This document shows positions 1 to 64,000 of a stretch of DNA of 64,000 nucleotides, piece after piece. The notes beneath the pieces are model-generated. The model made no database searches. It saw only the letters and a program-made list of their open reading frames with translations, and was not told the DNA's origin. A program made the position numbers and the translations under genes. Every line of letters starts with the position of its first letter. Positions within the stretch are counted from its first letter, which is position 1. The stretch is from an uncultured Bacteroidota bacterium (lineage in GTDB: Bacteria > Bacteroidota > Bacteroidia > Chitinophagales > Chitinophagaceae): the NCBI GenBank assembly GCA_903904855.1, contig CAIVEH010000216.1, positions 1-64,000 of the forward strand, in the 5' to 3' direction.

Positions 1-346
1 GCACAAGCAGCACCTTGCCATGAAAAAACTGAAGCCTGCTCCAGCCGTCAATCACATTCTGCCGGTTTGTGCGGAAAGTATATTCATTGGTAACAAGAAT
101 TATCATCAGAAATGACAGGAACATTATGAAAAAACTGGCCCAGAAACCCAGATGCCCCCATACCCCCGGAAAAGTATATGCCGAAGTAAGAAAGCTCACA
201 CCTTTTTTACCTCCTCCAAATTTCATTATTCCTGCCGATATTCCGTAATTCCATAAGGGTAATACCAACATATACAAGCCGGTAAGTACCCGGAATGTCC
301 GGTATTGTTTTAATTTCAGCCATTCAATCCTAAGTAATTCAATCAT
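1..346 (-). CDS. ABC-2 type transporter permease, N-terminal part (runs off left edge)
   Basis: This is the N-terminal 115 codons of an inner-membrane permease, probably the membrane half of an ABC exporter. The start is an ATG at 344-346. It opens with a short basic segment (MIELLRIEWLKLK) followed by hydrophobic stretches such as VLTGLYMLVLPLW and FFIMFLSFLMIILVTNEY, as in ABC-2 permeases that begin with a cytoplasmic helix. The ATPase gene lies just upstream on the same strand, with its stop only 6 bp away, so the two are almost certainly co-transcribed and form one transporter. The C-terminal part is outside the window and the substrate cannot be told. Confidence 0.75.
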   Translation of the reverse strand, partial: MIELLRIEWLKLKQYRTFRVLTGLYMLVLPLWNYGISAGIMKFGGGKKGVSFLTSAYTFPGVWGHLGFWASFFIMFLSFLMIILVTNEYTFRTNRQNVIDGWSRLQFFHGKVLLV

Positions 347-352
347 AGACTT

Positions 353-1282
353 TTATTTTGTCAGCTCCATGAATTTTGATTCCAGGCTCTGCTTCTTCAG
401 TGCCAGGTGCGATAAAACAATTCCTTTGCTGATGCAATATGCATTAATATCCTGCGGCCCCGCACCAGCCGCACCAAGCACACTGAGAGTATTATCGGCC
501 AATATGATTTTTCTGATTCCCGGCATTTGCTCCAACACCACTTTAAGCCCGGCCATATCGGCTGCTCTTACCTCTACATGGTCATCATTATTCAATACTG
601 CATCAACCGGCCCCTGCAATAAAAGATTGCCTTTTTTAAGTATAGCCACATGTGTACAAACCTTTTCTACCTCATCAAGCAAATGGCTGGCAATGATTAT
701 GGTATACCCATCTTTGTTCAGGTTTTTTATCAGCTCCCTGATTTCGGCAATACCGGCAGGGTCAAGGCCGTTGGTAGGCTCATCCAGTACCAGCACCCTG
801 GGCTTACCCAGCAAGGCAGCCCCTATAGCCAGCCGCTGTTTCATACCCAGAGAAAAAGTCTGAAAATTACTATTTCTGCGCTCATACAATCCTACTTGTT
901 TCAGCACAGCTATGCGGTCATCAAGCCCTTTGCCCCTGATACGCGCAGTAATCTCCAGATTATCAAAGGCCGACATGTAATGGTAGAAATTAGGAGTTTC
1001 CAGCAGGGATCCAATATCTTTTCTGGCATCTTCAGAATGTATGCCTCCAAACCACTGGTAGGATCCGGCAGAGGCAATCAGAACATCCAGCAGTATACCG
1101 AGTAAGGTAGTCTTTCCGCTGCCATTTGGGCCAAGTATACCGTAAACACTCCCTTCTGGCACATCAAACGATACATCCTTCAGCGCCTGAATAAACCCAT
1201 ATTTTTTTGAGATGTTTTGAATGGAAAGTATCGATTTCAACTGGTGTTTATTTTCAATAAAAGTAAAACATTCTGTGGGCAA
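353..1282 (-). CDS. ABC transporter ATP-binding protein
   Basis: This is the ATPase of a two-component ABC exporter, working with the permease that follows it. Visible motifs are Walker A GPNGSGKTT (about residues 51-59), ABC signature FSLGMKQR (143-150), Walker B VLVLDEPT (163-170) and the H-loop IIIASH (195-200). A C-terminal extension of about 80 residues follows the NBD, as in CcmA/BcrA-type exporters. The longest frame begins at a TTG. No ATG lies near the domain start, and a second TTG at about 1240 gives LKSILSIQNISKKYG, which matches the usual N-terminus of the family better, so the true start is uncertain. The substrate is unknown. Confidence 0.88.
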   Translation of the reverse strand: MPTECFTFIENKHQLKSILSIQNISKKYGFIQALKDVSFDVPEGSVYGILGPNGSGKTTLLGILLDVLIASAGSYQWFGGIHSEDARKDIGSLLETPNFYHYMSAFDNLEITARIRGKGLDDRIAVLKQVGLYERRNSNFQTFSLGMKQRLAIGAALLGKPRVLVLDEPTNGLDPAGIAEIRELIKNLNKDGYTIIIASHLLDEVEKVCTHVAILKKGNLLLQGPVDAVLNNDDHVEVRAADMAGLKVVLEQMPGIRKIILADNTLSVLGAAGAGPQDINAYCISKGIVLSHLALKKQSLESKFMELTK

Positions 1283-1387
1283 ATTACAATTTGGTCTTAT
1301 CGAATTCCCATTTCCAATTATGAAAATGAACTATTGAATGCATTTTAATGATTGACAGATAAAAGGATAACCAAATAATTCATTTAG

Positions 1388-2209
1388 TTATTGCACATAC
1401 AAATCTTTCTGTAGTGGTCCGCCTGGGTTAACGGCATAATGCGCCAGATCAGTGATACCGGCATCCCTGAGCACATCCTCATCAAGGAAAAGATTACCAG
1501 TACATTCTGCGGATGATTTTTGAAGAATATGGAAGGCGCAGTCGGCCAGGATATCTGGTTTGCGGCTCATATTCATCAGCATTTCACCACCTATAATATT
1601 CTTAACAGCTGAGGTCGCAATTGTTGTAACCGGCCACATGGAATTGGCAGCTATGTTATACTTCTTAAATTCTTTTGACCATCCCAGTGTCATCATGCTC
1701 ATATTGAACTTACTGATTGTATACGCCACATAGGGTGCAAACCATTTAGGATTCATATCCAGCGGAGGGGATAGAGTAAGAATATGTGGATTTACAGATT
1801 TGCGCAGGAACGGGACGCAATGTTTGGTAACCAGAAAGGTGCCTCTTACATTGATATCATGAACCAGGTCAAACCGTTTGGTCTCTATCTGTTCGGTATT
1901 GCTGAGGTTAATAGCAGATGCATTGTTGATAAGTATGTCAATACCACCAAATACAGCAACAGCCTGCTGCACGGCGGCTATTATCTGTTCTTCATCACGG
2001 ATATCACATTGCACCCCAAGGCCTTTACCACCTGCATCGTTAACTTTCTGGGCCACAGAATAAATAGTGCCACCCAACCGGGCATCTTCGGTAACCGATT
2101 TAGCTGCAATTACAATGTTGGCGCCTTCTTTGGCAAGTCTGAGTGCAATAGCCGCGCCTATACCCCTGCTGGCTCCGGTAATAAAAACAGTTTTCCCGCT
2201 GAATAGCAT
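1388..2209 (-). CDS. SDR family oxidoreductase (HSDL2-like)
   Basis: This is an NAD(P)-dependent short-chain dehydrogenase. The cofactor glycine motif TGASRGIG is at residues 11-18, NNAS (the NNAG equivalent) at 95-98, and the catalytic serine, Tyr163 and Lys167 follow in LSPP and YTISK. The insertion after the cofactor site and the motif SPPLDMNPKWFAPYVAYTISK resemble HSDL2-type SDRs (hydroxysteroid dehydrogenase-like 2), which usually act on lipid-like substrates. The 273-residue length fits the catalytic domain alone, without a sterol-carrier domain. It appears monocistronic, 66 bp from rlmB. The substrate is not inferable. Confidence 0.85.
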   Translation of the reverse strand: MLFSGKTVFITGASRGIGAAIALRLAKEGANIVIAAKSVTEDARLGGTIYSVAQKVNDAGGKGLGVQCDIRDEEQIIAAVQQAVAVFGGIDILINNASAINLSNTEQIETKRFDLVHDINVRGTFLVTKHCVPFLRKSVNPHILTLSPPLDMNPKWFAPYVAYTISKFNMSMMTLGWSKEFKKYNIAANSMWPVTTIATSAVKNIIGGEMLMNMSRKPDILADCAFHILQKSSAECTGNLFLDEDVLRDAGITDLAHYAVNPGGPLQKDLYVQ

Positions 2210-2275
2210 AAATTACAAATTATACTCCCGAAGGTAAGCAAACATAGATAAATACAGGGAAGATATTCAGCAGTC

Positions 2276-3049
2276 TTATATTGATAGTAGTCTTTGTCTT
2301 ACGGCTTCATAAAGAATCATGCCGGCAGCTACCGAAACATTCAGAGAATCAAAACTGCCCACCATAGGTATACGTATCAATTGGTCGGCCCGTTTCAGTA
2401 CATCTTTGCTGATGCCTGTATCTTCGGCTCCCATTACAATTACTGATGGAATGGTGAGGTCGCATTCATATACCGGTACACTGCCTTTCATTTGTGTTCC
2501 CAGTATCTGAATGCCATTTAGCCGCAATACATCCATTGCTTGCTGCACTGAAGGAGTACGGCAAAGAAGTATTTTTCTTAAAGCGCCTGCAGAGGTTTTT
2601 ACGGCTTCTTCGGTAAGTGATGCAGCATGAGAGGTGGGGAGAATGATACCCTGTGCTCCGCAGCAAAGTGCAGACCGGGCTATTGCACCCACATTGCGAA
2701 CATCGGTAATGCCATCGAGCAGCAAAAATAATGGGACTTCGCCCTTTTCCACAACAAAAGATATACCTGCCTGCAGATCGGTATATTGCAGCAAAGAAGT
2801 CCATGCTATAATGCCCTGGTGCTGCACTTTAGTCATATAATCCAGTTTCTCAACCGGCACCTGACTTATTGGTATATTGGAATTTCTTGCTAGTTGTTTG
2901 ATCTGGTTTATTTCCGGCCCGGTGGCAGTACGCAGCAGAAATATCTTCTCAATGGTAACACCCTGTTCCAATGCCTCCTGAACAGGCTTGCGGCCTGCCA
3001 ATAACGGAAAGGAATTTTTCGGCTTATTATTATCTCTGTGCTTCTCCAA
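2276..3049 (-). CDS. rlmB: 23S rRNA (guanosine-2'-O-)-methyltransferase RlmB
   Basis: This is a SPOUT-family (TrmH/SpoU) methyltransferase, likely 2'-O-methylating G2251 (E. coli numbering) of 23S rRNA. It has the N-terminal substrate-binding domain (LLAGRKPVQEALEQG) and the three SPOUT motifs: DVRNVGAIARSA, VIVMGAEDTGIS and SLNVSVAAGMILYEAVRQR. The length of 257 is normal. A stop codon lies directly before a TTG at 3047-3049 and the first in-frame ATG is far inside the protein, so initiation is almost certainly at TTG. A TAnnTTTG promoter box lies at 3084-3091. The related paralogue TrmL/TrmH is a less likely alternative. Confidence 0.88.
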   Translation of the reverse strand: MEKHRDNNKPKNSFPLLAGRKPVQEALEQGVTIEKIFLLRTATGPEINQIKQLARNSNIPISQVPVEKLDYMTKVQHQGIIAWTSLLQYTDLQAGISFVVEKGEVPLFLLLDGITDVRNVGAIARSALCCGAQGIILPTSHAASLTEEAVKTSAGALRKILLCRTPSVQQAMDVLRLNGIQILGTQMKGSVPVYECDLTIPSVIVMGAEDTGISKDVLKRADQLIRIPMVGSFDSLNVSVAAGMILYEAVRQRLLSI

Positions 3050-3083
3050 TTAAATATTAAAATCTGGTAAAGTATGTATCGTG

Positions 3084-3091
3084 CAAAGGTA
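3084..3091 (-). promoter_or_regulatory. -7 promoter box of rlmB
   Basis: On the minus strand this reads TACCTTTG, a perfect match to the Bacteroidota -7 consensus TAnnTTTG, 34 bp before the TTG start of rlmB. No clear -33 TTG is seen at the expected distance. Confidence 0.5.
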
Positions 3092-3391
3092 ATTGTAAAT
3101 TAATTAGTTCCTTTAGCTTAAAAGTAACTAATAATTCGCCAAAGCAAATTAAATGCAGGATTCTAAAATAATTTGCGAACAATTAAACATTAAATTAAAT
3201 ACTGTATACATTGAAAAATCTACTTTTCGACCAAAGACTCTGCTTAAGTACATTGAAGAATATTATCTATTTAATCTGCCCATCCTTTTTTCAAAAAAGA
3301 CCGTCTTTACTATGGGCGAAGCAATGTAATTTCTGAAATATTTGCTTAGTCCGAAAATATTATTAATTTTATAGTCAAACTTGCGCTCGAT

Positions 3392-6300
3392 ATGAAGCCT
3401 TTTTATACAATTGTTGTAGCAGTATTGCTATCTTTTAATGCACATGCACAATATTTCTTCCTGTCTAATTTTTCAGGTACTGCAACATTCGGTACGTTTA
3501 CCTGCACAGTAACATCCACTGGCAGTGTGTCGACAGGAGGTGGTATTTGTTTTACCGCTCCAACTGAATATTGGGCAGGCCAGTCTGGACCTGGAGCCTA
3601 TATATATACTGTAAATAAACCAGTATACCATATACGTGTTCATACCTGGGGTATAAACGGGGGCGCACTTGGGTCTGGTGAATATGTAACAATGTATGTG
3701 AACGGCGCCGTTTATCCGCTAACCGCTGCAAATGTTATTTCTTATACGGAGTGTAGTCCTGGTGGTGGGCCTATGTATCTCAACTTAGGAAATTTCATGG
3801 GGCCTGTAGGTTTGACCTCAAATTATAATGGTGGAGATTTTTTTATTGATGGAAATCAGTCTTCGGTTTGCGGACCTATTAATTCTTTTGAGCTGTGGTG
3901 TAATGGCAGTTTGTCGGGTGTGGCTTATCATATTGAGATGGATACCTTAAAGACACTTACCTGCATTACAGCTTTGAGCAATAATCCATGTATAGGTGAT
4001 ACAATTAAACTGGATATGCAGGGAGATTCCACTGCTTCTACCTATTTGTGGTCAGGCCCCGGAGGCTTTACGAGTACCCTTCAGAATCCATTTATTTTCC
4101 CTTCGGTTTTTGCTGATAGCGGTTGGTATAAGTGCATAAAATTCGGGCTAACTGTTAATGACACCGATAGTACACATGTTACTATTTACCCGAAACCTGT
4201 TGTAAATACTACCAATAATTCACCATTATGCCTGTCAGGGACAAGTACATTATTATTAGGTGTTTCTCCTGATTCTACTGGTGAAACATTTCTTTGGGTA
4301 GGTCCGTTGGTGTCTGGTTTTACTTCAACACTTCAGAATCCAACCTTCAGTACATTTGTTGGAATTGACACAGGAATATATACAGTTTATGCAACCACCA
4401 GTCATGGTTGTAAGGATACAGGCTATACCCATGTAATAGGTATTCCGGTACCGCCAACACCCGTTGTAACTGATCAGAATTACTGCCAGGGGAATCCATT
4501 TGTTCCGTATGCCCTCAGCGACACTGTTGGCGGCGATACTATATTATGGTATACAGTACCTGTTGGGGGTACTGGTAGTACAACCCCAATATCTGTCCCC
4601 ACACTTATTCCTGGCCTTTATCATGTTTGGGTAAGTGAGAAACTGGGGTCTTGCGAAAGCCTTAGAGGCACAGATTCTGTAAGGGTTACTACTACACCGC
4701 CTGCACCAGGAGTTACGGGGATTACGGAATATTGCCAGTTTATAGGGCCTGTTATCCCACTTACTGTTGCCCACACACCAACAGGAGTTGCCCGATGGTA
4801 TTATTCAGCTACAGGATCTTCTTTTTCTCCGAGTCAGCCATTTGTAGATATCACTCTGGCAGGCACTCATAACTGGTGGGTTAGCCAGGTCGATTCGGGA
4901 TGCGAAAGCCCAAGGACTCCTGTTACATTGATTGTTCATCCTAAGCCTCATAAGCCGATCATTAACCCAACACCGATCTGCCAGTTTATGACACCTGTTT
5001 CGGTTTCATGTAGTCCGGATACAACAGGTGTAGGCAATACGCTTGTCGTTCCTAGTCCATTCTTGTGGTATGGCACCGGAGTAACCCCTGCTATGAGTGT
5101 AGCTCCAATTCCTCCTACCAATATTGCTCCGGATACATTTGTATACTATGTTACAGAAACCACCATTTATGGCTGTGTAAGTGATAGTGCTGTAGACTTG
5201 GATGTAATTAAAGTGAAACCACCAGTTCCGGTTACTAAAGATATCAGGTATTGCCAACATGCAACGGCAGCAAAACTGAATGCATTGGCCGACAGTATCG
5301 GAAATTCTCACCTTAACTGGTATTATCATTCTGTTGCCCTGCCACCAATACCAACACCATTTACCGACACAATGCCTGGTACTTATACCTGGTATGTGAG
5401 CCAGACTGTGCCGAATGATGCTACAGGTTGTGAAAGTGATAGTGCAGCAATCAATGTGACTATAATATACAAACCTGTTTTTGATATAATTCCACCTGCA
5501 CCACATGTATGCCAGTTTGATTCAATCAGGCTGTCCTATAATCCGCTTGGCCAGCCATTGTTTGCACCATCTTACAAATGGGTCCTTCCCGACGGTGCAT
5601 TGTTTGCCGGAGGTACCAATCAGTTTGATTCCACCATATTCGTCCAGTTTAATAAGGCGAATATGAATAATTATGTTACCCTTTACGTTAGCGATGACAG
5701 CGGTTTCTGTACCTCTGATACATCGATATATGTTAAGGTAATTGCACAGCCATATATGGGCGCATTTACCAAGCCGGATGTTTGTCTTGGGGATACGGTT
5801 TTGCTGGGTTTGAGCTCTGTTGCAGCAGATGCCTATAACTTTAACTGGTATGTTGATAATCATCCACTGGCAAGTGCTCCATCTATCAGATTAATAACCA
5901 GCAATTCAAATAGCAGCGGGCCATTCGAAATCTCCTGGTTAGATGTAGGAATTCATGTTATAAAAGTTACCGGTCAGACAATGGAAGGCTGTAAATCGCT
6001 GGCGTACTACGATTCAGTGAATGTACACCCAAAACCAGATGCATCCTTCCAGATTGTAGGGATTGACTCAACCAACGAGTTCTGCCTTGAAGACAGTGCG
6101 CATTTCAGAGCTAATAAAACCGGCGCTAACTACTCTTATGCATGGGCGCCTGACAATTATTTTAATAACCTTAACCAGGCAGATATCTGGGGTAAAATGG
6201 ATAATGCTGCCAGCACAGTGATACTTACAGTTACTGATCCATACGGATGCTATGCAACATCCAGCCAGACATTGCATCCCGGTACATGCTGTACTGTAAT

Positions 6301-6562
6301 ATTTCCCAATGCATTTACTCCAGGTAAGGGTACAAAGAATACACTATTTCGGCCAATACTTACTGGCTTCCACCGCTTCCATGAATTCAAGATAGTGAAC
6401 CGTTGGGGAACAACTGTTTTTGAAGGTGGTAACAGTAATGTGAGCTGGGATGGTACTTATAATGGTGTTCCACAGGATATGGGAACTTATTTCTACTATC
6501 TGAAGTATGATTGTGGTGGCAAAACAATTGAAGCAAAGGGTGATTTGACCCTGATTAGATAA
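3392..6562 (+). CDS. T9SS type B secreted protein with Ig-like repeats and gliding-motility C-terminal domain
   Basis: This is a secreted surface protein of 1,056 residues. It has a Sec signal peptide (MKPFYTIVVAVLLSFNAHAQ), then about eight Ig-like/PKD-like modules of 80-90 residues, each starting near a CQF/YCQ or LCL cysteine and containing a W-Y core. The C-terminal 85 residues (from FPNAFTPGKG, with RWGTTVFEG, WDGTYNG and GTYFYYL) form the CHU_C/gliding-motility-associated C-terminal domain. In Bacteroidota this domain directs type B export through the type IX secretion system and cell-surface attachment. A strong terminator follows at 6587-6617. An adhesive or structural role is inference. 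Confidence 0.9.
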   Translation: MKPFYTIVVAVLLSFNAHAQYFFLSNFSGTATFGTFTCTVTSTGSVSTGGGICFTAPTEYWAGQSGPGAYIYTVNKPVYHIRVHTWGINGGALGSGEYVTMYVNGAVYPLTAANVISYTECSPGGGPMYLNLGNFMGPVGLTSNYNGGDFFIDGNQSSVCGPINSFELWCNGSLSGVAYHIEMDTLKTLTCITALSNNPCIGDTIKLDMQGDSTASTYLWSGPGGFTSTLQNPFIFPSVFADSGWYKCIKFGLTVNDTDSTHVTIYPKPVVNTTNNSPLCLSGTSTLLLGVSPDSTGETFLWVGPLVSGFTSTLQNPTFSTFVGIDTGIYTVYATTSHGCKDTGYTHVIGIPVPPTPVVTDQNYCQGNPFVPYALSDTVGGDTILWYTVPVGGTGSTTPISVPTLIPGLYHVWVSEKLGSCESLRGTDSVRVTTTPPAPGVTGITEYCQFIGPVIPLTVAHTPTGVARWYYSATGSSFSPSQPFVDITLAGTHNWWVSQVDSGCESPRTPVTLIVHPKPHKPIINPTPICQFMTPVSVSCSPDTTGVGNTLVVPSPFLWYGTGVTPAMSVAPIPPTNIAPDTFVYYVTETTIYGCVSDSAVDLDVIKVKPPVPVTKDIRYCQHATAAKLNALADSIGNSHLNWYYHSVALPPIPTPFTDTMPGTYTWYVSQTVPNDATGCESDSAAINVTIIYKPVFDIIPPAPHVCQFDSIRLSYNPLGQPLFAPSYKWVLPDGALFAGGTNQFDSTIFVQFNKANMNNYVTLYVSDDSGFCTSDTSIYVKVIAQPYMGAFTKPDVCLGDTVLLGLSSVAADAYNFNWYVDNHPLASAPSIRLITSNSNSSGPFEISWLDVGIHVIKVTGQTMEGCKSLAYYDSVNVHPKPDASFQIVGIDSTNEFCLEDSAHFRANKTGANYSYAWAPDNYFNNLNQADIWGKMDNAASTVILTVTDPYGCYATSSQTLHPGTCCTVIFPNAFTPGKGTKNTLFRPILTGFHRFHEFKIVNRWGTTVFEGGNSNVSWDGTYNGVPQDMGTYFYYLKYDCGGKTIEAKGDLTLIR

Positions 6563-6586
6563 GAACTCATTGAAATTTTAAACTAA

Positions 6587-6617
6587 AATACCACCCATAA
6601 TCAGGTGGTATTTTTTT
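6587..6617 (+). terminator. Rho-independent terminator after the T9SS type B gene
   Basis: A perfect 9-bp stem AATACCACC/GGTGGTATT with an 8-nt loop is followed by a run of T, 24 bp after the stop codon. Confidence 0.88.
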
Positions 6618-6670
6618 ATACCCGGGAAGCCTATGAATCCGGAATTCTACCCATCACCAGATGCATGGTT

Positions 6671-7108
6671 TCAAAAAGTATAGGCTTTGATGTATTGCAT
6701 CTTTGTAGCAGTTTTGCTGAAATCAACTTCAAAATAATCATAAAAAGTTGTGTCATCAGGTATTCTGAAACCGATTATGAAAGAGCAGGGGATAGTACCT
6801 TTTCTAACTAATAATCTGGAATTTTCAGCCCCTTTTGGCATAGTTAATTTCCCTTCTGCGAAATTGGGGCCATAGTCGGCATCTATATCATAGACACCTG
6901 CTGCAATGTTGCTGTCTGCAATAATTTTCACACTACAGAAAAAGTGGTTCAACTTATCTTCAGTAACCGGTGAGCTCAATGAATCGATAATAGTACCGGG
7001 TACAGGCAATCGAACTTTTTTTGAAGACTTGTTCACAGTAGCTGAATTCTGGCAGGAGGTAAGTAAGCTGCCCGCCCCTAGAAGCACAGAGAATATTTTA
7101 TTTTTCAT
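6671..7108 (-). CDS. Putative lipoprotein of unknown function
   Basis: This 145-residue protein has a lipoprotein signal: a charged MKNK start, a hydrophobic core FSVLLGAGS and a lipobox LLTSC with the modifiable cysteine at residue 19. The mature part has no recognised domain. It contains alternating strands and several acidic positions, and ends in YFEVDFSKTATKMQYIKAYTF. A TATTTTTG promoter box lies at 7116-7123 on the minus strand, 7 bp before the ATG. It appears monocistronic, convergent with the T9SS gene. Outer- or inner-membrane anchoring cannot be decided. Confidence 0.72.
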   Translation of the reverse strand: MKNKIFSVLLGAGSLLTSCQNSATVNKSSKKVRLPVPGTIIDSLSSPVTEDKLNHFFCSVKIIADSNIAAGVYDIDADYGPNFAEGKLTMPKGAENSRLLVRKGTIPCSFIIGFRIPDDTTFYDYFEVDFSKTATKMQYIKAYTF

Positions 7109-7276
7109 TAGGGTGCAAAAATACCGGAATCAGTGAATATTGAAATCTGAAAATTCAGACTGACTTTTACCACCATGCTTACTAATTCTGTGAGAATATC
7201 AGAGGTGAATAATAAAGCATCTACTCCATCCTGCAAACGATTTCTTATGGACCAAAACAAAGTATTATGTGCATAA

Positions 7277-7930
7277 CTATGGAGCAATTATCAGGTCATC
7301 CTCCACTTCCATTACTCCCGGGGCGCACCATACGGCACGCTCCACTTCGTTTCGTTCACCCCATGATCTTGCTTTACCTCTTAATATAATTTTATTGCCA
7401 GAGGTTTCAATAATTATCCGTTCTGCTTCAATGTCAGCACTGCGTTCCAGCGCCTCTCTGATTGATTCTCTGATAAGCGGAACATTTATCCTGGGATTAA
7501 TTGTGATCTGGTTTGTAATACCTTTTAGTCCGGTAATATCTTTTACGGCATTTAAAGCTGCATCTTTCTGAAACTGCCAGTCCACCGTACCCTCAAGGGT
7601 AAGCCACCCCTTTTCTACATCCACTATTATTTGCTTATCTGGTATGGCATTATGCCATTTCAGCGCGTTCAAAGCAGCAAAGGCAAGGTCAGCGTCAGAC
7701 CTCTGGCTGGAACCAGAAAGCTGAACGGTAATATTCTCCACTATACCTTTTACATCTTTTACCCGTCTGGCAGCCTCTTCTGCCAGGAGCTTTTTTGAAT
7801 AGCTATCAACCTGCCCACTTAATATGACAATACCAGTTTTTACTGCTACACCTATCTCCGCCGCATTAAGCCTGGGATCCCACTTCAACTCCTCCATTAT
7901 ATCTGACTGCAGGTGCAAATCTGTTTTCAT
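7277..7930 (-). CDS. BON domain protein (three BON domains)
   Basis: This 217-residue protein is built of three consecutive BON (OsmY-type) domains of about 65-70 residues. Each has the pattern alpha (D..I...L..D...), a V.V..G.V.L.G.V core and a final GV..I.N.I strand. Diagnostic pieces are VAVKTGIVILSGQVDSYSKK, IIVDVEKGWLTLEGTVDW and IETSGNKIILRGKARSW. BON domains bind phospholipid or membrane surfaces, and OsmY-like proteins are stress-associated. No signal peptide is evident, which is unusual for OsmY and more like the cytoplasmic BON proteins common in Bacteroidota. A TAAGTTTG box occurs upstream. Confidence 0.85.
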   Translation of the reverse strand: MKTDLHLQSDIMEELKWDPRLNAAEIGVAVKTGIVILSGQVDSYSKKLLAEEAARRVKDVKGIVENITVQLSGSSQRSDADLAFAALNALKWHNAIPDKQIIVDVEKGWLTLEGTVDWQFQKDAALNAVKDITGLKGITNQITINPRINVPLIRESIREALERSADIEAERIIIETSGNKIILRGKARSWGERNEVERAVWCAPGVMEVEDDLIIAP

Positions 7931-8145
7931 TTTATTGATTTTTTCATCTGAAATTGCTTTTGCAAACTTATCTTACAATTAACCTATGCACACTGACATC
8001 AGTCAATCGGATGAATGATACCTGTTTGGGATAGACTAATAAAATTCAGTATATGTATTGGCCGAAATCAATTTCAGGCAGGTAAATGATTCCTGCTTTT
8101 TTGTTGCCAAATACCAATGTTGCAGTACTAAAGCAATTATTCATT

Positions 8146-8153
8146 TACATTTG
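8146..8153 (+). promoter_or_regulatory. -7 promoter box placed 4 nt before a start codon
   Basis: TACATTTG matches TAnnTTTG exactly. The ATG of the next gene begins only 4 nt later (8158), so the transcript would start at or next to the start codon. A TTG at 8120-8122 is a possible -33 element, with a rather long 23-bp spacer. Confidence 0.5.
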
Positions 8154-8157
8154 TAGC

Positions 8158-8664
8158 ATGGTAAAAGAGAACATTGTAAACCTGGTTCCGGCAGTCTTCG
8201 CTGAAGATTCAAGGGTATGGATATTCCAATCCAGCCGTGCCTTTATAGAGAAAGAAGAAAAGGAAATCAATGAACAGTTGTGCCAGTTTTATAAACAATG
8301 GCTAAGTCATAATAACCCGGTGAAAGGATGGGCTGGCTTGCTGTTCAGGCAATTTATTGTGGTAATGGCCGATGAAACCGGTGAAATGACGGGTGGTTGC
8401 AGTATTGATGGAATGATGAGAGTTGTAAAAAGCCTGGAGCGCCAGTATGACGTTAATTTCTTCGACCGGATGATGATCACATTCCTTGTAAAGAACAAGG
8501 CTGAGATGCTACCTTTCAGCCAGGTTCAGTATGCAATTGATAAAGGTTTTATAGATAAAGACACACTCTTGTTTAATAACGTGGTCAATAACAAAAAAGA
8601 ACTGCTGGAGAACTGGCTTGTACCGTTAAACAAAAGCTGGATGGCTGGTCGTTTAAATTTTTGA
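8158..8664 (+). CDS. Conserved hypothetical cytoplasmic protein
   Basis: This protein of about 168 residues begins MVKENIVNLVPAVFAEDSRVWIFQSSRAF. The frame stays open upstream to 8086, but the internal ATG at 8158 is preferred because a promoter box lies at 8146-8153. The pattern (WIFQSSRAF, CQFYKQWLSHNNPVKGWAGLLFRQFIVVMADE, GGCSIDGMMRVVKSLERQYDVNFFDRM) is a family seen widely in Bacteroidota next to metabolic genes. I cannot name its function from sequence. There is no signal peptide or membrane segment, and it is monocistronic. Confidence 0.72.
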   Translation: MVKENIVNLVPAVFAEDSRVWIFQSSRAFIEKEEKEINEQLCQFYKQWLSHNNPVKGWAGLLFRQFIVVMADETGEMTGGCSIDGMMRVVKSLERQYDVNFFDRMMITFLVKNKAEMLPFSQVQYAIDKGFIDKDTLLFNNVVNNKKELLENWLVPLNKSWMAGRLNF

Positions 8665-8870
8665 TTGTAGCTTGTTCTCATCCCTTATTAAATTCAGGAT
8701 TGATAAAATAGTAAGCAGTAAACCGGCAATATTTTGTTGCTTCAGGTATTTTATTGCTTTGGTTAGTATACCGTGAAAAGTGATTTGGTTTGTTTATGAA
8801 AATGCAAATTGAGTAGTTAAATCACCGTTAAACTGTATATTATTTTTGACCCTCCTACAGGCTACATTAG

Positions 8871-8878
8871 TATATTTG
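8871..8878 (+). promoter_or_regulatory. -7 promoter box of the histidine kinase
   Basis: TATATTTG matches TAnnTTTG perfectly and lies 7 bp before the ATG at 8886, so any leader is very short. Confidence 0.5.
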
Positions 8879-8885
8879 TTATCCA

Positions 8886-10184
8886 ATGAAGAAAATCTTT
8901 TCCTTAATAGTAATTCTGATCACATTGTCTGTATTGGGCATACTGCTTATACAGATGTCATGGATCAACAAAGCGCTTGACCTGAAACATGAAAATTTTC
9001 AAAGGTCAGCCGATAAATCCCTAAAAGATATTGCCTTAGAAATACAAAGCGAGTTTATATCGAAGCAGCCATCACTTCCTATGAATAAAAAAACAACGCA
9101 GTATGTATTGGAAACTAAATTTACAACCCAGGGTTATTTCACCAAAGAAGAACTACATGGCATAATTGAGACTGAACTTAAGCAGAATAATATAAAACAA
9201 CCTTTTGAATTTTGTATCCTGGATATGTTCAAGAACCCTTTGTTCCTGTCTGATGGCTTCAAACCTCAGGACCTGAACCAGGGCTACACATTTTCTATTG
9301 GCCTTGCCAATGACAACAGCGCCATGCAGCAGGAAGTGCTGTATATTAAAATACCGGAAGACAATGGAGTGGTGATCCGTGAAATGTTATGGATGATCAT
9401 TGTTTCCATCGTTTTTACAACGATCATTATACTTGCATTTTTTGTAACAGTGCGCACATTGTTTAATCAGAAAAAGCTATCGGAGATAAAATCTGATTTT
9501 ATCAACAACATGACACATGAGCTAAAAACGCCACTGGCAACCATTTCGCTGGCAATAGATGCACTGACAAATGAAAAAGTGATTCATGATGTAGACAAAA
9601 TAAAAATCTACAGCAGCATGATCAAGGAGGAAAACAAGCGCATGAACAAGCAGGTAGAAAAGATACTACAGGCGGCACGGCTTGAGAAAGAAGAGATAAA
9701 ACTGAATGTACAGGAACTGGATACGCACGAGATCATACACAAGGTGGCAGATAATATGATGCTGCAGATAAAGGAGAAAAACGGAACACTTAGCCTTGAC
9801 CTTACGGCGGTAAACCACAACATTGAAGCAGATGAGGTACACTTCTCAAACATCATTTTCAACCTGCTGGACAATGCCATGAAATATTCGGATAAGGCGC
9901 CGCAGATAGAAGTGGTTACCCTGAATACAGGCAATGGAATGCTGTCTATAAAAGTTAAAGATAACGGCATAGGTATGGATAAAGAAACCCAGGCGCGCAT
10001 ATTTGAGAAGTTCTACCGTGCCCATACCGGCAACCTGCATAATGTAAAGGGTTTCGGGCTTGGGCTGAGTTATGTAAAAGCCATAGTGGATGCCCATAAT
10101 GGTAAAATAAAAGTGGAAAGCACACCGGGTAAAGGCAGCATTTTTACGATTATATTGCCAACCAAGCTGCCGAACTTGAGTTGA
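8886..10184 (+). CDS. Sensor histidine kinase (orphan)
   Basis: This is an inner-membrane two-component sensor kinase of 432 residues. TM1 is at about 4-25, an extracytoplasmic sensor region of about 140 residues follows, and TM2 is at about 167-189. Then come a HisKA dimerisation/phosphoacceptor helix with INNMTHELKTP (His211) and a HATPase_c domain with N-box NIIFNLLDNAMKYSD, G1 VKDNGIGMD and G2 GFGLGLSYVKAIVDAH. Kinases of this type in Bacteroidota are normally followed by an OmpR-family response regulator. Here the next gene is a DUF4412 protein and no regulator gene is present in the window, so it is orphan in place. The signal sensed is unknown. Confidence 0.92.
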   Translation: MKKIFSLIVILITLSVLGILLIQMSWINKALDLKHENFQRSADKSLKDIALEIQSEFISKQPSLPMNKKTTQYVLETKFTTQGYFTKEELHGIIETELKQNNIKQPFEFCILDMFKNPLFLSDGFKPQDLNQGYTFSIGLANDNSAMQQEVLYIKIPEDNGVVIREMLWMIIVSIVFTTIIILAFFVTVRTLFNQKKLSEIKSDFINNMTHELKTPLATISLAIDALTNEKVIHDVDKIKIYSSMIKEENKRMNKQVEKILQAARLEKEEIKLNVQELDTHEIIHKVADNMMLQIKEKNGTLSLDLTAVNHNIEADEVHFSNIIFNLLDNAMKYSDKAPQIEVVTLNTGNGMLSIKVKDNGIGMDKETQARIFEKFYRAHTGNLHNVKGFGLGLSYVKAIVDAHNGKIKVESTPGKGSIFTIILPTKLPNLS

Positions 10185-10355
10185 GAAATTGTTGCAATAA
10201 AAATGATTATCTGATAGTTTCTTTAGCACAGCTACCCTGGCCAAGACTTGTTTTATTTATTGCTATATTTCATAAGGCCATGCATACAACCTTAGAAGCG
10301 TAATAAAATATTAAAATCATTTAGGCCTTGAAAGTAAATTATTTAGTTTTGTTTA

Positions 10356-10363
10356 TATCTTTG
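10356..10363 (+). promoter_or_regulatory. -7 promoter box upstream of the DUF4412 gene
   Basis: TATCTTTG matches TAnnTTTG. It is about 105 bp from the ATG at 10469 and implies a leader of about 100 nt with no obvious strong structure. Confidence 0.4.
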
Positions 10364-10468
10364 TTGTGGCTTGTAATAATTTTATTTTGAGTTATAATAG
10401 AGTTACAAGCAGATAACCGTAACTATGTTTTTTTTTAAAATCCATTTTCAACACTAAAACGCTCAGTA

Positions 10469-11224
10469 ATGAAAAAATGTACTTTAATAGTTGTTGCATT
10501 TCTTATTTCTGCAATTTCTGTAATTGCAAAAGAAGGAATTTATATTGAATTCAAGGTAACCTCATCTGCGATGAAAATGTCGGGGACCAGTAAAAGCTAT
10601 TATGCAGGTGGTAGTTCGCGTACAGAAATGAATATGCAAAGCGATGCAATGCCTGGCCCGATGAATATTGTATCGCTATACCTTAGTAGTGAGCCGGGTA
10701 AGGCGTATTCGCTCAATGAAAAGGATAAAACCTATACGGAGACAGATATCAGTAAGGCAATAGAAAACAGGGAAGATGATGAGTATGATGTTACTGTGCA
10801 GGGAAAAGAAAAAGTGAACGGATATAACGCAACCCATGTAACTGTGCTGAATAAAAGAACACAACACAGTAGTGAAATGTGGTTATCGAAAGAGGTGGCA
10901 GGATATGCAGATTATGCAACGGTGAAGAGCAAATACCTGGGTGGTGAAAAATTCTTTAGTATGCTGAAAGAAAAAAATGCAGAGGGTTTTGTTGTGCGTA
11001 TGGAAGTTGCGGCCGGCAGAGGTGGAACAATGCAGATGGATCTGGTAAAGGCAGAAAAAAGGAATATTGATGAAAGCCTGTTCAGCCTGGATGGTTATAG
11101 CAAAACATCTGGCCCTGGCGGCCCTGCTGGTATGGAGCGGCCTAATGTGCAGCAATTGCAAAACATGACTCCTGAAGAACGCAAGAAGTATATTGAAGAA
11201 ATGAAGGCAAAGTACAAAAAGTAA
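10469..11224 (+). CDS. DUF4412 domain-containing secreted protein
   Basis: This 251-residue exported protein has a signal peptide (MKKCTLIVVAFLISAISVIAKEG) followed by a beta-rich DUF4412-like domain. The pattern is EFKVTSSAMKMSGTSKSYY, a metal- or ligand-poor barrel half, and VNGYNATHVTVLNK...SEMWLSKEV. The C-terminus becomes low-complexity (GPGGPAGMERPNVQQLQNM) and ends in a charged helix, TPEERKKYIEEMKAKYKK. The family is distantly LolA/LppX-like and its role is not established. It probably resides in the periplasm. It follows the orphan kinase by 284 bp, with a promoter of its own. Confidence 0.75.
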   Translation: MKKCTLIVVAFLISAISVIAKEGIYIEFKVTSSAMKMSGTSKSYYAGGSSRTEMNMQSDAMPGPMNIVSLYLSSEPGKAYSLNEKDKTYTETDISKAIENREDDEYDVTVQGKEKVNGYNATHVTVLNKRTQHSSEMWLSKEVAGYADYATVKSKYLGGEKFFSMLKEKNAEGFVVRMEVAAGRGGTMQMDLVKAEKRNIDESLFSLDGYSKTSGPGGPAGMERPNVQQLQNMTPEERKKYIEEMKAKYKK

Positions 11225-11257
11225 CATTAAGGATAGTTATTCTTCAGCTGAGAGCAA

Positions 11258-11440
11258 TCAGCTAAAAAGTTTGGCAAGAGAAAAGGCAGCAGCGGCAGCA
11301 AGCACACCAGTAAGTGTAACCTTAAGGGTGCCTTTAAGCAGAGGCTGGGCGGTAACTTTGCTTTTCAGATATCCGAAGATCATCAGGGCATAAGGGTTAC
11401 GCAACAGTAGAGGTTTAAGCCGGTTTAGCTCATTTAGGGG
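11258..11440 (-). pseudogene. 3' remnant of a VIT1/CCC1-family transporter gene
   Basis: On the minus strand, an open stretch ending at the TGA at 11258-11260 reads ELNRLKPLLLRNPYALM then IFGYLKSKVTAQPLLKG and ends in AAAAAFSLAKLFS. This matches the end of VIT1/CCC1 Fe/Mn transporters, where an FGYxKxK motif precedes a final Ala-rich helix. Only about 60 of the usual roughly 230 residues remain. There is no start codon and the upstream part is absent, replaced by the palindromic sequence at 11472-11557. I therefore call it a 5'-truncated pseudogene. The family call rests on memory of the pattern. Confidence 0.5.
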
Positions 11441-11471
11441 AACGGGGGAATAAAACCACCCAGCAATTATG

Positions 11472-11557
11472 AACCTGCAAGGGTCGCCCCGATTCTAGCT
11501 GAACGCTGCTTAAGTGGTCGCTCCATCTCCAGTTTCATTGGTCGACTTTCGCAGGTT
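11472..11557. repeat. 86-bp imperfect palindrome, possible structured RNA
   Basis: The arms AACCTGC-A-AGGGTCG and CGACTTT-C-GCAGGTT pair over 14 of 15 positions, including two G-U pairs. CCGAT/ATTGG continues the stem inward, leaving about 45 nt of internal sequence. On the plus strand the right arm is followed by AATTTTT. It matches no RNA family I can name (not SRP RNA, tmRNA or hammerhead). It could be a small RNA with a terminator, a REP-like element or the debris of a mobile element. Confidence 0.45.
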
Positions 11558-11613
11558 AATTTTTCAACAACATTTAAATAAATCGCTTAAATTACTTTTC
11601 ACCGGAGAATATG

Positions 11614-11621
11614 TAAATTTG
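11614..11621 (+). promoter_or_regulatory. -7 promoter box of the GH3 gene
   Basis: TAAATTTG fits TAnnTTTG exactly and lies 35 bp before the ATG at 11657. Confidence 0.45.
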
Positions 11622-11656
11622 CCGCTAACCTTTTCAAAACCAACCACGAGGTACCA

Positions 11657-13207
11657 ATGGCATTATTAGGTAATCTGATAGCACGCTCATTAAAACTCCG
11701 TAAACAATTCAAGCTACCAGTAGCTCCTCCACTTACGTATCAGCGCCATGCTCTGCGCCAGTTGCTGGAGCGGGGACAGTACACTTCATTCGGAAAACAC
11801 TATGGCTTTGGAGATATACTCAGTAAGGAAATAGATTTTATAAAAGCTTTCAGAGAGCGTGTGCCCGTATGCACCTATAAAGAAATGCATGCCAACTGGT
11901 GGTATCGCTGTCTGCAGGGTGAAGAGAATGTAACCTGGCCGGGCAAGGTGAAATATTTTGCATTGAGTTCGGGTACTTCAGATTCGGCCAGCAAGCATAT
12001 ACCTGTTACCCACGACATGATAAAGTCTATAAAGAAAGTGGGTTTCAAGCAGCTGTATAGTATGGCCAATTTCAAAATAAAGCCAGTGGCTTTTGAGAAG
12101 GGTATACTGATGCTTGGCGGCACTACATCGCTTTTTGAAAAAGGGGAATATTATGAGGGGGATATGAGCGGTATCAGCGCAAAGAATATGCCTCGCTGGA
12201 TGTCGTCATTGCTATACAAGCCAGGGCAGCGGATCAGCAAGCGCCACAAATGGGAGGACAGGATAAAACTAATAGTAGAGAAGGCCGACCAGTGGGATGT
12301 GGGTATAGTGTGCGGTGTGCCTGCGTGGGTGCAGATAGTACTGGAACGGGTTATGAAGCATTATGGTGTGAAAAACATACATGAAATATGGCCTAACCTG
12401 AGTGTATATATTCATGGCGGTGTTTCTATTGAACCTTACAGGGAGAGTTTTAAACACATCTGGGGCAAGCCGGTAACCTTTATAGAAACCTATATGGCAT
12501 CGGAAGGCTCTTTTGGTTTTCAGGCCAGGCCGGGAGCCGGGATCAGGCTGGTATTGAATACGGAGATATTTTATGAATTCATACCTTTTACTGATGATAA
12601 TTTTGATGAAGAAGGTAATCCGAAACCAAACCCGCAGACCTACCTTATAAATGAGGTGCAGGAAGGGGTGGAATATGCTGTTGTAATCAGTACATGTGCT
12701 GGCGCGTGGCGGTATATTATAGGCGATGTATTGCGATTTACCAACGCGCTGGAGCATGAAATAGCCATTGTGGGCCGCACCAAGCAGTTCCTGAGCCTTT
12801 GCGGTGAGCATATGTCGATAGACAATATGAACAAGGCTATAGAAACGGTTTCCAAGAAACTGAAAATAACTATAAGGGAGTTTGCCGTGGCAGGGCTTAA
12901 GCACAATAATCTGTTTGCCCACCAATGGTATATTGGTTGTGATGACGCGCACCTGGATCAGGAAAAGTTCAAGCAATTGCTGGATGAAACCCTGAGCAAG
13001 CTGAATGATGATTATGAGGTGGAACGCACATCGGCACTGAAAGAAATTTTTATCAAGGTCTTGCCAGCCCATGTATTTATCGACTATCTGAGGGCTAAGG
13101 GCAAGGAAGGGGCAATGAGTAAATTCCCGCGGGTACTGAAGGGCACAACTTTGCAGGATTGGGAACAATACCTGGAGAAAAACAGGATAGTGGAGATTAG
13201 TGCATAG
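11657..13207 (+). CDS. GH3 auxin-responsive promoter family protein (acyl-adenylate amido-synthetase fold)
   Basis: This 516-residue protein is of the GH3 family, ANL-superfamily enzymes that adenylate a carboxylic acid and transfer it to an amino acid or amine. Visible motifs are the ATP-binding loop LSSGTSDSASKHIPVT (about residues 104-119), YMASEGSFGF (the GH3 Y-x-x-S/T-E motif) and VVISTCAGAWRYIIGDVLRFTN, which carries the Y-x-x-GD element. The length is normal. The gene is widespread in Bacteroidota, where the substrate is unknown; the plant auxin or jasmonate role should not be transferred. It is monocistronic with its own promoter box. Confidence 0.88.
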   Translation: MALLGNLIARSLKLRKQFKLPVAPPLTYQRHALRQLLERGQYTSFGKHYGFGDILSKEIDFIKAFRERVPVCTYKEMHANWWYRCLQGEENVTWPGKVKYFALSSGTSDSASKHIPVTHDMIKSIKKVGFKQLYSMANFKIKPVAFEKGILMLGGTTSLFEKGEYYEGDMSGISAKNMPRWMSSLLYKPGQRISKRHKWEDRIKLIVEKADQWDVGIVCGVPAWVQIVLERVMKHYGVKNIHEIWPNLSVYIHGGVSIEPYRESFKHIWGKPVTFIETYMASEGSFGFQARPGAGIRLVLNTEIFYEFIPFTDDNFDEEGNPKPNPQTYLINEVQEGVEYAVVISTCAGAWRYIIGDVLRFTNALEHEIAIVGRTKQFLSLCGEHMSIDNMNKAIETVSKKLKITIREFAVAGLKHNNLFAHQWYIGCDDAHLDQEKFKQLLDETLSKLNDDYEVERTSALKEIFIKVLPAHVFIDYLRAKGKEGAMSKFPRVLKGTTLQDWEQYLEKNRIVEISA

Positions 13208-13247
13208 TACAGCAATTGTATATTTCTTATTTTTTATCCCTTACATA

Positions 13248-13278
13248 GATGTGCCGCACTTTTGAAGTGTGGCACATC
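13248..13278. repeat. REP-like palindrome, copy 1
   Basis: A hairpin GATGTGCCGCACTT-TTG-AAGTGTGGCACATC with one G-U pair sits between the GH3 and SDR genes. A near-identical 30-bp sequence recurs at 32751-32780. It could also terminate the GH3 transcript, but it lacks a T tract on the plus strand. Confidence 0.7.
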
Positions 13279-13364
13279 TTACAACTATAAAGCTATATTT
13301 CTTATTTTTTTATCCTCGTCTTCTTATTGAAACCAAATTATCTTTGCGGTTAATTGAGAACGGT

Positions 13365-14150
13365 ATGAGTAAAACAATATTAATTACAGGAGCAACATCA
13401 GGTTTCGGGAAAGCAATTGCACACCGCTTTGCAAAGGAAGGATATACTATCTGTCTCACTGGCAGGCGCACAGACAGGTTGAAGGAGATCAGTCAGGAAC
13501 TTAAAGATCAGTATGGCGTAATGGTATATGGCCTTGCTTTTGATGTGAGAGTAAGGGCTCAGGTAGAGGCTGCGATTGCAAAACTGAAAACCCTTGTGAC
13601 ATCTATTGATATCCTGGTTAATAATGCAGGCCTTGCATCGGGACTATCAACCATAGATGAGGGAGATGTGGATGATTGGGAACTGATGATAGATACCAAT
13701 CTTAAAGGGCTGCTTTACGTAACCCGACAGATTGCGCCACTGATGCGCGAACAGGCCAGCGGGCATATCATCAATATCGGGTCTACAGCTGGCAAGCAGG
13801 TGTATAAAAACGGCAACGTGTATTGCGCCACAAAATATGCTGTTGATGCGCTGAATCAAGCCATGAGGATTGATCTGCTGCCTTATGGCATTAAGGTTAC
13901 AGCCATTAATCCCGGTATGGCAGAAACTGAATTTTCGCTGGTGCGGTTTAAGGGTGATGAAGAGCGGGCAAAAAATGTATATAACGATATAAAACCTTTG
14001 CGGCCAGAAGATATAGCAGATATTGCATGGTACTGTGCCAGCCTGCCCCCGCATGTATGTATCAACGATCTTACCGTTACCTGCCTCACTCAGGCAAGCA
14101 GCTTTTATTCAATTAAGGAATCGGAGCGTAAGAAACCGGGAGGAGTATAA
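13365..14150 (+). CDS. SDR family NADP-dependent oxidoreductase (YdfG-like)
   Basis: This is a classical short-chain dehydrogenase of about 261 residues with the cofactor motif TGATSGFG, Arg pair GRRTDRL (suggesting NADPH), NNAG and active-site INIGSTAG...YCATKYAV. The C-terminal INPGMAETEFSLVRFKGD is characteristic of YdfG-type 3-hydroxy acid/serine dehydrogenases and Bacteroidota homologues. The frame is open upstream to 13269, but the ATG at 13365 starts MSKTILITGATSG at the usual distance and has a TATCTTTG box at 13339-13346. The physiological substrate is uncertain. Confidence 0.88.
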   Translation: MSKTILITGATSGFGKAIAHRFAKEGYTICLTGRRTDRLKEISQELKDQYGVMVYGLAFDVRVRAQVEAAIAKLKTLVTSIDILVNNAGLASGLSTIDEGDVDDWELMIDTNLKGLLYVTRQIAPLMREQASGHIINIGSTAGKQVYKNGNVYCATKYAVDALNQAMRIDLLPYGIKVTAINPGMAETEFSLVRFKGDEERAKNVYNDIKPLRPEDIADIAWYCASLPPHVCINDLTVTCLTQASSFYSIKESERKKPGGV

Positions 14151-14168
14151 GGAATTGGACAATAAATC

Positions 14169-14203
14169 AAAAAGGGAATGATTGCTCATTCCCCTTTTGT
14201 TTT
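14169..14203. terminator. Bidirectional terminator between the SDR gene and rplI
   Basis: The stem AAAAGGGAATGA / TCATTCCCCTTTT (one bulged C, loop TTGC) carries A and T flanks on both sides. It can serve the SDR gene on plus and the rplI operon on minus. Confidence 0.75.
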
Positions 14204-14275
14204 ATAACAGTATTTATTGCGAAGCTACTATAATGAAGATCCGTTTCCCTTAATCTCCAAGAAAGTCCGGCTGGC

Positions 14276-14722
14276 TTATTCGCCAACTACTTCAAACTCA
14301 ATTTCTACCAGGTTGTCTTTACCGAAGTCAACGCTTGCTTTGTGCATACCAGCTTCCTTAATATCATCAAGGATGGTAATGCGGCGGCGGTCGATATCGT
14401 ATCCTTTCTGCTCGCGGATGGCGCGCGCAATCTGGATAGAGGTAACAGATCCGAAGATTTTGCCACTGATACCGATCTTGGCGCCCACCTTAACGGGCGA
14501 AGCTTTAAGAACAGTAGTAACCTGAGCTATTTCGGCCATCAGTTTATCTTCTTTCTTCTGCAATTGTTTGCGGCGCTCTTCCATGATTTTTGCATTAGAG
14601 CCACTGGCTTCAATAGCAAATTTCTGAGGAATAAGATAATTGCGCGCGTATCCGGGCTTAACAGCCACCAGTTCGTGGGCAGAGCCCAGATTGTCAACGT
14701 CTTTTATGAGGATTACTTGCAT
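14276..14722 (-). CDS. rplI: 50S ribosomal protein L9
   Basis: L9 binds domain V of 23S rRNA near the base of the L1 stalk. The N-terminal rRNA-binding domain (MQVILIKDVDNLGSAHELVAVKPGYARNYLIP, with the L9 signature G-x2-V-x-V-K-x-G-Y-A-R-N-x-L) leads into a long central helix (AKIMEERRKQLQKKEDKLMAEI) and the C-terminal domain. The length of 148 is standard. It is the last gene of rpsF-rpsR-rplI, only 4 bp from rpsR, and ends near a terminator at 14169-14203. Confidence 0.98.
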   Translation of the reverse strand: MQVILIKDVDNLGSAHELVAVKPGYARNYLIPQKFAIEASGSNAKIMEERRKQLQKKEDKLMAEIAQVTTVLKASPVKVGAKIGISGKIFGSVTSIQIARAIREQKGYDIDRRRITILDDIKEAGMHKASVDFGKDNLVEIEFEVVGE

Positions 14723-14726
14723 GATT

Positions 14727-14993
14727 CTATTTTAAAAGGTCAGTAACGTATGGTAAAAGAGCCATCTGGCGGGCCTTTTTGATCGCCTGTGATACTTTGC
14801 GCTGGAATTTCAGTGAGTTACCGGTAATTCGGCGCGGCAGCATCCTGCCTTGTTCGTTGAGGAATTTCTTCAGAAATTCTCCGTCTTTATAATCGATATA
14901 ACGGAGACCCATTTTCTTAAAACGGCAGTATTTCTTCGGGCGTTTTTCGATACGTTGGGACGTCAGGAATTTTATTTCGTTTTGCTTTGCCAT
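14727..14993 (-). CDS. rpsR: 30S ribosomal protein S18
   Basis: S18 sits on the 30S platform as a partner of S6. The 88-residue protein carries the S18 core [38 protein letters not shown] and [20 protein letters not shown]. It is the middle gene of the ribosomal operon, 12 bp from rpsF and 4 bp from rplI. Confidence 0.98.
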
Positions 14994-15005
14994 TGTCGTG
15001 TGATT

Positions 15006-15368
15006 TTAAGCGTTTTCAGCGGTTAAGTGTTTACTGCGTTTCCTGAGGTTGTAAGCTACCGAGAATTTGTCGAGGCGGGTAACCATGTGGCGGATGATGG
15101 TTTCATCGCGGTTCATCATGATTTCCATTTTTGCATTGGTATCAGATGGAGCTTTGAATTCAAGCACATAATAAAGGCCTGTTGTCTTTTTCTGGATGGG
15201 ATAAGCCAGAGAGCGTAATCCCCATACTTCCTGGTGCACAATTTCGCCACCATGCGCTGCAATGAAGTCTGTGAACTTCTTTTGGGCGCCTTTGTAATCT
15301 TCATCCGATAATACGGGAGTAAAGATCACCATCACTTCATAATCCTGAAGGTTGTTTTCTGTTGCCAT
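15006..15368 (-). CDS. rpsF: 30S ribosomal protein S6
   Basis: S6 is a small-subunit platform protein that pairs with S18. The sequence (YEVMVIFTPVLSDEDYKGAQKKFTDFIAAHGG, then GLRSLAYPIQKKTTGLYYVLEFKAP and RDETIIRHMVTRLDKF) matches the ferredoxin-like S6 fold. The length of 120 is normal. It is the first gene of the operon. A well-formed promoter lies at 15520-15551, giving a leader of about 145 nt that could host the S6:S18 autoregulatory site known in other bacteria. I did not identify that structure here. Confidence 0.98.
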   Translation of the reverse strand: MATENNLQDYEVMVIFTPVLSDEDYKGAQKKFTDFIAAHGGEIVHQEVWGLRSLAYPIQKKTTGLYYVLEFKAPSDTNAKMEIMMNRDETIIRHMVTRLDKFSVAYNLRKRSKHLTAENA

Positions 15369-15519
15369 AATTTGTTTTAAAAAGGTTAATCCAACTGCCC
15401 GGCGGGAACATTGGATACTTTTTTAGTCATAAGTCTTAAGTAGAAAGTTGTAAGTTTATACTGCCAACTGAAAACTGTTAACTGCCAACTTGAAAAGTAG
15501 CCGGGCAAATTTGGGATTG

Positions 15520-15551
15520 CAAAAGTAAGGGATAAAAATATTCAAACCAAA
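15520..15551 (-). promoter_or_regulatory. Promoter of rpsF-rpsR-rplI
   Basis: On the minus strand, TTTG (15551-15548), a 20-bp spacer and TACTTTTG (15527-15520) form a textbook Bacteroidota sigma-A promoter. It is the best match in the window. Confidence 0.75.
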
Positions 15552-15751
15552 TAAAACATTTAAGTAATCTGGTATCTTAATATGGTGTTGAAAAATATTT
15601 TGATATAGATAGTAGTTTTTTCAAAACAGATGCTTATTTTTATAGCAGTATAAAATAATTACCTGGAGAATGCGTTAGTTGAGTGATGATTTGTAATTAT
15701 TGTACTATAAACCAATTTTTTTATGGGCCAGGTAAAAGTCAGCAACTTGGT

Positions 15752-15901
15752 ATGTCTCACAGCCATACAGGTATACTGAAGAGAATCAGAGAAAGTATAT
15801 CCAGCCTCTTTAAGCCGGAGGAAGTTGAAGTTACTTTTAAAGTAAAAGGTAATCATGTAACTTACACCTATACCAAAATCGAACACAGGCATATTGCCTG
15901 A
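15752..15901 (+). CDS. Small hypothetical protein
   Basis: This 49-residue reading frame begins MSHSHTGILKRIRESISSLFKPEEVEVTFKVKG and ends KIEHRHIA. A longer frame starts at 15683, but its extra N-terminus is cysteine-rich and unconvincing. The alternation of charged and hydrophobic residues looks coding, but I recognise no family. It lies alone in an 880-bp gap, so it may be spurious. Confidence 0.32.
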   Translation: MSHSHTGILKRIRESISSLFKPEEVEVTFKVKGNHVTYTYTKIEHRHIA

Positions 15902-16253
15902 GGTTTTAAATTGGAGGTGGGAAATACTTTTACCAGAGGAATTGAACAAATCAATTCTGCTGGTGTTATAATTTTGTCTTTCAAGGCTAAGTAATAACCT
16001 TTTGTATCCAAACCTATTATTTTATCGGCTTAAGTTCTCCTTCTTTTATTGCCATTTAATCCCACGTTTTGTTTTTCTACTCTTCATTGCCAGATACTAT
16101 CTACCTTTATTCAGGTAATCAATTAGTATTGGCCAAACCTTGTTAGAAATTAATTTTAATGGCTGAGAAATGATTCCAAAATGCCAATAAGAAACTGTTC
16201 ACCACTTAGTGCAGGAGTTATTAAGTTATCAATAGTAAAAGCAACCTAAAATA
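15902..16253. other. Intergenic region without visible genes
   Basis: AT-rich sequence of about 350 bp before the M32 peptidase gene. I see no plausible reading frame, strong hairpin or consensus promoter in it. Confidence 0.5.
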
Positions 16254-17768
16254 ATGCCGGATACAGAGCAATTATACAGCGCCTACAAAACGATAATGCA
16301 GAAGGCCGCCGACCTTAATAATGCCAGTGCTGTACTGGGATGGGACCAGGAAGTATATATGCCAACTAAAGGGGCTGAATTCCGTGGCAGGCAACTGGCT
16401 ACGCTGGCGGGGCAGGCCCATGAATTGCTCACAAGCGATGACTTCGGGAAGTTGCTGAATGAACTATCGGGCAGGCAGGGGCTGGTTGATGTAGAACAGA
16501 ATAATGTGCGGCTGAGCCTTGAGGATTATGAGAAAAACAAAAAACTTTCAGCGGCTTTTGTTGAGGAATTATCGAAGCTTACCAGTGAATGTTTTAATGC
16601 GTGGATAACTGCAAAGAAACAAAATGATTTCACCTTGTTTGCACCATCGCTTACAAAAATGATAGCCCTGAAAAGAAAGCAGGCTGAATTGTTGGGATAT
16701 AAGGCCCATCCTTATGATGCGCTTCTGGATGAGTATGAGAAGGGTGCTACTGTGGCTATGCTGGACCCTGTGTTCGCCGGAATAAAAGAGCAGATGCCTC
16801 TATTGCTGGCCAGGATAAAATCTGCGACTCAGGTAAGCAATGATTTTTTTCATCAGCATTATCCCAAACAACAGCAGTGGGATTTCGGTATTGATGTATT
16901 GAACCATATGGGTTTTGATTTTGAAGCAGGCAGGCAGGATATTTCAGAGCATCCGTTTACAACAACTTTTGCACCTACTGATGTGCGGATAACTACGCAT
17001 GTAAATGAAAACAATTTCGCTTCTATGCTGTGGAGCTGTATTCATGAAGGCGGCCATGGGTTGTATGAACAGGGGCTGCCGGAAGATCAGTATGGCTTAC
17101 CGCTGGGCGCAGCTGTATCATTAGGTATACATGAGTCACAATCCAGATTATGGGAAAACTGTATAGGCAGGGGTAAGGACTTCTGGACGTATTTTTATCC
17201 AAGATTGCAGGCTAGTTTCCCGGAGCAATTAAGTTATATAGATACAGATACTTTCTTTAAGGCTGCCAACAAGGTTGAACCTTCGCTAATACGCATAGAA
17301 GCCGATGAACTGACGTATCATTTTCACGTACTGATCAGGTATGAAATAGAAAAGGCTTTGATTGAGGGCACTCTGGAAACAGAAGAAATACCAGCCCGGT
17401 GGAATGAACTCTATAACAAATACCTGGGTGTTATGCCCCCTGATGATAAAACAGGCGCTCTGCAGGATGTGCACTGGAGTCATGGCAGTTTTGGTTATTT
17501 CCCTACCTATACACTGGGTAGTTTTTATGCAGCACAATTTTATGCACAGGCTCAGAAAGATATACCGGGTTTACTGGAACAAATACGAAAAGGCCAGTTC
17601 AAACCGTTATTGGAATGGCTCAGGGAAAAGGTGCATACTCATGGCCGGCGCTATACATCAGAAGAATTATGTGAGCGCATTACTGGCAAAAAACTGGATG
17701 CTGCATGCTTTATGAGTTATGCTGAAGAAAAGTTCGGGAGAGTATATGATTTGGTAAATTCCAAATAA
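16254..17768 (+). CDS. M32 family metallocarboxypeptidase (thermostable carboxypeptidase 1 type)
   Basis: This is a zinc carboxypeptidase that removes C-terminal residues from peptides, expected to be cytoplasmic. It has 504 residues, standard for M32 (TaqCP/PfuCP). The active-site HEXXH is HEGGH at about residues 264-268, followed about 30 residues later by IHESQSRLWEN, which supplies the third metal ligand and the M32 signature. GYFPTYTLGSFYAAQ near residue 420 is the other conserved family block. No signal peptide is present. It may be read through into the small membrane-protein gene 65 bp downstream. Confidence 0.95.
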   Translation: MPDTEQLYSAYKTIMQKAADLNNASAVLGWDQEVYMPTKGAEFRGRQLATLAGQAHELLTSDDFGKLLNELSGRQGLVDVEQNNVRLSLEDYEKNKKLSAAFVEELSKLTSECFNAWITAKKQNDFTLFAPSLTKMIALKRKQAELLGYKAHPYDALLDEYEKGATVAMLDPVFAGIKEQMPLLLARIKSATQVSNDFFHQHYPKQQQWDFGIDVLNHMGFDFEAGRQDISEHPFTTTFAPTDVRITTHVNENNFASMLWSCIHEGGHGLYEQGLPEDQYGLPLGAAVSLGIHESQSRLWENCIGRGKDFWTYFYPRLQASFPEQLSYIDTDTFFKAANKVEPSLIRIEADELTYHFHVLIRYEIEKALIEGTLETEEIPARWNELYNKYLGVMPPDDKTGALQDVHWSHGSFGYFPTYTLGSFYAAQFYAQAQKDIPGLLEQIRKGQFKPLLEWLREKVHTHGRRYTSEELCERITGKKLDAACFMSYAEEKFGRVYDLVNSK

Positions 17769-17833
17769 CAAATTACAAAACTCAAATTCCATGTTACCAA
17801 TTCCAAATAACTTAAAACAAATTCCTGGATGAG

Positions 17834-18328
17834 GTGATTACCGGGATAGTAAAATATAATGAGCCACTTGAAGTGGAGGAGTTGCAGTTCCTGGAGAAAA
17901 AGGCGGCAACCGACAGGTCGAACTATTATAGGGTTTTCCAGGTAATGATGATTGGTAGTTTTGTGATACCCTTTGCCGGTGCATGGTACCGGGCAATAGA
18001 TGGAATGGAGGATGCATTTTCACCGCTTCGCTATTTCGCTACAGCAGGGGTTTTGGTTACCTTATCATCTGTTTCTACCTATATTGCCTACCGAACCTAT
18101 CTCAGAAAGGTAAGGCTTGATATCAGGGATAAAACCAAGACTATTGAGAAAAGCCACATTATGAAGAAGGTGCATATAGCAACAAAAGATACCTACCATT
18201 TTTATATTGATTCGGCAATAAAACTGAGTATAGAAGTGAAACTGGAAGACTACCTGCTTATGAATACCGGCGATGAGGTAAGTATTGAGTATGCAACACA
18301 CTCAAAGGAATATCTGGGGTATTTTTAG
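17834..18328 (+). CDS. Putative two-TM membrane protein
   Basis: This 164-residue protein starts at GTG 17834; no in-frame ATG is available because a stop lies at 17813-17815. Two hydrophobic segments, VFQVMMIGSFVIPFAGAWY (about 33-51) and YFATAGVLVTLSSVSTYIAY (about 66-85), form a hairpin. A basic stretch and a soluble beta-rich tail (HIATKDTYHFYIDSAIKLSIEVKLEDYLLMNTGDEVSIEY) follow. I know no specific function. It lies 65 bp after the peptidase gene on the same strand, across a stretch of low-complexity spacer repeats. Confidence 0.6.
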   Translation: MITGIVKYNEPLEVEELQFLEKKAATDRSNYYRVFQVMMIGSFVIPFAGAWYRAIDGMEDAFSPLRYFATAGVLVTLSSVSTYIAYRTYLRKVRLDIRDKTKTIEKSHIMKKVHIATKDTYHFYIDSAIKLSIEVKLEDYLLMNTGDEVSIEYATHSKEYLGYF

Positions 18329-18351
18329 TAACTGTTTTTCAAGATTAGTTC

Positions 18352-18368
18352 TATACTTTTGAAGTATA
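18352..18368. repeat. Short palindrome related to the REP-like elements
   Basis: TATACTT-TTG-AAGTATA shares the core ACTTTTGAAGT with the palindromes at 13248 and 32751, but has different and still complementary arms. It could be a decayed or compensated family member, or a coincidence. Confidence 0.35.
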
Positions 18369-18407
18369 CAATGGCAATTGTAAATTGTAAACTGCCAACT
18401 GTAAATT

Positions 18408-19538
18408 ATGTTATTCAGCAATGTCGTAGGCCAGCAGCTGGCAAAGAATGGTTTATTGAAAATGTGGCACAACAATGTGTTTCCACATGCGCTGCTTATT
18501 GTGGGCGCTGAGGGTACCGGCGGACTACCCATGGCGCTGGCTTTAGCTCAATATATCTTTTGTGAAAACAAAACTGAAACAGATGCCTGTGGCTATTGTG
18601 CGGGTTGCAGCAAAGCCTCAAAACTGGAACATGCCGATCTGCACCTGAGCTTTCCTTCTATTACTCCAAAGTCGGGCAAGGCAATGAGCAGGTTGTATAT
18701 ACAGGAGTTCAGGGAGTTTGTAAAACAATCGCCATATGGCACTACCTACGACTGGCTGCAGCACATTAATGCCGAAAACAAGCAGGGAAACATTACTGCT
18801 GAAGAGTGCCGCGAAATAATAGAATCGCTTAACCTGAAATCGTATGAAGGCGGCAAAAAGGTGTTGCTGATGTGGCGGCCCGAATACCTGGGCAGAGAAG
18901 GCAATATACTGCTGAAACTGATTGAAGAGCCACCTGCTGATACGATACTGATACTTATAGCTGAAAATACCGAAGATATTCTGCCTACCATCCGCTCTCG
19001 TACACAGGATATTAAACTGGCACCGATAGGCGCAACAGATATTGCAGATGCCCTTGTAACCCGCATGGACACAGAACCCAGAAGGGCAGCCCAGATAGGC
19101 CATATAGCCATGGGCAGTTATACCGAAGCCCTGCGATTGCTGCGGCATACTGAAAATGACCTTTTCCCTGATGTGCGGAATCTGTTTAATTCTATTTTCA
19201 CCAAAGATGGCCTGGGTATAGGCAGGTTTGCCGATGAATGGTCGAAGGCGGGCAGGGAGCAGCAGAAGAATTTTCTGCATTACATCATTCAACTACTGGA
19301 GCAGGCTGTAAGGGTTCGTTACCGGCCCGATGTGGTTAAAGAATTACCTGATGCTGAAGCTCAGTTTGTTCAGAAGCTTGCAGCTACCAAAATCACTTTC
19401 GAGGGATTCGGGCTAATGTCGCAGGCAATATCTGATACCATATTTTATATAGAGCGAAATGCACACTCAAAGACACAGCTTCATGCAATGGCAATAAGAT
19501 TGCAATACATTATCAAAGGCCAGCCAGTGCCCGCTTAG
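18408..19538 (+). CDS. holB: DNA polymerase III delta' subunit
   Basis: This is the clamp-loader subunit of the chromosomal replicase. The 376-residue protein starts MLFSNVVGQQLAKNGLLKMW...PHALLIVGAEGTGGL. The P-loop position lacks the Lys of GKT, consistent with delta' being a non-hydrolysing AAA+ protein. A four-cysteine zinc module (C-x9-C-x2-C-x2-C around DACGYCAGC) follows, then KVLLMWRPEYLGREGNILLKLIEEPP (the sensor/SRC region with NxLLKxLEEPP) and TIRSRTQDI. It is monocistronic and convergent with the glycosyltransferase operon. Confidence 0.9.
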   Translation: MLFSNVVGQQLAKNGLLKMWHNNVFPHALLIVGAEGTGGLPMALALAQYIFCENKTETDACGYCAGCSKASKLEHADLHLSFPSITPKSGKAMSRLYIQEFREFVKQSPYGTTYDWLQHINAENKQGNITAEECREIIESLNLKSYEGGKKVLLMWRPEYLGREGNILLKLIEEPPADTILILIAENTEDILPTIRSRTQDIKLAPIGATDIADALVTRMDTEPRRAAQIGHIAMGSYTEALRLLRHTENDLFPDVRNLFNSIFTKDGLGIGRFADEWSKAGREQQKNFLHYIIQLLEQAVRVRYRPDVVKELPDAEAQFVQKLAATKITFEGFGLMSQAISDTIFYIERNAHSKTQLHAMAIRLQYIIKGQPVPA

Positions 19539-19607
19539 GTGATTATTCTTTGCGACTCTGTTTCAATCTTCCCTTTATAAAGCGTACTCTACCTGAAGGA
19601 CTAATTT

Positions 19608-20618
19608 TTAAGATACCAACAGGCTTACCAATCTGTCTACCTCATTTCTGGTTTTTATCTTTGACTCCGGTAGTTCAGAAGTAAGGGCTTTAATAACGGA
19701 TACAGCTATCGAAACCTTATCCATTGGAGCAAACACAAGGCTTGGCACCACCACATCGTGCACATAATCCATATTGCTGGCTATAACCTTCATGCCGCTG
19801 TCCACAGCCTCTATAAGTGGCAGCCCGAAGCTTTCCATTACTGAAGGGAAAATGAGGAAGGGGCATGTGAAATACAGCTCCCTGGGGTCAACATAAACAT
19901 GGTTCACAATCCTTGCCCCACGTGCGTTCAGCTCATTCATACGTGCAATATATTGCGGGCCTGTAGCATCAATGGTCAGATGTAGTTTTGGCGTAAATCC
20001 TTTCTCCAGCAGGTACTCCCAGGCATCGAATAGGGTAGTATGATTTTTTTGTGGGGATGGGTTGCTGATAAAAACAAATTCATCCTTCACCCGTTCATTG
20101 AAAGGCTTGTGCCCGCCAATGTATTTTCTGTCGTCATAGAAAGGTATCTGCAGGCAATGAGCTGTATCTTTTAATCCCAGGCCGGTGAGTTCCTGAACCA
20201 TGTGGGGTGTCTGAACTATATAATAATCAGTATTCTTATTGAACAGTTTTATGACCAGGTATTTCGCATACAGCTTTAGATATTTCGAATTGAATTTCTG
20301 TTTGGGCGCTTCAAGCAATTTCTGGTTATGCGAATAAGTATATACCGGTACTTTCAGTTTCAGTGGGGGCGGGGTATTGGCGAAGCAAAAAACCTTTGAG
20401 TAGTCATTCCTGCGAAGTTTATAAAACCGTATACGGTCTGCCATTTTATTAGGGATGACAATAAAGTTTTTATTGAGTGCAGCTGGCTTATCAAAACGGG
20501 GATCGAGCAGAAAAAAGAAATCATCTTTTTCCGGCCGTTCCAGTATTTTTTCAATCAGGTATTGCAGCAGCACTGCTCCTCCACCTTTGTTGATATACAA
20601 TGCATCAATTAGTATCAT
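19608..20618 (-). CDS. Glycosyltransferase family 1-like protein
   Basis: This is a GT-B fold glycosyltransferase of 336 residues. The N-terminus reads MILIDALYINKGGGAVLLQYLIEKIL. The C-terminal nucleotide-sugar half includes FVFISNPSPQKNHTTLFDAWEYL, HLTIDATGPQ and the conserved acceptor FPSVMESFGLPLIEA, which carries the E-x7-E motif of GT4-type enzymes. It is the third and last gene of a minus-strand operon with 21745 and 20634, 15 bp after the preceding gene. It likely works in surface polysaccharide synthesis; donor and acceptor are not inferable. Confidence 0.85.
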   Translation of the reverse strand: MILIDALYINKGGGAVLLQYLIEKILERPEKDDFFFLLDPRFDKPAALNKNFIVIPNKMADRIRFYKLRRNDYSKVFCFANTPPPLKLKVPVYTYSHNQKLLEAPKQKFNSKYLKLYAKYLVIKLFNKNTDYYIVQTPHMVQELTGLGLKDTAHCLQIPFYDDRKYIGGHKPFNERVKDEFVFISNPSPQKNHTTLFDAWEYLLEKGFTPKLHLTIDATGPQYIARMNELNARGARIVNHVYVDPRELYFTCPFLIFPSVMESFGLPLIEAVDSGMKVIASNMDYVHDVVVPSLVFAPMDKVSIAVSVIKALTSELPESKIKTRNEVDRLVSLLVS

Positions 20619-20633
20619 TCAGCTTTATTTGGA

Positions 20634-21740
20634 TTAATCTTTCACCCAAGGAATCCCTGGTTTCTCCTTTTTATTATAAACACAATCCATTATCTTCAGA
20701 AAATAGCTGGCGCCACCAGCACCGCTCAGCGCTTTATTGGCCCAATCAATAATTTGTGTGTGGCTGGCATAAGAGTCTTGCTGCAGCATTTTGCCAATTG
20801 CTGTCCTGCAACTATCCTCATTTGCCCAATCAAATGTAACACCATTAACCCCGTCTTTTATTACCCAGCTCACCCCGCAAATATTGCTGCAGATAGCCTT
20901 CAGTCCGTTCAGTAACCCCTCGCTGATAATAACACCCCAGCCATCTTTTTGCGTGCTGGGCAATACAACCCAGTCATAGTGGGCATACCTTTCCAGCAGT
21001 TCTTCATGATTGAGGAAAGGGTGAATTGTAATTTTATTTTCAACGTGGTTTTTTATTGCCAGCTGTTTTATCTGTTTCTCATCTGGTCCGGTACCATAAA
21101 GGTCAAGGGTGAAGTTGCTTTTTCCGGAGTTTATAAGCTGCTCTGCAAACCTGTAAATCCCTTTGCCAGGCTCCAGCCTGCCAGCATAAATTATACGCCG
21201 TAGCTCCTTATCGTTTTTTGTTTTTTCAGGTGCAGGAATCAAACTGATAAAATAGGCCCAAGGAAAAATATAGTCCTTATTAAAGCCAAGTTGTTCATAT
21301 TGCGCTACTCCTTTTTTTCCTATTGCCAGTACAAACTGTATGTGCTTTGAATACCTCAGCTTGTAATACTTGTATTTAATGCCCCGCAACCATCCTGTTA
21401 TATTGGCAGGGTTGTAGGGTTCTGTCATTATCCCGATCCTGCATTTTTGATTGATACATTCGTCAAATGCAGCCGATATCATTCGCCCAACCTTAATACC
21501 ACCCATAACATGCACCGCATCTTTATGCTCCTTCACCATTGTGGTGATGGCATTTTTATCCGGAGACCTGATTATTTCCACATGCTCTATAACCGGTACC
21601 TCCCAGCCCATATTTTTCCTGTAGGGTGTTATATCTTCTTCCACCACCAGCACTACCCGGCAATCTGGCAACAGTGCCAGAGCCTCCAGAAATGCCTTCT
21701 GGTGTATGCTGATAATCCCCTGCCAGAAAATAAATACCAT
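20634..21740 (-). CDS. Glycosyltransferase family 4-like protein
   Basis: This is a GT-B glycosyltransferase of 368 residues. Its C-terminal Glycos_transf_1 domain begins with RRIIYAGRLEPGKGIYRFAEQL, followed by LDLYGTGPDEKQIKQLAI and LPSTQKDGWGVIISEGLLNG, containing the catalytic-type E. The N-terminal domain reads MVFIFWQGIISIHQKAFLEALALL and HVMGGIKVGRMISAAF. It is the middle gene of the three-gene operon, 4 bp from the upstream gene. Confidence 0.87.
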   Translation of the reverse strand: MVFIFWQGIISIHQKAFLEALALLPDCRVVLVVEEDITPYRKNMGWEVPVIEHVEIIRSPDKNAITTMVKEHKDAVHVMGGIKVGRMISAAFDECINQKCRIGIMTEPYNPANITGWLRGIKYKYYKLRYSKHIQFVLAIGKKGVAQYEQLGFNKDYIFPWAYFISLIPAPEKTKNDKELRRIIYAGRLEPGKGIYRFAEQLINSGKSNFTLDLYGTGPDEKQIKQLAIKNHVENKITIHPFLNHEELLERYAHYDWVVLPSTQKDGWGVIISEGLLNGLKAICSNICGVSWVIKDGVNGVTFDWANEDSCRTAIGKMLQQDSYASHTQIIDWANKALSGAGGASYFLKIMDCVYNKKEKPGIPWVKD

Positions 21741-21744
21741 AGTC

Positions 21745-22728
21745 CTATTTTGTTGCCAGTTCCTGATATACAGCCAGGTACTGTTCTGCTATTATTTTGT
21801 AATCATATTTAGCTGCATTCTCTCTGCCCCTCGCCACCACATCATCATACAGTTTCTTATCCAGCAATGATAGTATTGCATCCCTTATTTCAACAGGTTT
21901 ATTGGGATCTACCAATACCGCCGAGTCTTTACCAAGTTCCAGCATAGCCCCTATGTTACTGGTAATAACGGGTCGGCCAACACATTGTGCCTCCACAATA
22001 GGCATACCGAAACCTTCATAATGAGAGGCCATAAACAGCACATCGCAGGCCACATAACGCTGGTAAACCTCTTCATCACTTAAGCCGCTGAAAACAGTAT
22101 GTGCAATATTAAATGCTTTCAGTTTTTCCAATTCATCGTGTGCCGGCCAGCCAATAATATTGAGGTGAAAATTTGTCCCTTTTGCAGCTTCAATAAGATT
22201 ATCCAGGTTTTTATGTTTGCCCGTGCCCATCATCAGGATAACCGGAGGTGAATTCAATTTTTCTTTTGCCGAAAACCGGAATACTTTTTTCACCGGGTCG
22301 GGTATTATCCTGATTCTATCTTCTGGAAAGTGAAAATATTTAATCAGTTTTTGTTTGGTGAAATCGGAAACAACGGTAACAATATCAACTTGTTTAAGCG
22401 GCAGGTAAAACCAGAATAAATGATAAACCAGTTTAACAAGTTTGGAATGTACAGGGTTTTCATAAAAGCCGAGATCATGCACAGTAAGAATTGTTTTCTT
22501 TCCCCTCAACCCCATAGCCAGGAAATTTACATCACCTGTAATATGGTTTATTTCACTGGCAAACTTCCCTGCCCTCCTTGTATTCTGCAACCTTGTAAGG
22601 GTGGCATCGCAATAAAAATCCTTTATCTCCACTCTGTCCTGCAGGCACTCTTTTACAGACCTGAATATGCCTTCTATCGAAAGACCTGTTTTCCTTGGTT
22701 CCCTGTAAAAATGTGTTACGCTCAGCAT
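21745..22728 (-). CDS. Glycosyltransferase family 4-like protein
   Basis: This 327-residue glycosyltransferase is the first gene of the operon. Features include the N-terminal acceptor domain (MLSVTHFYREPRKTGLSIEGIFRSV), the middle HITGDVNFLAM and ILTVHDLGFYENPVH, and the C-terminal donor domain PPVILMMGTGKHKNLDNLIEAAK with MASHYEGFGMPIVEAQCVGRPVI, which holds the E-x7-E motif. Three adjacent GT-B enzymes with 4- and 15-bp gaps suggest a short pathway adding successive sugars to one glycan. No flippase or polymerase is adjacent. Confidence 0.87.
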   Translation of the reverse strand: MLSVTHFYREPRKTGLSIEGIFRSVKECLQDRVEIKDFYCDATLTRLQNTRRAGKFASEINHITGDVNFLAMGLRGKKTILTVHDLGFYENPVHSKLVKLVYHLFWFYLPLKQVDIVTVVSDFTKQKLIKYFHFPEDRIRIIPDPVKKVFRFSAKEKLNSPPVILMMGTGKHKNLDNLIEAAKGTNFHLNIIGWPAHDELEKLKAFNIAHTVFSGLSDEEVYQRYVACDVLFMASHYEGFGMPIVEAQCVGRPVITSNIGAMLELGKDSAVLVDPNKPVEIRDAILSLLDKKLYDDVVARGRENAAKYDYKIIAEQYLAVYQELATK

Positions 22729-22925
22729 GGCAATTCTATCGTGGTTTTAATCAGGTTGCCCATGGATTGGCAATAATTTGCAGTAAAAATAACCTATTTG
22801 CCCAAGTAATAAAATCAGGATTTAAACAATAATTATGCAGGTGGCTGAAATGTTTCGGTGATGAATAAACAAACAACCTGGTTATTTTAGCCGGTTTGCT
22901 TTTTCTTATGGAAAATTAGGGGAGG

Positions 22926-23471
22926 ATGTGTCTTTCTAATAAACACATTACTATGGCTGATATGATAGTTTCGCAAAAATGCGGCAGGCGCAAAGTGCAT
23001 ACACCCCGCATAGATTTTACCCCAATGGTTGACCTTGGGTTTATACTCATTACCTTCTTTATCTACACCACAACCATTGCCAAGCCGGGATCACTAGAGA
23101 TTAATATGCCAGCTAAGGAAGCTTCAGGTGAGATAAATGTATATGCCGATACAAGTACCATAACGCTGATACCCGCCGGCAATCACAAAGTGGCCTTTTA
23201 TAAAGGTGCATTCAACGAACTGGAACCACTGAATAACAAGCCAGTAAATGAAGTGAGAGATATGCTAACTGCAATGAAAAAACAGCTTGCTGATCTGCCT
23301 CTTACTTTACCGCTTCAAGCTCATAAACTACATGTGATCATAAAGCCAAATGACAACTGCAAATATGAAGATGTGGTGCAGCTGCTTGATGTTATGAACC
23401 TGGTTGGCGTGCCTTATTATGCACTGGTAGATATAACAAAAGAAGAAAAGCTACAGGCTGATAATTTTTAG
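22926..23471 (+). CDS. ExbD-type biopolymer transport protein
   Basis: This is an inner-membrane ExbD/TolR family protein, normally part of the ExbB-ExbD-TonB energy transducer. It has a cytoplasmic N-terminus with the Bacteroidota pattern RIDFTPMVDLGFILITFFIYTTTIAKPG; the D of PMVDLGF is the proton-path aspartate. A periplasmic domain containing VIIKPNDNCKYEDVVQLLDVMNLVGV follows. The start is ambiguous among in-frame ATGs at 22926, 22953 and 22962. No exbB is adjacent, so partners must be encoded elsewhere. Confidence 0.87.
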   Translation: MCLSNKHITMADMIVSQKCGRRKVHTPRIDFTPMVDLGFILITFFIYTTTIAKPGSLEINMPAKEASGEINVYADTSTITLIPAGNHKVAFYKGAFNELEPLNNKPVNEVRDMLTAMKKQLADLPLTLPLQAHKLHVIIKPNDNCKYEDVVQLLDVMNLVGVPYYALVDITKEEKLQADNF

Positions 23472-23515
23472 GTATTTGTACTAAACTTTGAAAGTGTGGG
23501 ACAACCTGATGATTC

Positions 23516-24288
23516 CTATTCTTTAATAATCCTCTTGTTAATTATTTCGCCCTTAGTATCCCGGATCCGCAGGATATATGTACCTGGCATTAGCGATTTG
23601 GTAGCTACAACTTCCTTATTTGAATTGATTTTATCTGAAAATAGTTCCTGGCCCAGTAAATTGAACAGGCTATAAAAACAGCCGGATGCATTTTCAATGG
23701 TAATATTATATTTCGCCGGATTGGGGTATACTATTATCGAAGTGTTCAGATTCAATCGTTGAATACTAAGTGTGTTTATTCTGGATGCGATTGTTTTTTC
23801 AGTTATAGCTTTGCCACAAGTATTGCTGGTTGTGATGACACAGGTTACTGAATCATTATCTCTTAGTGTGTAGCTGGTGAAAGATATATCGGTCGCTCCG
23901 GCAATGTACGTTTTATTTATAATCCACTGATAGGCAACCGGACCAGATGATCCTGAAACAGAAGCTGTATAAGTAACTGGTTGGCCATAAAATACATTGG
24001 TGTCGGGGTTTGCAGTAATGGTTACAATGGGAATTGATGGGAGTTCAAGTGTCAGTTGGGTGCTGTTGCTCACAGTATCAGGTGTAGCACAATGGGCATT
24101 ACTTTTAAGAATTACTTTTACGATATCCCCAATTGCGGGAGTATAACTAAATTTCTGATCTGCAGAAATATGCAGACCATTTACAAGCCATGTATAGGCA
24201 GGAGCCGAACCACCATTTATTGAAACAGGAGTGAAAGTGGCTACTGAGCCAGTACAAAGGGTGTCGCCCGGGCTTACTGATATATTTA
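23516..24288 (-). pseudogene. 3' half of a T9SS adhesin gene interrupted by a transposon
   Basis: This is the C-terminal 254 residues of a secreted protein. They comprise two Ig-like/PKD modules (SVSPGDTLCTGSVATF...AYTWLVNG and ...NTCGKAITEK) and a Por/type A T9SS sorting domain (IIVYPNPAKYNITIEN...LLGQELFS...LMPGTYILRIRD...KRIIKE). There is no signal peptide and no ATG. The open frame continues into the transposon end and reaches a stop at about 24420. The coding sequence resumes at 27641 in the same frame and strand. Before insertion the gene encoded about 1,523 residues. The fragment is probably not expressed. Confidence 0.88.
24281..24288. repeat. Target site duplication, left copy
   Basis: TATATTTA directly flanks the left terminal inverted repeat. 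The identical octamer flanks the right end at 27641-27648. Eight base pairs is the duplication size known for IS1595-family elements. Confidence 0.88.
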
Positions 24289-24314
24289 CGCAATGATATA
24301 CCATACGCACCAAT
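24289..24314 (+). repeat. Left terminal inverted repeat
   Basis: It reads CGCAATGATATAC then CATACGCACCAAT. It differs from the right repeat only at positions 2, 14 and 16. Confidence 0.88.
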
Positions 24315-24387
24315 GCGCTGGTAACATTTGTATAAATATAGTGAACAAATTCTTTGCCTGATAATTGATTTTTGTGGTGGTTTAAGA

Positions 24388-24418
24388 TTTGTCGGATACC
24401 TTGTTTTGAGTATATTTA
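24388..24418 (+). promoter_or_regulatory. Promoter of the DUF1737 cargo gene
   Basis: TTTG (24388-24391), a 19-bp spacer and TATATTTA (24411-24418; one mismatch to TAnnTTTG) end 4 nt before the ATG at 24423. Confidence 0.55.
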
Positions 24419-24422
24419 CAGT

Positions 24423-24614
24423 ATGGAAATAAAACCAACTGAATATATAATAGTACAAGCAGACACAGCACCTGATTTAGCCAAAGCTGTAACAGCAAAG
24501 ATGAAAGAGGGTTTTCAACCTTTCGGCAATATTGTTTCCGATACAGAGTACCGAGAGAATAAATTCGGTGACGAATTAGAAATACCTGTATTGCTGCAAG
24601 CGATGATCAGGTAG
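24423..24614 (+). CDS. DUF1737 family small protein
   Basis: This 63-residue protein, MEIKPTEYIIVQADTAPDLAKAV...MKEGFQPFGNIVSD...PVLLQAMIR, fits the DUF1737 pattern. That pattern is a short strand Y.V, a helix of the L...V...L..GW.P.G type, and a final strand ending YxQAMxR/K. The Trp of GW is Phe here. Its biochemical role is unknown. The frame opens upstream at 24372, but the ATG at 24423 sits right after a promoter. It is cargo gene 1 of the transposon, tail-to-tail with 24617-24763 with a 2-bp gap. Confidence 0.72.
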   Translation: MEIKPTEYIIVQADTAPDLAKAVTAKMKEGFQPFGNIVSDTEYRENKFGDELEIPVLLQAMIR

Positions 24615-24616
24615 TC

Positions 24617-24763
24617 TTAAATATCTATTTTGGCATCCCGTTCTTCAGATTTTCTGTATCGCTTTTTCATTCTTATATCTCGTATGTCCCCTGATATTTT
24701 TGCGAGATAATAAACAATTGCGCTGTAAAAAGCCGCATCAAGTATTAAATGTAAGTTCCCCAT
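24617..24763 (-). CDS. 48-residue single-pass membrane peptide (transposon cargo)
   Basis: The minus-strand frame runs from ATG 24763 to TAA 24617. It has a hydrophobic N-terminal helix (LHLILDAAFYSAIVYYLAKIS, residues 4-24) followed by a strongly charged tail (DIRDIRMKKRYRKSEERDAKIDI). A small hydrophobic peptide with a basic tail resembles type I toxins or small regulatory membrane proteins, but that is inference only. It is tightly packed against the convergent DUF1737 gene, which supports it being a real gene in a compact cargo. Confidence 0.5.
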   Translation of the reverse strand: MGNLHLILDAAFYSAIVYYLAKISGDIRDIRMKKRYRKSEERDAKIDI

Positions 24764-24789
24764 AACGGTAAATTTTTAGTTCTACCTCC

Positions 24790-24818
24790 AAAAAGCATCC
24801 TGTTTTTCAGGAATGCTA
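24790..24818 (-). terminator. Terminator of the 25213-24816 cargo operon
   Basis: On the minus strand, AGCATTCCTG-AAAAA-CAGGATGCT-TTTT forms a hairpin with one bulged base followed by T residues. The stop codon TAG of the secreted-protein gene is inside the stem. Confidence 0.75.
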
Positions 24819-25208
24819 CTTAAAAAGTTTCGGGAGTACAACACCCATTTTATTTCTTACAATTTCCATAATCACAAGTGCGGAGGCTGCTTTCTGACCA
24901 TCATAGTCGGTCTCCTGACTGAGTTTTTTATAACAGGATATTACTTCTTGAATACTACCCTCATCTTTTTTATCCAGCTTTGATTTGATCGCATCGAATG
25001 CCTTTTGCGCTTGGCAAGCATCTCTATAAGCAGCTTGTTCCATTTGTTCCGACAAATTTACATCATCTAAATGCTGCAATGATTGATTAAGCAGCATACC
25101 TGTATTAAACAGATTGGTACAGAGCAAATATGCATTTACCTGTGATTTTGTTTGTGCATTACCAGAAAAGCACAAACACAGTAATACTGTTGTTAGTAGC
25201 TGTTTCAT
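24816..25208 (-). CDS. Putative secreted helical protein (transposon cargo)
   Basis: This 130-residue protein has a signal peptide (MKQLLTTVLLCLCFSGNAQT) and an all-helical mature part with three cysteines (LLCTNLF, RDACQAQ, VISCYKK). I recognise no family. It is the second gene of a two-gene minus-strand unit, 4 bp from 25213-25476, and is closed by a terminator at its stop. A periplasmic immunity- or inhibitor-like role is imaginable but unsupported. Confidence 0.65.
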   Translation of the reverse strand: MKQLLTTVLLCLCFSGNAQTKSQVNAYLLCTNLFNTGMLLNQSLQHLDDVNLSEQMEQAAYRDACQAQKAFDAIKSKLDKKDEGSIQEVISCYKKLSQETDYDGQKAASALVIMEIVRNKMGVVLPKLFK

Positions 25209-25212
25209 GGTT

Positions 25213-25476
25213 CTAAATTTTAAGTAGTTGAATTGCAGCAGAAATTATTTTTATCTGTGCCGTATTTAGCGAATACTGATTTAGGTGTTTCTCTTTAACT
25301 ATGAAACCTTTTTTAATTAAATCCTTATCCACGACTTTTAGAGGAAGCACTTCATCCGCATATAATTTATTCAGTCGTTCTATTTTGGAATAATTGGATT
25401 CTATTAATTTAAGTACCTTGATACTGTTTGATACATCCCTTTTACTGATGTTTACCAGCCTGTTTTTACGACCCAT
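25213..25476 (-). CDS. Small basic protein of unknown function (transposon cargo)
   Basis: This 87-residue protein (MGRKNRLVNISKRDVSNSIKVLKLIESNYSKIERLNKLYADEV...KEKHLNQYSLNTAQIKIISAAIQLLKI) is predicted helical and basic at the N-terminus. It has no signal peptide and may be a small nucleic-acid-binding or regulatory protein. It is 4 bp upstream of the secreted-protein gene, so the two are surely co-transcribed. I cannot assign a domain. Confidence 0.58.
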   Translation of the reverse strand: MGRKNRLVNISKRDVSNSIKVLKLIESNYSKIERLNKLYADEVLPLKVVDKDLIKKGFIVKEKHLNQYSLNTAQIKIISAAIQLLKI

Positions 25477-25600
25477 TTGGTTTGTTATTTATGAATTATT
25501 AAATAGTTTTTGTACACGGGTTGAAAACCCTTAATTCAGGGTGGCTTATCCATGTACGGATAGCTAAATAATATTTCACAAACCTTATCCAAATAAAATA

Positions 25601-25731
25601 GCGTAACTGACGTTCTCCCGCTATCGTAGGTTTACCACAACCCATTTACGCAAAAGACACAGTTACGCCATAGCTGGCGTACCATAAGTCAATGCGTTGC
25701 GTAAATGGTCAATTGTGGTAATTCACGATAG
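25601..25731. repeat. 131-bp region with two incompatible long pairing schemes
   Basis: Scheme 1 is a long hairpin: CTATCGT (25621-25627) with ACGATAG (25725-25731), TACCACAA (25633-25640) with TTGTGGTA (25713-25720), CCATTTACGCAA (25642-25653) with TTGCGTAAATGG (25697-25708), and an apical ACGCCA-TAGC-TGGCGT (25665-25680). Scheme 2 is GCGTAACTG (25601-25609) with CAGTTACGC (25660-25668), which crosses scheme 1 and uses part of the apical hairpin. This is far too much complementarity for chance. It may be a pseudoknotted RNA, a switch, or a single-stranded DNA recombination site. Confidence 0.7.
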
Positions 25732-25760
25732 CAACACCTTTGTTTACAATACTAAACTTC

Positions 25761-25898
25761 TTACTGCTTTTGTTTATTCAATAGCTTTTCCTTTTTTCTA
25801 AGTTCATCTAATTGTTTGTGTGTCATATGCGGGGTATGGGCAGCTAAACTAATAGCAGCCCTGAAAGCCATCGGCTTTTGGTTTACCTTCTTTGCCAT
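25761..25898 (-). CDS. 45-residue basic peptide (transposon cargo)
   Basis: The minus-strand frame runs from ATG 25898 to TAA 25761: MAKKVNQKPMAFRAAISLA, then AHTPHMTHKQLDELRKKEKLLNKQKQ. It is rich in Lys, Gln and Arg with a C-terminal coiled-coil-like helix. A perfect TACCTTTG promoter box (25933-25940) lies about 34 bp upstream, between it and the transposase gene. It might be a DNA-binding accessory of transposition; there is no direct evidence. Confidence 0.5.
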   Translation of the reverse strand: MAKKVNQKPMAFRAAISLAAHTPHMTHKQLDELRKKEKLLNKQKQ

Positions 25899-25932
25899 AT
25901 CATTCTGATTAATGGTATTGCATTGCATACTT

Positions 25933-25940
25933 CAAAGGTA
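25933..25940 (-). promoter_or_regulatory. -7 promoter box for the 45-residue peptide gene
   Basis: The minus-strand TACCTTTG matches TAnnTTTG perfectly. Confidence 0.5.
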
Positions 25941-25963
25941 GTATTTCAACTGCAATACAGAAA

Positions 25964-26920
25964 TTATTTGGATTTGGGTTTCTGGCTGTTTTTCCAGCTA
26001 TCAAGCTTTATATCCTTGTGTCTTGTACGAACATCTGATTGTTTCATTGCTGATTTGAAAATTAATTCAAGAGCCTTTTTGCGATTGTTGTATCTGAACT
26101 CAAATTCATTCAGGTATCGCTGCAAATGTTCTTTACTCGGTCTGTGATATATTCCAGCAATTAGTTTTCTCAGATGCGCCCATGCACCTTCAATACTGTT
26201 TGTGTGAAAATCACCATCCACATATTGACGTTTGCCATGATTAACCACACCTCTTTTGTATTTTTTGGTCAGGTTGTTATAACCACCCCATTCATCAGAC
26301 ATTAACCATGCTTGTAGTTTTACATTGTCAATGATAATAGGGTGTAATACTTTTTGCGTTACTTTTGGTACTACCTGTATTCGTAATTCCCCAGCTTCGT
26401 TTTTATCACTGTTTCTCTGGCGCATACCAAACACTTTCTGTTTGTTCGTCCCATGTCCCTGCTTTGTCGGTATTGAGGTATCACGAACCATATAAACTTC
26501 ATCAACTTCAATCTTGCCACTAAGCATGTGATTGTATTCTTTGTTGCCCAACATCAAACGAATGTTTTGCTCCATATACCATGCAGACTTTTGTGTAATG
26601 CCAATTTCTTTTGCCAATTGGTGGCTTGACATTCCCTTCTTTGAACATGCTATTAGTTTGATCGCAAGGAACCAATCAGTTAACGGTATTTTAGATGATT
26701 CAAATATTGTACCTGTTGTTACTCTGAATTGTGTACCACAATTGCCACACTTATAAACAGGTCGTGAAGCATACTTGTATATTTTATCTGTGAACCCACA
26801 CTGGTGGCATCTTGGCCTACCCTTCCACAACACTTTCACAAGGTACTCCCTACAGGCTTCGTCTGTATCGAACCTTGCAATGAATCCCTTTATGGACAGT
26901 GTATGTAGTGCGTTTGGCAA
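25964..26920 (-). CDS. IS1595 family (ISXO2-like) transposase
   Basis: This is a DDE-type transposase of 318 residues. The N-terminal zinc ribbon has two CxxC pairs (CHQCGFTDKIYKY...YKCGNCG, about residues 38-63), then FRVTTGTIFESSKIPLTDWFLAI. The catalytic domain contains KIEVDEVY (first Asp), MSDEWGGY (second Asp) and HTNSIEGAWAHLRKLIAGIYHRPSKEHLQRYLNEFEFRYN, typical of IS1595 where the third position is Asn or Glu. No ATG exists before about residue 95; the frame is open from about 26960 and the likely start is TTG 26918-26920. Intact catalytic motifs suggest an active element. Confidence 0.9.
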   Translation of the reverse strand: MPNALHTLSIKGFIARFDTDEACREYLVKVLWKGRPRCHQCGFTDKIYKYASRPVYKCGNCGTQFRVTTGTIFESSKIPLTDWFLAIKLIACSKKGMSSHQLAKEIGITQKSAWYMEQNIRLMLGNKEYNHMLSGKIEVDEVYMVRDTSIPTKQGHGTNKQKVFGMRQRNSDKNEAGELRIQVVPKVTQKVLHPIIIDNVKLQAWLMSDEWGGYNNLTKKYKRGVVNHGKRQYVDGDFHTNSIEGAWAHLRKLIAGIYHRPSKEHLQRYLNEFEFRYNNRKKALELIFKSAMKQSDVRTRHKDIKLDSWKNSQKPKSK

Positions 26921-27075
26921 GCTAAAAATTGTACTATAAAATACAAAATGTAGCTAACAAATTGAAATGTTTACATACTTAATTTCAGGTATAGAGTAAC
27001 ATTTGTGTGAAATTATTACTACAGGTTTGCACCAATAATGAAAACAAATATTTGATATACTAAAAATGGAGTATT

Positions 27076-27083
27076 TAGCTTTG
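27076..27083 (+). promoter_or_regulatory. -7 promoter box of the 62-residue cargo gene
   Basis: TAGCTTTG fits TAnnTTTG perfectly, 19 bp before the ATG at 27103. Confidence 0.5.
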
Positions 27084-27102
27084 TTGCCTAAATCAAACAA
27101 GT

Positions 27103-27291
27103 ATGTCTAAGACTATTAAAAACGAACTAATACCTACAAGCCATGAAGGTGCAGCAGCTTTTCACTCTAACCTAAAGGAAATTCAAATAGCTTTAGGAGG
27201 CTCTGCTAATATAGGCTTGTATCTACAGTGGATGTCCTTACATGAATTAATCAAAATCAGGGAACTTTTAGAAAAACAAGCTAAGAAATAA
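27103..27291 (+). CDS. Small hypothetical protein (transposon cargo)
   Basis: This 62-residue protein, MSKTIKNELIPTSHEGAAAFHSNLKEIQIALGG...LQWMSLHELIKIRELLEKQAKK, is predicted helical. The end (SLHELIKIRELLEKQAKK) is an amphipathic basic helix. It has its own promoter box. Its last 11 bp overlap the 3' end of the convergent 27281-27472 gene. No family is recognised. Confidence 0.58.
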   Translation: MSKTIKNELIPTSHEGAAAFHSNLKEIQIALGGSANIGLYLQWMSLHELIKIRELLEKQAKK

Positions 27292-27472
27292 TTGCGGCAT
27301 TTTTAATTGTTACTGTTTCTACATCTCCTGACATCTTATTGTCGGTAATCCATTTGTTTGCTTTTTCAATGGCTTCCATCATTGAGTTTGCAATTATAAT
27401 TAGTTCCGGTGTTGCTTGGCTGCCTTCTTTATTTAAGAATGGCACAGTACCACTTGTTGCTGAGTAAACCAT
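27281..27472 (-). CDS. Small hypothetical protein (transposon cargo)
   Basis: This 63-residue protein, MVYSATSGTVPFLNKEGSQATPELIIIANSMMEAIEKANKWITDNKMSGDVETVTIKN, has an alpha/beta ferredoxin-like or DUF1737-like pattern (strand, helix AIEKANKWI, strand). It converges on the 62-residue gene with an 11-bp overlap of coding ends. Such an arrangement makes the two mRNAs complementary at their 3' ends. The function is unknown. Confidence 0.55.
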   Translation of the reverse strand: MVYSATSGTVPFLNKEGSQATPELIIIANSMMEAIEKANKWITDNKMSGDVETVTIKNAAIIS

Positions 27473-27563
27473 TTTATAGCCTCTTTTTCTTGGGCTTCAA
27501 CTACGTAAAAGCAGCCACCATAGCCTCTTTAGCTAAAATGACTGCTTAATTTTGCTGTATTTT

Positions 27564-27587
27564 AGGTAAAAATTTGTATTTTTACCT
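27564..27587. terminator. Hairpin near the right end of the transposon
   Basis: AGGTAAAAA-TTTGTA-TTTTTACCT is a perfect 9-bp stem with A/T-rich flanks. It could insulate the cargo from the adhesin fragment transcription that enters from the right. Confidence 0.45.
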
Positions 27588-27614
27588 AACTACCTGATTA
27601 TCAATTAATTGATG

Positions 27615-27640
27615 ATTGGTGCGTTTAGTATATCATTGGG
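27615..27640 (-). repeat. Right terminal inverted repeat
   Basis: On the minus strand it reads CCCAATGATATAC then TAAACGCACCAAT, an inverted copy of the left terminal repeat with three mismatches. Confidence 0.88.
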
Positions 27641-27648
27641 TATATTTA
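27641..27648. repeat. Target site duplication, right copy
   Basis: TATATTTA is identical to 24281-24288. A ninth shared base (C) next to it belongs to the element end on the left side, so 8 bp is preferred. Confidence 0.88.
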
Positions 27649-30600
27649 CTGATGGGATAATAATGGGTGTAATGGTAATAGTAGCACTGTCGTGCATTCT
27701 GAGTTGACAGGTGGACTGGCTGTCATATACTATAACGGAATAATTACCGCTAATTGTTTGCATTCCGAAGTCCATGGAAGTACCTGTGCCAATAATAGTT
27801 GTCATCAATGTAGTATCCTGGTACAGTGTATATTCCAGGCCTGTTGTAGTGCCATTCAATCCTATATTTATACCTGGGCCACCAAAGCAATAGCTGCCAC
27901 CGCCAATTACATTATAAGCCATAGGAATCGGATATACTGTAACTATAATTTTACTGAAACAACCATTAGGTATTGTATAATGAATAATGGCGCCTCCGGT
28001 AGCAGCTCCATAGGTAAGGCCTGTGCCCGTTCCTATAGCTGCAATGGCAGGGTTGCTGCTGCTCCAGGTACCTCCGGAGGAATCATTACTGAATAGAGAT
28101 GAATGACCAATACAGATGTTTGGATTACCTGTTACAGTCCCCGGAGCAGGATTAACTGTAAATGGCGCTGTGGTAATTCCAGTGCCACATGTGTTAGAAA
28201 CAGAATAAGAAATGATTGCTACGCCTGCAGAAATTCCATTTACTTCACCAAGGGCAGAAACACCCGCTATTGCTACATTATCTAAATTCCAAGCGCCTCC
28301 GGGAGTACTGTCGGTTAAGCTGACTGATGCACCTGCACATACAGAATTGGCACCAGCAATTGGCGATACATCTGGTGAAGAAATAATACTGATGGTTTTC
28401 GATATTGTTCTTGCAGTACATGTGTTTGAAACAGTGTAGTGTATAGTATCCAATCCGGTACTTACGCCATGCACCACACCATTAAAGATGGAAGCTGAGC
28501 CATTACTGCAACTCCATATACCTCCATTCGCAATGTTAAATAAAGTATCATTGGCGCCTGTGCAAACTTCATTTCTACCCAAAACAGGATTTGTGCCAAT
28601 AACTGTACTGGCCATATTGGTCAGTACTACAGGGTTATCATCAAAGAAAATGCCTGCCTGATTTTTTATAGTAGTTCCATCCGGCAATCCTTGCTTAGTT
28701 TTAATATTGAAAATAACCACTCCATCAGCCAGGTTGTGATGATTGCTATCGGGAAGATTGACAGATGGCAGGTCAAATTTCGCAATAGTGAAAGCCCCAT
28801 CTTTAATCAAGGTATAGTTCATTATAGAAGATGCAGCTTCAATATTCAAAGTATGGCTATCAAGATTACCGGATAGGGTATCCATTATGTAAATATTATG
28901 GGCAGTGTCGTTTCCTGTGTTTTCAAACCGGATAGTATATTGCAACCGGGTGCATGGCAGAACTGCCCCACCTGGAGAAACCGAAATGTCATTAGGGTCC
29001 AGCGAAGCCCTTACTGTATCGTTTTTAGTAATTACGTTGTTGGAAGTGTCCGTATCACCTCCCATAACTCCGGTTATTCTGTATGTTGAATTTATTGTAT
29101 CAGTCAATAAAAGGAAAGGTAGGCCATAGGGTAACTCAAGCATGTAAGTTATTACTGGCAATGTTGCGGGTGTAACGCCAGTAAAATTCCAGGTAGCAAT
29201 ATTACCTGATATTGAAGTTGGATCAATTGATGCATGAGAAAAATAATACCTGGGGCTAAACTGAAGAGTAACTGTAATGTCATCGGGCAGGCAGGCTGAA
29301 TTGTTGACAATTATAGTTCCTAACTGCCGATGCCTTCCGGTTGTTGTTGAAACATCCATCGAAAGGTCAAAAGCTGTTCCACTGCAATTGAGGCCAAAGT
29401 ATTTTAATTTGGAATTATTGAGCGAGGGTAGAATTGTATCATAAATAATTCCTGATGCCGGGCAGGTAATATGCAGACTGGCGGGTGTTTCAATTACCTT
29501 GAATCCATAGATTGTTCCAGGTCCGCCATAGGCTTTATAATAAAATCCGCATGTACTGCTTATGGTATCTACAGGTATACCATTGGAATCTATCTCAGTT
29601 TTCACCGGCAACCTCAGAAATTGTTCTCCACTGTCAAAGGTGCAGTTATTGTTGGTATCAAAATAGAATTTCACAGGCAGGTTGCGGCAATAGTTGAATT
29701 CGTAGGAATATAGAGTTGAATCTTTCGCCACTGTTTCTTCATATAATACCTGCTTAATGGTATAGGTTCCCGGTTGATGATAGTTATGTATAAAGTCAGC
29801 TGAATTACTTCCTGCAGATATCGGCATATTGGCATCTGTTCCATCTCCGAACCAGGTGGTTACATTTGCAGCAGAAGTCCATCCGCAGGTTTGTATTTTA
29901 AAGTTAGGTATGCTGCAGAAGATGTCAGAAATAAACTGTACGCTATGTGCCGCAATTCTGTTATACACACCGATTATATGACTTGTTGAATAGGAAGATA
30001 AACCAGTTGAGATACAGATTACCTCACACCGGTAATATTGCCTTTCAACCGGATTGAACTGATAGAAATCATCGGTTGCGCCGGGTATTGATGTATATGA
30101 AATGTTGTCCGTTGATTTCTGCCATTGATATCGTATGCCACATCCGCTGCTGGCACCAGTAAGGTTTAATACAACATTAGAATTAGCACATACCTGAAAA
30201 TCAGCAGCGCCAATTGAACCACCAACAGGTGTTCCATAACAGGAGCCATTATAAACTATAATAGATTTTGATGAACTGCAACCTGATGTTGATGTGAAAG
30301 TAATATCAGTCATTCCGGATGTTAATCCTGTAATGCTGCCTGTAATGGAATTAATTGAAGCACATGCCGGACTTCCGATACTCCATGATCCCGGGCCTGC
30401 ACTCTCCGATTCGTAAACTGTTGATCCGATGCAGATGAAGGAAGGTCCCGTGATAGGAGCGATTGCTGGAATAACAGTAACTGGTTCGGTTCTTGAGCAT
30501 CCGACACCAAGTGAGCAGCTAATAAACGTATTTCCTGTTGCCACCGGAGTAAGCAAGCCTGTGAATGTATCAATTAAAGCAACCGATGGATTACTACTTG

Positions 30601-31653
30601 TCCATATGCCACCAGGATATCCACTCGATAATGAAATGGGTGATCCTACACAAACAGATGGTGGTATTGGGAATAGAGGTGTGGTGAAATTTACAGTAAC
30701 GGTAACGGTTGTAAAACATAATGTTGAAAAATTGGTATAGGTAATCGTAGTTACGCCTGAAGAAAGACCCGTAACCACTCCAGTTGCAGCGCCAACAGTT
30801 GCAATTGCAGGCGTAGAACTGCTCCACGTGCCAAAATATCCACTTCCGTCGGTTAAAGTGATTGTAGTGCCTGCACAAAGCGAAGTAGGCCCAAGGATTG
30901 GTCCTGGAACAGGATTAACATTTATTGTTGCAGATCCGGTCATAGTTCTATGGCATCCTGTTGTCGCATACGTAGCTAAAACCGTATATGCACCACCTCC
31001 GGTTTGTAGGCCGAAATCAAGAGGGCTGCCTGTACCAGAAATTGTTCTAACGGTAGAACCATAATACAATAGTGTGTATAATATTCCACCTAATGAGCTC
31101 GAAAGCCCAATATGCATTCCGGGTGAACTCGAGCAAATGCTCCCTCCGCCTGTTATGTTGTATGCCGGTGGAATTGTATTTACTGTGACATTTGTTGTAG
31201 CATATTCAACACCTGTGGAATAGGTAATTGTAGCTATACCAATGGCTACTCCTGTAACCACACCCGTTACAGGATTTACAGTAGCAATAGATAGGTTGTT
31301 GCTCGCCCACGAGCCTCCAGCGGTGGTATCGGTTAATGCAATAGTGCTGCCGGCACAAACACTCACAGGGCCTGATATTAGTCCTACAGTGGCATAAGCT
31401 GCACATGAGAATAATAGCGCAAATAATGAAAGGATAGGTGCTCTCATGAAAAGTAGTTTTTGGGTGAAAACAGGAAAAAATCTATTTATTCAAAGCATAT
31501 TTAGCTTAATTATTCAAATTGAATTATAAAAGTAATAATTTTTGATTAATAATTCCTAGAAGTATACATTTGAAATTCTTTATTTTTAATAGATTTTCTT
31601 TAGCAATAAAGATGTCCTATACTATCAATGTCGTGCTCACCTTTCCAACATTT

Positions 31654-32673
31654 TTATTTTCTACCCTCTAAAAACTTCCTTGCCGCTTCTTCCCCATTGT
31701 TGAATAATAACAGCTTCTGTTCACTGGTAATGTGCCGTACCCTTGGGCTAAGATTACTGGTACTTATGTAAATGGTATGTTTACTTTCTTCGTCGTGGTT
31801 CACCCTTTTATTCAATCCTTCAATCGTCAGGTTATACAGTGCAGCAACATAGCCTTTGAAGGAGTGTATATAGAATGGCGCTATGCCTTTATTGTTCTTT
31901 GAATATTCTATCTGCTCAGGCCGTTCCAGGCTGAGGCCAATTGTATACCGGTTAATTCTTCCGGTCTCATCATCATTAATGGAATTGAAAAGAGTAATCG
32001 GGTAATTGGCAAGCAAACCACCATCAGCATAAACATTGTAATCTACTCCAGCATCCGGGTGATCAACAATGTTGCCTGTACTGTCCAGGAATACTGCGCC
32101 ATAATACAATGGAACAGATGCGCTGGCCCTTACTGCAACTTTTAATGGCATATCGGGATGTGTCTCCCAGCTGAATATTTCAGGTCTTTGTCGGGTAAGA
32201 TTTGTTGCAGTTATGTACAAATCTTTATAATTATGGTGTTGTAGAGCTAGTTTATGCAATTGCAGGAAAGTAGTGTTTTCATTACCTGTGCGGGCTGCTA
32301 TCTGTTGGCCTATCCATGTTTCGAGTTTTATTCCTTTGTACCAGCCATAATTTTTTCTGAGTCTTCTCTGACCACCTAAAAAGAATAGTTCGCCATCATT
32401 GAATTGCCGGATATTCAGCCCAGACATAATTTCCTGCATTTGCACTGCGTTATACCCTGTAGCAAACAATACTCCGGTTATAGCCCCAACCGAAGTGCCT
32501 GCTACTTTTTGGATCGATTGCGTTACCTTTTTTTCTTCCAAAACTTTAATCGCACCCACAAATGCGATACCTCTTATGCCGCCTCCTTTCAGCACCATGT
32601 ATTTATATTCCTGAGCATAAGTATGGCAGGACAAAAGCAATGAGATAAACAGGCAAACGAAACGGCTAATCAT
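31654..32673 (-). CDS. Secreted patatin-like phospholipase
   Basis: This is a patatin-family lipid acyl hydrolase of 339 residues with a signal peptide (MISRFVCLFISLLLSCHTYAQ). The oxyanion hole is KGGGIRGIAFVGAI, the nucleophile elbow GTSVG (Ser near residue 61) and the catalytic Asp in YADGGLLANYPI. The block ITATNLTRQRPEIFSWETHPDMPLKVAVRASASVPLYY is also typical of patatins. It lies in the periplasm or outer membrane. Homologues such as PlpD are fused to a barrel; here there is no barrel domain. It is monocistronic. Confidence 0.9.
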   Translation of the reverse strand: MISRFVCLFISLLLSCHTYAQEYKYMVLKGGGIRGIAFVGAIKVLEEKKVTQSIQKVAGTSVGAITGVLFATGYNAVQMQEIMSGLNIRQFNDGELFFLGGQRRLRKNYGWYKGIKLETWIGQQIAARTGNENTTFLQLHKLALQHHNYKDLYITATNLTRQRPEIFSWETHPDMPLKVAVRASASVPLYYGAVFLDSTGNIVDHPDAGVDYNVYADGGLLANYPITLFNSINDDETGRINRYTIGLSLERPEQIEYSKNNKGIAPFYIHSFKGYVAALYNLTIEGLNKRVNHDEESKHTIYISTSNLSPRVRHITSEQKLLLFNNGEEAARKFLEGRK

Positions 32674-32750
32674 ATTATTTCATGAGTTTGGAATAAACAA
32701 GTTAGAAAAATTCTTTTAACTGTTGTAATAATAAGGATGGTTTTATAGAA

Positions 32751-32775
32751 GTGCCACACTTTTGAAGTGTGGCAC
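32751..32775. repeat. REP-like palindrome, copy 2
   Basis: A perfect hairpin GTGCCACACTT-TTG-AAGTGTGGCAC, followed by ATCTT as in the copy at 13248. The 30-bp block is shared almost base for base by both sites, 19.5 kb apart. Confidence 0.75.
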
Positions 32776-32855
32776 ATCTTGACTTAGAGTAAAAAAAGAC
32801 TAAAATACTTTATGGAATTTTCAAGCCATCGCTTCTTATTATTAAACCGACTATT

Positions 32856-33653
32856 ATGGACACTACGAAATTATTGCAAGCCGACTACCTCGACATCATT
32901 TACGATCACCGCAACAAAGCATATGGCGGTTACGAACTACGGAAACATTATAACCAGAGGGCCACAAAAGCAATGCTGTTCCTGTTTTCAAGTCTTGCTA
33001 TACTGTTCTTTTTTACGCTGATAAATCATCAGCCAGTAACATTGATCCCTGTGCATAACGGGCCAGTTGTACTGACTGATATTCATCCGATGGAGATACC
33101 TAAAATACCACCAAAGGTTATCCCACCATCACCTCCTCCGGCAGCCGTTGCCAGTACTCATGTTTTTGTTGTTCCGAAGATAGTACATACAGATGAAGTA
33201 ACTGAGACTCCTCCTGCAGAACCAAAGCCCAATGGGGAGTCTCAGCCGGGGCCAAGTAACAATACCGGAAACACAACCGGTATAGGTACTGCCAAACCGG
33301 GGATACCAGGTAACAACAATGTTATTCCAGTGGTTCTGCCGCCAGCTGCACCGGTAAAGTGGGTACAGATAATGCCGCAGTTTGATGGTGATATGAGCGT
33401 ATGGATCGGCAATCATCTAAAGTATCCTGAAGCTGCCAGGGATGCAGGTATTGAAGGGCCGGTAGTCATCCAGTTTGTAGTAAATGAGGATGGCTCAGTA
33501 ACCGATGCAAAAGTAGTAAGAGGCATAGGTGGTGGATGCGATGAAGAAGCGCTCAGGATGGTAAGCAGCATGCCAAAGTGGAAACCAGGCAAGCAAAACG
33601 GAATTGCAGTTAAAGTTTTCTATTCTATTCCTATAAGGTTCGTATTGAATTAA
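32856..33653 (+). CDS. tonB: TonB family energy transducer
   Basis: This is an inner-membrane-anchored TonB that couples the proton-motive force to outer-membrane receptors. The cytoplasmic N-terminus (MDTTKLLQADYLDIIYDHRNKAYGGYELRKHY) is typical of Bacteroidota TonBs. A single TM (AMLFLFSSLAILFFFTLI, about 47-64), a Pro/Lys-rich periplasmic linker (PKIPPKVIPPSPPP) and a C-terminal TonB domain (WIGNHLKYPEAARDAGIEGPVVIQFVVNEDGS...KWKPGKQNGIAVKVFYSIPIRF) follow. It has no ExbB or ExbD neighbour. Confidence 0.92.
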   Translation: MDTTKLLQADYLDIIYDHRNKAYGGYELRKHYNQRATKAMLFLFSSLAILFFFTLINHQPVTLIPVHNGPVVLTDIHPMEIPKIPPKVIPPSPPPAAVASTHVFVVPKIVHTDEVTETPPAEPKPNGESQPGPSNNTGNTTGIGTAKPGIPGNNNVIPVVLPPAAPVKWVQIMPQFDGDMSVWIGNHLKYPEAARDAGIEGPVVIQFVVNEDGSVTDAKVVRGIGGGCDEEALRMVSSMPKWKPGKQNGIAVKVFYSIPIRFVLN

Positions 33654-33829
33654 GTAACTATTGGATTTTCAACAGCAGGGAGCCGGTGTTTTGGCTCCCT
33701 GTTTTGGTTAATATACGATTAATGATATTTTACATCGGATTATTGGCAACGTATGGTTATGGTTTTAATTGGTCGTATTGCAATTTTGGAAATCCAACTA
33801 AAATCATAAAATCTTAGTTTCAAAACATT

Positions 33830-33837
33830 TACTTTTG
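33830..33837 (+). promoter_or_regulatory. -7 promoter box of the leucine dehydrogenase gene
   Basis: TACTTTTG matches TAnnTTTG, 19 bp before the ATG at 33857. Confidence 0.5.
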
Positions 33838-33856
33838 CGTCCTCAAAAAATATTTA

Positions 33857-34930
33857 ATGCAACCATCAGTATTAGAACAAATGCAACCAATGGGCCACGA
33901 GCAGGTGGTTTTTTGCCAGGATCCCCATACCGGCCTGAATGCTATTATAGCTATTCATAATACTACGCTTGGCCCATCTTTAGGTGGAACACGGTTGTGG
34001 AATTACAACAGCCATGCCGAAGCGCTTACAGATGCGCTAAGACTGAGCCGTGGTATGACCTACAAATCGGCCATCAGCGGATTGAACCTTGGCGGTGGTA
34101 AAGCAGTGCTGATAGGCGATGCTTCGAAACTTAAATGTGAGTCTTACTGGCGCAGGTATGGCAAGTTTGTAAACAGCCTGAATGGTAAATACATAACTGC
34201 TGAAGATGTTAATACCTCATCGGCTGATATGGAGTTTATAGGTATGGAAACCAAATTCGTTACCGGCAAACCTGAATATATGGGTGGCAGTGGCGATCCT
34301 TCTCCTCTTACTGCTTATGGTGTATACATGGGCATGAAGGCTGCAGCTAAAAAGGCATGGGGCAATGATGGCCTTACTGGTAAAAAAATACTTGTTCAGG
34401 GCGCAGGTAATGTTGGTCAGTACCTGATGGGATACCTTACAGGTGAAGATGCCAAAGTATTGGTATGCGATATCAATGAGGCTAAACTGGCTCAGGCAAA
34501 ACAGAAGTATCCCGCCATTGAGATTATCTCCAACGACAATATTTTTGACCGCGAATTTGATATTTATGCACCATGTGCTTTGGGCGCATCTGTTAATACC
34601 GACAGCATTAATAAGATGAAATGCCCTGTAATTGCCGGTGCTGCAAATAACCAGCTGGCCGACGAAAATGTGCATGGTCCGATGCTGGTGGAAAAAGGTA
34701 TAATTTATGTTCCCGACTTCCTGATCAATGCAGGTGGCATTATTAATATCAGCATTGAGATAGATGGTTACAACCATGATCGTGCACTGAATACTGTTGC
34801 TAAAATATACCAACGTACACTGGATATTTTTGATCTGGCAGAAAAGGAAAATGTACATACCCAACTTGCTGCTATGCGCATGGCCGAAAAGCGCATTGCT
34901 GATATTTCTAAGCTGAGGGTTGGGATATAA
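33857..34930 (+). CDS. Leucine/valine-type amino acid dehydrogenase
   Basis: This NAD-dependent enzyme of the Glu/Leu/Phe/Val dehydrogenase family reversibly deaminates branched-chain amino acids. The 357-residue length fits leucine dehydrogenase, shorter than GDH. Motifs are GGTRLWNY, the glycine-rich LSRGMTYKSAISGLNLGGGKAV with the catalytic Lys, the conserved D of AEDVNTSSADMEFI, the Rossmann fold GKKILVQGAGNVGQYL and the C-terminal GAANNQLA...PDFLINAGGIINIS. It has its own promoter and a very strong terminator at 34949-34985. Confidence 0.93.
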   Translation: MQPSVLEQMQPMGHEQVVFCQDPHTGLNAIIAIHNTTLGPSLGGTRLWNYNSHAEALTDALRLSRGMTYKSAISGLNLGGGKAVLIGDASKLKCESYWRRYGKFVNSLNGKYITAEDVNTSSADMEFIGMETKFVTGKPEYMGGSGDPSPLTAYGVYMGMKAAAKKAWGNDGLTGKKILVQGAGNVGQYLMGYLTGEDAKVLVCDINEAKLAQAKQKYPAIEIISNDNIFDREFDIYAPCALGASVNTDSINKMKCPVIAGAANNQLADENVHGPMLVEKGIIYVPDFLINAGGIINISIEIDGYNHDRALNTVAKIYQRTLDIFDLAEKENVHTQLAAMRMAEKRIADISKLRVGI

Positions 34931-34948
34931 TAATAATATTGTAAAATT

Positions 34949-34985
34949 AAATAACTAACCCTGCCAGCGGCAGGGTTAGTTATTT
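34949..34985 (+). terminator. Strong Rho-independent terminator after leucine dehydrogenase
   Basis: A perfect 17-bp stem AAATAACTAACCCTGCC / GGCAGGGTTAGTTATTT with a 3-nt loop AGC lies 18 bp after the stop codon. The group II intron remnant begins 29 bp further on. Confidence 0.92.
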
Positions 34986-35014
34986 GTGTGTCAGGCATGG
35001 ATATAAGCTATAGG

Positions 35015-35959
35015 GTGCAAGTCCCAAATACGCTTTACAGTAGGGAGTATTAGCCAAGAGCAAGGGTGTCGCGGGCGACTGCGAATCTGAAAGAAGCAGG
35101 CGGCAAACGTTCGGGCCAACGAACAGAAACTGCATACAAGGCGGGGTTATATGGGTGATGTTGGAAAAGAAACAAAAGCCCTATACTGTACGAAATATAA
35201 CTACGTAAATGCAGTGGCTAGATGAACGGAAAGCGTATATCCTTACCCTGAGAGATCTGCCGAGAACGTTGGCAGAGGTACGAGAGAGTGCCGAAGCGGC
35301 AAACTGGTGGCAGAGTTAAAGATGCCATCGGGTACCGGCAGAAGTCAGCCGAGGTCATAATAGGGGGGCAACGAACCTCACCGGATGCGTCCGCAAATGC
35401 GGCAGTTTTACAAACCCGAAGGACTGAATGTTAGAATAACCCTCTACGGAGGGGGGCGAAGGTATTAGAAGTTTATCACAAGGAGAACAACAGCCGAACC
35501 ACGTAAGAGAACTGTCTGCATGAGGGTAGGTTGGAAACCGAAAATAAAATGCAGAAGGAGCTGTGCCGGAGACGCAAGGACAAATAAGACCGCCAGGCAG
35601 AGAAAAAAAAGTAGGATGCTGGAAGAGATTCTGAACAGATGGAACATTGAGAAAGCCCTTGTGCAGGTAATCGGCAACAAGGGAGCAGGAGGTGTTGATG
35701 GTATGCAGACCGATGAACTTCGTGACTACCTGAACGCCAACAGGCAAAGTTTACGTACAAGAATTTTGGAAGGGAACTACGACCCTAGCCCTGTAAGAAA
35801 GGTAGAAATACCGAAGCCACAGGGAGGAGTAAGAATGTTGGGAATACCGACAGTAGTAGACAGGCTGATACAGCAAGCCATAAATCAATGGTTATCGCCA
35901 AGATGTGAAGCACAGTTCTCAGATCAAAGCTATGGATTCCGTCCTAGTCAAACTACTTA
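35015..35959 (+). mobile_element. Group II intron, 3'-truncated
   Basis: The 5' end GTGCAAGTCCC, about 600 nt of ribozyme-like structured sequence (including AGGGAGTATTAGCC, GATCTGCCGAGAACG and CGAAGGTATTAGAAG) and an in-frame maturase start are the layout of a bacterial group II intron with its protein in domain IV. The element stops inside the reverse transcriptase gene; the rest of the ORF and domains V and VI are missing. It sits immediately after a transcription terminator, a preferred location for some group II introns. It cannot splice or move by itself. Confidence 0.82.
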
Positions 35960-35960
35960 A
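35616..35960 (+). pseudogene. ltrA: Group II intron reverse transcriptase/maturase, truncated
   Basis: Only about 114 residues remain: MLEEILNRWNIEKALVQVIGNKGAGGVDGM, the RT0 region, RILEGNYDPSPVRKVEIPKP and GGVRMLGIPTVVDRLIQQAI (RT1-2), and FSDQSYGFRP, then a stop after SQTT. The catalytic YADD motif, the maturase X domain and any endonuclease domain are absent; complete proteins have about 420-600 residues. The frame is open from 35520, but the domain begins at the ATG at 35616. Confidence 0.85.
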
Positions 35961-35966
35961 ATTGCC

Positions 35967-36005
35967 AAAATCGCCTTGTAAATCAATGATTTATAAGGCG
36001 ATTTT
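35967..36005. repeat. Palindrome related to the tRNA-adjacent attachment-like site
   Basis: AAAATCGCCTT and AAGGCGATTTT flank a palindromic core, TTGTAAATCAATGATTTA. The same core, within a 22-bp identity including the preceding GCC, occurs just downstream of the tRNA at 51819-51840. It may be an intrinsic terminator or a remnant of an integrative-element junction that truncated the intron. Confidence 0.65.
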
Positions 36006-36070
36006 GTTTTTGGGGTACACTAATCGGTATAATTGTAAGTTTTATTGAACTGTTTCTTAAAGGATCTCAT

Positions 36071-36604
36071 CTACCGATGTAAATTATAAGCCACCCCAAT
36101 CTCATTGCTTTTTGGCGCTATTAAGCCATATCTGCCAGGGCGGTGGTCATGTATTGAGCCGCCAATAAGCAGGGGTAAACCCAAAACGAGTACCATAAAG
36201 CCGGAAAACATAAGCCCTAATGACCATAAATCCTGATCTGTAAAGATAATATCACTTGTACTCTTAGGAGCTGTTACTCCAACCACTATACCACTTAACA
36301 TTAACCCTCCCCCGGAACAGATAAATACCAGGCCCAATTTATGCACAAAACACCATTTTCTACTTTTTGAGTACGACTCCGCATAGTTTACAGATCTGTT
36401 TTTGAACTCCGTATTGCTGAAAGCCTGCGGTTGTGCTATTTCCGTTTCAGTATTAAACCTGTCGGCGAGAGATAGCCGGGTATCCGTTTTTCCGAGGAGT
36501 GAATAAGACGCTGCCTCCTTATGTTTTGAAGGGAAAGCGCCAAACGCCTGTGGAGCAATAATAAATAGTGTTAATGATAGCAATAAAAAAATCGTGTTTT
36601 TCAT
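36071..36604 (-). CDS. Hypothetical membrane protein with signal peptide
   Basis: This protein of about 177 residues starts MKNTIFLLLSLTLFIIAPQAFGAF, a signal peptide; this ATG is preferred over an upstream one that adds 11 residues. The mature region has a polar stretch (SYSLLGKTDTRLSLADRFNTETEI) and two hydrophobic helices (LGLVFICSGGGLMLSGIVVGVTA and LGLMFSGFMVLVLGLPLLIGGSI). The glycine-rich paired helices resemble small inner-membrane hairpin proteins. The function is unknown. Confidence 0.62.
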   Translation of the reverse strand: MKNTIFLLLSLTLFIIAPQAFGAFPSKHKEAASYSLLGKTDTRLSLADRFNTETEIAQPQAFSNTEFKNRSVNYAESYSKSRKWCFVHKLGLVFICSGGGLMLSGIVVGVTAPKSTSDIIFTDQDLWSLGLMFSGFMVLVLGLPLLIGGSIHDHRPGRYGLIAPKSNEIGVAYNLHR

Positions 36605-36755
36605 AATCGTGTTTTTTGATGATAAATCAGGATACAAACGTACAGGCAGGGAATTAGAAATTGTTTGATAAAAATCAAATTCTTTGCTTTTTCGGATATA
36701 TAATCAGAAAGAGCACGAGATTGAACCAACATCTATAAAAAGGGCTTAGGGTAAC

Positions 36756-37967
36756 TTATTTTTTATCCATCCTGCCTGCTATGAAATCATCCAACTGCTT
36801 CCCTCTGAGGTTTTTCGCAATGATGTTGCCTGTTGGGTCAAGAATATATATTACCGGGAGGTCGGTCACTTTGTACGCCAGCGCTGCCGGGGATTGTATT
36901 CCCTTAAGGTCGCATACTTCACCGGGCCAGTTCAGTTCGTCTTTACGGAGTGCTCCCAGCCATTTTTCCCGGTCGGTATCGAGGGAAATACTCAGGATGT
37001 AAAAGTTGCGGGAGCCATATTTATTATAAAGCGGTTTAATCACCTGCTGGTTTTCCATGCGGCAGGGGTGGCACCAGGAGCCCCAGAAGTCAATAATGAC
37101 ATATTTACCCCTGAGGTCGGTGGTGCGTATCATTTTGCCCGATGAATCGGGCAGGGCCACATCAGGGGCATTTGAGCCGATGGGCAGTGTATAGAACCTA
37201 TCGTAGATATCCTCCATCAACTGCCCTGCATATTTAGATTTTGGTATTTCGCGCTGGTATCGGCTGTTCATCTTCAGGCAGGAAACTGAATCGTCGGAGG
37301 AATTGGTAAGGAAGGTAAACAGGGAAACATAAGGATTGCGGATGGTATCCATTACCGGCAGCATTTCATCAGCATGTTTTTTTATATGCCCGTGTATTTT
37401 TGCGCCAATATTTTTGAAGGAATCAGGTGGTGTTCCAGGTGTTTCTTCGAGTATCTTACGTCGGGCAATCAGTGCCGCAATGGCTTCATCTTCAGGCCAG
37501 CCCATCTCCACTACTTTGCGCAGGGCCAGGTTAGCCTGGTCCATTTTTATAGGTTTGAAGGCATAATTGAAATGTGCCAGTTCGGTGGTAAATGATAACT
37601 GTGAGCCGGGAGATAGCAGCAGGAATGCATAGTTATCATCAATGCCTGTAAAGTTCACCATAGAGCCGCCTATGTAATCTTTGTACACCACCTCCAAACG
37701 GTAGAAGGTATTGGACTCTATACCCTTTATGGATCGGAATTCAAAGGTACCGTCCTTTCTTATCAGTGCACTATCAACAACAAGGCTTGGGCTGCATCTG
37801 AAAAAATCGTTGATGGACAGCATCCGGCTAATGTAGACCTTGTGCTCCCATTCGGTATCGGAAGCTTTGGGAATGATTCTGCCTTTGATAGAGCAAGGCG
37901 TGGCAGCAAACGCTACAATGTTTTGCGCCAGCAAGGTGCAGCATATAATAAAACGGAGGAGGCCCAT
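36756..37967 (-). CDS. TlpA-like thioredoxin-fold thiol-disulfide oxidoreductase
   Basis: This periplasmic redox protein has about 403 residues. The ATG at 37967 gives the signal peptide MGLLRFIICCTLLAQNIVAFA; the frame remains open further upstream but without a plausible leader. The N-terminal about 240 residues form a DUF4369-like beta domain plus a helical linker. The C-terminal AhpC/TSA-TlpA domain begins GSNAPDVALPDSSGKMIRTTDLRGKYVIIDFWGSWCHPC, with active site WCHPC, and includes the cis-Pro segment TDLPVIYILDPTGNII. Such proteins are frequent in Bacteroidota; the substrates are unknown. Confidence 0.9.
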   Translation of the reverse strand: MGLLRFIICCTLLAQNIVAFAATPCSIKGRIIPKASDTEWEHKVYISRMLSINDFFRCSPSLVVDSALIRKDGTFEFRSIKGIESNTFYRLEVVYKDYIGGSMVNFTGIDDNYAFLLLSPGSQLSFTTELAHFNYAFKPIKMDQANLALRKVVEMGWPEDEAIAALIARRKILEETPGTPPDSFKNIGAKIHGHIKKHADEMLPVMDTIRNPYVSLFTFLTNSSDDSVSCLKMNSRYQREIPKSKYAGQLMEDIYDRFYTLPIGSNAPDVALPDSSGKMIRTTDLRGKYVIIDFWGSWCHPCRMENQQVIKPLYNKYGSRNFYILSISLDTDREKWLGALRKDELNWPGEVCDLKGIQSPAALAYKVTDLPVIYILDPTGNIIAKNLRGKQLDDFIAGRMDKK

Positions 37968-38134
37968 ATGCAGCAAGATAGTAAAAGTATATTCCACCCG
38001 GGAAAAACTAATACAATAATTCTTACCACAAAGGACAATGGTTATCACAAAGGGCACAAAATCAGAAAAACATAACAATCAGGGACACAAAGTTCATTTT
38101 ACGCAAAGTCGGCTTTTATCCCTTATTTTGTTCA

Positions 38135-38812
38135 TTACTTTTTCTTTCTGAAAAAGTCCTGTAGCTCCCTGCTCATTTGTTCGCCGCGCCTTTTAAGGTC
38201 CTGCATTTCCACTTCCACATTGCGGGAGATATCGTGAAAAGTAACCGGGTTGCCGCTGTTCATATTATACAGTTCATCCCGCGATCTGGCTGCTGGTATC
38301 ACCATCCATGCAATAATATACGCCAGGAAGCCTATGCCTGCCGAAAGGAATAATACCACCATTACCAGCCTGATGATAACCGGGTCTACATCAAAATAGT
38401 GAGCCAAACCACTGCACACACCACCTATTACTTTATCGTAAGGGTCGCGCAGCAGCCGGTCGCTTCTGTAGGGGTTGGTGCGGCCCTGATTTTTCTGGTA
38501 ACCTGAATTGCCGCTATACTGCTGGCTGCCCTGCGAACTCCCTGATGCCGGGCCATCGTGCAGGTCGCTGGCAGTGCCCAGGGTGTCAATTACTTTCTGT
38601 ACATCATTTTTGTCTATGGCTGGTGATCCTCCCTGTAGCCGTATGCTGAATAGTTCGGCAATCCGGTTTTCGATATCTTCTATTATCTCCCGGCCATCTT
38701 CACCTTTGAACTGGCGCTCCAGTGTATTGATATATTCTTTGAGAATAGTGTAAGCGTCTTCTTCTATCGGCAAAACGCGGCCGGCTATGTTTATCTGTAG
38801 GATACGTTGCAT
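38135..38812 (-). CDS. PspC domain membrane protein
   Basis: This 225-residue protein has an N-terminal soluble helical region (INIAGRVLPIEEDAYTILKEYINTLERQF). A Gly/Ser/Gln-rich linker (SSQGSQQYSGNSGYQKNQG) and a PspC domain (RLLRDPYDKVIGGVCSGLAHYFDVDPVIIRLVMVVLFLSAGIGFLAYIIAWMVIP) with its TM helix follow, then a basic coiled-coil tail. PspC proteins take part in envelope-stress responses. It is co-transcribed with the PadR regulator gene 11 bp upstream, a pairing common in the phylum. Confidence 0.92.
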   Translation of the reverse strand: MQRILQINIAGRVLPIEEDAYTILKEYINTLERQFKGEDGREIIEDIENRIAELFSIRLQGGSPAIDKNDVQKVIDTLGTASDLHDGPASGSSQGSQQYSGNSGYQKNQGRTNPYRSDRLLRDPYDKVIGGVCSGLAHYFDVDPVIIRLVMVVLFLSAGIGFLAYIIAWMVIPAARSRDELYNMNSGNPVTFHDISRNVEVEMQDLKRRGEQMSRELQDFFRKKK

Positions 38813-38823
38813 ATATTTTGGTT

Positions 38824-39156
38824 TTATAAAGGAACAGTTAAATCGTTTACAGCCTTACTTAGTTCATCCCAGGTGGTGCGCAGTTGCTCATAAAAATGTA
38901 CGCCCTCGGGTGTCAGTGTAAAGTACTTTCTGGGAGGCCCGGATAAGGATTCCTCCCAGCGGTAACTTAGGAAGCCTGCATTCTTGAGCCTTGTGAGCAG
39001 CGGATAGAGTGTGCCTTCCAGAACAACCAGTTTTGCAGCCTTGAGTTGTTCCAGAATATCGCTTGGGTAAGCCTCTTTCTGCCGTTGTATAATACCCAGG
39101 ATACACAGCTCCAGCAAGCCTTTGCGCATTTGTGATTCTGTATTATCTATTGCCAT
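38824..39156 (-). CDS. PadR family transcriptional regulator
   Basis: This 110-residue winged-helix regulator reads MRKGLLELCILGIIQRQKEAYPSDILEQLK, then VVLEGTLYPLLTRLKNAGFLSYRWEESLSGPPRKYFTLTPEGV, the diagnostic PadR wing and recognition helix (EGTLYPLLxRL). It is followed directly by the PspC-domain gene, so it likely controls its own operon in response to an unknown signal. Confidence 0.93.
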   Translation of the reverse strand: MAIDNTESQMRKGLLELCILGIIQRQKEAYPSDILEQLKAAKLVVLEGTLYPLLTRLKNAGFLSYRWEESLSGPPRKYFTLTPEGVHFYEQLRTTWDELSKAVNDLTVPL

Positions 39157-39345
39157 ATCGCTTCATTTCGACACAAAGGTAGGTAAAAAAAGGTATTATG
39201 CAATGCCTAGTACCTTGTTAAAGGATTTGTAAACATATTTATGATATAAATCCAACATTCTGACTATAGTTGAATCTGCTCTGTTTTTTATAAAAAAATC
39301 TTCGCTTGGTTTTACAATTTCCAGCCGATCATTCAAAAAAATTTA

Positions 39346-39375
39346 TTGCGCGTGAAAATGTTTTGAGTAAATTTA
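39346..39375 (+). promoter_or_regulatory. Promoter of the acyl-CoA synthetase gene
   Basis: TTG (39346-39348), a 19-bp spacer and TAAATTTA (39368-39375; one mismatch to TAnnTTTG) end 3 nt before the ATG at 39379. Confidence 0.5.
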
Positions 39376-39378
39376 GGT

Positions 39379-41157
39379 ATGATTCAGCGCCTTTTTGATA
39401 TTGTTGAACAGAGAAGTAACAATGCACCCGATGCCGTAATGCTTGCTGCCAAGGAGCAGGGCAACTGGCGCACCTACAGCAGCAGGGAGGTTTGGGAGAC
39501 TGCCCGAAAACTGGCTGGAGGATTGCTGACATTAGGTATTACCAATGAGATACTGGAGCCGGAACCTCAGGAGAAAATTGCAATCATTTCTCCCAACAGA
39601 CCAGAATGGATGATTACTGACATCGCTGTGCAACTTACCGGTGCAGTATTAACGCCCATTTACCCCACTATTAGTCCTCAGGAGATAGCCTATGTGCTTG
39701 ATGAGGCAGGTGTTCAGATATTATTTGTGGCCAATGCCGATATTTATGAGCGGTTTAAAGATTCGTTCAATAACGTAATCTCGCTCAAAAAAATATACTC
39801 TTTCGATGAAGTTCGTGGAGTGCCGAACTGGAGGGAGTTGCTGAATAAAAATCTGCAACCGGACGAAACGGTAACTGCCCGTATAAAACCAGAAACACTA
39901 GCTACTATTATTTACACCTCAGGCACCACCGGCGACCCCAAGGGAGTAATGCTTACCCACAATAACCTTGTGAGCAATATAATGGACTCAATGCCGGCCT
40001 TCACTTTTGCACAGGAAAACAGCAGGGCTTTAAGCTTTTTGCCCCTCAATCATATTTTTGAGCGCACTGTAACCTATATCTATATTCATTCGGGTGTATC
40101 TGTTTATTATGCCGAAAGCATGGATACAATCGGTCCTAATCTTAAAGAGGTACAACCTCTGGTATTTACAACAGTACCAAGGCTGCTGGAGAAAGTATAC
40201 GAACGGATTATGAGTACCGCCCTTGAACTTAAAGGTATAAAGCGGGCGCTTTTTTTCTGGGCACTGGAGCTGGGCAAAAAATATGATAACGCAATAAAAG
40301 GGAGTATCTGGTACCGGCTGCAATTGTGGCTAGCTAACCAGATCATATTTAATAAATGGAGAGCTGCGTTGGGTGGGCAGGTTAAGGCTATAGTAGTAGG
40401 TTCAGCCGCCTGCCAGGAGCGGCTGGTAAGGATATTTTCGGCTGCCAATGTGGTGATAATGGAAGGTTATGGCCTTACTGAAACATCTCCGGTAGTGAGT
40501 GTAAACAGGTATGAAAGTGAGAACAGGAGGGCTGGAACTATTGGGCCATTAATAGATAATGTAGAAGTGAAAATAGCAGAGGATGGAGAGATATTGACCA
40601 GGGGGCCAAATGTTACTATAGGTTATTACAAGCATCCTGATCTGACAAAAGCCGCTTTGGAAGATGGCTGGCTGCATACCGGAGATATTGGCACCTGGGT
40701 GGAAGGGCGGTTCCTTAAGATTACAGACCGGAAAAAGGAGATTTTCAAAACTTCGGGTGGCAAGTATGTGGCTCCGCAGGTGATTGAAAACAAGATGAAG
40801 GAGAGTCCATACATTGAGCAGATGATGGTAATAGGCAATGGCAGAAAATTTGTAAGCGCGTTGGTTATACCCAGTTTTATTCAAGTCAGAAAATTCCTTG
40901 CAGATCACCATCATAAAGTAGTGATACCAGCTAAAAATGCTGACTTAATAAAGATTCCGGAGGTGCTTGATTTAATGCAGAAGCAACTTGATAAATACAA
41001 CCCCCATTTCAGCCATCCCGAGCAGGTAAAGAAAATTAAGCTGCTCTCCGAAGAGTGGACCATTGACAGCGGAGAATTAACACCATCGCTTAAAGTGAAA
41101 CGAAAAATAATAGAGCATAAATATGCCAGCCAGATAGAGGAAATTTATGCAGATTAA
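39379..41157 (+). CDS. Long-chain acyl-CoA synthetase (AMP-dependent ligase)
   Basis: This enzyme adenylates a fatty acid and forms its CoA thioester. The 592-residue length is that of FadD15/ACSL-type bacterial proteins. Motifs are the P-loop-like TIIYTSGTTGDPKGVMLTHNN (about residues 174-194), FLPLNHIFERT, EGYGLTETSPV (A5 motif), WLHTGDIG (A7) and ITDRKKEIFKTSGGKYVAPQ (A8, linker and fatty-acyl signature). The C-terminal domain carries SLKVKRKIIEHKY with the catalytic Lys region. It is cytoplasmic or membrane-associated, and monocistronic. Confidence 0.94.
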   Translation: MIQRLFDIVEQRSNNAPDAVMLAAKEQGNWRTYSSREVWETARKLAGGLLTLGITNEILEPEPQEKIAIISPNRPEWMITDIAVQLTGAVLTPIYPTISPQEIAYVLDEAGVQILFVANADIYERFKDSFNNVISLKKIYSFDEVRGVPNWRELLNKNLQPDETVTARIKPETLATIIYTSGTTGDPKGVMLTHNNLVSNIMDSMPAFTFAQENSRALSFLPLNHIFERTVTYIYIHSGVSVYYAESMDTIGPNLKEVQPLVFTTVPRLLEKVYERIMSTALELKGIKRALFFWALELGKKYDNAIKGSIWYRLQLWLANQIIFNKWRAALGGQVKAIVVGSAACQERLVRIFSAANVVIMEGYGLTETSPVVSVNRYESENRRAGTIGPLIDNVEVKIAEDGEILTRGPNVTIGYYKHPDLTKAALEDGWLHTGDIGTWVEGRFLKITDRKKEIFKTSGGKYVAPQVIENKMKESPYIEQMMVIGNGRKFVSALVIPSFIQVRKFLADHHHKVVIPAKNADLIKIPEVLDLMQKQLDKYNPHFSHPEQVKKIKLLSEEWTIDSGELTPSLKVKRKIIEHKYASQIEEIYAD

Positions 41158-41199
41158 CCAACTGGGAAATAACATAGTATTCAGCCTTAAAAGATGTGT

Positions 41200-41655
41200 T
41201 TAAATTTTACCGGCAGCTGAAATGATACTGGATATTATAATCAGCCCATACAAGCAAAGCAGAACAATCATCATAATGCCGAAGAATTTGAACATGTTTT
41301 TGAGATAAACCAAAGCCTTATTGAAGCTAAGTTTATTATTACTGTTCAATGCCTGCTTCATGCATGTGGAGTATTTATAAAGGGCAAATGTTGGGTAAAA
41401 ATATAAGCCTGCAAAAACAACGTATATCAGCACAAGGCCTGCCGTACCTATATATGGAATTGCAGTAGCCATGGATGAATACCGGGACATTACTACACCT
41501 AAAATAACCCCAGCTGCTACCATCAGGCCGAGCATCACAAACCCAAGTATAGCCAGGAATTTGGTCCAACGCCCCATTTCCATAAGGGTAGATTTTGTTG
41601 TTTCATCTACTTCCAGAGTGAAAATTTCCGACTTATTCTGATTAAAATATTCCAT
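41200..41655 (-). CDS. DUF5362-like membrane protein
   Basis: This 151-residue integral membrane protein has a short acidic N-terminus (MEYFNQNKSEIFTLEVDETTKSTLMEMGRWTKFLA). Three hydrophobic segments follow: about 33-55 (LAILGFVMLGLMVAAGVILGVVM), 67-90 (IPYIGTAGLVLIYVVFAGLYFYP) and 121-145 (FFGIMMIVLLCLYGLIIISSI). The layout and the segment NNKLSFNKALVYLKNMFKFFGI match DUF5362 proteins of Bacteroidota. The function is unknown. It is convergent with the acyl-CoA synthetase gene. Confidence 0.7.
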   Translation of the reverse strand: MEYFNQNKSEIFTLEVDETTKSTLMEMGRWTKFLAILGFVMLGLMVAAGVILGVVMSRYSSMATAIPYIGTAGLVLIYVVFAGLYFYPTFALYKYSTCMKQALNSNNKLSFNKALVYLKNMFKFFGIMMIVLLCLYGLIIISSIISAAGKI

Positions 41656-41856
41656 GTTATTTAATTCAATTCAAAGCTAAAAAAACTTATGGTTTTACAA
41701 GCCAGCAAACCCATTTTTTGGTAAATATAGTTATCATTAACCCGGAAAATTTCAGATTGCTGTAAGCAAGGTGAAACATATTATAGTCTAAATGGCTTAC
41801 CACCTGGGAGAATTCCGATGGATTCTCTCGTATGAGTCAATGTGTTATTTCAGATA

Positions 41857-41888
41857 TTGCAATTCCATTCTCCAAATTCTTACCTTTG
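41857..41888 (+). promoter_or_regulatory. Promoter of gpmI
   Basis: TTG (41857-41859), a 21-bp spacer and a perfect TACCTTTG (41881-41888) end 4 nt before the ATG at 41893. The spacing predicts a leaderless transcript. Confidence 0.6.
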
Positions 41889-41892
41889 CACC

Positions 41893-43425
41893 ATGTCTAA
41901 GAAAGCAATGCTCATCATTATGGATGGCTGGGGACATGGTAAAGTACCCGCTGCCGATGCCATAGCCAATGCGAATGTTCCTTTTGTTAAATCTCTTTAT
42001 ACCAAATATCCCCATTCCGAACTACTGACCTGTGGTGAGGCTGTAGGACTTCCTGATGGCCAGATGGGAAATTCGGAAGTAGGGCATCTGAATATAGGCG
42101 CTGGCCGTATTGTGTACCAGGAACTGGAACGCATCAATGTAGCTGTAAAAAGCGGTGAACTGGAACGCAGCCCCGTGCTGGAGGCGGCTTTTGATGCTGC
42201 TAAAGTTGCAGGCACAACTTTGCATTTTATGGGCCTGGTGAGCGATGGGGGAGTACACTCCCACATCAACCATATCAAGGAGCTCTGCACCCTGGCCCAA
42301 AAACATAATGTGCCCGATGTAGTGGTTCATGCATTCACCGATGGCCGCGATTGTGACCCTAAAAGCGGACTGGGTTTTATAAAAGACCTGTCTGCACACG
42401 TGCTGCATACCGGCGGCAGGCTGGCAACGGTAACAGGGCGCTTCTATGCCATGGATCGCGATAAGCGCTGGGAGCGGGTAAAGATTGCTTACGATGCGCT
42501 GACACAGGGTATAGGCGACCGGATTCTGGACCCTATTGAGGCTATAGAGCGCTCTTATGCCAACGACATAACTGACGAGTTTATTAAACCAATAATTGTT
42601 TGTGATATTGAAGGTCATCCTCTTGGTACCATTAAAGATGGAGATGTGGTGGTTTGTTTTAACTTCCGTACCGACCGTTGCCGGGAGATTACCACTGTTC
42701 TTACCCAGCAGGACTTCCCTGAGCAGGAAATGCACACCTACAACCTGCATTATTTAACAATGACCGAATACGACAAGAGCTATAAAAATGTTCATGTTCT
42801 GTTCGGAAACAAAGACCTGACCAATACGCTAGGTGAGGTGCTGGAGGCCAATGGCAAAACCCAGATCCGCATTGCCGAAACTGAAAAATACCCCCATGTT
42901 ACTTTCTTCTTCTCTGGAGGCAGGGAGCAGCCTTTTAAGGGTGAAAAAAGGATCATGATACCTTCTCCGCGCACGGTAGCAACCTACGACCTTAAACCGG
43001 AGATGAGCGCCTACGAAGTAACTGATGCCATACTGCCGGAAATCAAAGAGCAAACTGCCGATTTCATCTGCCTCAACTTTGCCAATGCCGACATGGTAGG
43101 CCATACCGGCGTTTGGGCTGCAGTAACAAAAGCAGTAGAAACAGTGAATGATTGTGTAAGCCGCATTGTACCCGTAGCGCTTGAAAATGGCTATGCTGTT
43201 TTCCTTACCGCAGACCATGGCAATGCCGACAATATGATCAATGAAGACGGTACGCCCAATACACAACATTCATTGAATCCGGTACCACTGTTCCTGATTT
43301 CAAATGATTATACAGGAAAACTGAAATACGGTAAGCTGGGAGATCTTGCACCTACCATACTTACGTATATGGGTATTAAAATACCGGCTGAGATGACGGG
43401 CGATGTTTTGATAGACAGTCTGTAA
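41893..43425 (+). CDS. gpmI: 2,3-bisphosphoglycerate-independent phosphoglycerate mutase
   Basis: This glycolytic enzyme interconverts 3- and 2-phosphoglycerate using two Mn ions. It has 510 residues from the ATG at 41893; the frame is open to 41842, but that extension lies across the promoter. Motifs are the metal-site MDGWGHG, the phosphorylated Ser in GQMGNSEVGHLNIGAGR, FTDGRDCDPKSG, FNFRTDRCREIT, NFANADMVGHTG and the second metal site FLTADHGNADNM. It is monocistronic. Confidence 0.97.
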   Translation: MSKKAMLIIMDGWGHGKVPAADAIANANVPFVKSLYTKYPHSELLTCGEAVGLPDGQMGNSEVGHLNIGAGRIVYQELERINVAVKSGELERSPVLEAAFDAAKVAGTTLHFMGLVSDGGVHSHINHIKELCTLAQKHNVPDVVVHAFTDGRDCDPKSGLGFIKDLSAHVLHTGGRLATVTGRFYAMDRDKRWERVKIAYDALTQGIGDRILDPIEAIERSYANDITDEFIKPIIVCDIEGHPLGTIKDGDVVVCFNFRTDRCREITTVLTQQDFPEQEMHTYNLHYLTMTEYDKSYKNVHVLFGNKDLTNTLGEVLEANGKTQIRIAETEKYPHVTFFFSGGREQPFKGEKRIMIPSPRTVATYDLKPEMSAYEVTDAILPEIKEQTADFICLNFANADMVGHTGVWAAVTKAVETVNDCVSRIVPVALENGYAVFLTADHGNADNMINEDGTPNTQHSLNPVPLFLISNDYTGKLKYGKLGDLAPTILTYMGIKIPAEMTGDVLIDSL

Positions 43426-43780
43426 TTAAGGGCTTCTGAAAAATAAAAAGTCTTTCCTGAAATTCTTTGGGACTTTCGGTGCTTTTTTATCAGGAAGGGT
43501 AATATCTGATCCCTGTTACCTGCCGTGCTTTATAGTATAACCCAATTGAGAAATCCTCAGGTGGGTTATCAGGGCTGTACCTTAAACTGCGATTTGAAAA
43601 ACTTCTTCTTTTCTGCATAGCACTGCATCTACCTGGAGAATATTACGTCTTTTTGAATCCAGCGCATAAATCTTTACTATTAAGAAATTGGTGACGAATT
43701 GGGTAATACAAGGCCAGGATTTTAAACCTCAAAAAATATCTGGCATGGTATTTGCTTTCCCTTAACAAACACCATTTTTT
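43426..43780. other. Intergenic region with a weak hairpin
   Basis: About 350 bp between gpmI and the next gene. An imperfect hairpin AACCCAATTGAG...CTCAGGTGGGTT lies at about 43539-43567, and distal complementary TTCCTGA/TCAGGAA segments near 43456-43496 may help terminate gpmI. I see no gene. Confidence 0.4.
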
Positions 43781-45217
43781 ATGAAAAGACTATCCGTAAT
43801 CATTCTTGCAATTACATTATGCAATTTTTCAGTACAGGCACAATCATGGAGCAAGCTGGGAACCGGCACTTCCGGCTTTAATACATTAGGTGCTGGTATA
43901 TATTCCATATGCTCCGACAATCATAACAACATATATGCGGCTGGTTTTTTTTCATATCTCAATCCGCACCAGATTGTAAGTAAATGGGATGGCTCATCCT
44001 GGAGCAGGCTAGGCGTGGGGAGCGCTATCCTGGATTCAATGGTAGAAATTGACCAAATCGTAACCGATACCAGTGGCAATGTATACGTGGTGGGGCAGAT
44101 AAACAACTCTATTACTCAATATGTGGCAAAATGGGATGGCATTACCTGGAGCAAACTGGGTTCAGGCCCGGATGCACTTAATGCCAACAGTGGTATTGAT
44201 GCTTTATGCTTCGACCGTTATGGCAATCTATATGCAGGAGGAGCTTTTACGGATACCACTTCTGATTCAACACGAGGAACTTATGTGGCTAAATGGAATG
44301 GCGCCTCATGGAGTGAATTGGGTACAGGAGTTCATAAACTTAAGGGGAATGCTAGTATCATTTCAATATGCACCGACACTTTCGGGAATATTTATGTAGC
44401 GGGTAGTTTCACTGATAGCACAACAGCTAATGGAGGTAATCTTTATGTTGCTAAATGGGATGGGACAAACTGGAGTGAATTGGGTAGTGGTGTTGCCCAT
44501 CAGATTGGTTACGGAGATTATCAGATCAATTCGATTAAGGCAGATGCTGCCGGAAATATTTATGCTGCCGGCTATTTTGAACCGGAGCATGTTATGAAAT
44601 GGAATGGCAGCACATGGAGCATTCTGGGAGCCTCAAGTGATTCAATTTTTACTTACCAACGGATAATGAGCATTTGTTTTGATTTGAACGGCAATTTGTA
44701 TGCCTCGGGAGCTATTCAGGATGCGGCAGGCAAGCGTTTTGTTGCAAGATGGAATGGAACTGTGTGGAGCAAATTGGGCATCGGCAGCGATGCATTAAAT
44801 GCCAATGACGATATAAATTCCCTCTGTTCTGATGGATATGGAAATATTTATGCCGGTGGGCAATTTACCGATACCTCCTCCTGGGTACCTTATGATACTT
44901 TTTTCTATCATCCTTTTTACGTAGCCAGGTTTACAAACCCATCGTTATCTGTAGCACCGCTGGCGCCAGTTACTGAAGCTATAATGGTTTATCCTAACCC
45001 CACAAATAATTTGCTCAATATCAGGCTGAATAATGATAATAACTACCTGATTGGTTCAGAGTATTCATTGGTTGATTGTGCCGACCGGCTGATTAAAACC
45101 GGTAGATTGGAAAATGCCCAAACTACTATCGATATGAAAGAGATTACACCTGGCATATACATTCTCAGATTAGCCGGAAGTAAAGATGCAGCATGTTATA
45201 AAATAGTAAGAGAGTAA
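43781..45217 (+). CDS. T9SS type A secreted repeat protein (beta-propeller-like)
   Basis: This 478-residue secreted protein has a signal peptide (MKRLSVIILAITLCNFSVQAQ). It carries seven repeats of about 50 residues with the pattern YVAKWDGxxWSxLGxG...I.SICxDxxGNIYAAGxFTD, followed by a C-terminal Por sorting domain (IMVYPNPTNNLLNIRL...MKEITPGIYILRLAG). The repeat length and WDG..W motif suggest a beta-propeller. Such proteins carry cargo or adhesins through T9SS; the ligand is unknown. It ends at a 20-bp bidirectional terminator. Confidence 0.87.
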   Translation: MKRLSVIILAITLCNFSVQAQSWSKLGTGTSGFNTLGAGIYSICSDNHNNIYAAGFFSYLNPHQIVSKWDGSSWSRLGVGSAILDSMVEIDQIVTDTSGNVYVVGQINNSITQYVAKWDGITWSKLGSGPDALNANSGIDALCFDRYGNLYAGGAFTDTTSDSTRGTYVAKWNGASWSELGTGVHKLKGNASIISICTDTFGNIYVAGSFTDSTTANGGNLYVAKWDGTNWSELGSGVAHQIGYGDYQINSIKADAAGNIYAAGYFEPEHVMKWNGSTWSILGASSDSIFTYQRIMSICFDLNGNLYASGAIQDAAGKRFVARWNGTVWSKLGIGSDALNANDDINSLCSDGYGNIYAGGQFTDTSSWVPYDTFFYHPFYVARFTNPSLSVAPLAPVTEAIMVYPNPTNNLLNIRLNNDNNYLIGSEYSLVDCADRLIKTGRLENAQTTIDMKEITPGIYILRLAGSKDAACYKIVRE

Positions 45218-45280
45218 CAACTATCAGTGAATATCGGGAAGAAGGATTACCCTATTTCCAAACTGACTTTATAAATCACC

Positions 45281-45324
45281 TTGAAACTAAATGGCCCCGG
45301 ATTTCCGGGGCCATTTAGTTTCAA
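45281..45324. terminator. Bidirectional terminator between the T9SS gene and infB
   Basis: A perfect 20-bp stem starts with TTGAAACTAAATGG and ends with GCCCCGG at the loop ATTT (45301-45304). It serves both convergent genes and is one of the strongest hairpins in the window. Confidence 0.92.
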
Positions 45325-45334
45325 TAATATGTAA

Positions 45335-48300
45335 TTACAGTGTCCGTTTCACTTCCACCTCATCGTATCCTTCTATAATATCGCCTGTGCGAATATCGGA
45401 ATAGTTCTTGATCTGAAGACCGCATTCGTAGCCGGCGTTTACTTCTTTCACATCGTCTTTGAAACGCTTGAGTGATGCGAGTTCGCCGTTGTAGACTACA
45501 ATACCATCGCGGATGATGTTGAGCTTGGTCTGACGGGTCATCTTGCCATCGAGCACATAACAACCTGCTATGGTACCTACGCCGCTGATCTTGAATACCT
45601 CGCGCACTTCGATATTGCATACCGTTCTCTTTTCCACCTTTGGTTCGAGTAGGCCTTCCATGGCGCTCTTGATCTCTTCGATGGCATCGTATATGATGGA
45701 GTAAGTACGAATCTCAATGTTTTCCTGCGTGGCGAGTCGGCCGGCCTGCAATGAAGGACGTACCTGGAAGCCGATGATAATGGCATCGGATGCGGTAGCC
45801 AGCAATACATCGCTCTCGGTGATCTGGCCCACGCCCTTGTGTACCACATTGATGGCCACCTCTTCGGTGCTAAGTTTCTGCAGCGAATCGCTGAGTGCTT
45901 CAACAGAACCATCAAAGTCACCTTTGATGATAACACCGAGTTCTTTAAAGTTGCCGAGTGCCAGACGACGGCCAATTTCATCGAGTGTAATATGCTTGCG
46001 TGCACGTATACCCTGTTCGCGCATGATCTGTGCACGGTGGTTAGCGAGTTCTTTAGCTTCGTCTTCGTTTTCGAATACACGGAACTTCTCACCAGCCTGT
46101 GGTGCACCATTCAGACCCAATACCTGTACCGGAGCAGATGGACCGGCGCTGGTAACGCGCTGGCCGCGCTCATTGAACATGGCCTTGATTTTACCGAAGT
46201 GCTGTCCGCAGGCAATCATATCGCCCTGTCTGAGTGTACCATTCTGTACCAGTATTGTACTCTGGTATCCACGGCCCTTATCGAGGGATGCTTCAATGAC
46301 ACTACCTGCAGCAAGTCGGTCGGGGTTGGCTTTGAGTTCGAGCAGTTCGGCCTCGAGGCCTATTTTCTCCAACAGAATATCAATATTCAGGCCTTTCTTG
46401 GCGCTAATTTCCTGGCACTGGAATTTACCACCCCAATCTTCAACCAGTATGTTCATATTGGCCAGCTGCTCCTTGATTTTCTCAGGGTTGGAACCTGGTT
46501 TATCTATCTTGTTAATTGCGAAGATCATTGGCAGGTTTGCAGCCTGCGCATGCGATATCGCTTCTTTGGTTTGTGGCATTATAGCATCATCTGCAGCTAC
46601 TACTATTACGGCTATGTCGGCCACCTTGGCACCGCGGGCACGCATTGCAGTAAATGCTTCGTGACCAGGCGTGTCGAGAAAGGTTATCTTCTTGCCTGTA
46701 GATGTGGTAACCTGATAAGCACCTATATGCTGGGTGATACCACCGGCCTCACCTGCAACCACATTGGCACTGCGCACATAGTCGAGCAGCGATGTTTTAC
46801 CATGGTCTACGTGACCCATGATGGTAACGATAGGCGCTCTTGGTTTCAGGTCGGCTTCATCATCAATATCTTCCACCACTTCTTCGGCTTCCTGCTCCAG
46901 ATTGATGAATTCGACATCGTAGCTGAACTCACTTGCCACAAGTTCTATCACCTCCGCGTCGAGGCGCTGGTTGATAGATACCATGATACCGAGGCTCATA
47001 CATTTGCTGATAACATCGGCAAAGCTCACATTGAGCAGGCTAGCCAGTTCGCTCACTGATATGAATTCAGTAACCTGTATGAGGTTGGTCTGTTCTGCAT
47101 TTTCAGCTGCAGCACGCTTGTCGGCCATTTCATCACGCTTGTTACGGCGGTATTTGGCCTTCAGGTTTTTACTGCGGGTAGAGCCCGTAAGCTTGGCCTG
47201 CGTTTCACGAATTTTATCCTGTATTGCTTTTGTATCAATTTCCTGTTGCTGGGCATTAACCGGCAGTGCAGTGCGTGGTGCGCCCCTGCGGTCGCCGCCG
47301 CGATCTCCACCTCTGTCTCCACCTGGCCTGAAATTGCTCCTGTCGCGGTCGGGTCTCGGACCACCACCTGTGCCAGGGCCAGTATGGCCTGGTGTGGTTT
47401 GAGGGCCTGAAGGCCTGCGCTCCCGGTTGTTGAAGTCCGGTCTCGGACCCCTGTTATCTGTTCGGGGTACTCCACCGCCAGGCTGCTGTGGCCGGTTCGG
47501 ATCGCCGGGTTTATGTGTTTCCGGCCTTTTCTCAACCGGTATTCGTTTGCGTTTACGTTTTTCGCGGTTATCAATGCGGTTATCGGGCCGGTTACCGCTT
47601 CCAGAAGGCTGGGATACAGGCAATTCAATTCTGCCGATGATCTTAGGCCCTTCCAGTTTGGGGGCCTTCATTTCAATATGCTCGGGCTTAGCAACAGTAT
47701 CCTCTTCTGGTTCGTCTTTTACTTGCTGTACTTCAACGGCCCTTGTCTCAACCGGTTTTGCCGGAGCAACAGTTTTGGGATTAATTGTTTCGGCAGGCGG
47801 CGCTGTTTTTTTAGCAACTGCCTTTTTTTCTGGTTCTGCTTTCTTCGAAGCGCCTTTTTTGGGCCGCGAAGCAAGGTTCATATCATCCAGATTGATTTTG
47901 CCCAGTATATTAGGCCCTTCAATTTTCGGGGCTTTTATTTCGAGATGTTCAGGTGGTTCAGGAGCAGGTTCCGGCTGTTTTTCAGGAGCGGGGTCGGGTT
48001 GCTTTACAGCAACAGCTTCTTTTACCACTTCAGGTACAACAGGACTTTCTGCAACGGGTTCCGGCTTAACTGTTTTTGTTTCAGGAACAACCGGTGCAGG
48101 TGAAGTTTTCACTTCAGGTACCTCTTTTACAACAGGTGGCGGAGTAACAACTACCGGCATCTTTACGGTGGTCAAAACTACCTGGGGAATAGCCTCGGCA
48201 TGCTTCTTAACCGGCTCCTCTTTGGTTTCAATTACTTTAGGTTTCTCCGCAACAACCTTTGGTGCAACAACCGGATGGGGTTCATCCTTTTTATCCCGGG

Positions 48301-48577
48301 CCCCGAAATCGTTATTGTCTTTCGATTTTCTGAGGTTATCCATCAATGATCCTTTCGGCAGAGCAATTTCATCGCTCTTGCGTTTGGCCAGTTTATCCTG
48401 GGCAAACTCAACCGTGAGGGCATTATACATTTTCTCAGTTAACCTGGTGCTTGGGTTACTGGAAATCTCAAAGCCTTTATCGGCAAGAAACGTTACGAGC
48501 GTATCTCTACCGATATTGAATTCTTTGGCAGCTTCCAGTAACCTGGGTGTCTTATTAGTTGCTGTTGTTGGTGTCAT
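45335..48577 (-). CDS. infB: Translation initiation factor IF-2
   Basis: This GTPase delivers initiator tRNA to the 30S subunit. The 1,080-residue length is long but normal for Bacteroidota, because of a low-complexity N-terminal region (about residues 100-440) of repeated P, E, V, K and G, including [11 protein letters not shown] and two copies of the block containing [13 protein letters not shown]. The conserved part has the IF2_N helices, G1 [16 protein letters not shown]2 [13 protein letters not shown]3 DTPGHEAF, G4 NKIDKP, and IF2 domains II-IV. It is the last gene of rimP-nusA-infB. Confidence 0.97.
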
Positions 48578-48728
48578 TCTTCTTTATACTTCTTAATATA
48601 TCCGCCAATGATAACCATTGGCCAGACCTCAATATACAAACCTACACCATTTTTTAATATAAAATGGTTCCCCTCCCTACTGTTTCTATGCTATGTTCAT
48701 CTTAGTTATTTTTTTGTTCAAAACTTGC

Positions 48729-49973
48729 CTATTCATTACTGAATTCTGATTCCAGAACCTTACGCACATCTTTTACTGTTTCTTCCTCGAGATCTGTACG
48801 GCGAACCAGTTCTTCTATCGAAAGATTCAACACACTCATTGCCGTATCGCAACCAATACGCTTGAACTCATCAATTACCCATGGTTCTATTTCATCTGCG
48901 AATTCGTCCAGGTCAATATCATAATCCAGTTCTTCCTTCACATCGCGGTACACATCTATGCTATATCCCGTTAATTCCTGCGCCAGTTTTATATTTACGC
49001 CTTTCTTACCGATAGCCAGAGAAACCTGATCTGGGTCGAGATACACATCGGCGCTGTTGTCTTCATTATTCAGCTCCATCTTATTGATCTTGGCCGGAGT
49101 GAGTGAGCGCTGCAGCAACAACTGCACATTGGTTGTGTAGTTGATGATATCGATATTCTCATTTCTCAGTTCGCGCACAATGCCATGAATACGGCTGCCC
49201 TTCATACCCACACATGCTCCAACCGGATCAATGCGGTCATCGTAGCTTTCCACAGCCACTTTGGCGCGCTCGCCGGGTTCACGCACTATTTTCTTAATTA
49301 CAATCAGGCCATCCATGATTTCAGGTACTTCAATTTCAAGCAGTTTCTCAAGGAATGAAGGATGGGTACGGCTGAGTATGATGATAGGGGAGTTGTTTCT
49401 CATTTCCACTTTCTTCACCACAGCCCTTACTGTTTCTCCTTTTTTGAAGAAATCGGTAGGAATCTGCTCAGATTTAGGCATGATCAGCTCATTTCCTTCA
49501 TCATCCAGCAACAGAATTTCTTTTTTCCATATCTGGTAAACTTCACCGGTAATGATATCACCGATACGATCGGCATATTTTTTAAGCAGGTTGTTTTTCT
49601 TCAGGTCGCCAATACGTGCAGCAAGTGTCTGTTTGGCAGCAAGAATGGCCCTGCGCCCGAAATTGCGCACATCTACCTCCTCATATACCTCTTCACCCAC
49701 GCTATAGTCAGGTTCAATTCTGATAGCCTCAGAATATGGTATCTGGATATTCTCATCCTCAATCATATCATCTTCAACTATCTGCCGCCTGCGGAAAATT
49801 TCAAGGTCGCCCGTCTGGTCATTTACGATTACGTCGAAGTTTTCGTCTGAAACGTACTTTTTTCGCAGTAAAGTTTTGAAAACGTCTTCTAATACCCTCA
49901 TTAGGGTAGGCCGGTCAATGTTTTCGGCATCTTTAAACTCCTGAAAGGAATCAATGAGATTGATACTTGGCAT
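48729..49973 (-). CDS. nusA: Transcription termination/antitermination factor NusA
   Basis: NusA binds RNA polymerase and nascent RNA. The 414-residue protein has the N-terminal RNAP-binding domain (INLIDSFQEFKDAENIDRPTLMRVLEDVF), an S1 domain (GDIITGEVYQIWKKEILL), KH1 (DRIDPVGACVGMKGSRIHGIVREL) and KH2 (VYLDPDQVSLAIGKKGVNIKLAQELTGY). A short C-terminal helix-hairpin region (EELVRRTDLEEETVKDVRKVLESEF) ends it. It is the middle gene of the rimP-nusA-infB operon, 43 bp from rimP and 151 bp from infB. Confidence 0.97.
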   Translation of the reverse strand: MPSINLIDSFQEFKDAENIDRPTLMRVLEDVFKTLLRKKYVSDENFDVIVNDQTGDLEIFRRRQIVEDDMIEDENIQIPYSEAIRIEPDYSVGEEVYEEVDVRNFGRRAILAAKQTLAARIGDLKKNNLLKKYADRIGDIITGEVYQIWKKEILLLDDEGNELIMPKSEQIPTDFFKKGETVRAVVKKVEMRNNSPIIILSRTHPSFLEKLLEIEVPEIMDGLIVIKKIVREPGERAKVAVESYDDRIDPVGACVGMKGSRIHGIVRELRNENIDIINYTTNVQLLLQRSLTPAKINKMELNNEDNSADVYLDPDQVSLAIGKKGVNIKLAQELTGYSIDVYRDVKEELDYDIDLDEFADEIEPWVIDEFKRIGCDTAMSVLNLSIEELVRRTDLEEETVKDVRKVLESEFSNE

Positions 49974-50016
49974 ATGCGCTCTTTTTCACTCCCCTGCACT
50001 TGCCGGGGAATCGTAA

Positions 50017-50475
50017 TTAGAAAATAATTTGTACTACTGTTTTTTTGATTTTCGAAAATGGAATTTGTGCTATTATTAAAGATTCTTTTTGTTTTGCAGG
50101 TTTTATTTCCAGCGTTATTTCTTCGTCAGTAACATCTTTAAGTATCCCTGTTTTATCTACACCTTCATCAGTGGTAATCGTTACCTTACGCCCTATATTC
50201 TTGCGGTACTGGCGCATCTGCTGCAGCGGTTCATCAACACCGGGGCTTGAAACCTCGAGCGAAAAATCGCCATCAGGGAAGATGTTGAGTTCTTCAATCT
50301 GCGCATAAAGCCTGCGGTTTACGCTGGTACATTTGTCGATAGAAAAACCACTGTCTGAGTCCAGGAAAACCTTTAAATTATTAACTGGTTTTACCTTGAT
50401 ACTGACAATGAAAATATCGGTACCTTCAAGCAGAGGTTCCAGCAACGAGTATATCTTTTCAATTATTTCAGCCAT
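50017..50475 (-). CDS. rimP: Ribosome maturation factor RimP
   Basis: RimP assists 30S maturation. The 152-residue protein from the ATG at 50475 starts MAEIIEKIYSLLEPLLEG; a TTG 21 bp upstream would extend it into the leader hairpin and is unlikely. The RimP pattern is visible: IFIVSIKVKPVNNLKVFLDSDSGFSIDKCTSVNRRLYAQIEE...YSLEVSSPGVDEPL-type (here FSLEVSSPGVDEPLQQMRQYRKNIGRKV). It is the first gene of the rimP-nusA-infB operon, preceded by a terminator-like leader. Confidence 0.94.
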   Translation of the reverse strand: MAEIIEKIYSLLEPLLEGTDIFIVSIKVKPVNNLKVFLDSDSGFSIDKCTSVNRRLYAQIEELNIFPDGDFSLEVSSPGVDEPLQQMRQYRKNIGRKVTITTDEGVDKTGILKDVTDEEITLEIKPAKQKESLIIAQIPFSKIKKTVVQIIF

Positions 50476-50479
50476 ACTT

Positions 50480-50510
50480 AAAAAATGAGGGGACAACTAT
50501 GTGTCCCCTC
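50480..50510 (-). terminator. Terminator-like hairpin in the rimP leader
   Basis: On the minus strand, GAGGGGACA-CATAGT-TGTCCCCTC (perfect 9-bp stem) is followed by ATTTTTT, ending only 5 nt before the rimP ATG. As the promoter lies upstream at 50531-50559, the hairpin would be transcribed first and could attenuate the operon. On the plus strand the flanking TCTCTTGATT is a poor T tract. Confidence 0.72.
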
Positions 50511-50530
50511 TCTCTTGATTAAATCCAGTG

Positions 50531-50559
50531 CAAATATACAACAATTTGCTGTTGTACAA
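50531..50559 (-). promoter_or_regulatory. Promoter of rimP-nusA-infB
   Basis: On the minus strand, TTG, an 18-bp spacer and TATATTTG (perfect TAnnTTTG). The implied leader is about 50 nt and contains the hairpin at 50487-50510. Confidence 0.62.
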
Positions 50560-50638
50560 TCATTCCTTCATAATTTATATGCAATTATATTTTCATTAAC
50601 GGTTTCGAAAGTAAGAATCTGTACCTTTACCGGCTATT

Positions 50639-50875
50639 ATGAAATTTGTAATTTTAATTTTTGTCATAGGTATTTTGTTGCGGATGGTGGTGAAGTATAT
50701 ACTTCCGGTATTCCGTATCACATCTATGGCCAGTGATCAGATGCGCAAAATGCAGGACCAGATGAAGGAAATGGACCGCAAAATGAACGAGCAGAACAAG
50801 CAGACTGCGAAGGGGCGGAAACAGGGGGATTATATAGATTATGAGGAGCTACCCCAAACCCCTAAAGGGGCTTAG
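50639..50875 (+). CDS. DUF4834 family small membrane protein
   Basis: This 78-residue protein has one N-terminal TM helix (MKFVILIFVIGILLRMVVKYILPVF) and a Met/Lys/Gln-rich coiled region (SDQMRKMQDQMKEMDRKMNEQNKQ), ending GDYIDYEELP. The DYIDYEE/VK ending and helix layout match DUF4834 proteins, found near ribosome-maturation genes in Bacteroidota. The role is unknown. It is transcribed divergently from rimP. Confidence 0.8.
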   Translation: MKFVILIFVIGILLRMVVKYILPVFRITSMASDQMRKMQDQMKEMDRKMNEQNKQTAKGRKQGDYIDYEELPQTPKGA

Positions 50876-51013
50876 CTGGGTTGTATATTTTCAGCGTCTA
50901 ATCTTTGTTCAAGGATACTTAAATTGTTATATCGCAATTTCAGGGTTGTCTTATTGCCTGTTTACTATCCCCTAATTCCCAATCCCCAATTCCTGATTAC
51001 TATTCCTCAATTC

Positions 51014-51646
51014 CTAATTCCTGATTGCCTTAAATACATCCTTCTCAATTGTCATTCCCTTTTCAAGGTAGATGGTTTGAATACCGGTTAGTTTGGCGCC
51101 TTCTATGTGCTGGGGGCTATCGTCGATAAACAGTGTATGCTCTGGTTTCAGGCCATTATCATTAAGTACCCGCTCAAATATTTCTTTATTGGGTTTGCGG
51201 AGGCCTACCCGGTGTGACAGGTAAACCTTATCAAAAAAAACACCAATATTTGGTATGCCGTGGCTATGCATCAGTATGTTGTTGAAGGTTTCTTCATGGA
51301 TCTCATTGGTATTGCTGAGCAGAAACAGATCGTGGTATAGGCGGAGCTGCTGCAATATCTGCAGCCTGCGAACCGGAAAATCGAGCAGCATGGCATTCCA
51401 GGCTTTCAGTATTTGCTCTTCGGTGATACCTGTATGTGCTGCCTCTTTCATAGCTGCCATAAAGGCATCTCTGCCTATCTTACCTGTTTCGAGGTTATCA
51501 AAAAGGTCCGACTGCTGTAATTGTGAGTATAACTGCGGGAAATTGTTGATACCTGCATCTATGAATGCCTGCTCTGTAAGCTTGTAGTCAATATTGATCA
51601 ATACCCCGCCGAGGTCGAAAATGATATGCCTGATGCCTTTTAACAT
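51014..51646 (-). CDS. HAD-IA family phosphatase-like hydrolase
   Basis: This haloacid dehalogenase-type hydrolase has 210 residues. Motif I is IIFDLGGVLINID (DxGGV type, as in epoxide-hydrolase-N/YihX-like subfamilies, with the second Asp replaced by Gly), motif II is FLLSNTNEIH, motif III is the Lys in LRKPNKEIFERVL, and motif IV is TLFIDDSPQHIEGAK. The subfamily includes sugar-phosphate phosphatases such as YihX. The promoter box TACTTTTG at 51651-51658 lies 4 nt before the ATG. Confidence 0.9.
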   Translation of the reverse strand: MLKGIRHIIFDLGGVLINIDYKLTEQAFIDAGINNFPQLYSQLQQSDLFDNLETGKIGRDAFMAAMKEAAHTGITEEQILKAWNAMLLDFPVRRLQILQQLRLYHDLFLLSNTNEIHEETFNNILMHSHGIPNIGVFFDKVYLSHRVGLRKPNKEIFERVLNDNGLKPEHTLFIDDSPQHIEGAKLTGIQTIYLEKGMTIEKDVFKAIRN

Positions 51647-51650
51647 GGCG

Positions 51651-51658
51651 CAAAAGTA
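51651..51658 (-). promoter_or_regulatory. -7 promoter box of the HAD hydrolase gene
   Basis: The minus-strand TACTTTTG matches TAnnTTTG and is separated from the ATG by 4 nt, a leaderless arrangement. Confidence 0.5.
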
Positions 51659-51695
51659 AATGAAATAAGTTTTTCCTTTTTTTAAGAAATTGATC

Positions 51696-51703
51696 TACAT
51701 TTG
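51696..51703 (+). promoter_or_regulatory. -7 promoter box of the tRNA gene
   Basis: TACATTTG matches TAnnTTTG, 23 bp before the tRNA 5' end. It is divergent from the HAD promoter. Confidence 0.5.
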
Positions 51704-51726
51704 CACTCCAATTGACGAAAGTCAGC

Positions 51727-51801
51727 GGTCCTATAGCTCAGTTGGTTAGCAGCACCTGACTCATAATCAGGGGGTCCCAGGTTCAAGTCCTGGTGGGACC
51801 A
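51727..51801 (+). tRNA. tRNA with anticodon CAT (Met, or Ile after lysidine modification)
   Basis: A cloverleaf can be drawn: acceptor GGTCCTA/TGGGACC, anticodon stem CCTGA/TCAGG around the loop CTCATAA (anticodon CAT), T arm CCAGG-TTCAAGT-CCTGG and discriminator A. CCA is not encoded. The D arm has one extra base (TTAGCAGCAC instead of the common TTAGAGCAC), which weakens the D stem. It is followed directly by attachment-like repeats. Confidence 0.88.
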
Positions 51802-51818
51802 CTCTAAAATTGGAAATA

Positions 51819-51879
51819 GCCTTGTAAATCAATGATTTATGAGGCTTTTTTCTTTAGTGGTACAACATAGGTACAACAT
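51819..51879. other. Attachment-like region downstream of the tRNA
   Basis: It holds the palindromic core TTGTAAATCAATGATTTA, forming a terminator-like hairpin GCC...GAGGC followed by TTTTTT, then two direct copies of GGTACAACAT (51859-51868 and 51870-51879). The core recurs at 35973-35994. Sequences of this form mark tyrosine-recombinase integration sites at tRNA genes in Bacteroidota as I remember them. No integrase gene is next to it. Confidence 0.55.
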
Positions 51880-51925
51880 TTCAAAATAACTTCCACATTT
51901 CAGTAAAATATGCTGTTAAAATCAG

Positions 51926-52486
51926 CTAAACTATGTCTGGTGCAATATAGATCACAGGTCCATCACTAACTCCTTCATCTTTCAGGTAACCTTCTTTGGT
52001 AAACACTATCTTTGCTGCCAATATACGGGGAAGCCCTTCTGCCTCCAGCTTATCTATTTTGGGTATCAGGCAATCCGCTTGGGTTTTATTCTCCCTCTCA
52101 GCAAAGTAGTAACAGAAGGATATACCTGTGATCAGGCCATCTTTAATTTCCAGCATCAGGCCATTCATTGATTTTATAGAAAGGTCTTTTTTTACCTTCG
52201 GAAATTGCCCTTCATTGAATATCACTACCGGGTTTCCTGTTTTACACAGTACACAGGTATCATACTCTATCTTGGAGATTTCTATACCTGTCAGAGCTGT
52301 TGAGAGCCATTTCAGAAACTCAACCTTACTACTGCCATCAATTGTGTTCAATTCGGTATCCTGGGTGTTGAATTTGCCATCTTCTGCCAGAAGGGAGGTA
52401 ATCAGTTCATAGTCTTTATTCTGGACTGCTGAGGCAAATTGCTCAACAGTCTGCATTGTTTCCTCAATTGTGGCTTCTGCTTCCAT
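51926..52486 (-). CDS. SnoaL/NTF2-like hypothetical protein
   Basis: This 186-residue cytoplasmic protein starts MEAEATIEETMQTVEQFASAVQNKDYELITSLLAEDGKFNTQD, an alpha-helical then beta pattern reminiscent of the NTF2-like/SnoaL cone fold. It continues with mixed strands including a CVLC pair. The C-terminal part (ADCLIPKIDKLEAEGLPRILAAKIVFTKEGYL) is not typical. The function is unknown. It is the first gene past the attachment-like region. Confidence 0.55.
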   Translation of the reverse strand: MEAEATIEETMQTVEQFASAVQNKDYELITSLLAEDGKFNTQDTELNTIDGSSKVEFLKWLSTALTGIEISKIEYDTCVLCKTGNPVVIFNEGQFPKVKKDLSIKSMNGLMLEIKDGLITGISFCYYFAERENKTQADCLIPKIDKLEAEGLPRILAAKIVFTKEGYLKDEGVSDGPVIYIAPDIV

Positions 52487-52680
52487 TTGAAATGATTTAC
52501 TGGATTAAAGATAATAATCAACGAAAGGAAAATTCATCCTGAATAAATATTGCACTTTGACTTTCTTTAGCTTCCAACTTTTAGTAAGGAAGGTAGCCTA
52601 AACATATGCTTCATTCTCCTGAGTAAGCAAGGACTTGATGTCGTCAAAAAGAATTATTACCATCTCAGATGCTTGCAGAA

Positions 52681-55128
52681 TTAATTTACGAATGTTCCCT
52701 TGCTATATTTTTCTGTCTTTATCAGCTTACCGGTTTCATCGTAGTACCTGGATTTACCATCACGGAGTCCTTCGGAAATATTAAATTCATATTTTTCATT
52801 GCCATTTTTGTGTTTTTCAATGAACTTACCAGTAAATAACTGATCCGAGTTAATCATATAGTATTTTTCAGAAACAGCGATATTGCCTGAATACTCAATA
52901 AGTTGATAGATATTCAAATCGTAGAAGTAAAACTTCCAATTACCAACTTTTGATTGTTTATATTTTTTGCCTTCTACGTCAATTTTATTCTCGAAGTTAT
53001 ATACCTTGATTTCCCCATCTAAGTATCCCATATCCTTGCTAATTAAAGTATCTGTCTTTAAGAAAAAGATAAGTTCGAACAATCTTGGGTTAATTTTCTC
53101 GTCATCATTTTTCGCTAAAGTATACTCTTCTGTTAATTTGCCATCGGTAAAGAATTCAGTTTTAAGGCATTTAATTTCATTGCCACTTTCTTTTAGAATA
53201 TCGAAAGTTCTGGTGATTTTCAATCCGGTTGAATCAAAACAAACAAGTTTCTTGAAGTTGTCATTTTCGAAATATCTTTCCTCACGTGGCTTGTGTATTG
53301 AATTGTAATCTGTTGTTTTCCCATTTAATTTCCCGTTCTGATAGTTGTACGTAGTGTAAATAAAATCCTTATTGACATATTCATTCCATTCGCCATCTCT
53401 TCTCCCTGCAGTATAATTCCCTGTTTGATAGAAATAATATGGCTTTTCGGAATCTGGAGTCTGATAATATCCTTCAATCCAGAAGCCCTGTTTTTCGCCA
53501 TTTACAAACGTTCCTTTGTATTTGAGAACCCCAAGAGAGTCCTTATACTCAATCGGTCCATGTAATTGACCTTTTTTATAAAAAAGAGAATAATAAAATT
53601 TATTGTAAATAAGTCTATTGCAAGTATCAAGCGGATTTGCATTTTTATTTTTTATAGTATCACAAGGTATCGCTTGCCTATCCAGACTTGAATATTGTAT
53701 GGATCTACCATCTTTTTCTCCATCCTTATAATTCTCAATAAGGAACAGCTGTTTTGAATAGTGTTCAGTTGAATCCTGACCGTATCCAGTTTCATAGGTG
53801 TCATGATAGAATTTCCATTCTCCTTCCTTTTTATCGTTCAAGTATCTCCCTTCCGCAATTAATGCCTTTGTAAGAGAATAATACTTCCAGTAACCGTTTT
53901 TTATACCATTGTAGTAAGACCCAGTTGTGTATAATACGGACATTGCTGTATCTCCGGTTATTTGACCGCCAATTAGGCAAAAAAGACTTCGATATACAGA
54001 ATACTGATCGCTTAGTTCTCCATTTTTGTAACTACCAAAAATAATGCTGTCGTGTGACACCTCTTTGAAAAAACCGTTCAAAGACCCGTCATAATAGTTA
54101 TAAAATCCAACATTGTTTGGTTTATCCATTATGAATTTAGTAAACTGCCATAGTCCTTCTTTCTGGTCGTTCACATATTGCCCTGTTTCTTTTAAGACAA
54201 TTTTACCATCAGAATAATAGTAGACAACATATGGTCCCTGCAGTGAGTCTTGTTTCATTTGATACTCTTTATAAAGCAGTCCATCCTCATTAAACAATTT
54301 GAAGTTGCCATTCTTTTTTCCGTTCAATATACTCCCCGAGATTTTCAACTTGCCATTTTCATAAATTTTGTAAGGTCCATTTAATTCATCGCTGACATAT
54401 GTATACTCTGCGGTAAGATTTCCGTCATCATCATATTCTCTTGAGCCCCCTTGCTTCTTCCCTTTAATGAAATTTGATATTACTTTTGGTTTGCCATTTG
54501 GATAAAATGACTTACCTATACCTTCCAGTTTTGCTGCTTTTAATGTAAATTCTGAAACCATATTCCCATCATTATCATAAGATTTCTTGAGACCGTTGTC
54601 ATTGTCAAAAACTCCTTCTTTTTTAACTACTATTATGTTGTAGGCCGTCAATGAATTGGATTGAGACATACCATAGTCGTTCTCACTTTCATTTTCTCTC
54701 TTTGCTGTTTGAATGGTGACGATAAATTTATCATTCGCATAATTTGCAGTTATTTTGTTATCATCAATTTCATTCCCCATTGATTTCATTCCTGATGCAG
54801 TTACTGCATTTTTTATTTGATTATAAGCAGGCTTATTAAAAAACGATAGAGAGACTTTGTTAGGGAGTCCTTCATAGGTAAATAGTTTAAACCAACCTTG
54901 GGCCTTTTCTCCGTATCTCTCCTTTTTAAAAGACCAAGTTATCGTGTTATAATGAGTGTCATCTCCTTTCGCGGATTCATGATACTCCCAGCCTTTCTTT
55001 AGAATAATCTCGTTGACCTCATCCCAGTTTGCCTTATTACAAAAAGAGAATAAGTCGTTTAAAGTAATATTCTGAGAATATAATACCGTACTAAAAAAGC
55101 AAATTGGTATGAATAAAAACACTTTCAT
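52681..55128 (-). CDS. Secreted MORN/YwqK-type repeat protein
   Basis: This large exported protein of 815 residues has a signal peptide (MKVFLFIPICFFSTVLYSQN) and an N-terminal about 170-residue domain containing WGFKKERYGEKAQGWFKLF-like aromatic motifs (here TWSFKKERYG). About 20 repeats of the MORN_2 kind follow, G.Y..G...G.W..Y...G.L, e.g. GKKNGNFKLFNEDGLLYKEY and GEWKFYHDTYETGYG. No T9SS sorting domain is seen. MORN_2 repeats occur in YwqK-like immunity proteins and in many secreted Bacteroidota proteins. Its place in the island is suggestive, but the role is unknown. Confidence 0.8.
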   Translation of the reverse strand: MKVFLFIPICFFSTVLYSQNITLNDLFSFCNKANWDEVNEIILKKGWEYHESAKGDDTHYNTITWSFKKERYGEKAQGWFKLFTYEGLPNKVSLSFFNKPAYNQIKNAVTASGMKSMGNEIDDNKITANYANDKFIVTIQTAKRENESENDYGMSQSNSLTAYNIIVVKKEGVFDNDNGLKKSYDNDGNMVSEFTLKAAKLEGIGKSFYPNGKPKVISNFIKGKKQGGSREYDDDGNLTAEYTYVSDELNGPYKIYENGKLKISGSILNGKKNGNFKLFNEDGLLYKEYQMKQDSLQGPYVVYYYSDGKIVLKETGQYVNDQKEGLWQFTKFIMDKPNNVGFYNYYDGSLNGFFKEVSHDSIIFGSYKNGELSDQYSVYRSLFCLIGGQITGDTAMSVLYTTGSYYNGIKNGYWKYYSLTKALIAEGRYLNDKKEGEWKFYHDTYETGYGQDSTEHYSKQLFLIENYKDGEKDGRSIQYSSLDRQAIPCDTIKNKNANPLDTCNRLIYNKFYYSLFYKKGQLHGPIEYKDSLGVLKYKGTFVNGEKQGFWIEGYYQTPDSEKPYYFYQTGNYTAGRRDGEWNEYVNKDFIYTTYNYQNGKLNGKTTDYNSIHKPREERYFENDNFKKLVCFDSTGLKITRTFDILKESGNEIKCLKTEFFTDGKLTEEYTLAKNDDEKINPRLFELIFFLKTDTLISKDMGYLDGEIKVYNFENKIDVEGKKYKQSKVGNWKFYFYDLNIYQLIEYSGNIAVSEKYYMINSDQLFTGKFIEKHKNGNEKYEFNISEGLRDGKSRYYDETGKLIKTEKYSKGTFVN

Positions 55129-55361
55129 AATCTTATATTTTCAAGGAAGCTAATAGCTATTTGAATTAATTAATCAAAATTATTAATTTCCACACGATAG
55201 TTTAATAAAAGTAAAAATTTATTCATGGGCGTTAAAATTTCAGAGGAAACGTTTAAACTCAGAAACCATCACCACTCAAATTAATGTGGTATACGTCTGT
55301 AGAGTTCCTCAGAATATCTGCTACATGGAACCCACCGGATTCAGGTATCTGCTCCAGGAAA

Positions 55362-55565
55362 TCAAAGATCAGGCAGTATCTGGTAAGTGGTGAAAAAACA
55401 AAGGTAAAATACAATGTTATACCAGCTGGTATTTCTGTCCAGGCTTACCCAGAAGTAATCAATAATAATCCAAAAACGTTTCCCCGTTAATTTGAAGTAT
55501 AGCAGAACATGGAAAATAATTAGGGTTATAAAAAATATTGCTAGTGTTGTAAAGTTGCTTCCCAT
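55362..55565 (-). CDS. Small putative membrane protein
   Basis: The minus-strand 67-residue frame MGSNFTTLAIFFITLIIFHVLLYFKLTGKRFWIIIDYF...IVFYLCFFTTYQILPDL has two hydrophobic segments and an aromatic-rich character. A different frame continues with protein-like sequence (YCLIFDFLEQIPESGGFHVADILRN), so this could be the start of a frameshifted gene. No family is recognised. Confidence 0.35.
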   Translation of the reverse strand: MGSNFTTLAIFFITLIIFHVLLYFKLTGKRFWIIIDYFWVSLDRNTSWYNIVFYLCFFTTYQILPDL

Positions 55566-55677
55566 TTTGAATGCGTTTTAAGTTTGGTTTTGTTAATTTT
55601 TAGCAAGTAAATATAGATAATTGGAGTTGTTATTATAATTTATAGTTGGATATTTATCAGGCTATACCTGTTTAGTC

Positions 55678-55709
55678 AGTCAGCCACGATCCTAGGATAA
55701 TGGCCGACT
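55678..55709. repeat. 32-bp imperfect palindrome
   Basis: AGTCAGCCACGATCC-TA-GGATAATGGCCGACT pairs at 12 of 15 positions per arm around CCTAGG. It lies in a 750-bp gap between the MORN gene and the 55875-58529 operon and could be an operator or recombination site. Confidence 0.45.
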
Positions 55710-55874
55710 AACATCTTCAGGATTATTCACATTTCATTTTCAGGGGACTTTGTGATTAAAGAGAGGTAGTCCATCTCAAAAGAAAATAGCATAGGCTTGT
55801 ACCATTGTGCACATGATACAAACCCTGGTAGCCGCAAATAAAATACAACATAACTCTCCGCACACTACATACCA

Positions 55875-56120
55875 TCAGAACCTGGCTTCGATCCTGAAAA
55901 AGGAATGTAAGTGTGCCATACCTGCGATTATATACACGAGTTCATCTTTAGGAGTTGACTGCACTTCTTGTACATACACCTTCGTATCTGCCTTGATAGT
56001 GCCACTATCTTTAGTGCATAATACCAGGAAAGGGGTATATAACTTTCGCATTCGGCCTGTACTATTAATCATGAGTATGCTATTGGGATCGCAGTATTGA
56101 ATGTGGACTTTCTGGCTCAT
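55875..56120 (-). CDS. Small hypothetical protein of the island operon
   Basis: This 81-residue protein, MSQKVHIQYCDPNSILMINSTGRMRKLYTPFLVLC...TKVYVQEVQSTPKDELVYIIAGMAHLHSFF, looks like a compact beta-barrel or SH3-like domain. It is the last gene of the four-gene minus-strand operon, 26 bp after the DUF3871 gene. Proteins of this kind accompany DUF3871 genes in Bacteroidota mobile elements, but I cannot name the family. Confidence 0.6.
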   Translation of the reverse strand: MSQKVHIQYCDPNSILMINSTGRMRKLYTPFLVLCTKDSGTIKADTKVYVQEVQSTPKDELVYIIAGMAHLHSFFRIEARF

Positions 56121-56146
56121 AGTCTTAATTTAAGCCTGTGAATAAT

Positions 56147-57157
56147 TCAGTTCAGGTACCAGCAGTCAGATCTGTTCTCCAATGCACCTTTCAGCTCTAC
56201 AGCCAGGTTGAATGCATTTACTGACCTGTCCAGGAAGGTATCTATGTAGCTGCTCTTGTTGGACCCGGTGAAGAGGTTGTACAAGCTCCACAGGTTGATA
56301 CTGCCTTTCTGGCTCCTACAGAAGTACTTGTCCCTGTAATAGTCATTGCAGATAGCATTAATCTGGCTTTCCCCGAACATCAATTCAGGTACCAACTGCT
56401 TTATGTTATCCGGCAGATACCTGTACATCCTGCATCTGCCAACCAATGAAGCAAATTGTGTCTCTGTTAGTTCGTAATTGCTGAAAGATTGCAGTTGTTC
56501 TCCCAGCTTCACAGCATTGAAGTCCTTTAACAGGCTCATCATGGACATCCTCAGCATGTCCAGATTCTTTACCTTCAAGTTGGCTAGGTAGCCATCAGTG
56601 GTTACAGACAGGTTGGTACATACCTTGTTTTCAAAACCAATAAAGAATTTGAAATGCTGGTCTGTACCTGATCTGTTATACAGATTGTCCAGGTTGTAGG
56701 CTTTTACACCCCCTACAGTCAGGTTTAGTTTATTGCCTGCCACATCTGTAGTGATGGATGGTATCTCCACCACAAAAGCCATACGTTCATAATACAGGGT
56801 CTTTTCATGCTCCAGAAGTTCTATAGCCGGTTTATGTTTGGCCTCTGGTATTCTGCCTTTGATAGGATGACTCAGCCTGATATTGGGCTTCAGGATGGTT
56901 TCTCCGTGGAATATCTCAGCCACAGTGTTTAAAGCACTGCTGATAAACTCTGCATGGCTTATCACCGGTTCATTGTCCTTTATGAATACCGGTATGATAT
57001 GGTTCCTGTTTATGTCCTGGAGGTTCCCAACTATTGTGTTGGCTTCAATGAAAGGACTTGGAGCAGGTTCGATTTCTATTTCATCGATTACCTCCTCAAT
57101 TACCTCCCCTACAGATGCTGGGATATGGTTCTTATTGTTGATTTGCAAGAGTTCCAT
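56147..57157 (-). CDS. DUF3871 family protein (mobile-element associated)
   Basis: This 336-residue protein fits the DUF3871 pattern: SPFIEANTIVGNLQDINRNHIIPVFIKDNEPVISHAEFI, GETILKPNIRLSHPIKGRIPEAKHKPAIELLEHEKTLYYERMAFVVEIPSI, LTVGGVKAYNLDNLYNR and FIGFENKVCTNLSVTTDGY. DUF3871 genes are found in Bacteroidota plasmids and integrated elements beside replication or recombination genes; they resemble the plasmid DUF932 group. The biochemical role is not known. It overlaps the upstream ATPase gene by 26 bp. Confidence 0.82.
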   Translation of the reverse strand: MELLQINNKNHIPASVGEVIEEVIDEIEIEPAPSPFIEANTIVGNLQDINRNHIIPVFIKDNEPVISHAEFISSALNTVAEIFHGETILKPNIRLSHPIKGRIPEAKHKPAIELLEHEKTLYYERMAFVVEIPSITTDVAGNKLNLTVGGVKAYNLDNLYNRSGTDQHFKFFIGFENKVCTNLSVTTDGYLANLKVKNLDMLRMSMMSLLKDFNAVKLGEQLQSFSNYELTETQFASLVGRCRMYRYLPDNIKQLVPELMFGESQINAICNDYYRDKYFCRSQKGSINLWSLYNLFTGSNKSSYIDTFLDRSVNAFNLAVELKGALENRSDCWYLN

Positions 57158-58010
57158 TTTGTATTGCTTTTTGCTGGTTAAAAATGATTGTTTCTATTTC
57201 CTGCCGTCTTTTGGTGAATTCTGTCAGCAGTTCTGTCTGATAAACCGGGAATGAATTATACAGGCTCAACAGCTCATCATGTGTATGGCAGGCTGCTATA
57301 CTCTTGATTACTTCTTCCTTTGTTACATTGACTACCTGCTCTGTTCCTGTATTGCACCATTCTATGATCATCTTACCTGTTTCAGGTGTAGGGATAAACT
57401 CCGGCTTTCCAAAGAATAGCTGTGTTCTGTCCTTTGTAGCTTTGGCATGTAGGGCAATATCCAATTCGAGGACCAGGGTAAATTCATAATCCATTCCCTC
57501 CCTCTGGATACCCTTCATGCCTACCTTTTCAGGTACCTGTTTACCGTTCTTTTCAGACAGTACATATTCCTGCTTTGACCTCATGGTGCCGATGATATGT
57601 ACATCTGCCTGGAGCAATAGCTGAACAAATGCATTATGCCGGGGTGTCAGCTTTGACCAGTTGGTAAAACTGTTGCCAACCATTCCTGAATGAGTGTCGA
57701 GTATAAATTCCCACTCATGAGTTAAGGAATCAATAATCACCACCTCAATAGCTGCATTAATGCAAACTGTGATTGCCTGCATATATCTCTCCGGAGAGAA
57801 TGGGGCAATGAATGGCAGGACAAAGTAATTGCCCAGATCAGCATAGAGATCAGCAGACCTGTTCTCTGAATCTATGACAGCAATCTTATCCCACCTGCCA
57901 CAGAGACCAAAGGCAATGAATAAGGCATCTTTGGTTTTGCCTGACCCTGATGGGCCTTGTAGCGCCATCTTAATTTTCGTTTTCTTCTTGTTAGCTACCT
58001 GTAGCTGCAT
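57132..58010 (-). CDS. RecA/Sak4-like AAA ATPase (phage-type single-strand annealing/recombination)
   Basis: This protein has 292 residues from the ATG at 58010 (MQLQVANKKKTKIKMALQGPSGSGKT); the frame is open a further 28 codons upstream. Walker A is GPSGSGKT, Walker B VVIIDSLTHEW, and the polar motif DVHIIGTMRSKQEY resembles the RecA-fold sensor. GMDYEFTLVLELD is the block typical of the phage NTP-binding/Sak4 family. Such proteins promote homologous recombination of mobile DNA with an SSB partner. The C-terminal helical tail (KEEVIKSIAACHTHDELLSLYNS) may bind a partner. Confidence 0.8.
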   Translation of the reverse strand: MQLQVANKKKTKIKMALQGPSGSGKTKDALFIAFGLCGRWDKIAVIDSENRSADLYADLGNYFVLPFIAPFSPERYMQAITVCINAAIEVVIIDSLTHEWEFILDTHSGMVGNSFTNWSKLTPRHNAFVQLLLQADVHIIGTMRSKQEYVLSEKNGKQVPEKVGMKGIQREGMDYEFTLVLELDIALHAKATKDRTQLFFGKPEFIPTPETGKMIIEWCNTGTEQVVNVTKEEVIKSIAACHTHDELLSLYNSFPVYQTELLTEFTKRRQEIETIIFNQQKAIQNGTLANQQ

Positions 58011-58106
58011 AATAATTGATTTTTGAGATGAACGAATTGGTATAAAACTTAAAAAGGGAAGCAGGAATCTCTCCCACCTCCCCTTCCATTCCATAGCTAC
58101 CAGGGC

Positions 58107-58529
58107 CTATTTTACGAGTTCTTTTCTTCTTTTGTTTGCAGCCTCCTTTATACCATCCTCCGGTTTAGTGGTGACAGCTGCTGCTTGTGGTTGATCAATT
58201 TCCACGGTACCATGCCCTACCACTTCATTACTGCCTGCAGGTTGATAGGCATAGGTATAACCAAGGGTAACCACTTCACCGGTTCTCTTAATGGTATACT
58301 CATAGGGCTCAGATGCAACCCTCACAACATCTCCTGCCAACTGGGAACCAACCATCATTTTGGCAATGGATTCATCAAATGTGGAAGGGATGCTGCACTT
58401 CCTTACAGTGGCATAAAATTTCCCGGTATTCTGGGATTGGACAATTTCTAAACTGCCTGTCAACTCTAAGGCAATGAAATCTTCTCCGCTCTTGTTTTGG
58501 CGGACATTGTAACCTGTAACGGATACCAT
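58107..58529 (-). CDS. Hypothetical protein upstream of the Sak4-like ATPase (possible OB-fold)
   Basis: This protein has about 140 residues from the ATG at 58529: MVSVTGYNVRQNKSGEDFIALELTGSLEIVQSQNTGKFYATVRKCSIPSTFDE...VRVASEPYEYTIKRTGEVVTLGYTYAY, then an acidic to basic Pro/Ala tail. The first 100 residues read as a five-stranded beta domain similar to SSB-like OB folds, and Sak4-type ATPases are often paired with an SSB. The identification is inferred from context. It is the first gene of the operon, 96 bp upstream of the ATPase start. Confidence 0.55.
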   Translation of the reverse strand: MVSVTGYNVRQNKSGEDFIALELTGSLEIVQSQNTGKFYATVRKCSIPSTFDESIAKMMVGSQLAGDVVRVASEPYEYTIKRTGEVVTLGYTYAYQPAGSNEVVGHGTVEIDQPQAAAVTTKPEDGIKEAANKRRKELVK

Positions 58530-58543
58530 AAAATATATATTTT

Positions 58544-58580
58544 GGAATGAATAAAAGCCTCCTATTCTTATGCCCGGAGG
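58544..58580 (-). repeat. Duplicated leader hairpin, copy 1
   Basis: On the minus strand, CCTCC...GGAGG is followed by CTTTTATTCATT, just before the operon start at 58529. A degenerate copy lies at 58680-58716 with the same ending. Both resemble terminators and may form a tandem attenuator. Confidence 0.45.
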
Positions 58581-58679
58581 TGTAAGGGCAAGGTTGTGTA
58601 CATCGTGTAACAAAGGTCAAACAAGGACACATGGAGGTGCCTTGTTCTGCTGGAAAGAACATGTCATAAAAACAGAATT

Positions 58680-58716
58680 GAAATGAATAAAAACCCCTTA
58701 TCCTAAACCAGGGGGG
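58680..58716 (-). repeat. Duplicated leader hairpin, copy 2
   Basis: On the minus strand, CCCC...GGGG is followed by TTTTTATTCATTT. The shared tail and 37-nt length show it is a diverged copy of 58544-58580. Confidence 0.42.
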
Positions 58717-58720
58717 TACT

Positions 58721-59328
58721 GGCCGCAATTAAGAAAAGCAGCAGGATTGGTAGGGTACCCTTATACACACTCGAATACACACATTTTTTGTGCTGGTAGA
58801 AATGAAACGTTATTTTGAGGTACAGGGGGGCTGCTATAAATCTGAAACTATTTATGGTCAAATGAGTTTGGAAAATTTTTGGAAAAAAATTATTGAATCC
58901 TGATGAATCTATTTATTTAGCCTCTTCAATACGGTAGGGTTTTCTAAATATTTTGCATTTTTGTTAATCAATAATTAGGAATAAAATAGATGATAATTCT
59001 TTTGAACAATAGTCGAAACTAGTGTTCAATAAGCAATAAAAATTAATCTAAAAATAACATAAACACCTTCTTTTTTAAAGATTTTAAGAAAAAAATGGTA
59101 TTTTAGTTAAATTTTAAAAATAATATATGATAAAATATATTGTTCAGCATATTCAATATCAATTAAATGCAAGCATATAAAATATATAATGATGTATATT
59201 AAAATTTATTTGTTAATTGTCTTGTTTTTTAGTAAGATGAATAATTACCTTTGCTTCCGAGATAGATAATTTATTTATTATTTCAAATTCTCTTTAAGCT
59301 ATAAATATTCCATTAAAACGCATTACTC
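58721..59328. other. AT-rich intergenic region
   Basis: About 600 bp of very AT-rich sequence between the divergent operon at 58529 and the gene at 59329. It holds the promoter at 59222-59253 and no reading frame I can support. The base composition matches the two genes downstream and differs from the rest of the island. Confidence 0.5.
59222..59253 (+). promoter_or_regulatory. Promoter of the AT-rich two-gene unit
   Basis: TTG (59222-59224), a 21-bp spacer and a perfect TACCTTTG (59246-59253) lie 75 bp before the ATG at 59329. Confidence 0.6.
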
Positions 59329-59868
59329 ATGATGACTGATACAGAGTTTGAAATCACCGTTAGAGATGCTGCTATTCATCAATCACCATCTATCCTACCC
59401 AATTCCAATAAAAAAAGAGCCGTTATTGTTCTTTCAAATATTTTCAAATCATCCAAAGAAGTAGTGAAAATATTTGCTAATAGATTTGAAAGCCCCATTT
59501 GCCAAGATGCTACTTATGTACTTGAGCTAAAAGAGGCTATTAAAACTAGAAATGTAAAAGTACAAATATTATTTACTGAATCCCCTGATGATAGTTCACC
59601 TGCATGTATAATGCTTAAGGAATTATTGCCTAATTATTCGCATTGCATTGAAATGAAAGTCATTTCTAAAGCGGCTGAAGAAGAAATTAATAGTAAGAAA
59701 ATTAATAGCGGCAAACCATTTAGATTTGCAGTTGCCGATCATAGAATGTTCAGATACGAATTGAATACTACAGATTATCAGGCTTATTTTTGTTTCAAAG
59801 ATTTTGAAAGAGCAAAAAAATTAGAGAACATTTTTGACGTAGCATTTCAAAAATCTAGTTCTGTTTAA
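59329..59868 (+). CDS. Hypothetical soluble protein of an AT-rich two-gene unit
   Basis: This 179-residue cytoplasmic protein has an N-terminal helical region, then RAVIVLSNIFKSSKEVVKIFANRF, VKVQILFTESPDD and a C-terminal RFAVADHRMFRYELNTTDYQAYFCFKDFERAKKLENIFDVAF. The order (strand-helix repeats, VADHRMFRYE, then F.D...A..L...F) resembles the second half of phospholipase D-like folds (the DUF7931-type regulatory group), but without the HKD catalytic motif. Codon use is distinctly AT-rich. It pairs with the membrane-protein gene 133 bp downstream. The function is unknown. Confidence 0.65.
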   Translation: MMTDTEFEITVRDAAIHQSPSILPNSNKKRAVIVLSNIFKSSKEVVKIFANRFESPICQDATYVLELKEAIKTRNVKVQILFTESPDDSSPACIMLKELLPNYSHCIEMKVISKAAEEEINSKKINSGKPFRFAVADHRMFRYELNTTDYQAYFCFKDFERAKKLENIFDVAFQKSSSV

Positions 59869-60001
59869 ATTGCATTATTAATTCATCGTATTATATTCCA
59901 AGTAGTGATTGCTGTAAAAAAAACAGTAATCCGGTGTTTAATGTAACATCCTATCTATTAAGAAAATATGATATAAATTTTTTGATCTCAAACAAACTGC
60001 C

Positions 60002-60850
60002 ATGCCTGATTTTGAACATTTTTCTCATTTTTTTGGTGCAATGTTCCATGTAAACGTTGCAGCAATTGGATTTATTACATTTTTTTACAAGCATATTCAT
60101 AGAAACATCCAGAATAAAATCAATGCACTCCATGACAAAATAAAGCATGTTGAATTGTCATTAAATGAAGATTTTAAGCAAGCCATCGGTTCAGTAGTTA
60201 GTGGCCCTGTAACGTTTAAATCCATATTGTCTATAATACATATATCTGTAAGGGCATTTTTTCATCTTATCTTTAATAATTTTATTACCAAACCAATCTT
60301 TTATATTTCAAAAAAAAGATTAGGTAAAATTAACAATGAGAGAGATTACATAAAACGATATTTCCCTTTATTTCTAGTTGTCGGAATTTATTGTCTTTTG
60401 ATGCTACTACTATCTGAAACCGTATCAGAATTTGAATTTCAGAAACAAAATGGAATATACTTTAATAATTGGAAACATATATCTGAAATATTAATTATAG
60501 GATCATGGATTTTTGTAGGTACTTATACGGGTTTAAATATTTTAATGAACAGTATAATTTCAAAAAGCCATAAAATTCTTCTATTCAATTTCGCAATATT
60601 AATTATTGCATTGATTTTACCAATTGTTGTGTTTTCAAAAGCCAATTATCATATTTTTCATAATATAACTCAAAGCAAGAAAAGGTATTCATTTCTTATA
60701 TTTTCAGTTATTTACATCACTATTTTCCCAACTTTCAATTTAGCACGTAAGTATTTGGCTTATAAATTTGCAGTATTGTTAGCCGAAGTCAATTATGCAA
60801 TTACGCAAAAAAATAACAGTGATGGCTTTGATAACAGCCTAGGGGATTAG
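60002..60850 (+). CDS. Multi-pass membrane protein of an AT-rich two-gene unit
   Basis: This 282-residue integral membrane protein has about five to six predicted segments: GAMFHVNVAAIGFITFFY (about 12-29), SIIHISVRAFFHLIFNNFI (76-94), YFPLFLVVGIYCLLMLLL (119-136), SEILIIGSWIFVGTYTGLNIL (159-179), KILLFNFAILIIALILPIVVF (188-208) and YSFLIFSVIYITIFPTF (228-244). A cytoplasmic loop (KHIHRNIQNKINALHDKIKHVELSLNEDF) could be a coiled coil. It is AT-rich like the gene before it. A membrane effector partnered with a soluble sensor is an inference. Confidence 0.65.
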   Translation: MPDFEHFSHFFGAMFHVNVAAIGFITFFYKHIHRNIQNKINALHDKIKHVELSLNEDFKQAIGSVVSGPVTFKSILSIIHISVRAFFHLIFNNFITKPIFYISKKRLGKINNERDYIKRYFPLFLVVGIYCLLMLLLSETVSEFEFQKQNGIYFNNWKHISEILIIGSWIFVGTYTGLNILMNSIISKSHKILLFNFAILIIALILPIVVFSKANYHIFHNITQSKKRYSFLIFSVIYITIFPTFNLARKYLAYKFAVLLAEVNYAITQKNNSDGFDNSLGD

Positions 60851-61000
60851 TTAATAAAATATACAATATTTATTTATATCCGCCTATCTATACATCTTAT
60901 TGGTAATCATGGTATAGATTTTCTTCTTAAGGAAATACTTATCATACTGGCAGTCTCAGGTAGTGGCAGTTGATTGAATCCATTCAAGTTCCGGCATAAC

Positions 61001-61321
61001 TTATTGATTGGTTTTAATCATTCTTTCATTCCATGCTATGGTAGTGGTATCACTCTTACCCTTCCTCCTGATGCCATTATCCTCTTCTGGAAAGTATATC
61101 CAGCTCTCATGATCCTTGAACTTTTCCCTATGTTCCTTTAGCTCTCTGGATTGGCTGGACATCATTACCACATCTATATCCTGAAAGTTGCTTTTCAGGG
61201 CTGTAATAGCCTTCTGCCTTACCTTTCTGTAGAACAGGTCAATATCAGTTATATCGTTGTACCTGATGCCACTTCTGGTCCTTCCTTGCTTATCTGTTAT
61301 CGTGATCTTGTAATATGGCAT
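61001..61321 (-). CDS. Hypothetical protein of the mobile island
   Basis: This 106-residue protein from the ATG at 61321 (MPYYKITITDKQGRTRSGIRYNDITDIDLFYRKVRQKAI) has a beta-hairpin start, a helix and a charged C-terminus (DHESWIYFPEEDNGIRRKGKSDTTTIAWNERMI). The N-terminal pattern (strands YKITIT and GIRYN with the following helix) suggests a small RNA- or DNA-binding fold. There is no recognised family. It is transcribed away from the iteron-like repeats. Confidence 0.58.
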   Translation of the reverse strand: MPYYKITITDKQGRTRSGIRYNDITDIDLFYRKVRQKAITALKSNFQDIDVVMMSSQSRELKEHREKFKDHESWIYFPEEDNGIRRKGKSDTTTIAWNERMIKTNQ

Positions 61322-61452
61322 ATTCTGCACTCAACAGGATAAAATTAATGCTCTCAATAGCCTGATGTATCAGCAGGTTCAAAATTGTGGATATCTTTTT
61401 CATACTAGCTATCAGGTGTAGGGTATTTGTATAAGCGTCAATGTGCAACATT

Positions 61453-61503
61453 TATAAACATATCAGGTGTATAAACATCGTAGGTTTATAAACATAGCAG
61501 GTG
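61453..61503. repeat. Three tandem 17-bp iteron-like repeats
   Basis: TATAAACATATCAGGTG, TATAAACATCGTAGGTT and TATAAACATAGCAGGTG lie head-to-tail without spacers at 61453, 61470 and 61487. The consensus is TATAAACATNNYAGGTK. They lie between divergent genes, upstream of the basic protein gene and the polymerase-like gene. Direct repeats of this size are typical of iteron replication origins or of repressor operators. Confidence 0.75.
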
Positions 61504-61609
61504 CAATTGTGATCATAAGCAGTTATTAAAAACACCAAGACTATTTCTGAAAATTTCAAGCATTTTACCTACTTACATTATCAGAATAATTTCGTATATT
61601 TAGTATGTC

Positions 61610-62251
61610 ATGGAACGAAAGAAATTCAACAAAGCCGATCTTCATGCTCCCAGGTGCAGAGAGATGATAAAAGATGTTCTGTCTTACCCGGATAAAGATT
61701 TTTATGGATACTTTTCCAGGATGAAAGAACAATATCCTCAGATGAAGCAGTACAGTAACCGGCAGATAGCAAAGTGGATAGAAGAATACAATAAACAGAT
61801 GGCGCATGAGGTTGCCACAAGCAGGAATGGTGTTATGCTACCTGAAGGTCTTGGCTATGTAGTGGTAGGGAGCTGTAAACTGACAGAAGTAACTGCCAAA
61901 CTCAACATCGATTATGCTGCTTCCAGCAAATACGGAGTTATTATAAACCATAGTAATTACCATTGTGAAGGGTATGTGGCCACAATACAGTACTACAATG
62001 ATATACCCAGGCAGCGGTTTAAGAACCATGTACTTTGGGACTTTAAAGCCTGTAGAGCACTCAGCAGGGCAGTATCTGCGGAGTTTATGGCAGGTAAATA
62101 TAATCACTACATACCCTTATCTAAATGGAGCCGTGTAGCTAACAGGTTCCATAAATTCAAATTCAGGAAACCTTCCTGGAGGGAAAAGAAGAGGGAAAGG
62201 GAAAGGAAAGAAGCATGGGTTAATTATGATGAATTCGCAGGCTTTGATTAG
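61610..62251 (+). CDS. Basic hypothetical protein of the mobile island
   Basis: This 213-residue protein has MERKKFNKADLHAPRCREMIKDVLSYPD, a helical N-terminus with SNRQIAKWIEEYN (helix-turn-helix-like), a central beta region (GLGYVVVGSCKLTEVTAKLNIDYAASSKYGVIINHSN) and a strongly basic tail (FHKFKFRKPSWREKKRERERKEAW). A nucleic-acid-binding role near the iterons, such as initiator or repressor, is plausible but unproven. A TATATTTA box ends 7 nt before its start. Confidence 0.6.
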   Translation: MERKKFNKADLHAPRCREMIKDVLSYPDKDFYGYFSRMKEQYPQMKQYSNRQIAKWIEEYNKQMAHEVATSRNGVMLPEGLGYVVVGSCKLTEVTAKLNIDYAASSKYGVIINHSNYHCEGYVATIQYYNDIPRQRFKNHVLWDFKACRALSRAVSAEFMAGKYNHYIPLSKWSRVANRFHKFKFRKPSWREKKRERERKEAWVNYDEFAGFD

Positions 62252-62500
62252 AGTGGAATTTTGGGCAAAATCAAAAAGTTAGCTATAAGAGGGGTGATAC
62301 AAGATGGGTATTCGCTAATATTGGGAAAAATAGGGGGTAAAGGCTGTTGTTGGACTGGCTTTGTCTCTCATACGCACGTATCTTATTAAGAAATCGCAAG
62401 AGAAACGTACTATATTTAGATTTGTGTCTTGTATGAGTATCCCGCTTGGATTAATCATAAAAAATTTCTCTGGATTCAAACCTTCTACTAAATTAGTGGA
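62252..62500. other. Intergenic region before the polymerase-like gene
   Basis: About 250 bp without a supportable gene or clear hairpin; it should contain the promoter of the gene at 62501, which I cannot pinpoint. Confidence 0.4.
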
Positions 62501-64000
62501 ATGGAAATTGAACTACTTATCCCAAACAATATAAATGTCGATGCCCTGATACCTGAAAATTTAAAGGGTGAGGCTAGGGAAAAATTCCATGACAGAATTG
62601 TATATTTTCTGCACATCATAGTAGCCAGGCTGAATACCAAAAAAGTGTTTGAGGAATATTTAAATAATGGGTATGTCCGGCTAATGAAGAAATACCTCAG
62701 GCAAATAATGGGCAACCAAACAAAAGATATTATAGACATTTTAAGCATCAAGAAAATCATAACAGTTGATCTGGACTATGAAATTGGAGAATACTCAATG
62801 GGATATATCCTTACCGATAAATACCTAAAAGCAAAGCCCAAAAAAGTTCAACTCATCAGTTATGAAGTATTCAAAGTTTATAAAAGGAAACTTGAGGAAC
62901 AAAGGAAACTTCAAAAAAAGCTTTCATCAAAAATCCCTCAGGTCATAGTGCAATTAAGCAAGCCATGGAGTATTGATCTGCCCAAGGCAGTGAAATGGAC
63001 AATAATGTTTGAAAGCATGTTCTACAACCAGATTAATGAATCAAAGATCATACCTGCTGAAAACAAACTGGAAGCCATAAACAAATACAAGCAATACTAC
63101 CAATTCATCAGGAGACAGTTAGTTAGGATTGAACAAGGAAATGTATCAGACTATACAATTGATGAAAAGGCAGGCAGGTTACATACAATCTTCACAGGAT
63201 TGCCAAGACCACTGAAGAATTTCCTAAGATATCAGGTTGATCAATCTTTAGCATGTATAGACATTAAAAACAGCCAACCCTTTTTGCTAGGATATATGAT
63301 GACACTAAGATTCTGGAAGACAACACAGGAATCAAGAGCATCAGATAGGGCAAGAGAAGAATTGACATTAATGAAGGTAGGTAAGGAAGTATATAACAAG
63401 ATTATGGATAAGTATGATAAGAAGAGAGCCAGGGCTGCTATCATAATGATGTTAGAAACTCCGGAAACCATTGACAGGAGCGAGTTTCCGGGAATACACT
63501 TACAATGTTTATGTTCGGAGGGTAAATTTTATGAGTATATTATGGATAAATTTAATGGCATATACCTTGCTGGAGGAATTGACCGGTTTGGTACCAGAAA
63601 TGAAACCAAAAGAGAAGTTATGAGAATTATGTACTTCGATACCAGAAAGGAAAAAGCACCATTTTATGCACCATTCAAGCAGTTTGCACAGTTGTTTCCC
63701 ATTGAATCTAAAATTATGAGACTCATTAAAAGCTGTGGCTTTAGAGAGTTTCCTATATTATTGCAAAGAATTGAAAGCAAACTGATGCTGGAAAAAGTAG
63801 GTGAAAAGATACCCAAGCATATCCCATTTCTGACTGTGCACGATTCTATTATCATACCTGAAATTGAAGTCCCAGCTACAATAAAACTGATTGAATCAGA
63901 ATTTAAATTCTATCTGGACCTGACACCCAAAATCTCAGAACCTGATGTACTCAATACGGATAAAGGATTTGAGGCTTTAGATAGCTATGTAAAGGAGAAA
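62501..64000 (+). CDS. Divergent family A DNA polymerase-like protein (runs off right edge)
   Basis: At least 500 residues are open from the ATG at 62501 to the window end without a stop. Three motifs in the right order match the family A (Pol I/T7) palm and fingers. Motif A is CIDIKNSQPFLLG (D-x-x-x-S-Q like DYSQIELR). Motif B is R-NET-K-REVMRIM-Y, exactly the R-x3-K-x7-Y spacing. Motif C is TVHDSIIIPE (HD[E/S]). GRLHTIFTGLPRPLKNFLRY before motif A resembles the thumb/palm entry. No 3'-5' exonuclease domain is visible; the N-terminus is a basic helical region. The call depends on these motifs and needs a structure check. Confidence 0.62.
   Translation, partial: MEIELLIPNNINVDALIPENLKGEAREKFHDRIVYFLHIIVARLNTKKVFEEYLNNGYVRLMKKYLRQIMGNQTKDIIDILSIKKIITVDLDYEIGEYSMGYILTDKYLKAKPKKVQLISYEVFKVYKRKLEEQRKLQKKLSSKIPQVIVQLSKPWSIDLPKAVKWTIMFESMFYNQINESKIIPAENKLEAINKYKQYYQFIRRQLVRIEQGNVSDYTIDEKAGRLHTIFTGLPRPLKNFLRYQVDQSLACIDIKNSQPFLLGYMMTLRFWKTTQESRASDRAREELTLMKVGKEVYNKIMDKYDKKRARAAIIMMLETPETIDRSEFPGIHLQCLCSEGKFYEYIMDKFNGIYLAGGIDRFGTRNETKREVMRIMYFDTRKEKAPFYAPFKQFAQLFPIESKIMRLIKSCGFREFPILLQRIESKLMLEKVGEKIPKHIPFLTVHDSIIIPEIEVPATIKLIESEFKFYLDLTPKISEPDVLNTDKGFEALDSYVKEK

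Follow-up and report, generated by a model that had tools for sequence, protein, structure and literature searches.

Within the window, the 64,000-nucleotide stretch of DNA analysed here, two reading frames on the same strand appear to be the separated parts of one gene, and the locus raises the question of what lies between them, what it carries and how this cargo might be controlled. The interval is an IS1595-type transposon, and its boundaries, its family and the gene that it interrupts were confirmed as described in an earlier sequence-only reading of this DNA. The element comprises 3,352 bp (24289..27640) and is terminated by 26-bp inverted repeats (left 24289..24314, plus strand; right 27615..27640, minus strand), which differ from each other at positions 2, 14 and 16 only. 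Identical TATATTTA octamers, representing the 8-bp target duplication, adjoin it on the left (24281..24288) and on the right (27641..27648). The transposase (318 aa, 25964..26920, minus strand) matched the catalytic domain DDE_Tnp_IS1595 (PF12762, 1.4e-35, above the curated cut-off) and, with its N-terminal zinc finger, Zn_ribbon_IS1595 (PF12760, 1.7e-10; 41.1 bits versus a cut-off of 25.4).

A chance origin of these boundaries was ruled out. Between positions 20001 and 32000, TATATTTA is the sole identical octamer pair whose inverted ends agree at 15 or more of 20 positions, and an enclosing pair with at least 16 of 20 matches occurred in none of 580 base-shuffled sequences and around none of 40 other points of the window; these shuffles, like those of the promoter-box test below, preserved the base composition only. 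Searches of the genome with the element and with the 24-bp core of the inverted repeats (up to three mismatches) revealed no further copy, the core being matched at the two ends of the element only, so that the element is present as a single copy. Its nearest relative, L042, possesses a 68% identical transposase and similar ends, and is inserted at another site with its own 8-bp duplication.

The interrupted gene is represented on the minus strand by the frame at 27605..31447, which contains the N-terminal 1,269 codons followed by 11 element-derived codons, and by the frame at 23516..24313, whose open-frame start lies inside the element and which encodes the C-terminal part with a Por_Secre_tail sorting domain. 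Removal of the element and one octamer yields, as had been proposed, a single open frame of 1,523 aa with no internal stops. The sequence-only reading had also suggested searching related genomes for the empty site, and this site is present in a genome of the same genus (G026, locus L167). There, the uninterrupted homologue has 1,534 codons between its two bounding stops and is 71.5% identical across residues 1-1523, with one gap position; the flanking DNA is 75-78% identical on both sides and the element is absent. A gene naturally ending near residue 1,280 is ruled out by this homologue. The element splits the gene for a predicted secreted, T9SS-sorted surface protein.

Some members of the IS1595 family carry passenger genes. 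Seven small genes had been assigned to the present element, and this number holds in part. A 55-aa frame with a MAKK-type stretch (25761..25928, minus strand) is conserved in L042 (62%), and an 87-aa frame (25213..25476, minus strand), starting 112 nt beyond the leader described below, has one relative (68%). No relatives were found for the 130-aa frame (24816..25208, minus strand), which has a signal-peptide-like start as judged by eye. The frame at 24423..24614 (plus strand; 63 aa from ATG, or 80 aa from an upstream TTG, 24372..24614) showed only a weak match to DUF1737 (1.3e-4, below cut-off). The 48-aa (24617..24763, minus strand), 62-aa (27103..27291, plus strand) and second 63-aa frames (27281..27472, minus strand) are unsupported, and no Pfam match above cut-off was found for them. 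The view that cargo beside the transposase is unusual needs qualification, additional genes not being restricted to the present element. In the searched genome contigs, boundaries formed by inverted ends and an 8-bp duplication could be assigned around the transposase at 10 of 18 transposase loci; one of these elements measures 1.6 kb and the others 2.0-3.8 kb. The 17 IS1595-type elements bearing the module described next, those of the window and of locus L011 included, are 2.7-4.6 kb long.

The most distinctive part of the element, a conserved cargo hairpin module, had been missed in the earlier description. It comprises about 165 bp (25589..25753; 144.8 bits with model R1), and its transcribed strand is probably the minus strand, which is referred to as the gene strand; model R1 and the alignments were built on the plus strand. 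On the gene strand, the 5' arm of the long hairpin (helix 1, 25714..25732) faces a 3' arm (25620..25639) that contains a local mini-hairpin. The motif CAGTTACGC (25601..25609) is complementary to GCGTAACTG (25660..25668) in the apical part of the hairpin, and both could form a terminator-like or pseudoknot helix, directly followed by a T-rich tract (25590..25600).

The pairing was analysed in 56 copies, obtained from a hand-listed set of 58, which includes 20 places picked from the family-wide matches beyond the genus and not all such matches, after two weak copies (L106 and L107) had been left out. Compensatory changes occurred at 25 of the 31 pairs of the module hairpin, and 94.4% of 1,728 cells were paired (0 of 500 shuffles; slid controls, 31-48%). 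For the terminator-like helix, compensatory changes were detected at 6 of 9 pairs (90.9% of cells paired), with fewer pair types than in the shuffled data, where 498 of 500 gave an equal or higher number, and for the mini-hairpin at 3 of 4 pairs (96.0% paired), a number of compensated pairs reached by 25 of 500 shuffles. A known Rfam family is ruled out: Rfam 15 gave no family at E ≤ 1 in 24000-28000 of the window, the nine matches listed at E ≤ 1 for 20 further module loci all lie outside the module copies, and nothing exceeded the gathering cut-off at the module. In integron attC sites, conserved R'' and R' boxes pair at the base of the hairpin; the basal helix of the module is variable and such boxes were not seen there, which rules out a gene cassette of the attC type. 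In the literature, as far as search listings and the beginnings of abstracts reveal, the module was not recognised in any publication.

Within the genus the module was detected in 19 of 35 genomes, and within the family in 41 of 294 sampled genomes, the own genome being included in both numbers. Nineteen of the 58 copies lie within elements bearing perfect 8-bp duplications (17 IS1595-type and two IS1-like; controls for delimited elements as above, 0/580 and 0/40), and the remaining 39 could not be assigned to a delimited element. The two IS1-like elements (L045 and L046) combine a DDE_Tnp_IS1 match and an 8-bp duplication with the same leader. By blastn with one copy as query, the leader was not found in the plasmid and phage collections. 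In IMG/VR it was found in one contig (L171); a second contig (L172) matched the first DNA pattern and received no score with the leader model up to E 1, and a second DNA pattern found nothing. The genes behind the module are diverse. Among 53 of the 54 module-adjacent proteins (L109, 67 aa, was left out), Pfam identified one each of AIPR, ResIII and superinfection-immunity, and clustering did not find a gene family common to all loci. Integrase- or excisionase-like genes were noticed by eye near several copies.

The module has a constant position relative to start codons. On the gene side, 51 of 56 copies are followed after 10-42 nt by the start of an ATG frame that encodes at least 57 aa, compared with one of 56 on the other side and nine of 56 when the interval was shifted to 143-175 nt; the exceptions include the window copy and L042. 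A promoter-like box (TAnnTTTG) is located 25-95 nt upstream of the module in 17 of 55 copies (shuffles: mean 2.3, maximum 8 in 500), and the T-rich tract lies on the gene side.

Moreover, 22 of 53 copies (score at least 16) show a second occurrence of the hairpin 5' arm close to the start, a direct repeat 9-19 nt long whose end lies 0-5 nt upstream of the ATG. For this test L137 was dropped, as its ATG overlaps the module, and the starts of L096 and L145 were moved by hand to the next inner ATG. The summed score of 822 was not reached in any of 20,000 permutations (576.8 ± 21.9). Because the repeat co-varies between loci with the 5' arm, the 3' arm could pair with either the 5' arm or the copy at the start site. 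In 31 of 53 copies the repeat remains below the threshold. As similar arms are shared by many loci, only 16 of 53 spacers are matched best, or equally well, by the arm of their own locus. Ten further copies, which were loci at hand and not all remaining matches (L079 and L088 were dropped as duplicates of loci already included, so that ten of 12 remained), showed both spacing and repeat in nine cases, the tenth (L134) having no frame; for each of these nine, the own arm came first or second of 62. In predicted ensembles of the same 53 loci with the 5' arm removed, pairing between the 3' arm and the start region had a median of 0.68 in the 22 repeat-bearing loci, compared with 0.02 in the 31 loci without repeat. 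For 18 of the 22 repeat-bearing loci, the long hairpin and not the start-blocking helix is predicted as the ground state, and therefore a trigger must be assumed.

These observations suggest, with a probability of about 0.7 in our estimation, that a cargo-carrying IS1595-type transposon splits a predicted T9SS gene and brings with it a hairpin module that serves as a transcribed 5' leader and switches the gene behind it. The module is likely a mobile leader that controls cargo genes by strand exchange. It would be transcribed on the gene strand from a Bacteroidota-type promoter, located in many copies about 50-59 nt upstream. In the long hairpin, with the 3' arm engaged by the 5' arm, the start region would remain accessible. 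Occupation or loss of the 5' arm would let the 3' arm pair with the start-site repeat instead, and translation would be blocked. The GCGUAACUG/CAGUUACGC helix and the U-tract could then also form and stop transcription. In the window copy, the start-site repeat is missing (score 10) and the first frame is 112 nt away, so that no more than the hairpin and the attenuator could be active there.

The inner variable arms are also compatible with another explanation. Among 392 cells of the arm columns 51-59/160-166, neither a G-U nor an A-C cell occurred; such almost strict Watson-Crick pairing is unusual for RNA, and a role of the module as DNA is possible. The module might be a site with paired inverted recognition copies and one direct copy, recognised by a regulator whose specificity changes, or a cruciform used by a recombinase, which would agree with the three matching copies in many loci and with the integrase- and excisionase-like genes mentioned above. 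The spacing of 10-42 nt to the ATG in 51 of 56 copies and the T-rich tract on the gene side speak against such a site, the clustering revealed no gene family common to the loci, and further covarying helices compete with the long hairpin. Nor was the 8-mer of the inner arm enriched around 54 loci (two of the 56 were dropped as no frame was found), where 5 additional exact copies lay within 3 kb versus 8.8 expected. We therefore regard a DNA site as unlikely.

At two near-invariant positions, the strand opposite the gene shows G-T where the gene strand has A-C (53 and 36 of 56 copies); they pair only on the opposite strand and would suit a transcript of it, for example a separate antisense or small RNA that regulates the start of the gene. 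If these two pairs and the poorly paired columns 60/159 and 61/158 are excluded, G-T and A-C cells occur in roughly similar numbers (38 versus 50), and the gene strand is indicated by both the promoter-like box and the T-rich tract, which makes such an RNA quite improbable. It is very improbable that the module is a small mobile sequence inserted before start codons by target copying: the repeat that precedes the ATG in 22 of 53 copies could be an insertion scar, and module copies do occur in different element types, but this repeat is also complementary to the internal 3' arm and changes along with it from locus to locus, and clustering of the adjacent genes revealed no common family.

There is about an even chance that the module represents a regulatory RNA that moves horizontally and has not been described before, a strand-exchange leader of 165 nt placed by several kinds of mobile elements before unrelated cargo, in which the sequence upstream of the start would be a co-evolving copy of the 5' arm and would give each copy a private on/off code. 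Its carriers would be IS1595-type, IS1-like and apparently also elements with integrase and primase genes. To our knowledge, the control of cargo by small transposons after landing at new sites has been little studied. If true, the shared architecture with its co-varying start-codon repeat would be a portable solution for cargo control in many elements. The leader reading gives clear predictions that can be tested by mutation of the arms, and model R1 provides a sequence handle for finding cargo-bearing elements in this group.

The passages on the IS1595 family in PMC8101967 describe a Zn-ribbon and DDE transposase, with the N-terminal zinc finger in all groups but IS1016, inverted repeats and an 8-bp duplication, and usually a single transposase gene. 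The present element shares the catalytic domain, the zinc finger, the repeats and the duplication; it deviates in the extra frames and the leader inside the repeats, the single gene being usual and not obligatory, and the hairpin module is common to 17 delimited IS1595-type elements, this one included. The IS1-type cargo elements L045 and L046 have the 8-bp duplication and the same leader, but a transposase of another family and other inverted repeats (GGTAGTGTC...). The type I toxin genes of the hok type possess metastable mRNA leaders with mutually exclusive helices. Similarly, mutually exclusive helices are proposed here, from sequence, to open or close the start region, whereas in the module a second copy of the 5' arm would be the competing strand, diverse genes follow the leader and an antisense RNA is not known. 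Transcription attenuators and riboswitch leaders are characterised by a 5' position, alternative helices and a terminator, and the module resembles them in its position, its alternative helices and its terminator-like helix with a T-rich tract. In contrast to these leaders, it has no evident ligand, leader peptide or single pathway, and it travels with mobile elements.

The repeats, duplications and coordinates that the sequence-only reading had given for the element (24289-27640; 3,352 bp) all agreed with the sequence on re-inspection. In an octamer scan of window positions 20001-32000, the only pair of identical octamers whose adjoining ends match in inverted orientation at 15 or more of 20 positions was the element's own. 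No enclosing pair with at least 16 of 20 matches was found in 580 shuffled sequences, which preserve base composition only, or around 40 other window points used as control. Its transposase bears both domains of IS1595 transposases, as the family assignment had it. The element is single-copy in its own genome, where the core of the end sequence, with up to three mismatches allowed, occurs only at its two ends. The cargo transposon is real, its boundaries are well defined, and the family to which it belongs is known.

Homologues of the interrupted gene were searched for in 60 genomes with the 1,280-aa protein as query. One was found in a genome of the same genus (G026), 72% identical across residues 1-1270 and with an uninterrupted frame of 1,534 codons. 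At the corresponding site of G026 the element is absent, and both flanks of the insertion are syntenic between the two genomes (75-78% at the DNA level); an empty site, which the sequence-only reading had proposed to look for in related strains, is therefore present. The in-frame joining of the two gene parts also held: the joined protein of 1,523 aa contains no internal stop and aligns end to end to the G026 homologue (71.5%, one gap position). From the uninterrupted homologue and the syntenic empty site it follows that the insertion cut the C-terminal sorting domain off the N-terminal 1,269 residues. Paralogues of the interrupted protein (27605-31447) exist in its own genome (12 matches at E 1e-40, itself counted).

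A transposase search of genome contigs gave 18 loci; at ten of them the match lies between inverted ends flanked by an 8-bp duplication (1.6-3.8 kb). These represent nine different elements, because L004 and L005 resemble each other. At an eleventh locus, L021, the scan gave a low-complexity pair, which was left out of the count, and the remaining loci showed no such pair around the match. L004 and L005 are a transposon with identical ends and an identical flanking octamer in two MAGs, HGW-Bacteroidetes-2 and -8. The nearest relative element (L042), in the same-genus genome G031, has in common with the window's element the transposase (68% amino acid identity), the hairpin, the 55-aa frame and some of the end sequence; no other common frame was detected at E 1e-4, shadow frames over the transposase aside.

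In a sequence search the element matched 18 of 99 genomes, its own counted, and in 13 of the 17 others the matching stretch is the hairpin, covering window positions 25591-25759 wholly or in part. The hairpin module, or leader, occupies 25589-25753, the minus strand being the one presumably transcribed; on that strand its 5' arm is at 25714-25732 and its 3' arm at 25620-25639. A structure-free alignment of twenty copies yielded a consensus in which 18 of 32 pairs are compensated, and from it a covariance model (R1) was built. In the genus the model gave 37 matches, spread over 19 of 35 genomes. In the family sample 41 of 294 genomes (21 of 101 genera) were positive, and in the phylum sample 3 of 395: the own genome, a genome of the family and a weakly scoring one from elsewhere. 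The weak match beyond the family (L169, 36 bits; genome G373, another family of the same class) still shows an ATG at a distance of 23 nt and a start-site repeat of 17 nt, one position of which mismatches.

Search results supplied 58 copies, listed by hand. Nineteen of them could be assigned to elements, each to a different one, that have a perfect 8-bp duplication and ends matching at 16 or more of 20 positions. In 17 of these elements blastp chaining connects the transposase with that of the window, and two (L045, L046) carry an IS1-type transposase. By eye, further copies adjoin genes resembling tyrosine recombinases, excisionases or CHC2 primases; contigs often end close to a copy, and for this reason the rest should not be taken as chromosomal. 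A lysine-rich frame of 41-59 aa (at least 18% K) was also present in 14 of the 19 elements (L045, L046, L048, L050, L053, L011, L092, L101, L103, L104, L138, L141, L142 and L150), often beside an element end, and several of these frames show by eye a common KYEEP..FEEAMK-like stretch. The 55-aa frame of the window's element (25761-25928) resembles them in style but falls below the cut. One copy with the start-site repeat is on a contig catalogued as viral (L171, IMGVR_UViG_3300023076_000006).

In 51 of 56 copies a frame of 57 aa or more begins with an ATG 10-42 nt past one fixed end of the module, compared with 1 of 56 on the opposite side and 9 of 56 when the interval was moved to 143-175 nt. 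In the window copy and in L042 the first frame is 112 and 107 nt away, which counts against the reading as a start-codon leader. The genes behind the leader are mostly unrelated to one another (mean column identity 6%). Against Pfam, the 53 genes gave, among the best 25 of 31 families, EGF-type (5), LuxR-domain response regulators (3), collagen-like (3) and sorting-tail (2), and single cases including AIPR, ResIII and superinfection immunity; PADLOC gave nine families with one member each. The leader copies in front of LuxR-type regulators of 215-221 aa (L045:9002-9165, L049, L136) have a large divergent frame on their other side and lie outside any delimited element. A promoter-like TAnnTTTG, a motif of Bacteroidota promoters, stands on the gene strand 25-95 nt ahead of the module in 17 of 55 cases (shuffles: mean 2.3, maximum 8 in 500), 13 matches being at 50-59 nt; it was not found within 110 nt of the window's own copy. 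A three-codon mini-frame (ATG-x-x-TAA/TAG) occurs within 200 nt upstream of the leader on the gene strand at 23 of 55 loci versus 6 on the control side, with 18 of its hits at 30-49 nt.

Ahead of the ATG the hairpin's gene-strand 5' arm is repeated, and arm and repeat vary together between loci. Summed local scores of arm and repeat reached 822 versus 576.8 ± 21.9 for permuted arms, and 366 versus 313.5 ± 10.6 for the outer arm part alone (each 0 of 20,000). At a score of at least 16 the repeat was found at 22 of 53 loci (12 of 33 in the genus, 10 of 20 in other genera), ending 0-5 nt before the ATG. Ten previously unused copies, including one from a genome of another family and one from an IMG/VR contig, showed both the spacing (14-25 nt) and the repeat in nine cases; in these the own arm ranks first or second among 62 (set permutation: 237 versus 150 ± 15.3; 0 of 20,000). 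Since the region before the ATG repeats the 5' arm, the 3' arm has two possible partners, the 5' arm and the start region. Ensemble predictions for the 22 loci gave the start region as unpaired at a median of 0.77 when the 5' arm is present and 0.37 when it is absent; at L103, L146 and L150, and narrowly at L098, the start-blocking helix was preferred even with the 5' arm. Because of this architecture, strand exchange at the start codon would most likely be the leader's mode of working in the repeat-bearing copies. The repeat is missing from the window's copy and from its nearest relative, which counts against strand exchange.

In an alignment of 56 copies of the module 94.4% of the cells pair and 25 of 31 pairs show compensatory changes, counts that lean toward the model's structure because the alignment was fitted to it; neither shuffled nor slid versions come near. 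Among 392 cells of the inner variable arms neither G-U nor A-C occurs. RNA helices are usually less strict; the cause may be a constraint to fit two partners at once, or a function as DNA. Two near-invariant G-T positions, which are pairs on the opposite strand only, count against a leader read from the gene strand. Two further helices compete with the long hairpin: a local GGCU/AGCC mini-hairpin co-varies in 3 of 4 pairs (reached by 25 of 500 shuffles), and the GCGUAACUG/CAGUUACGC helix, followed by a T-rich tract on the gene strand, in 6 of 9 pairs (0 of 500 shuffles), the count of pair types not being raised.

No Rfam family matched the module; as far as Rfam and literature searches show, the leader carried by this element is undescribed.
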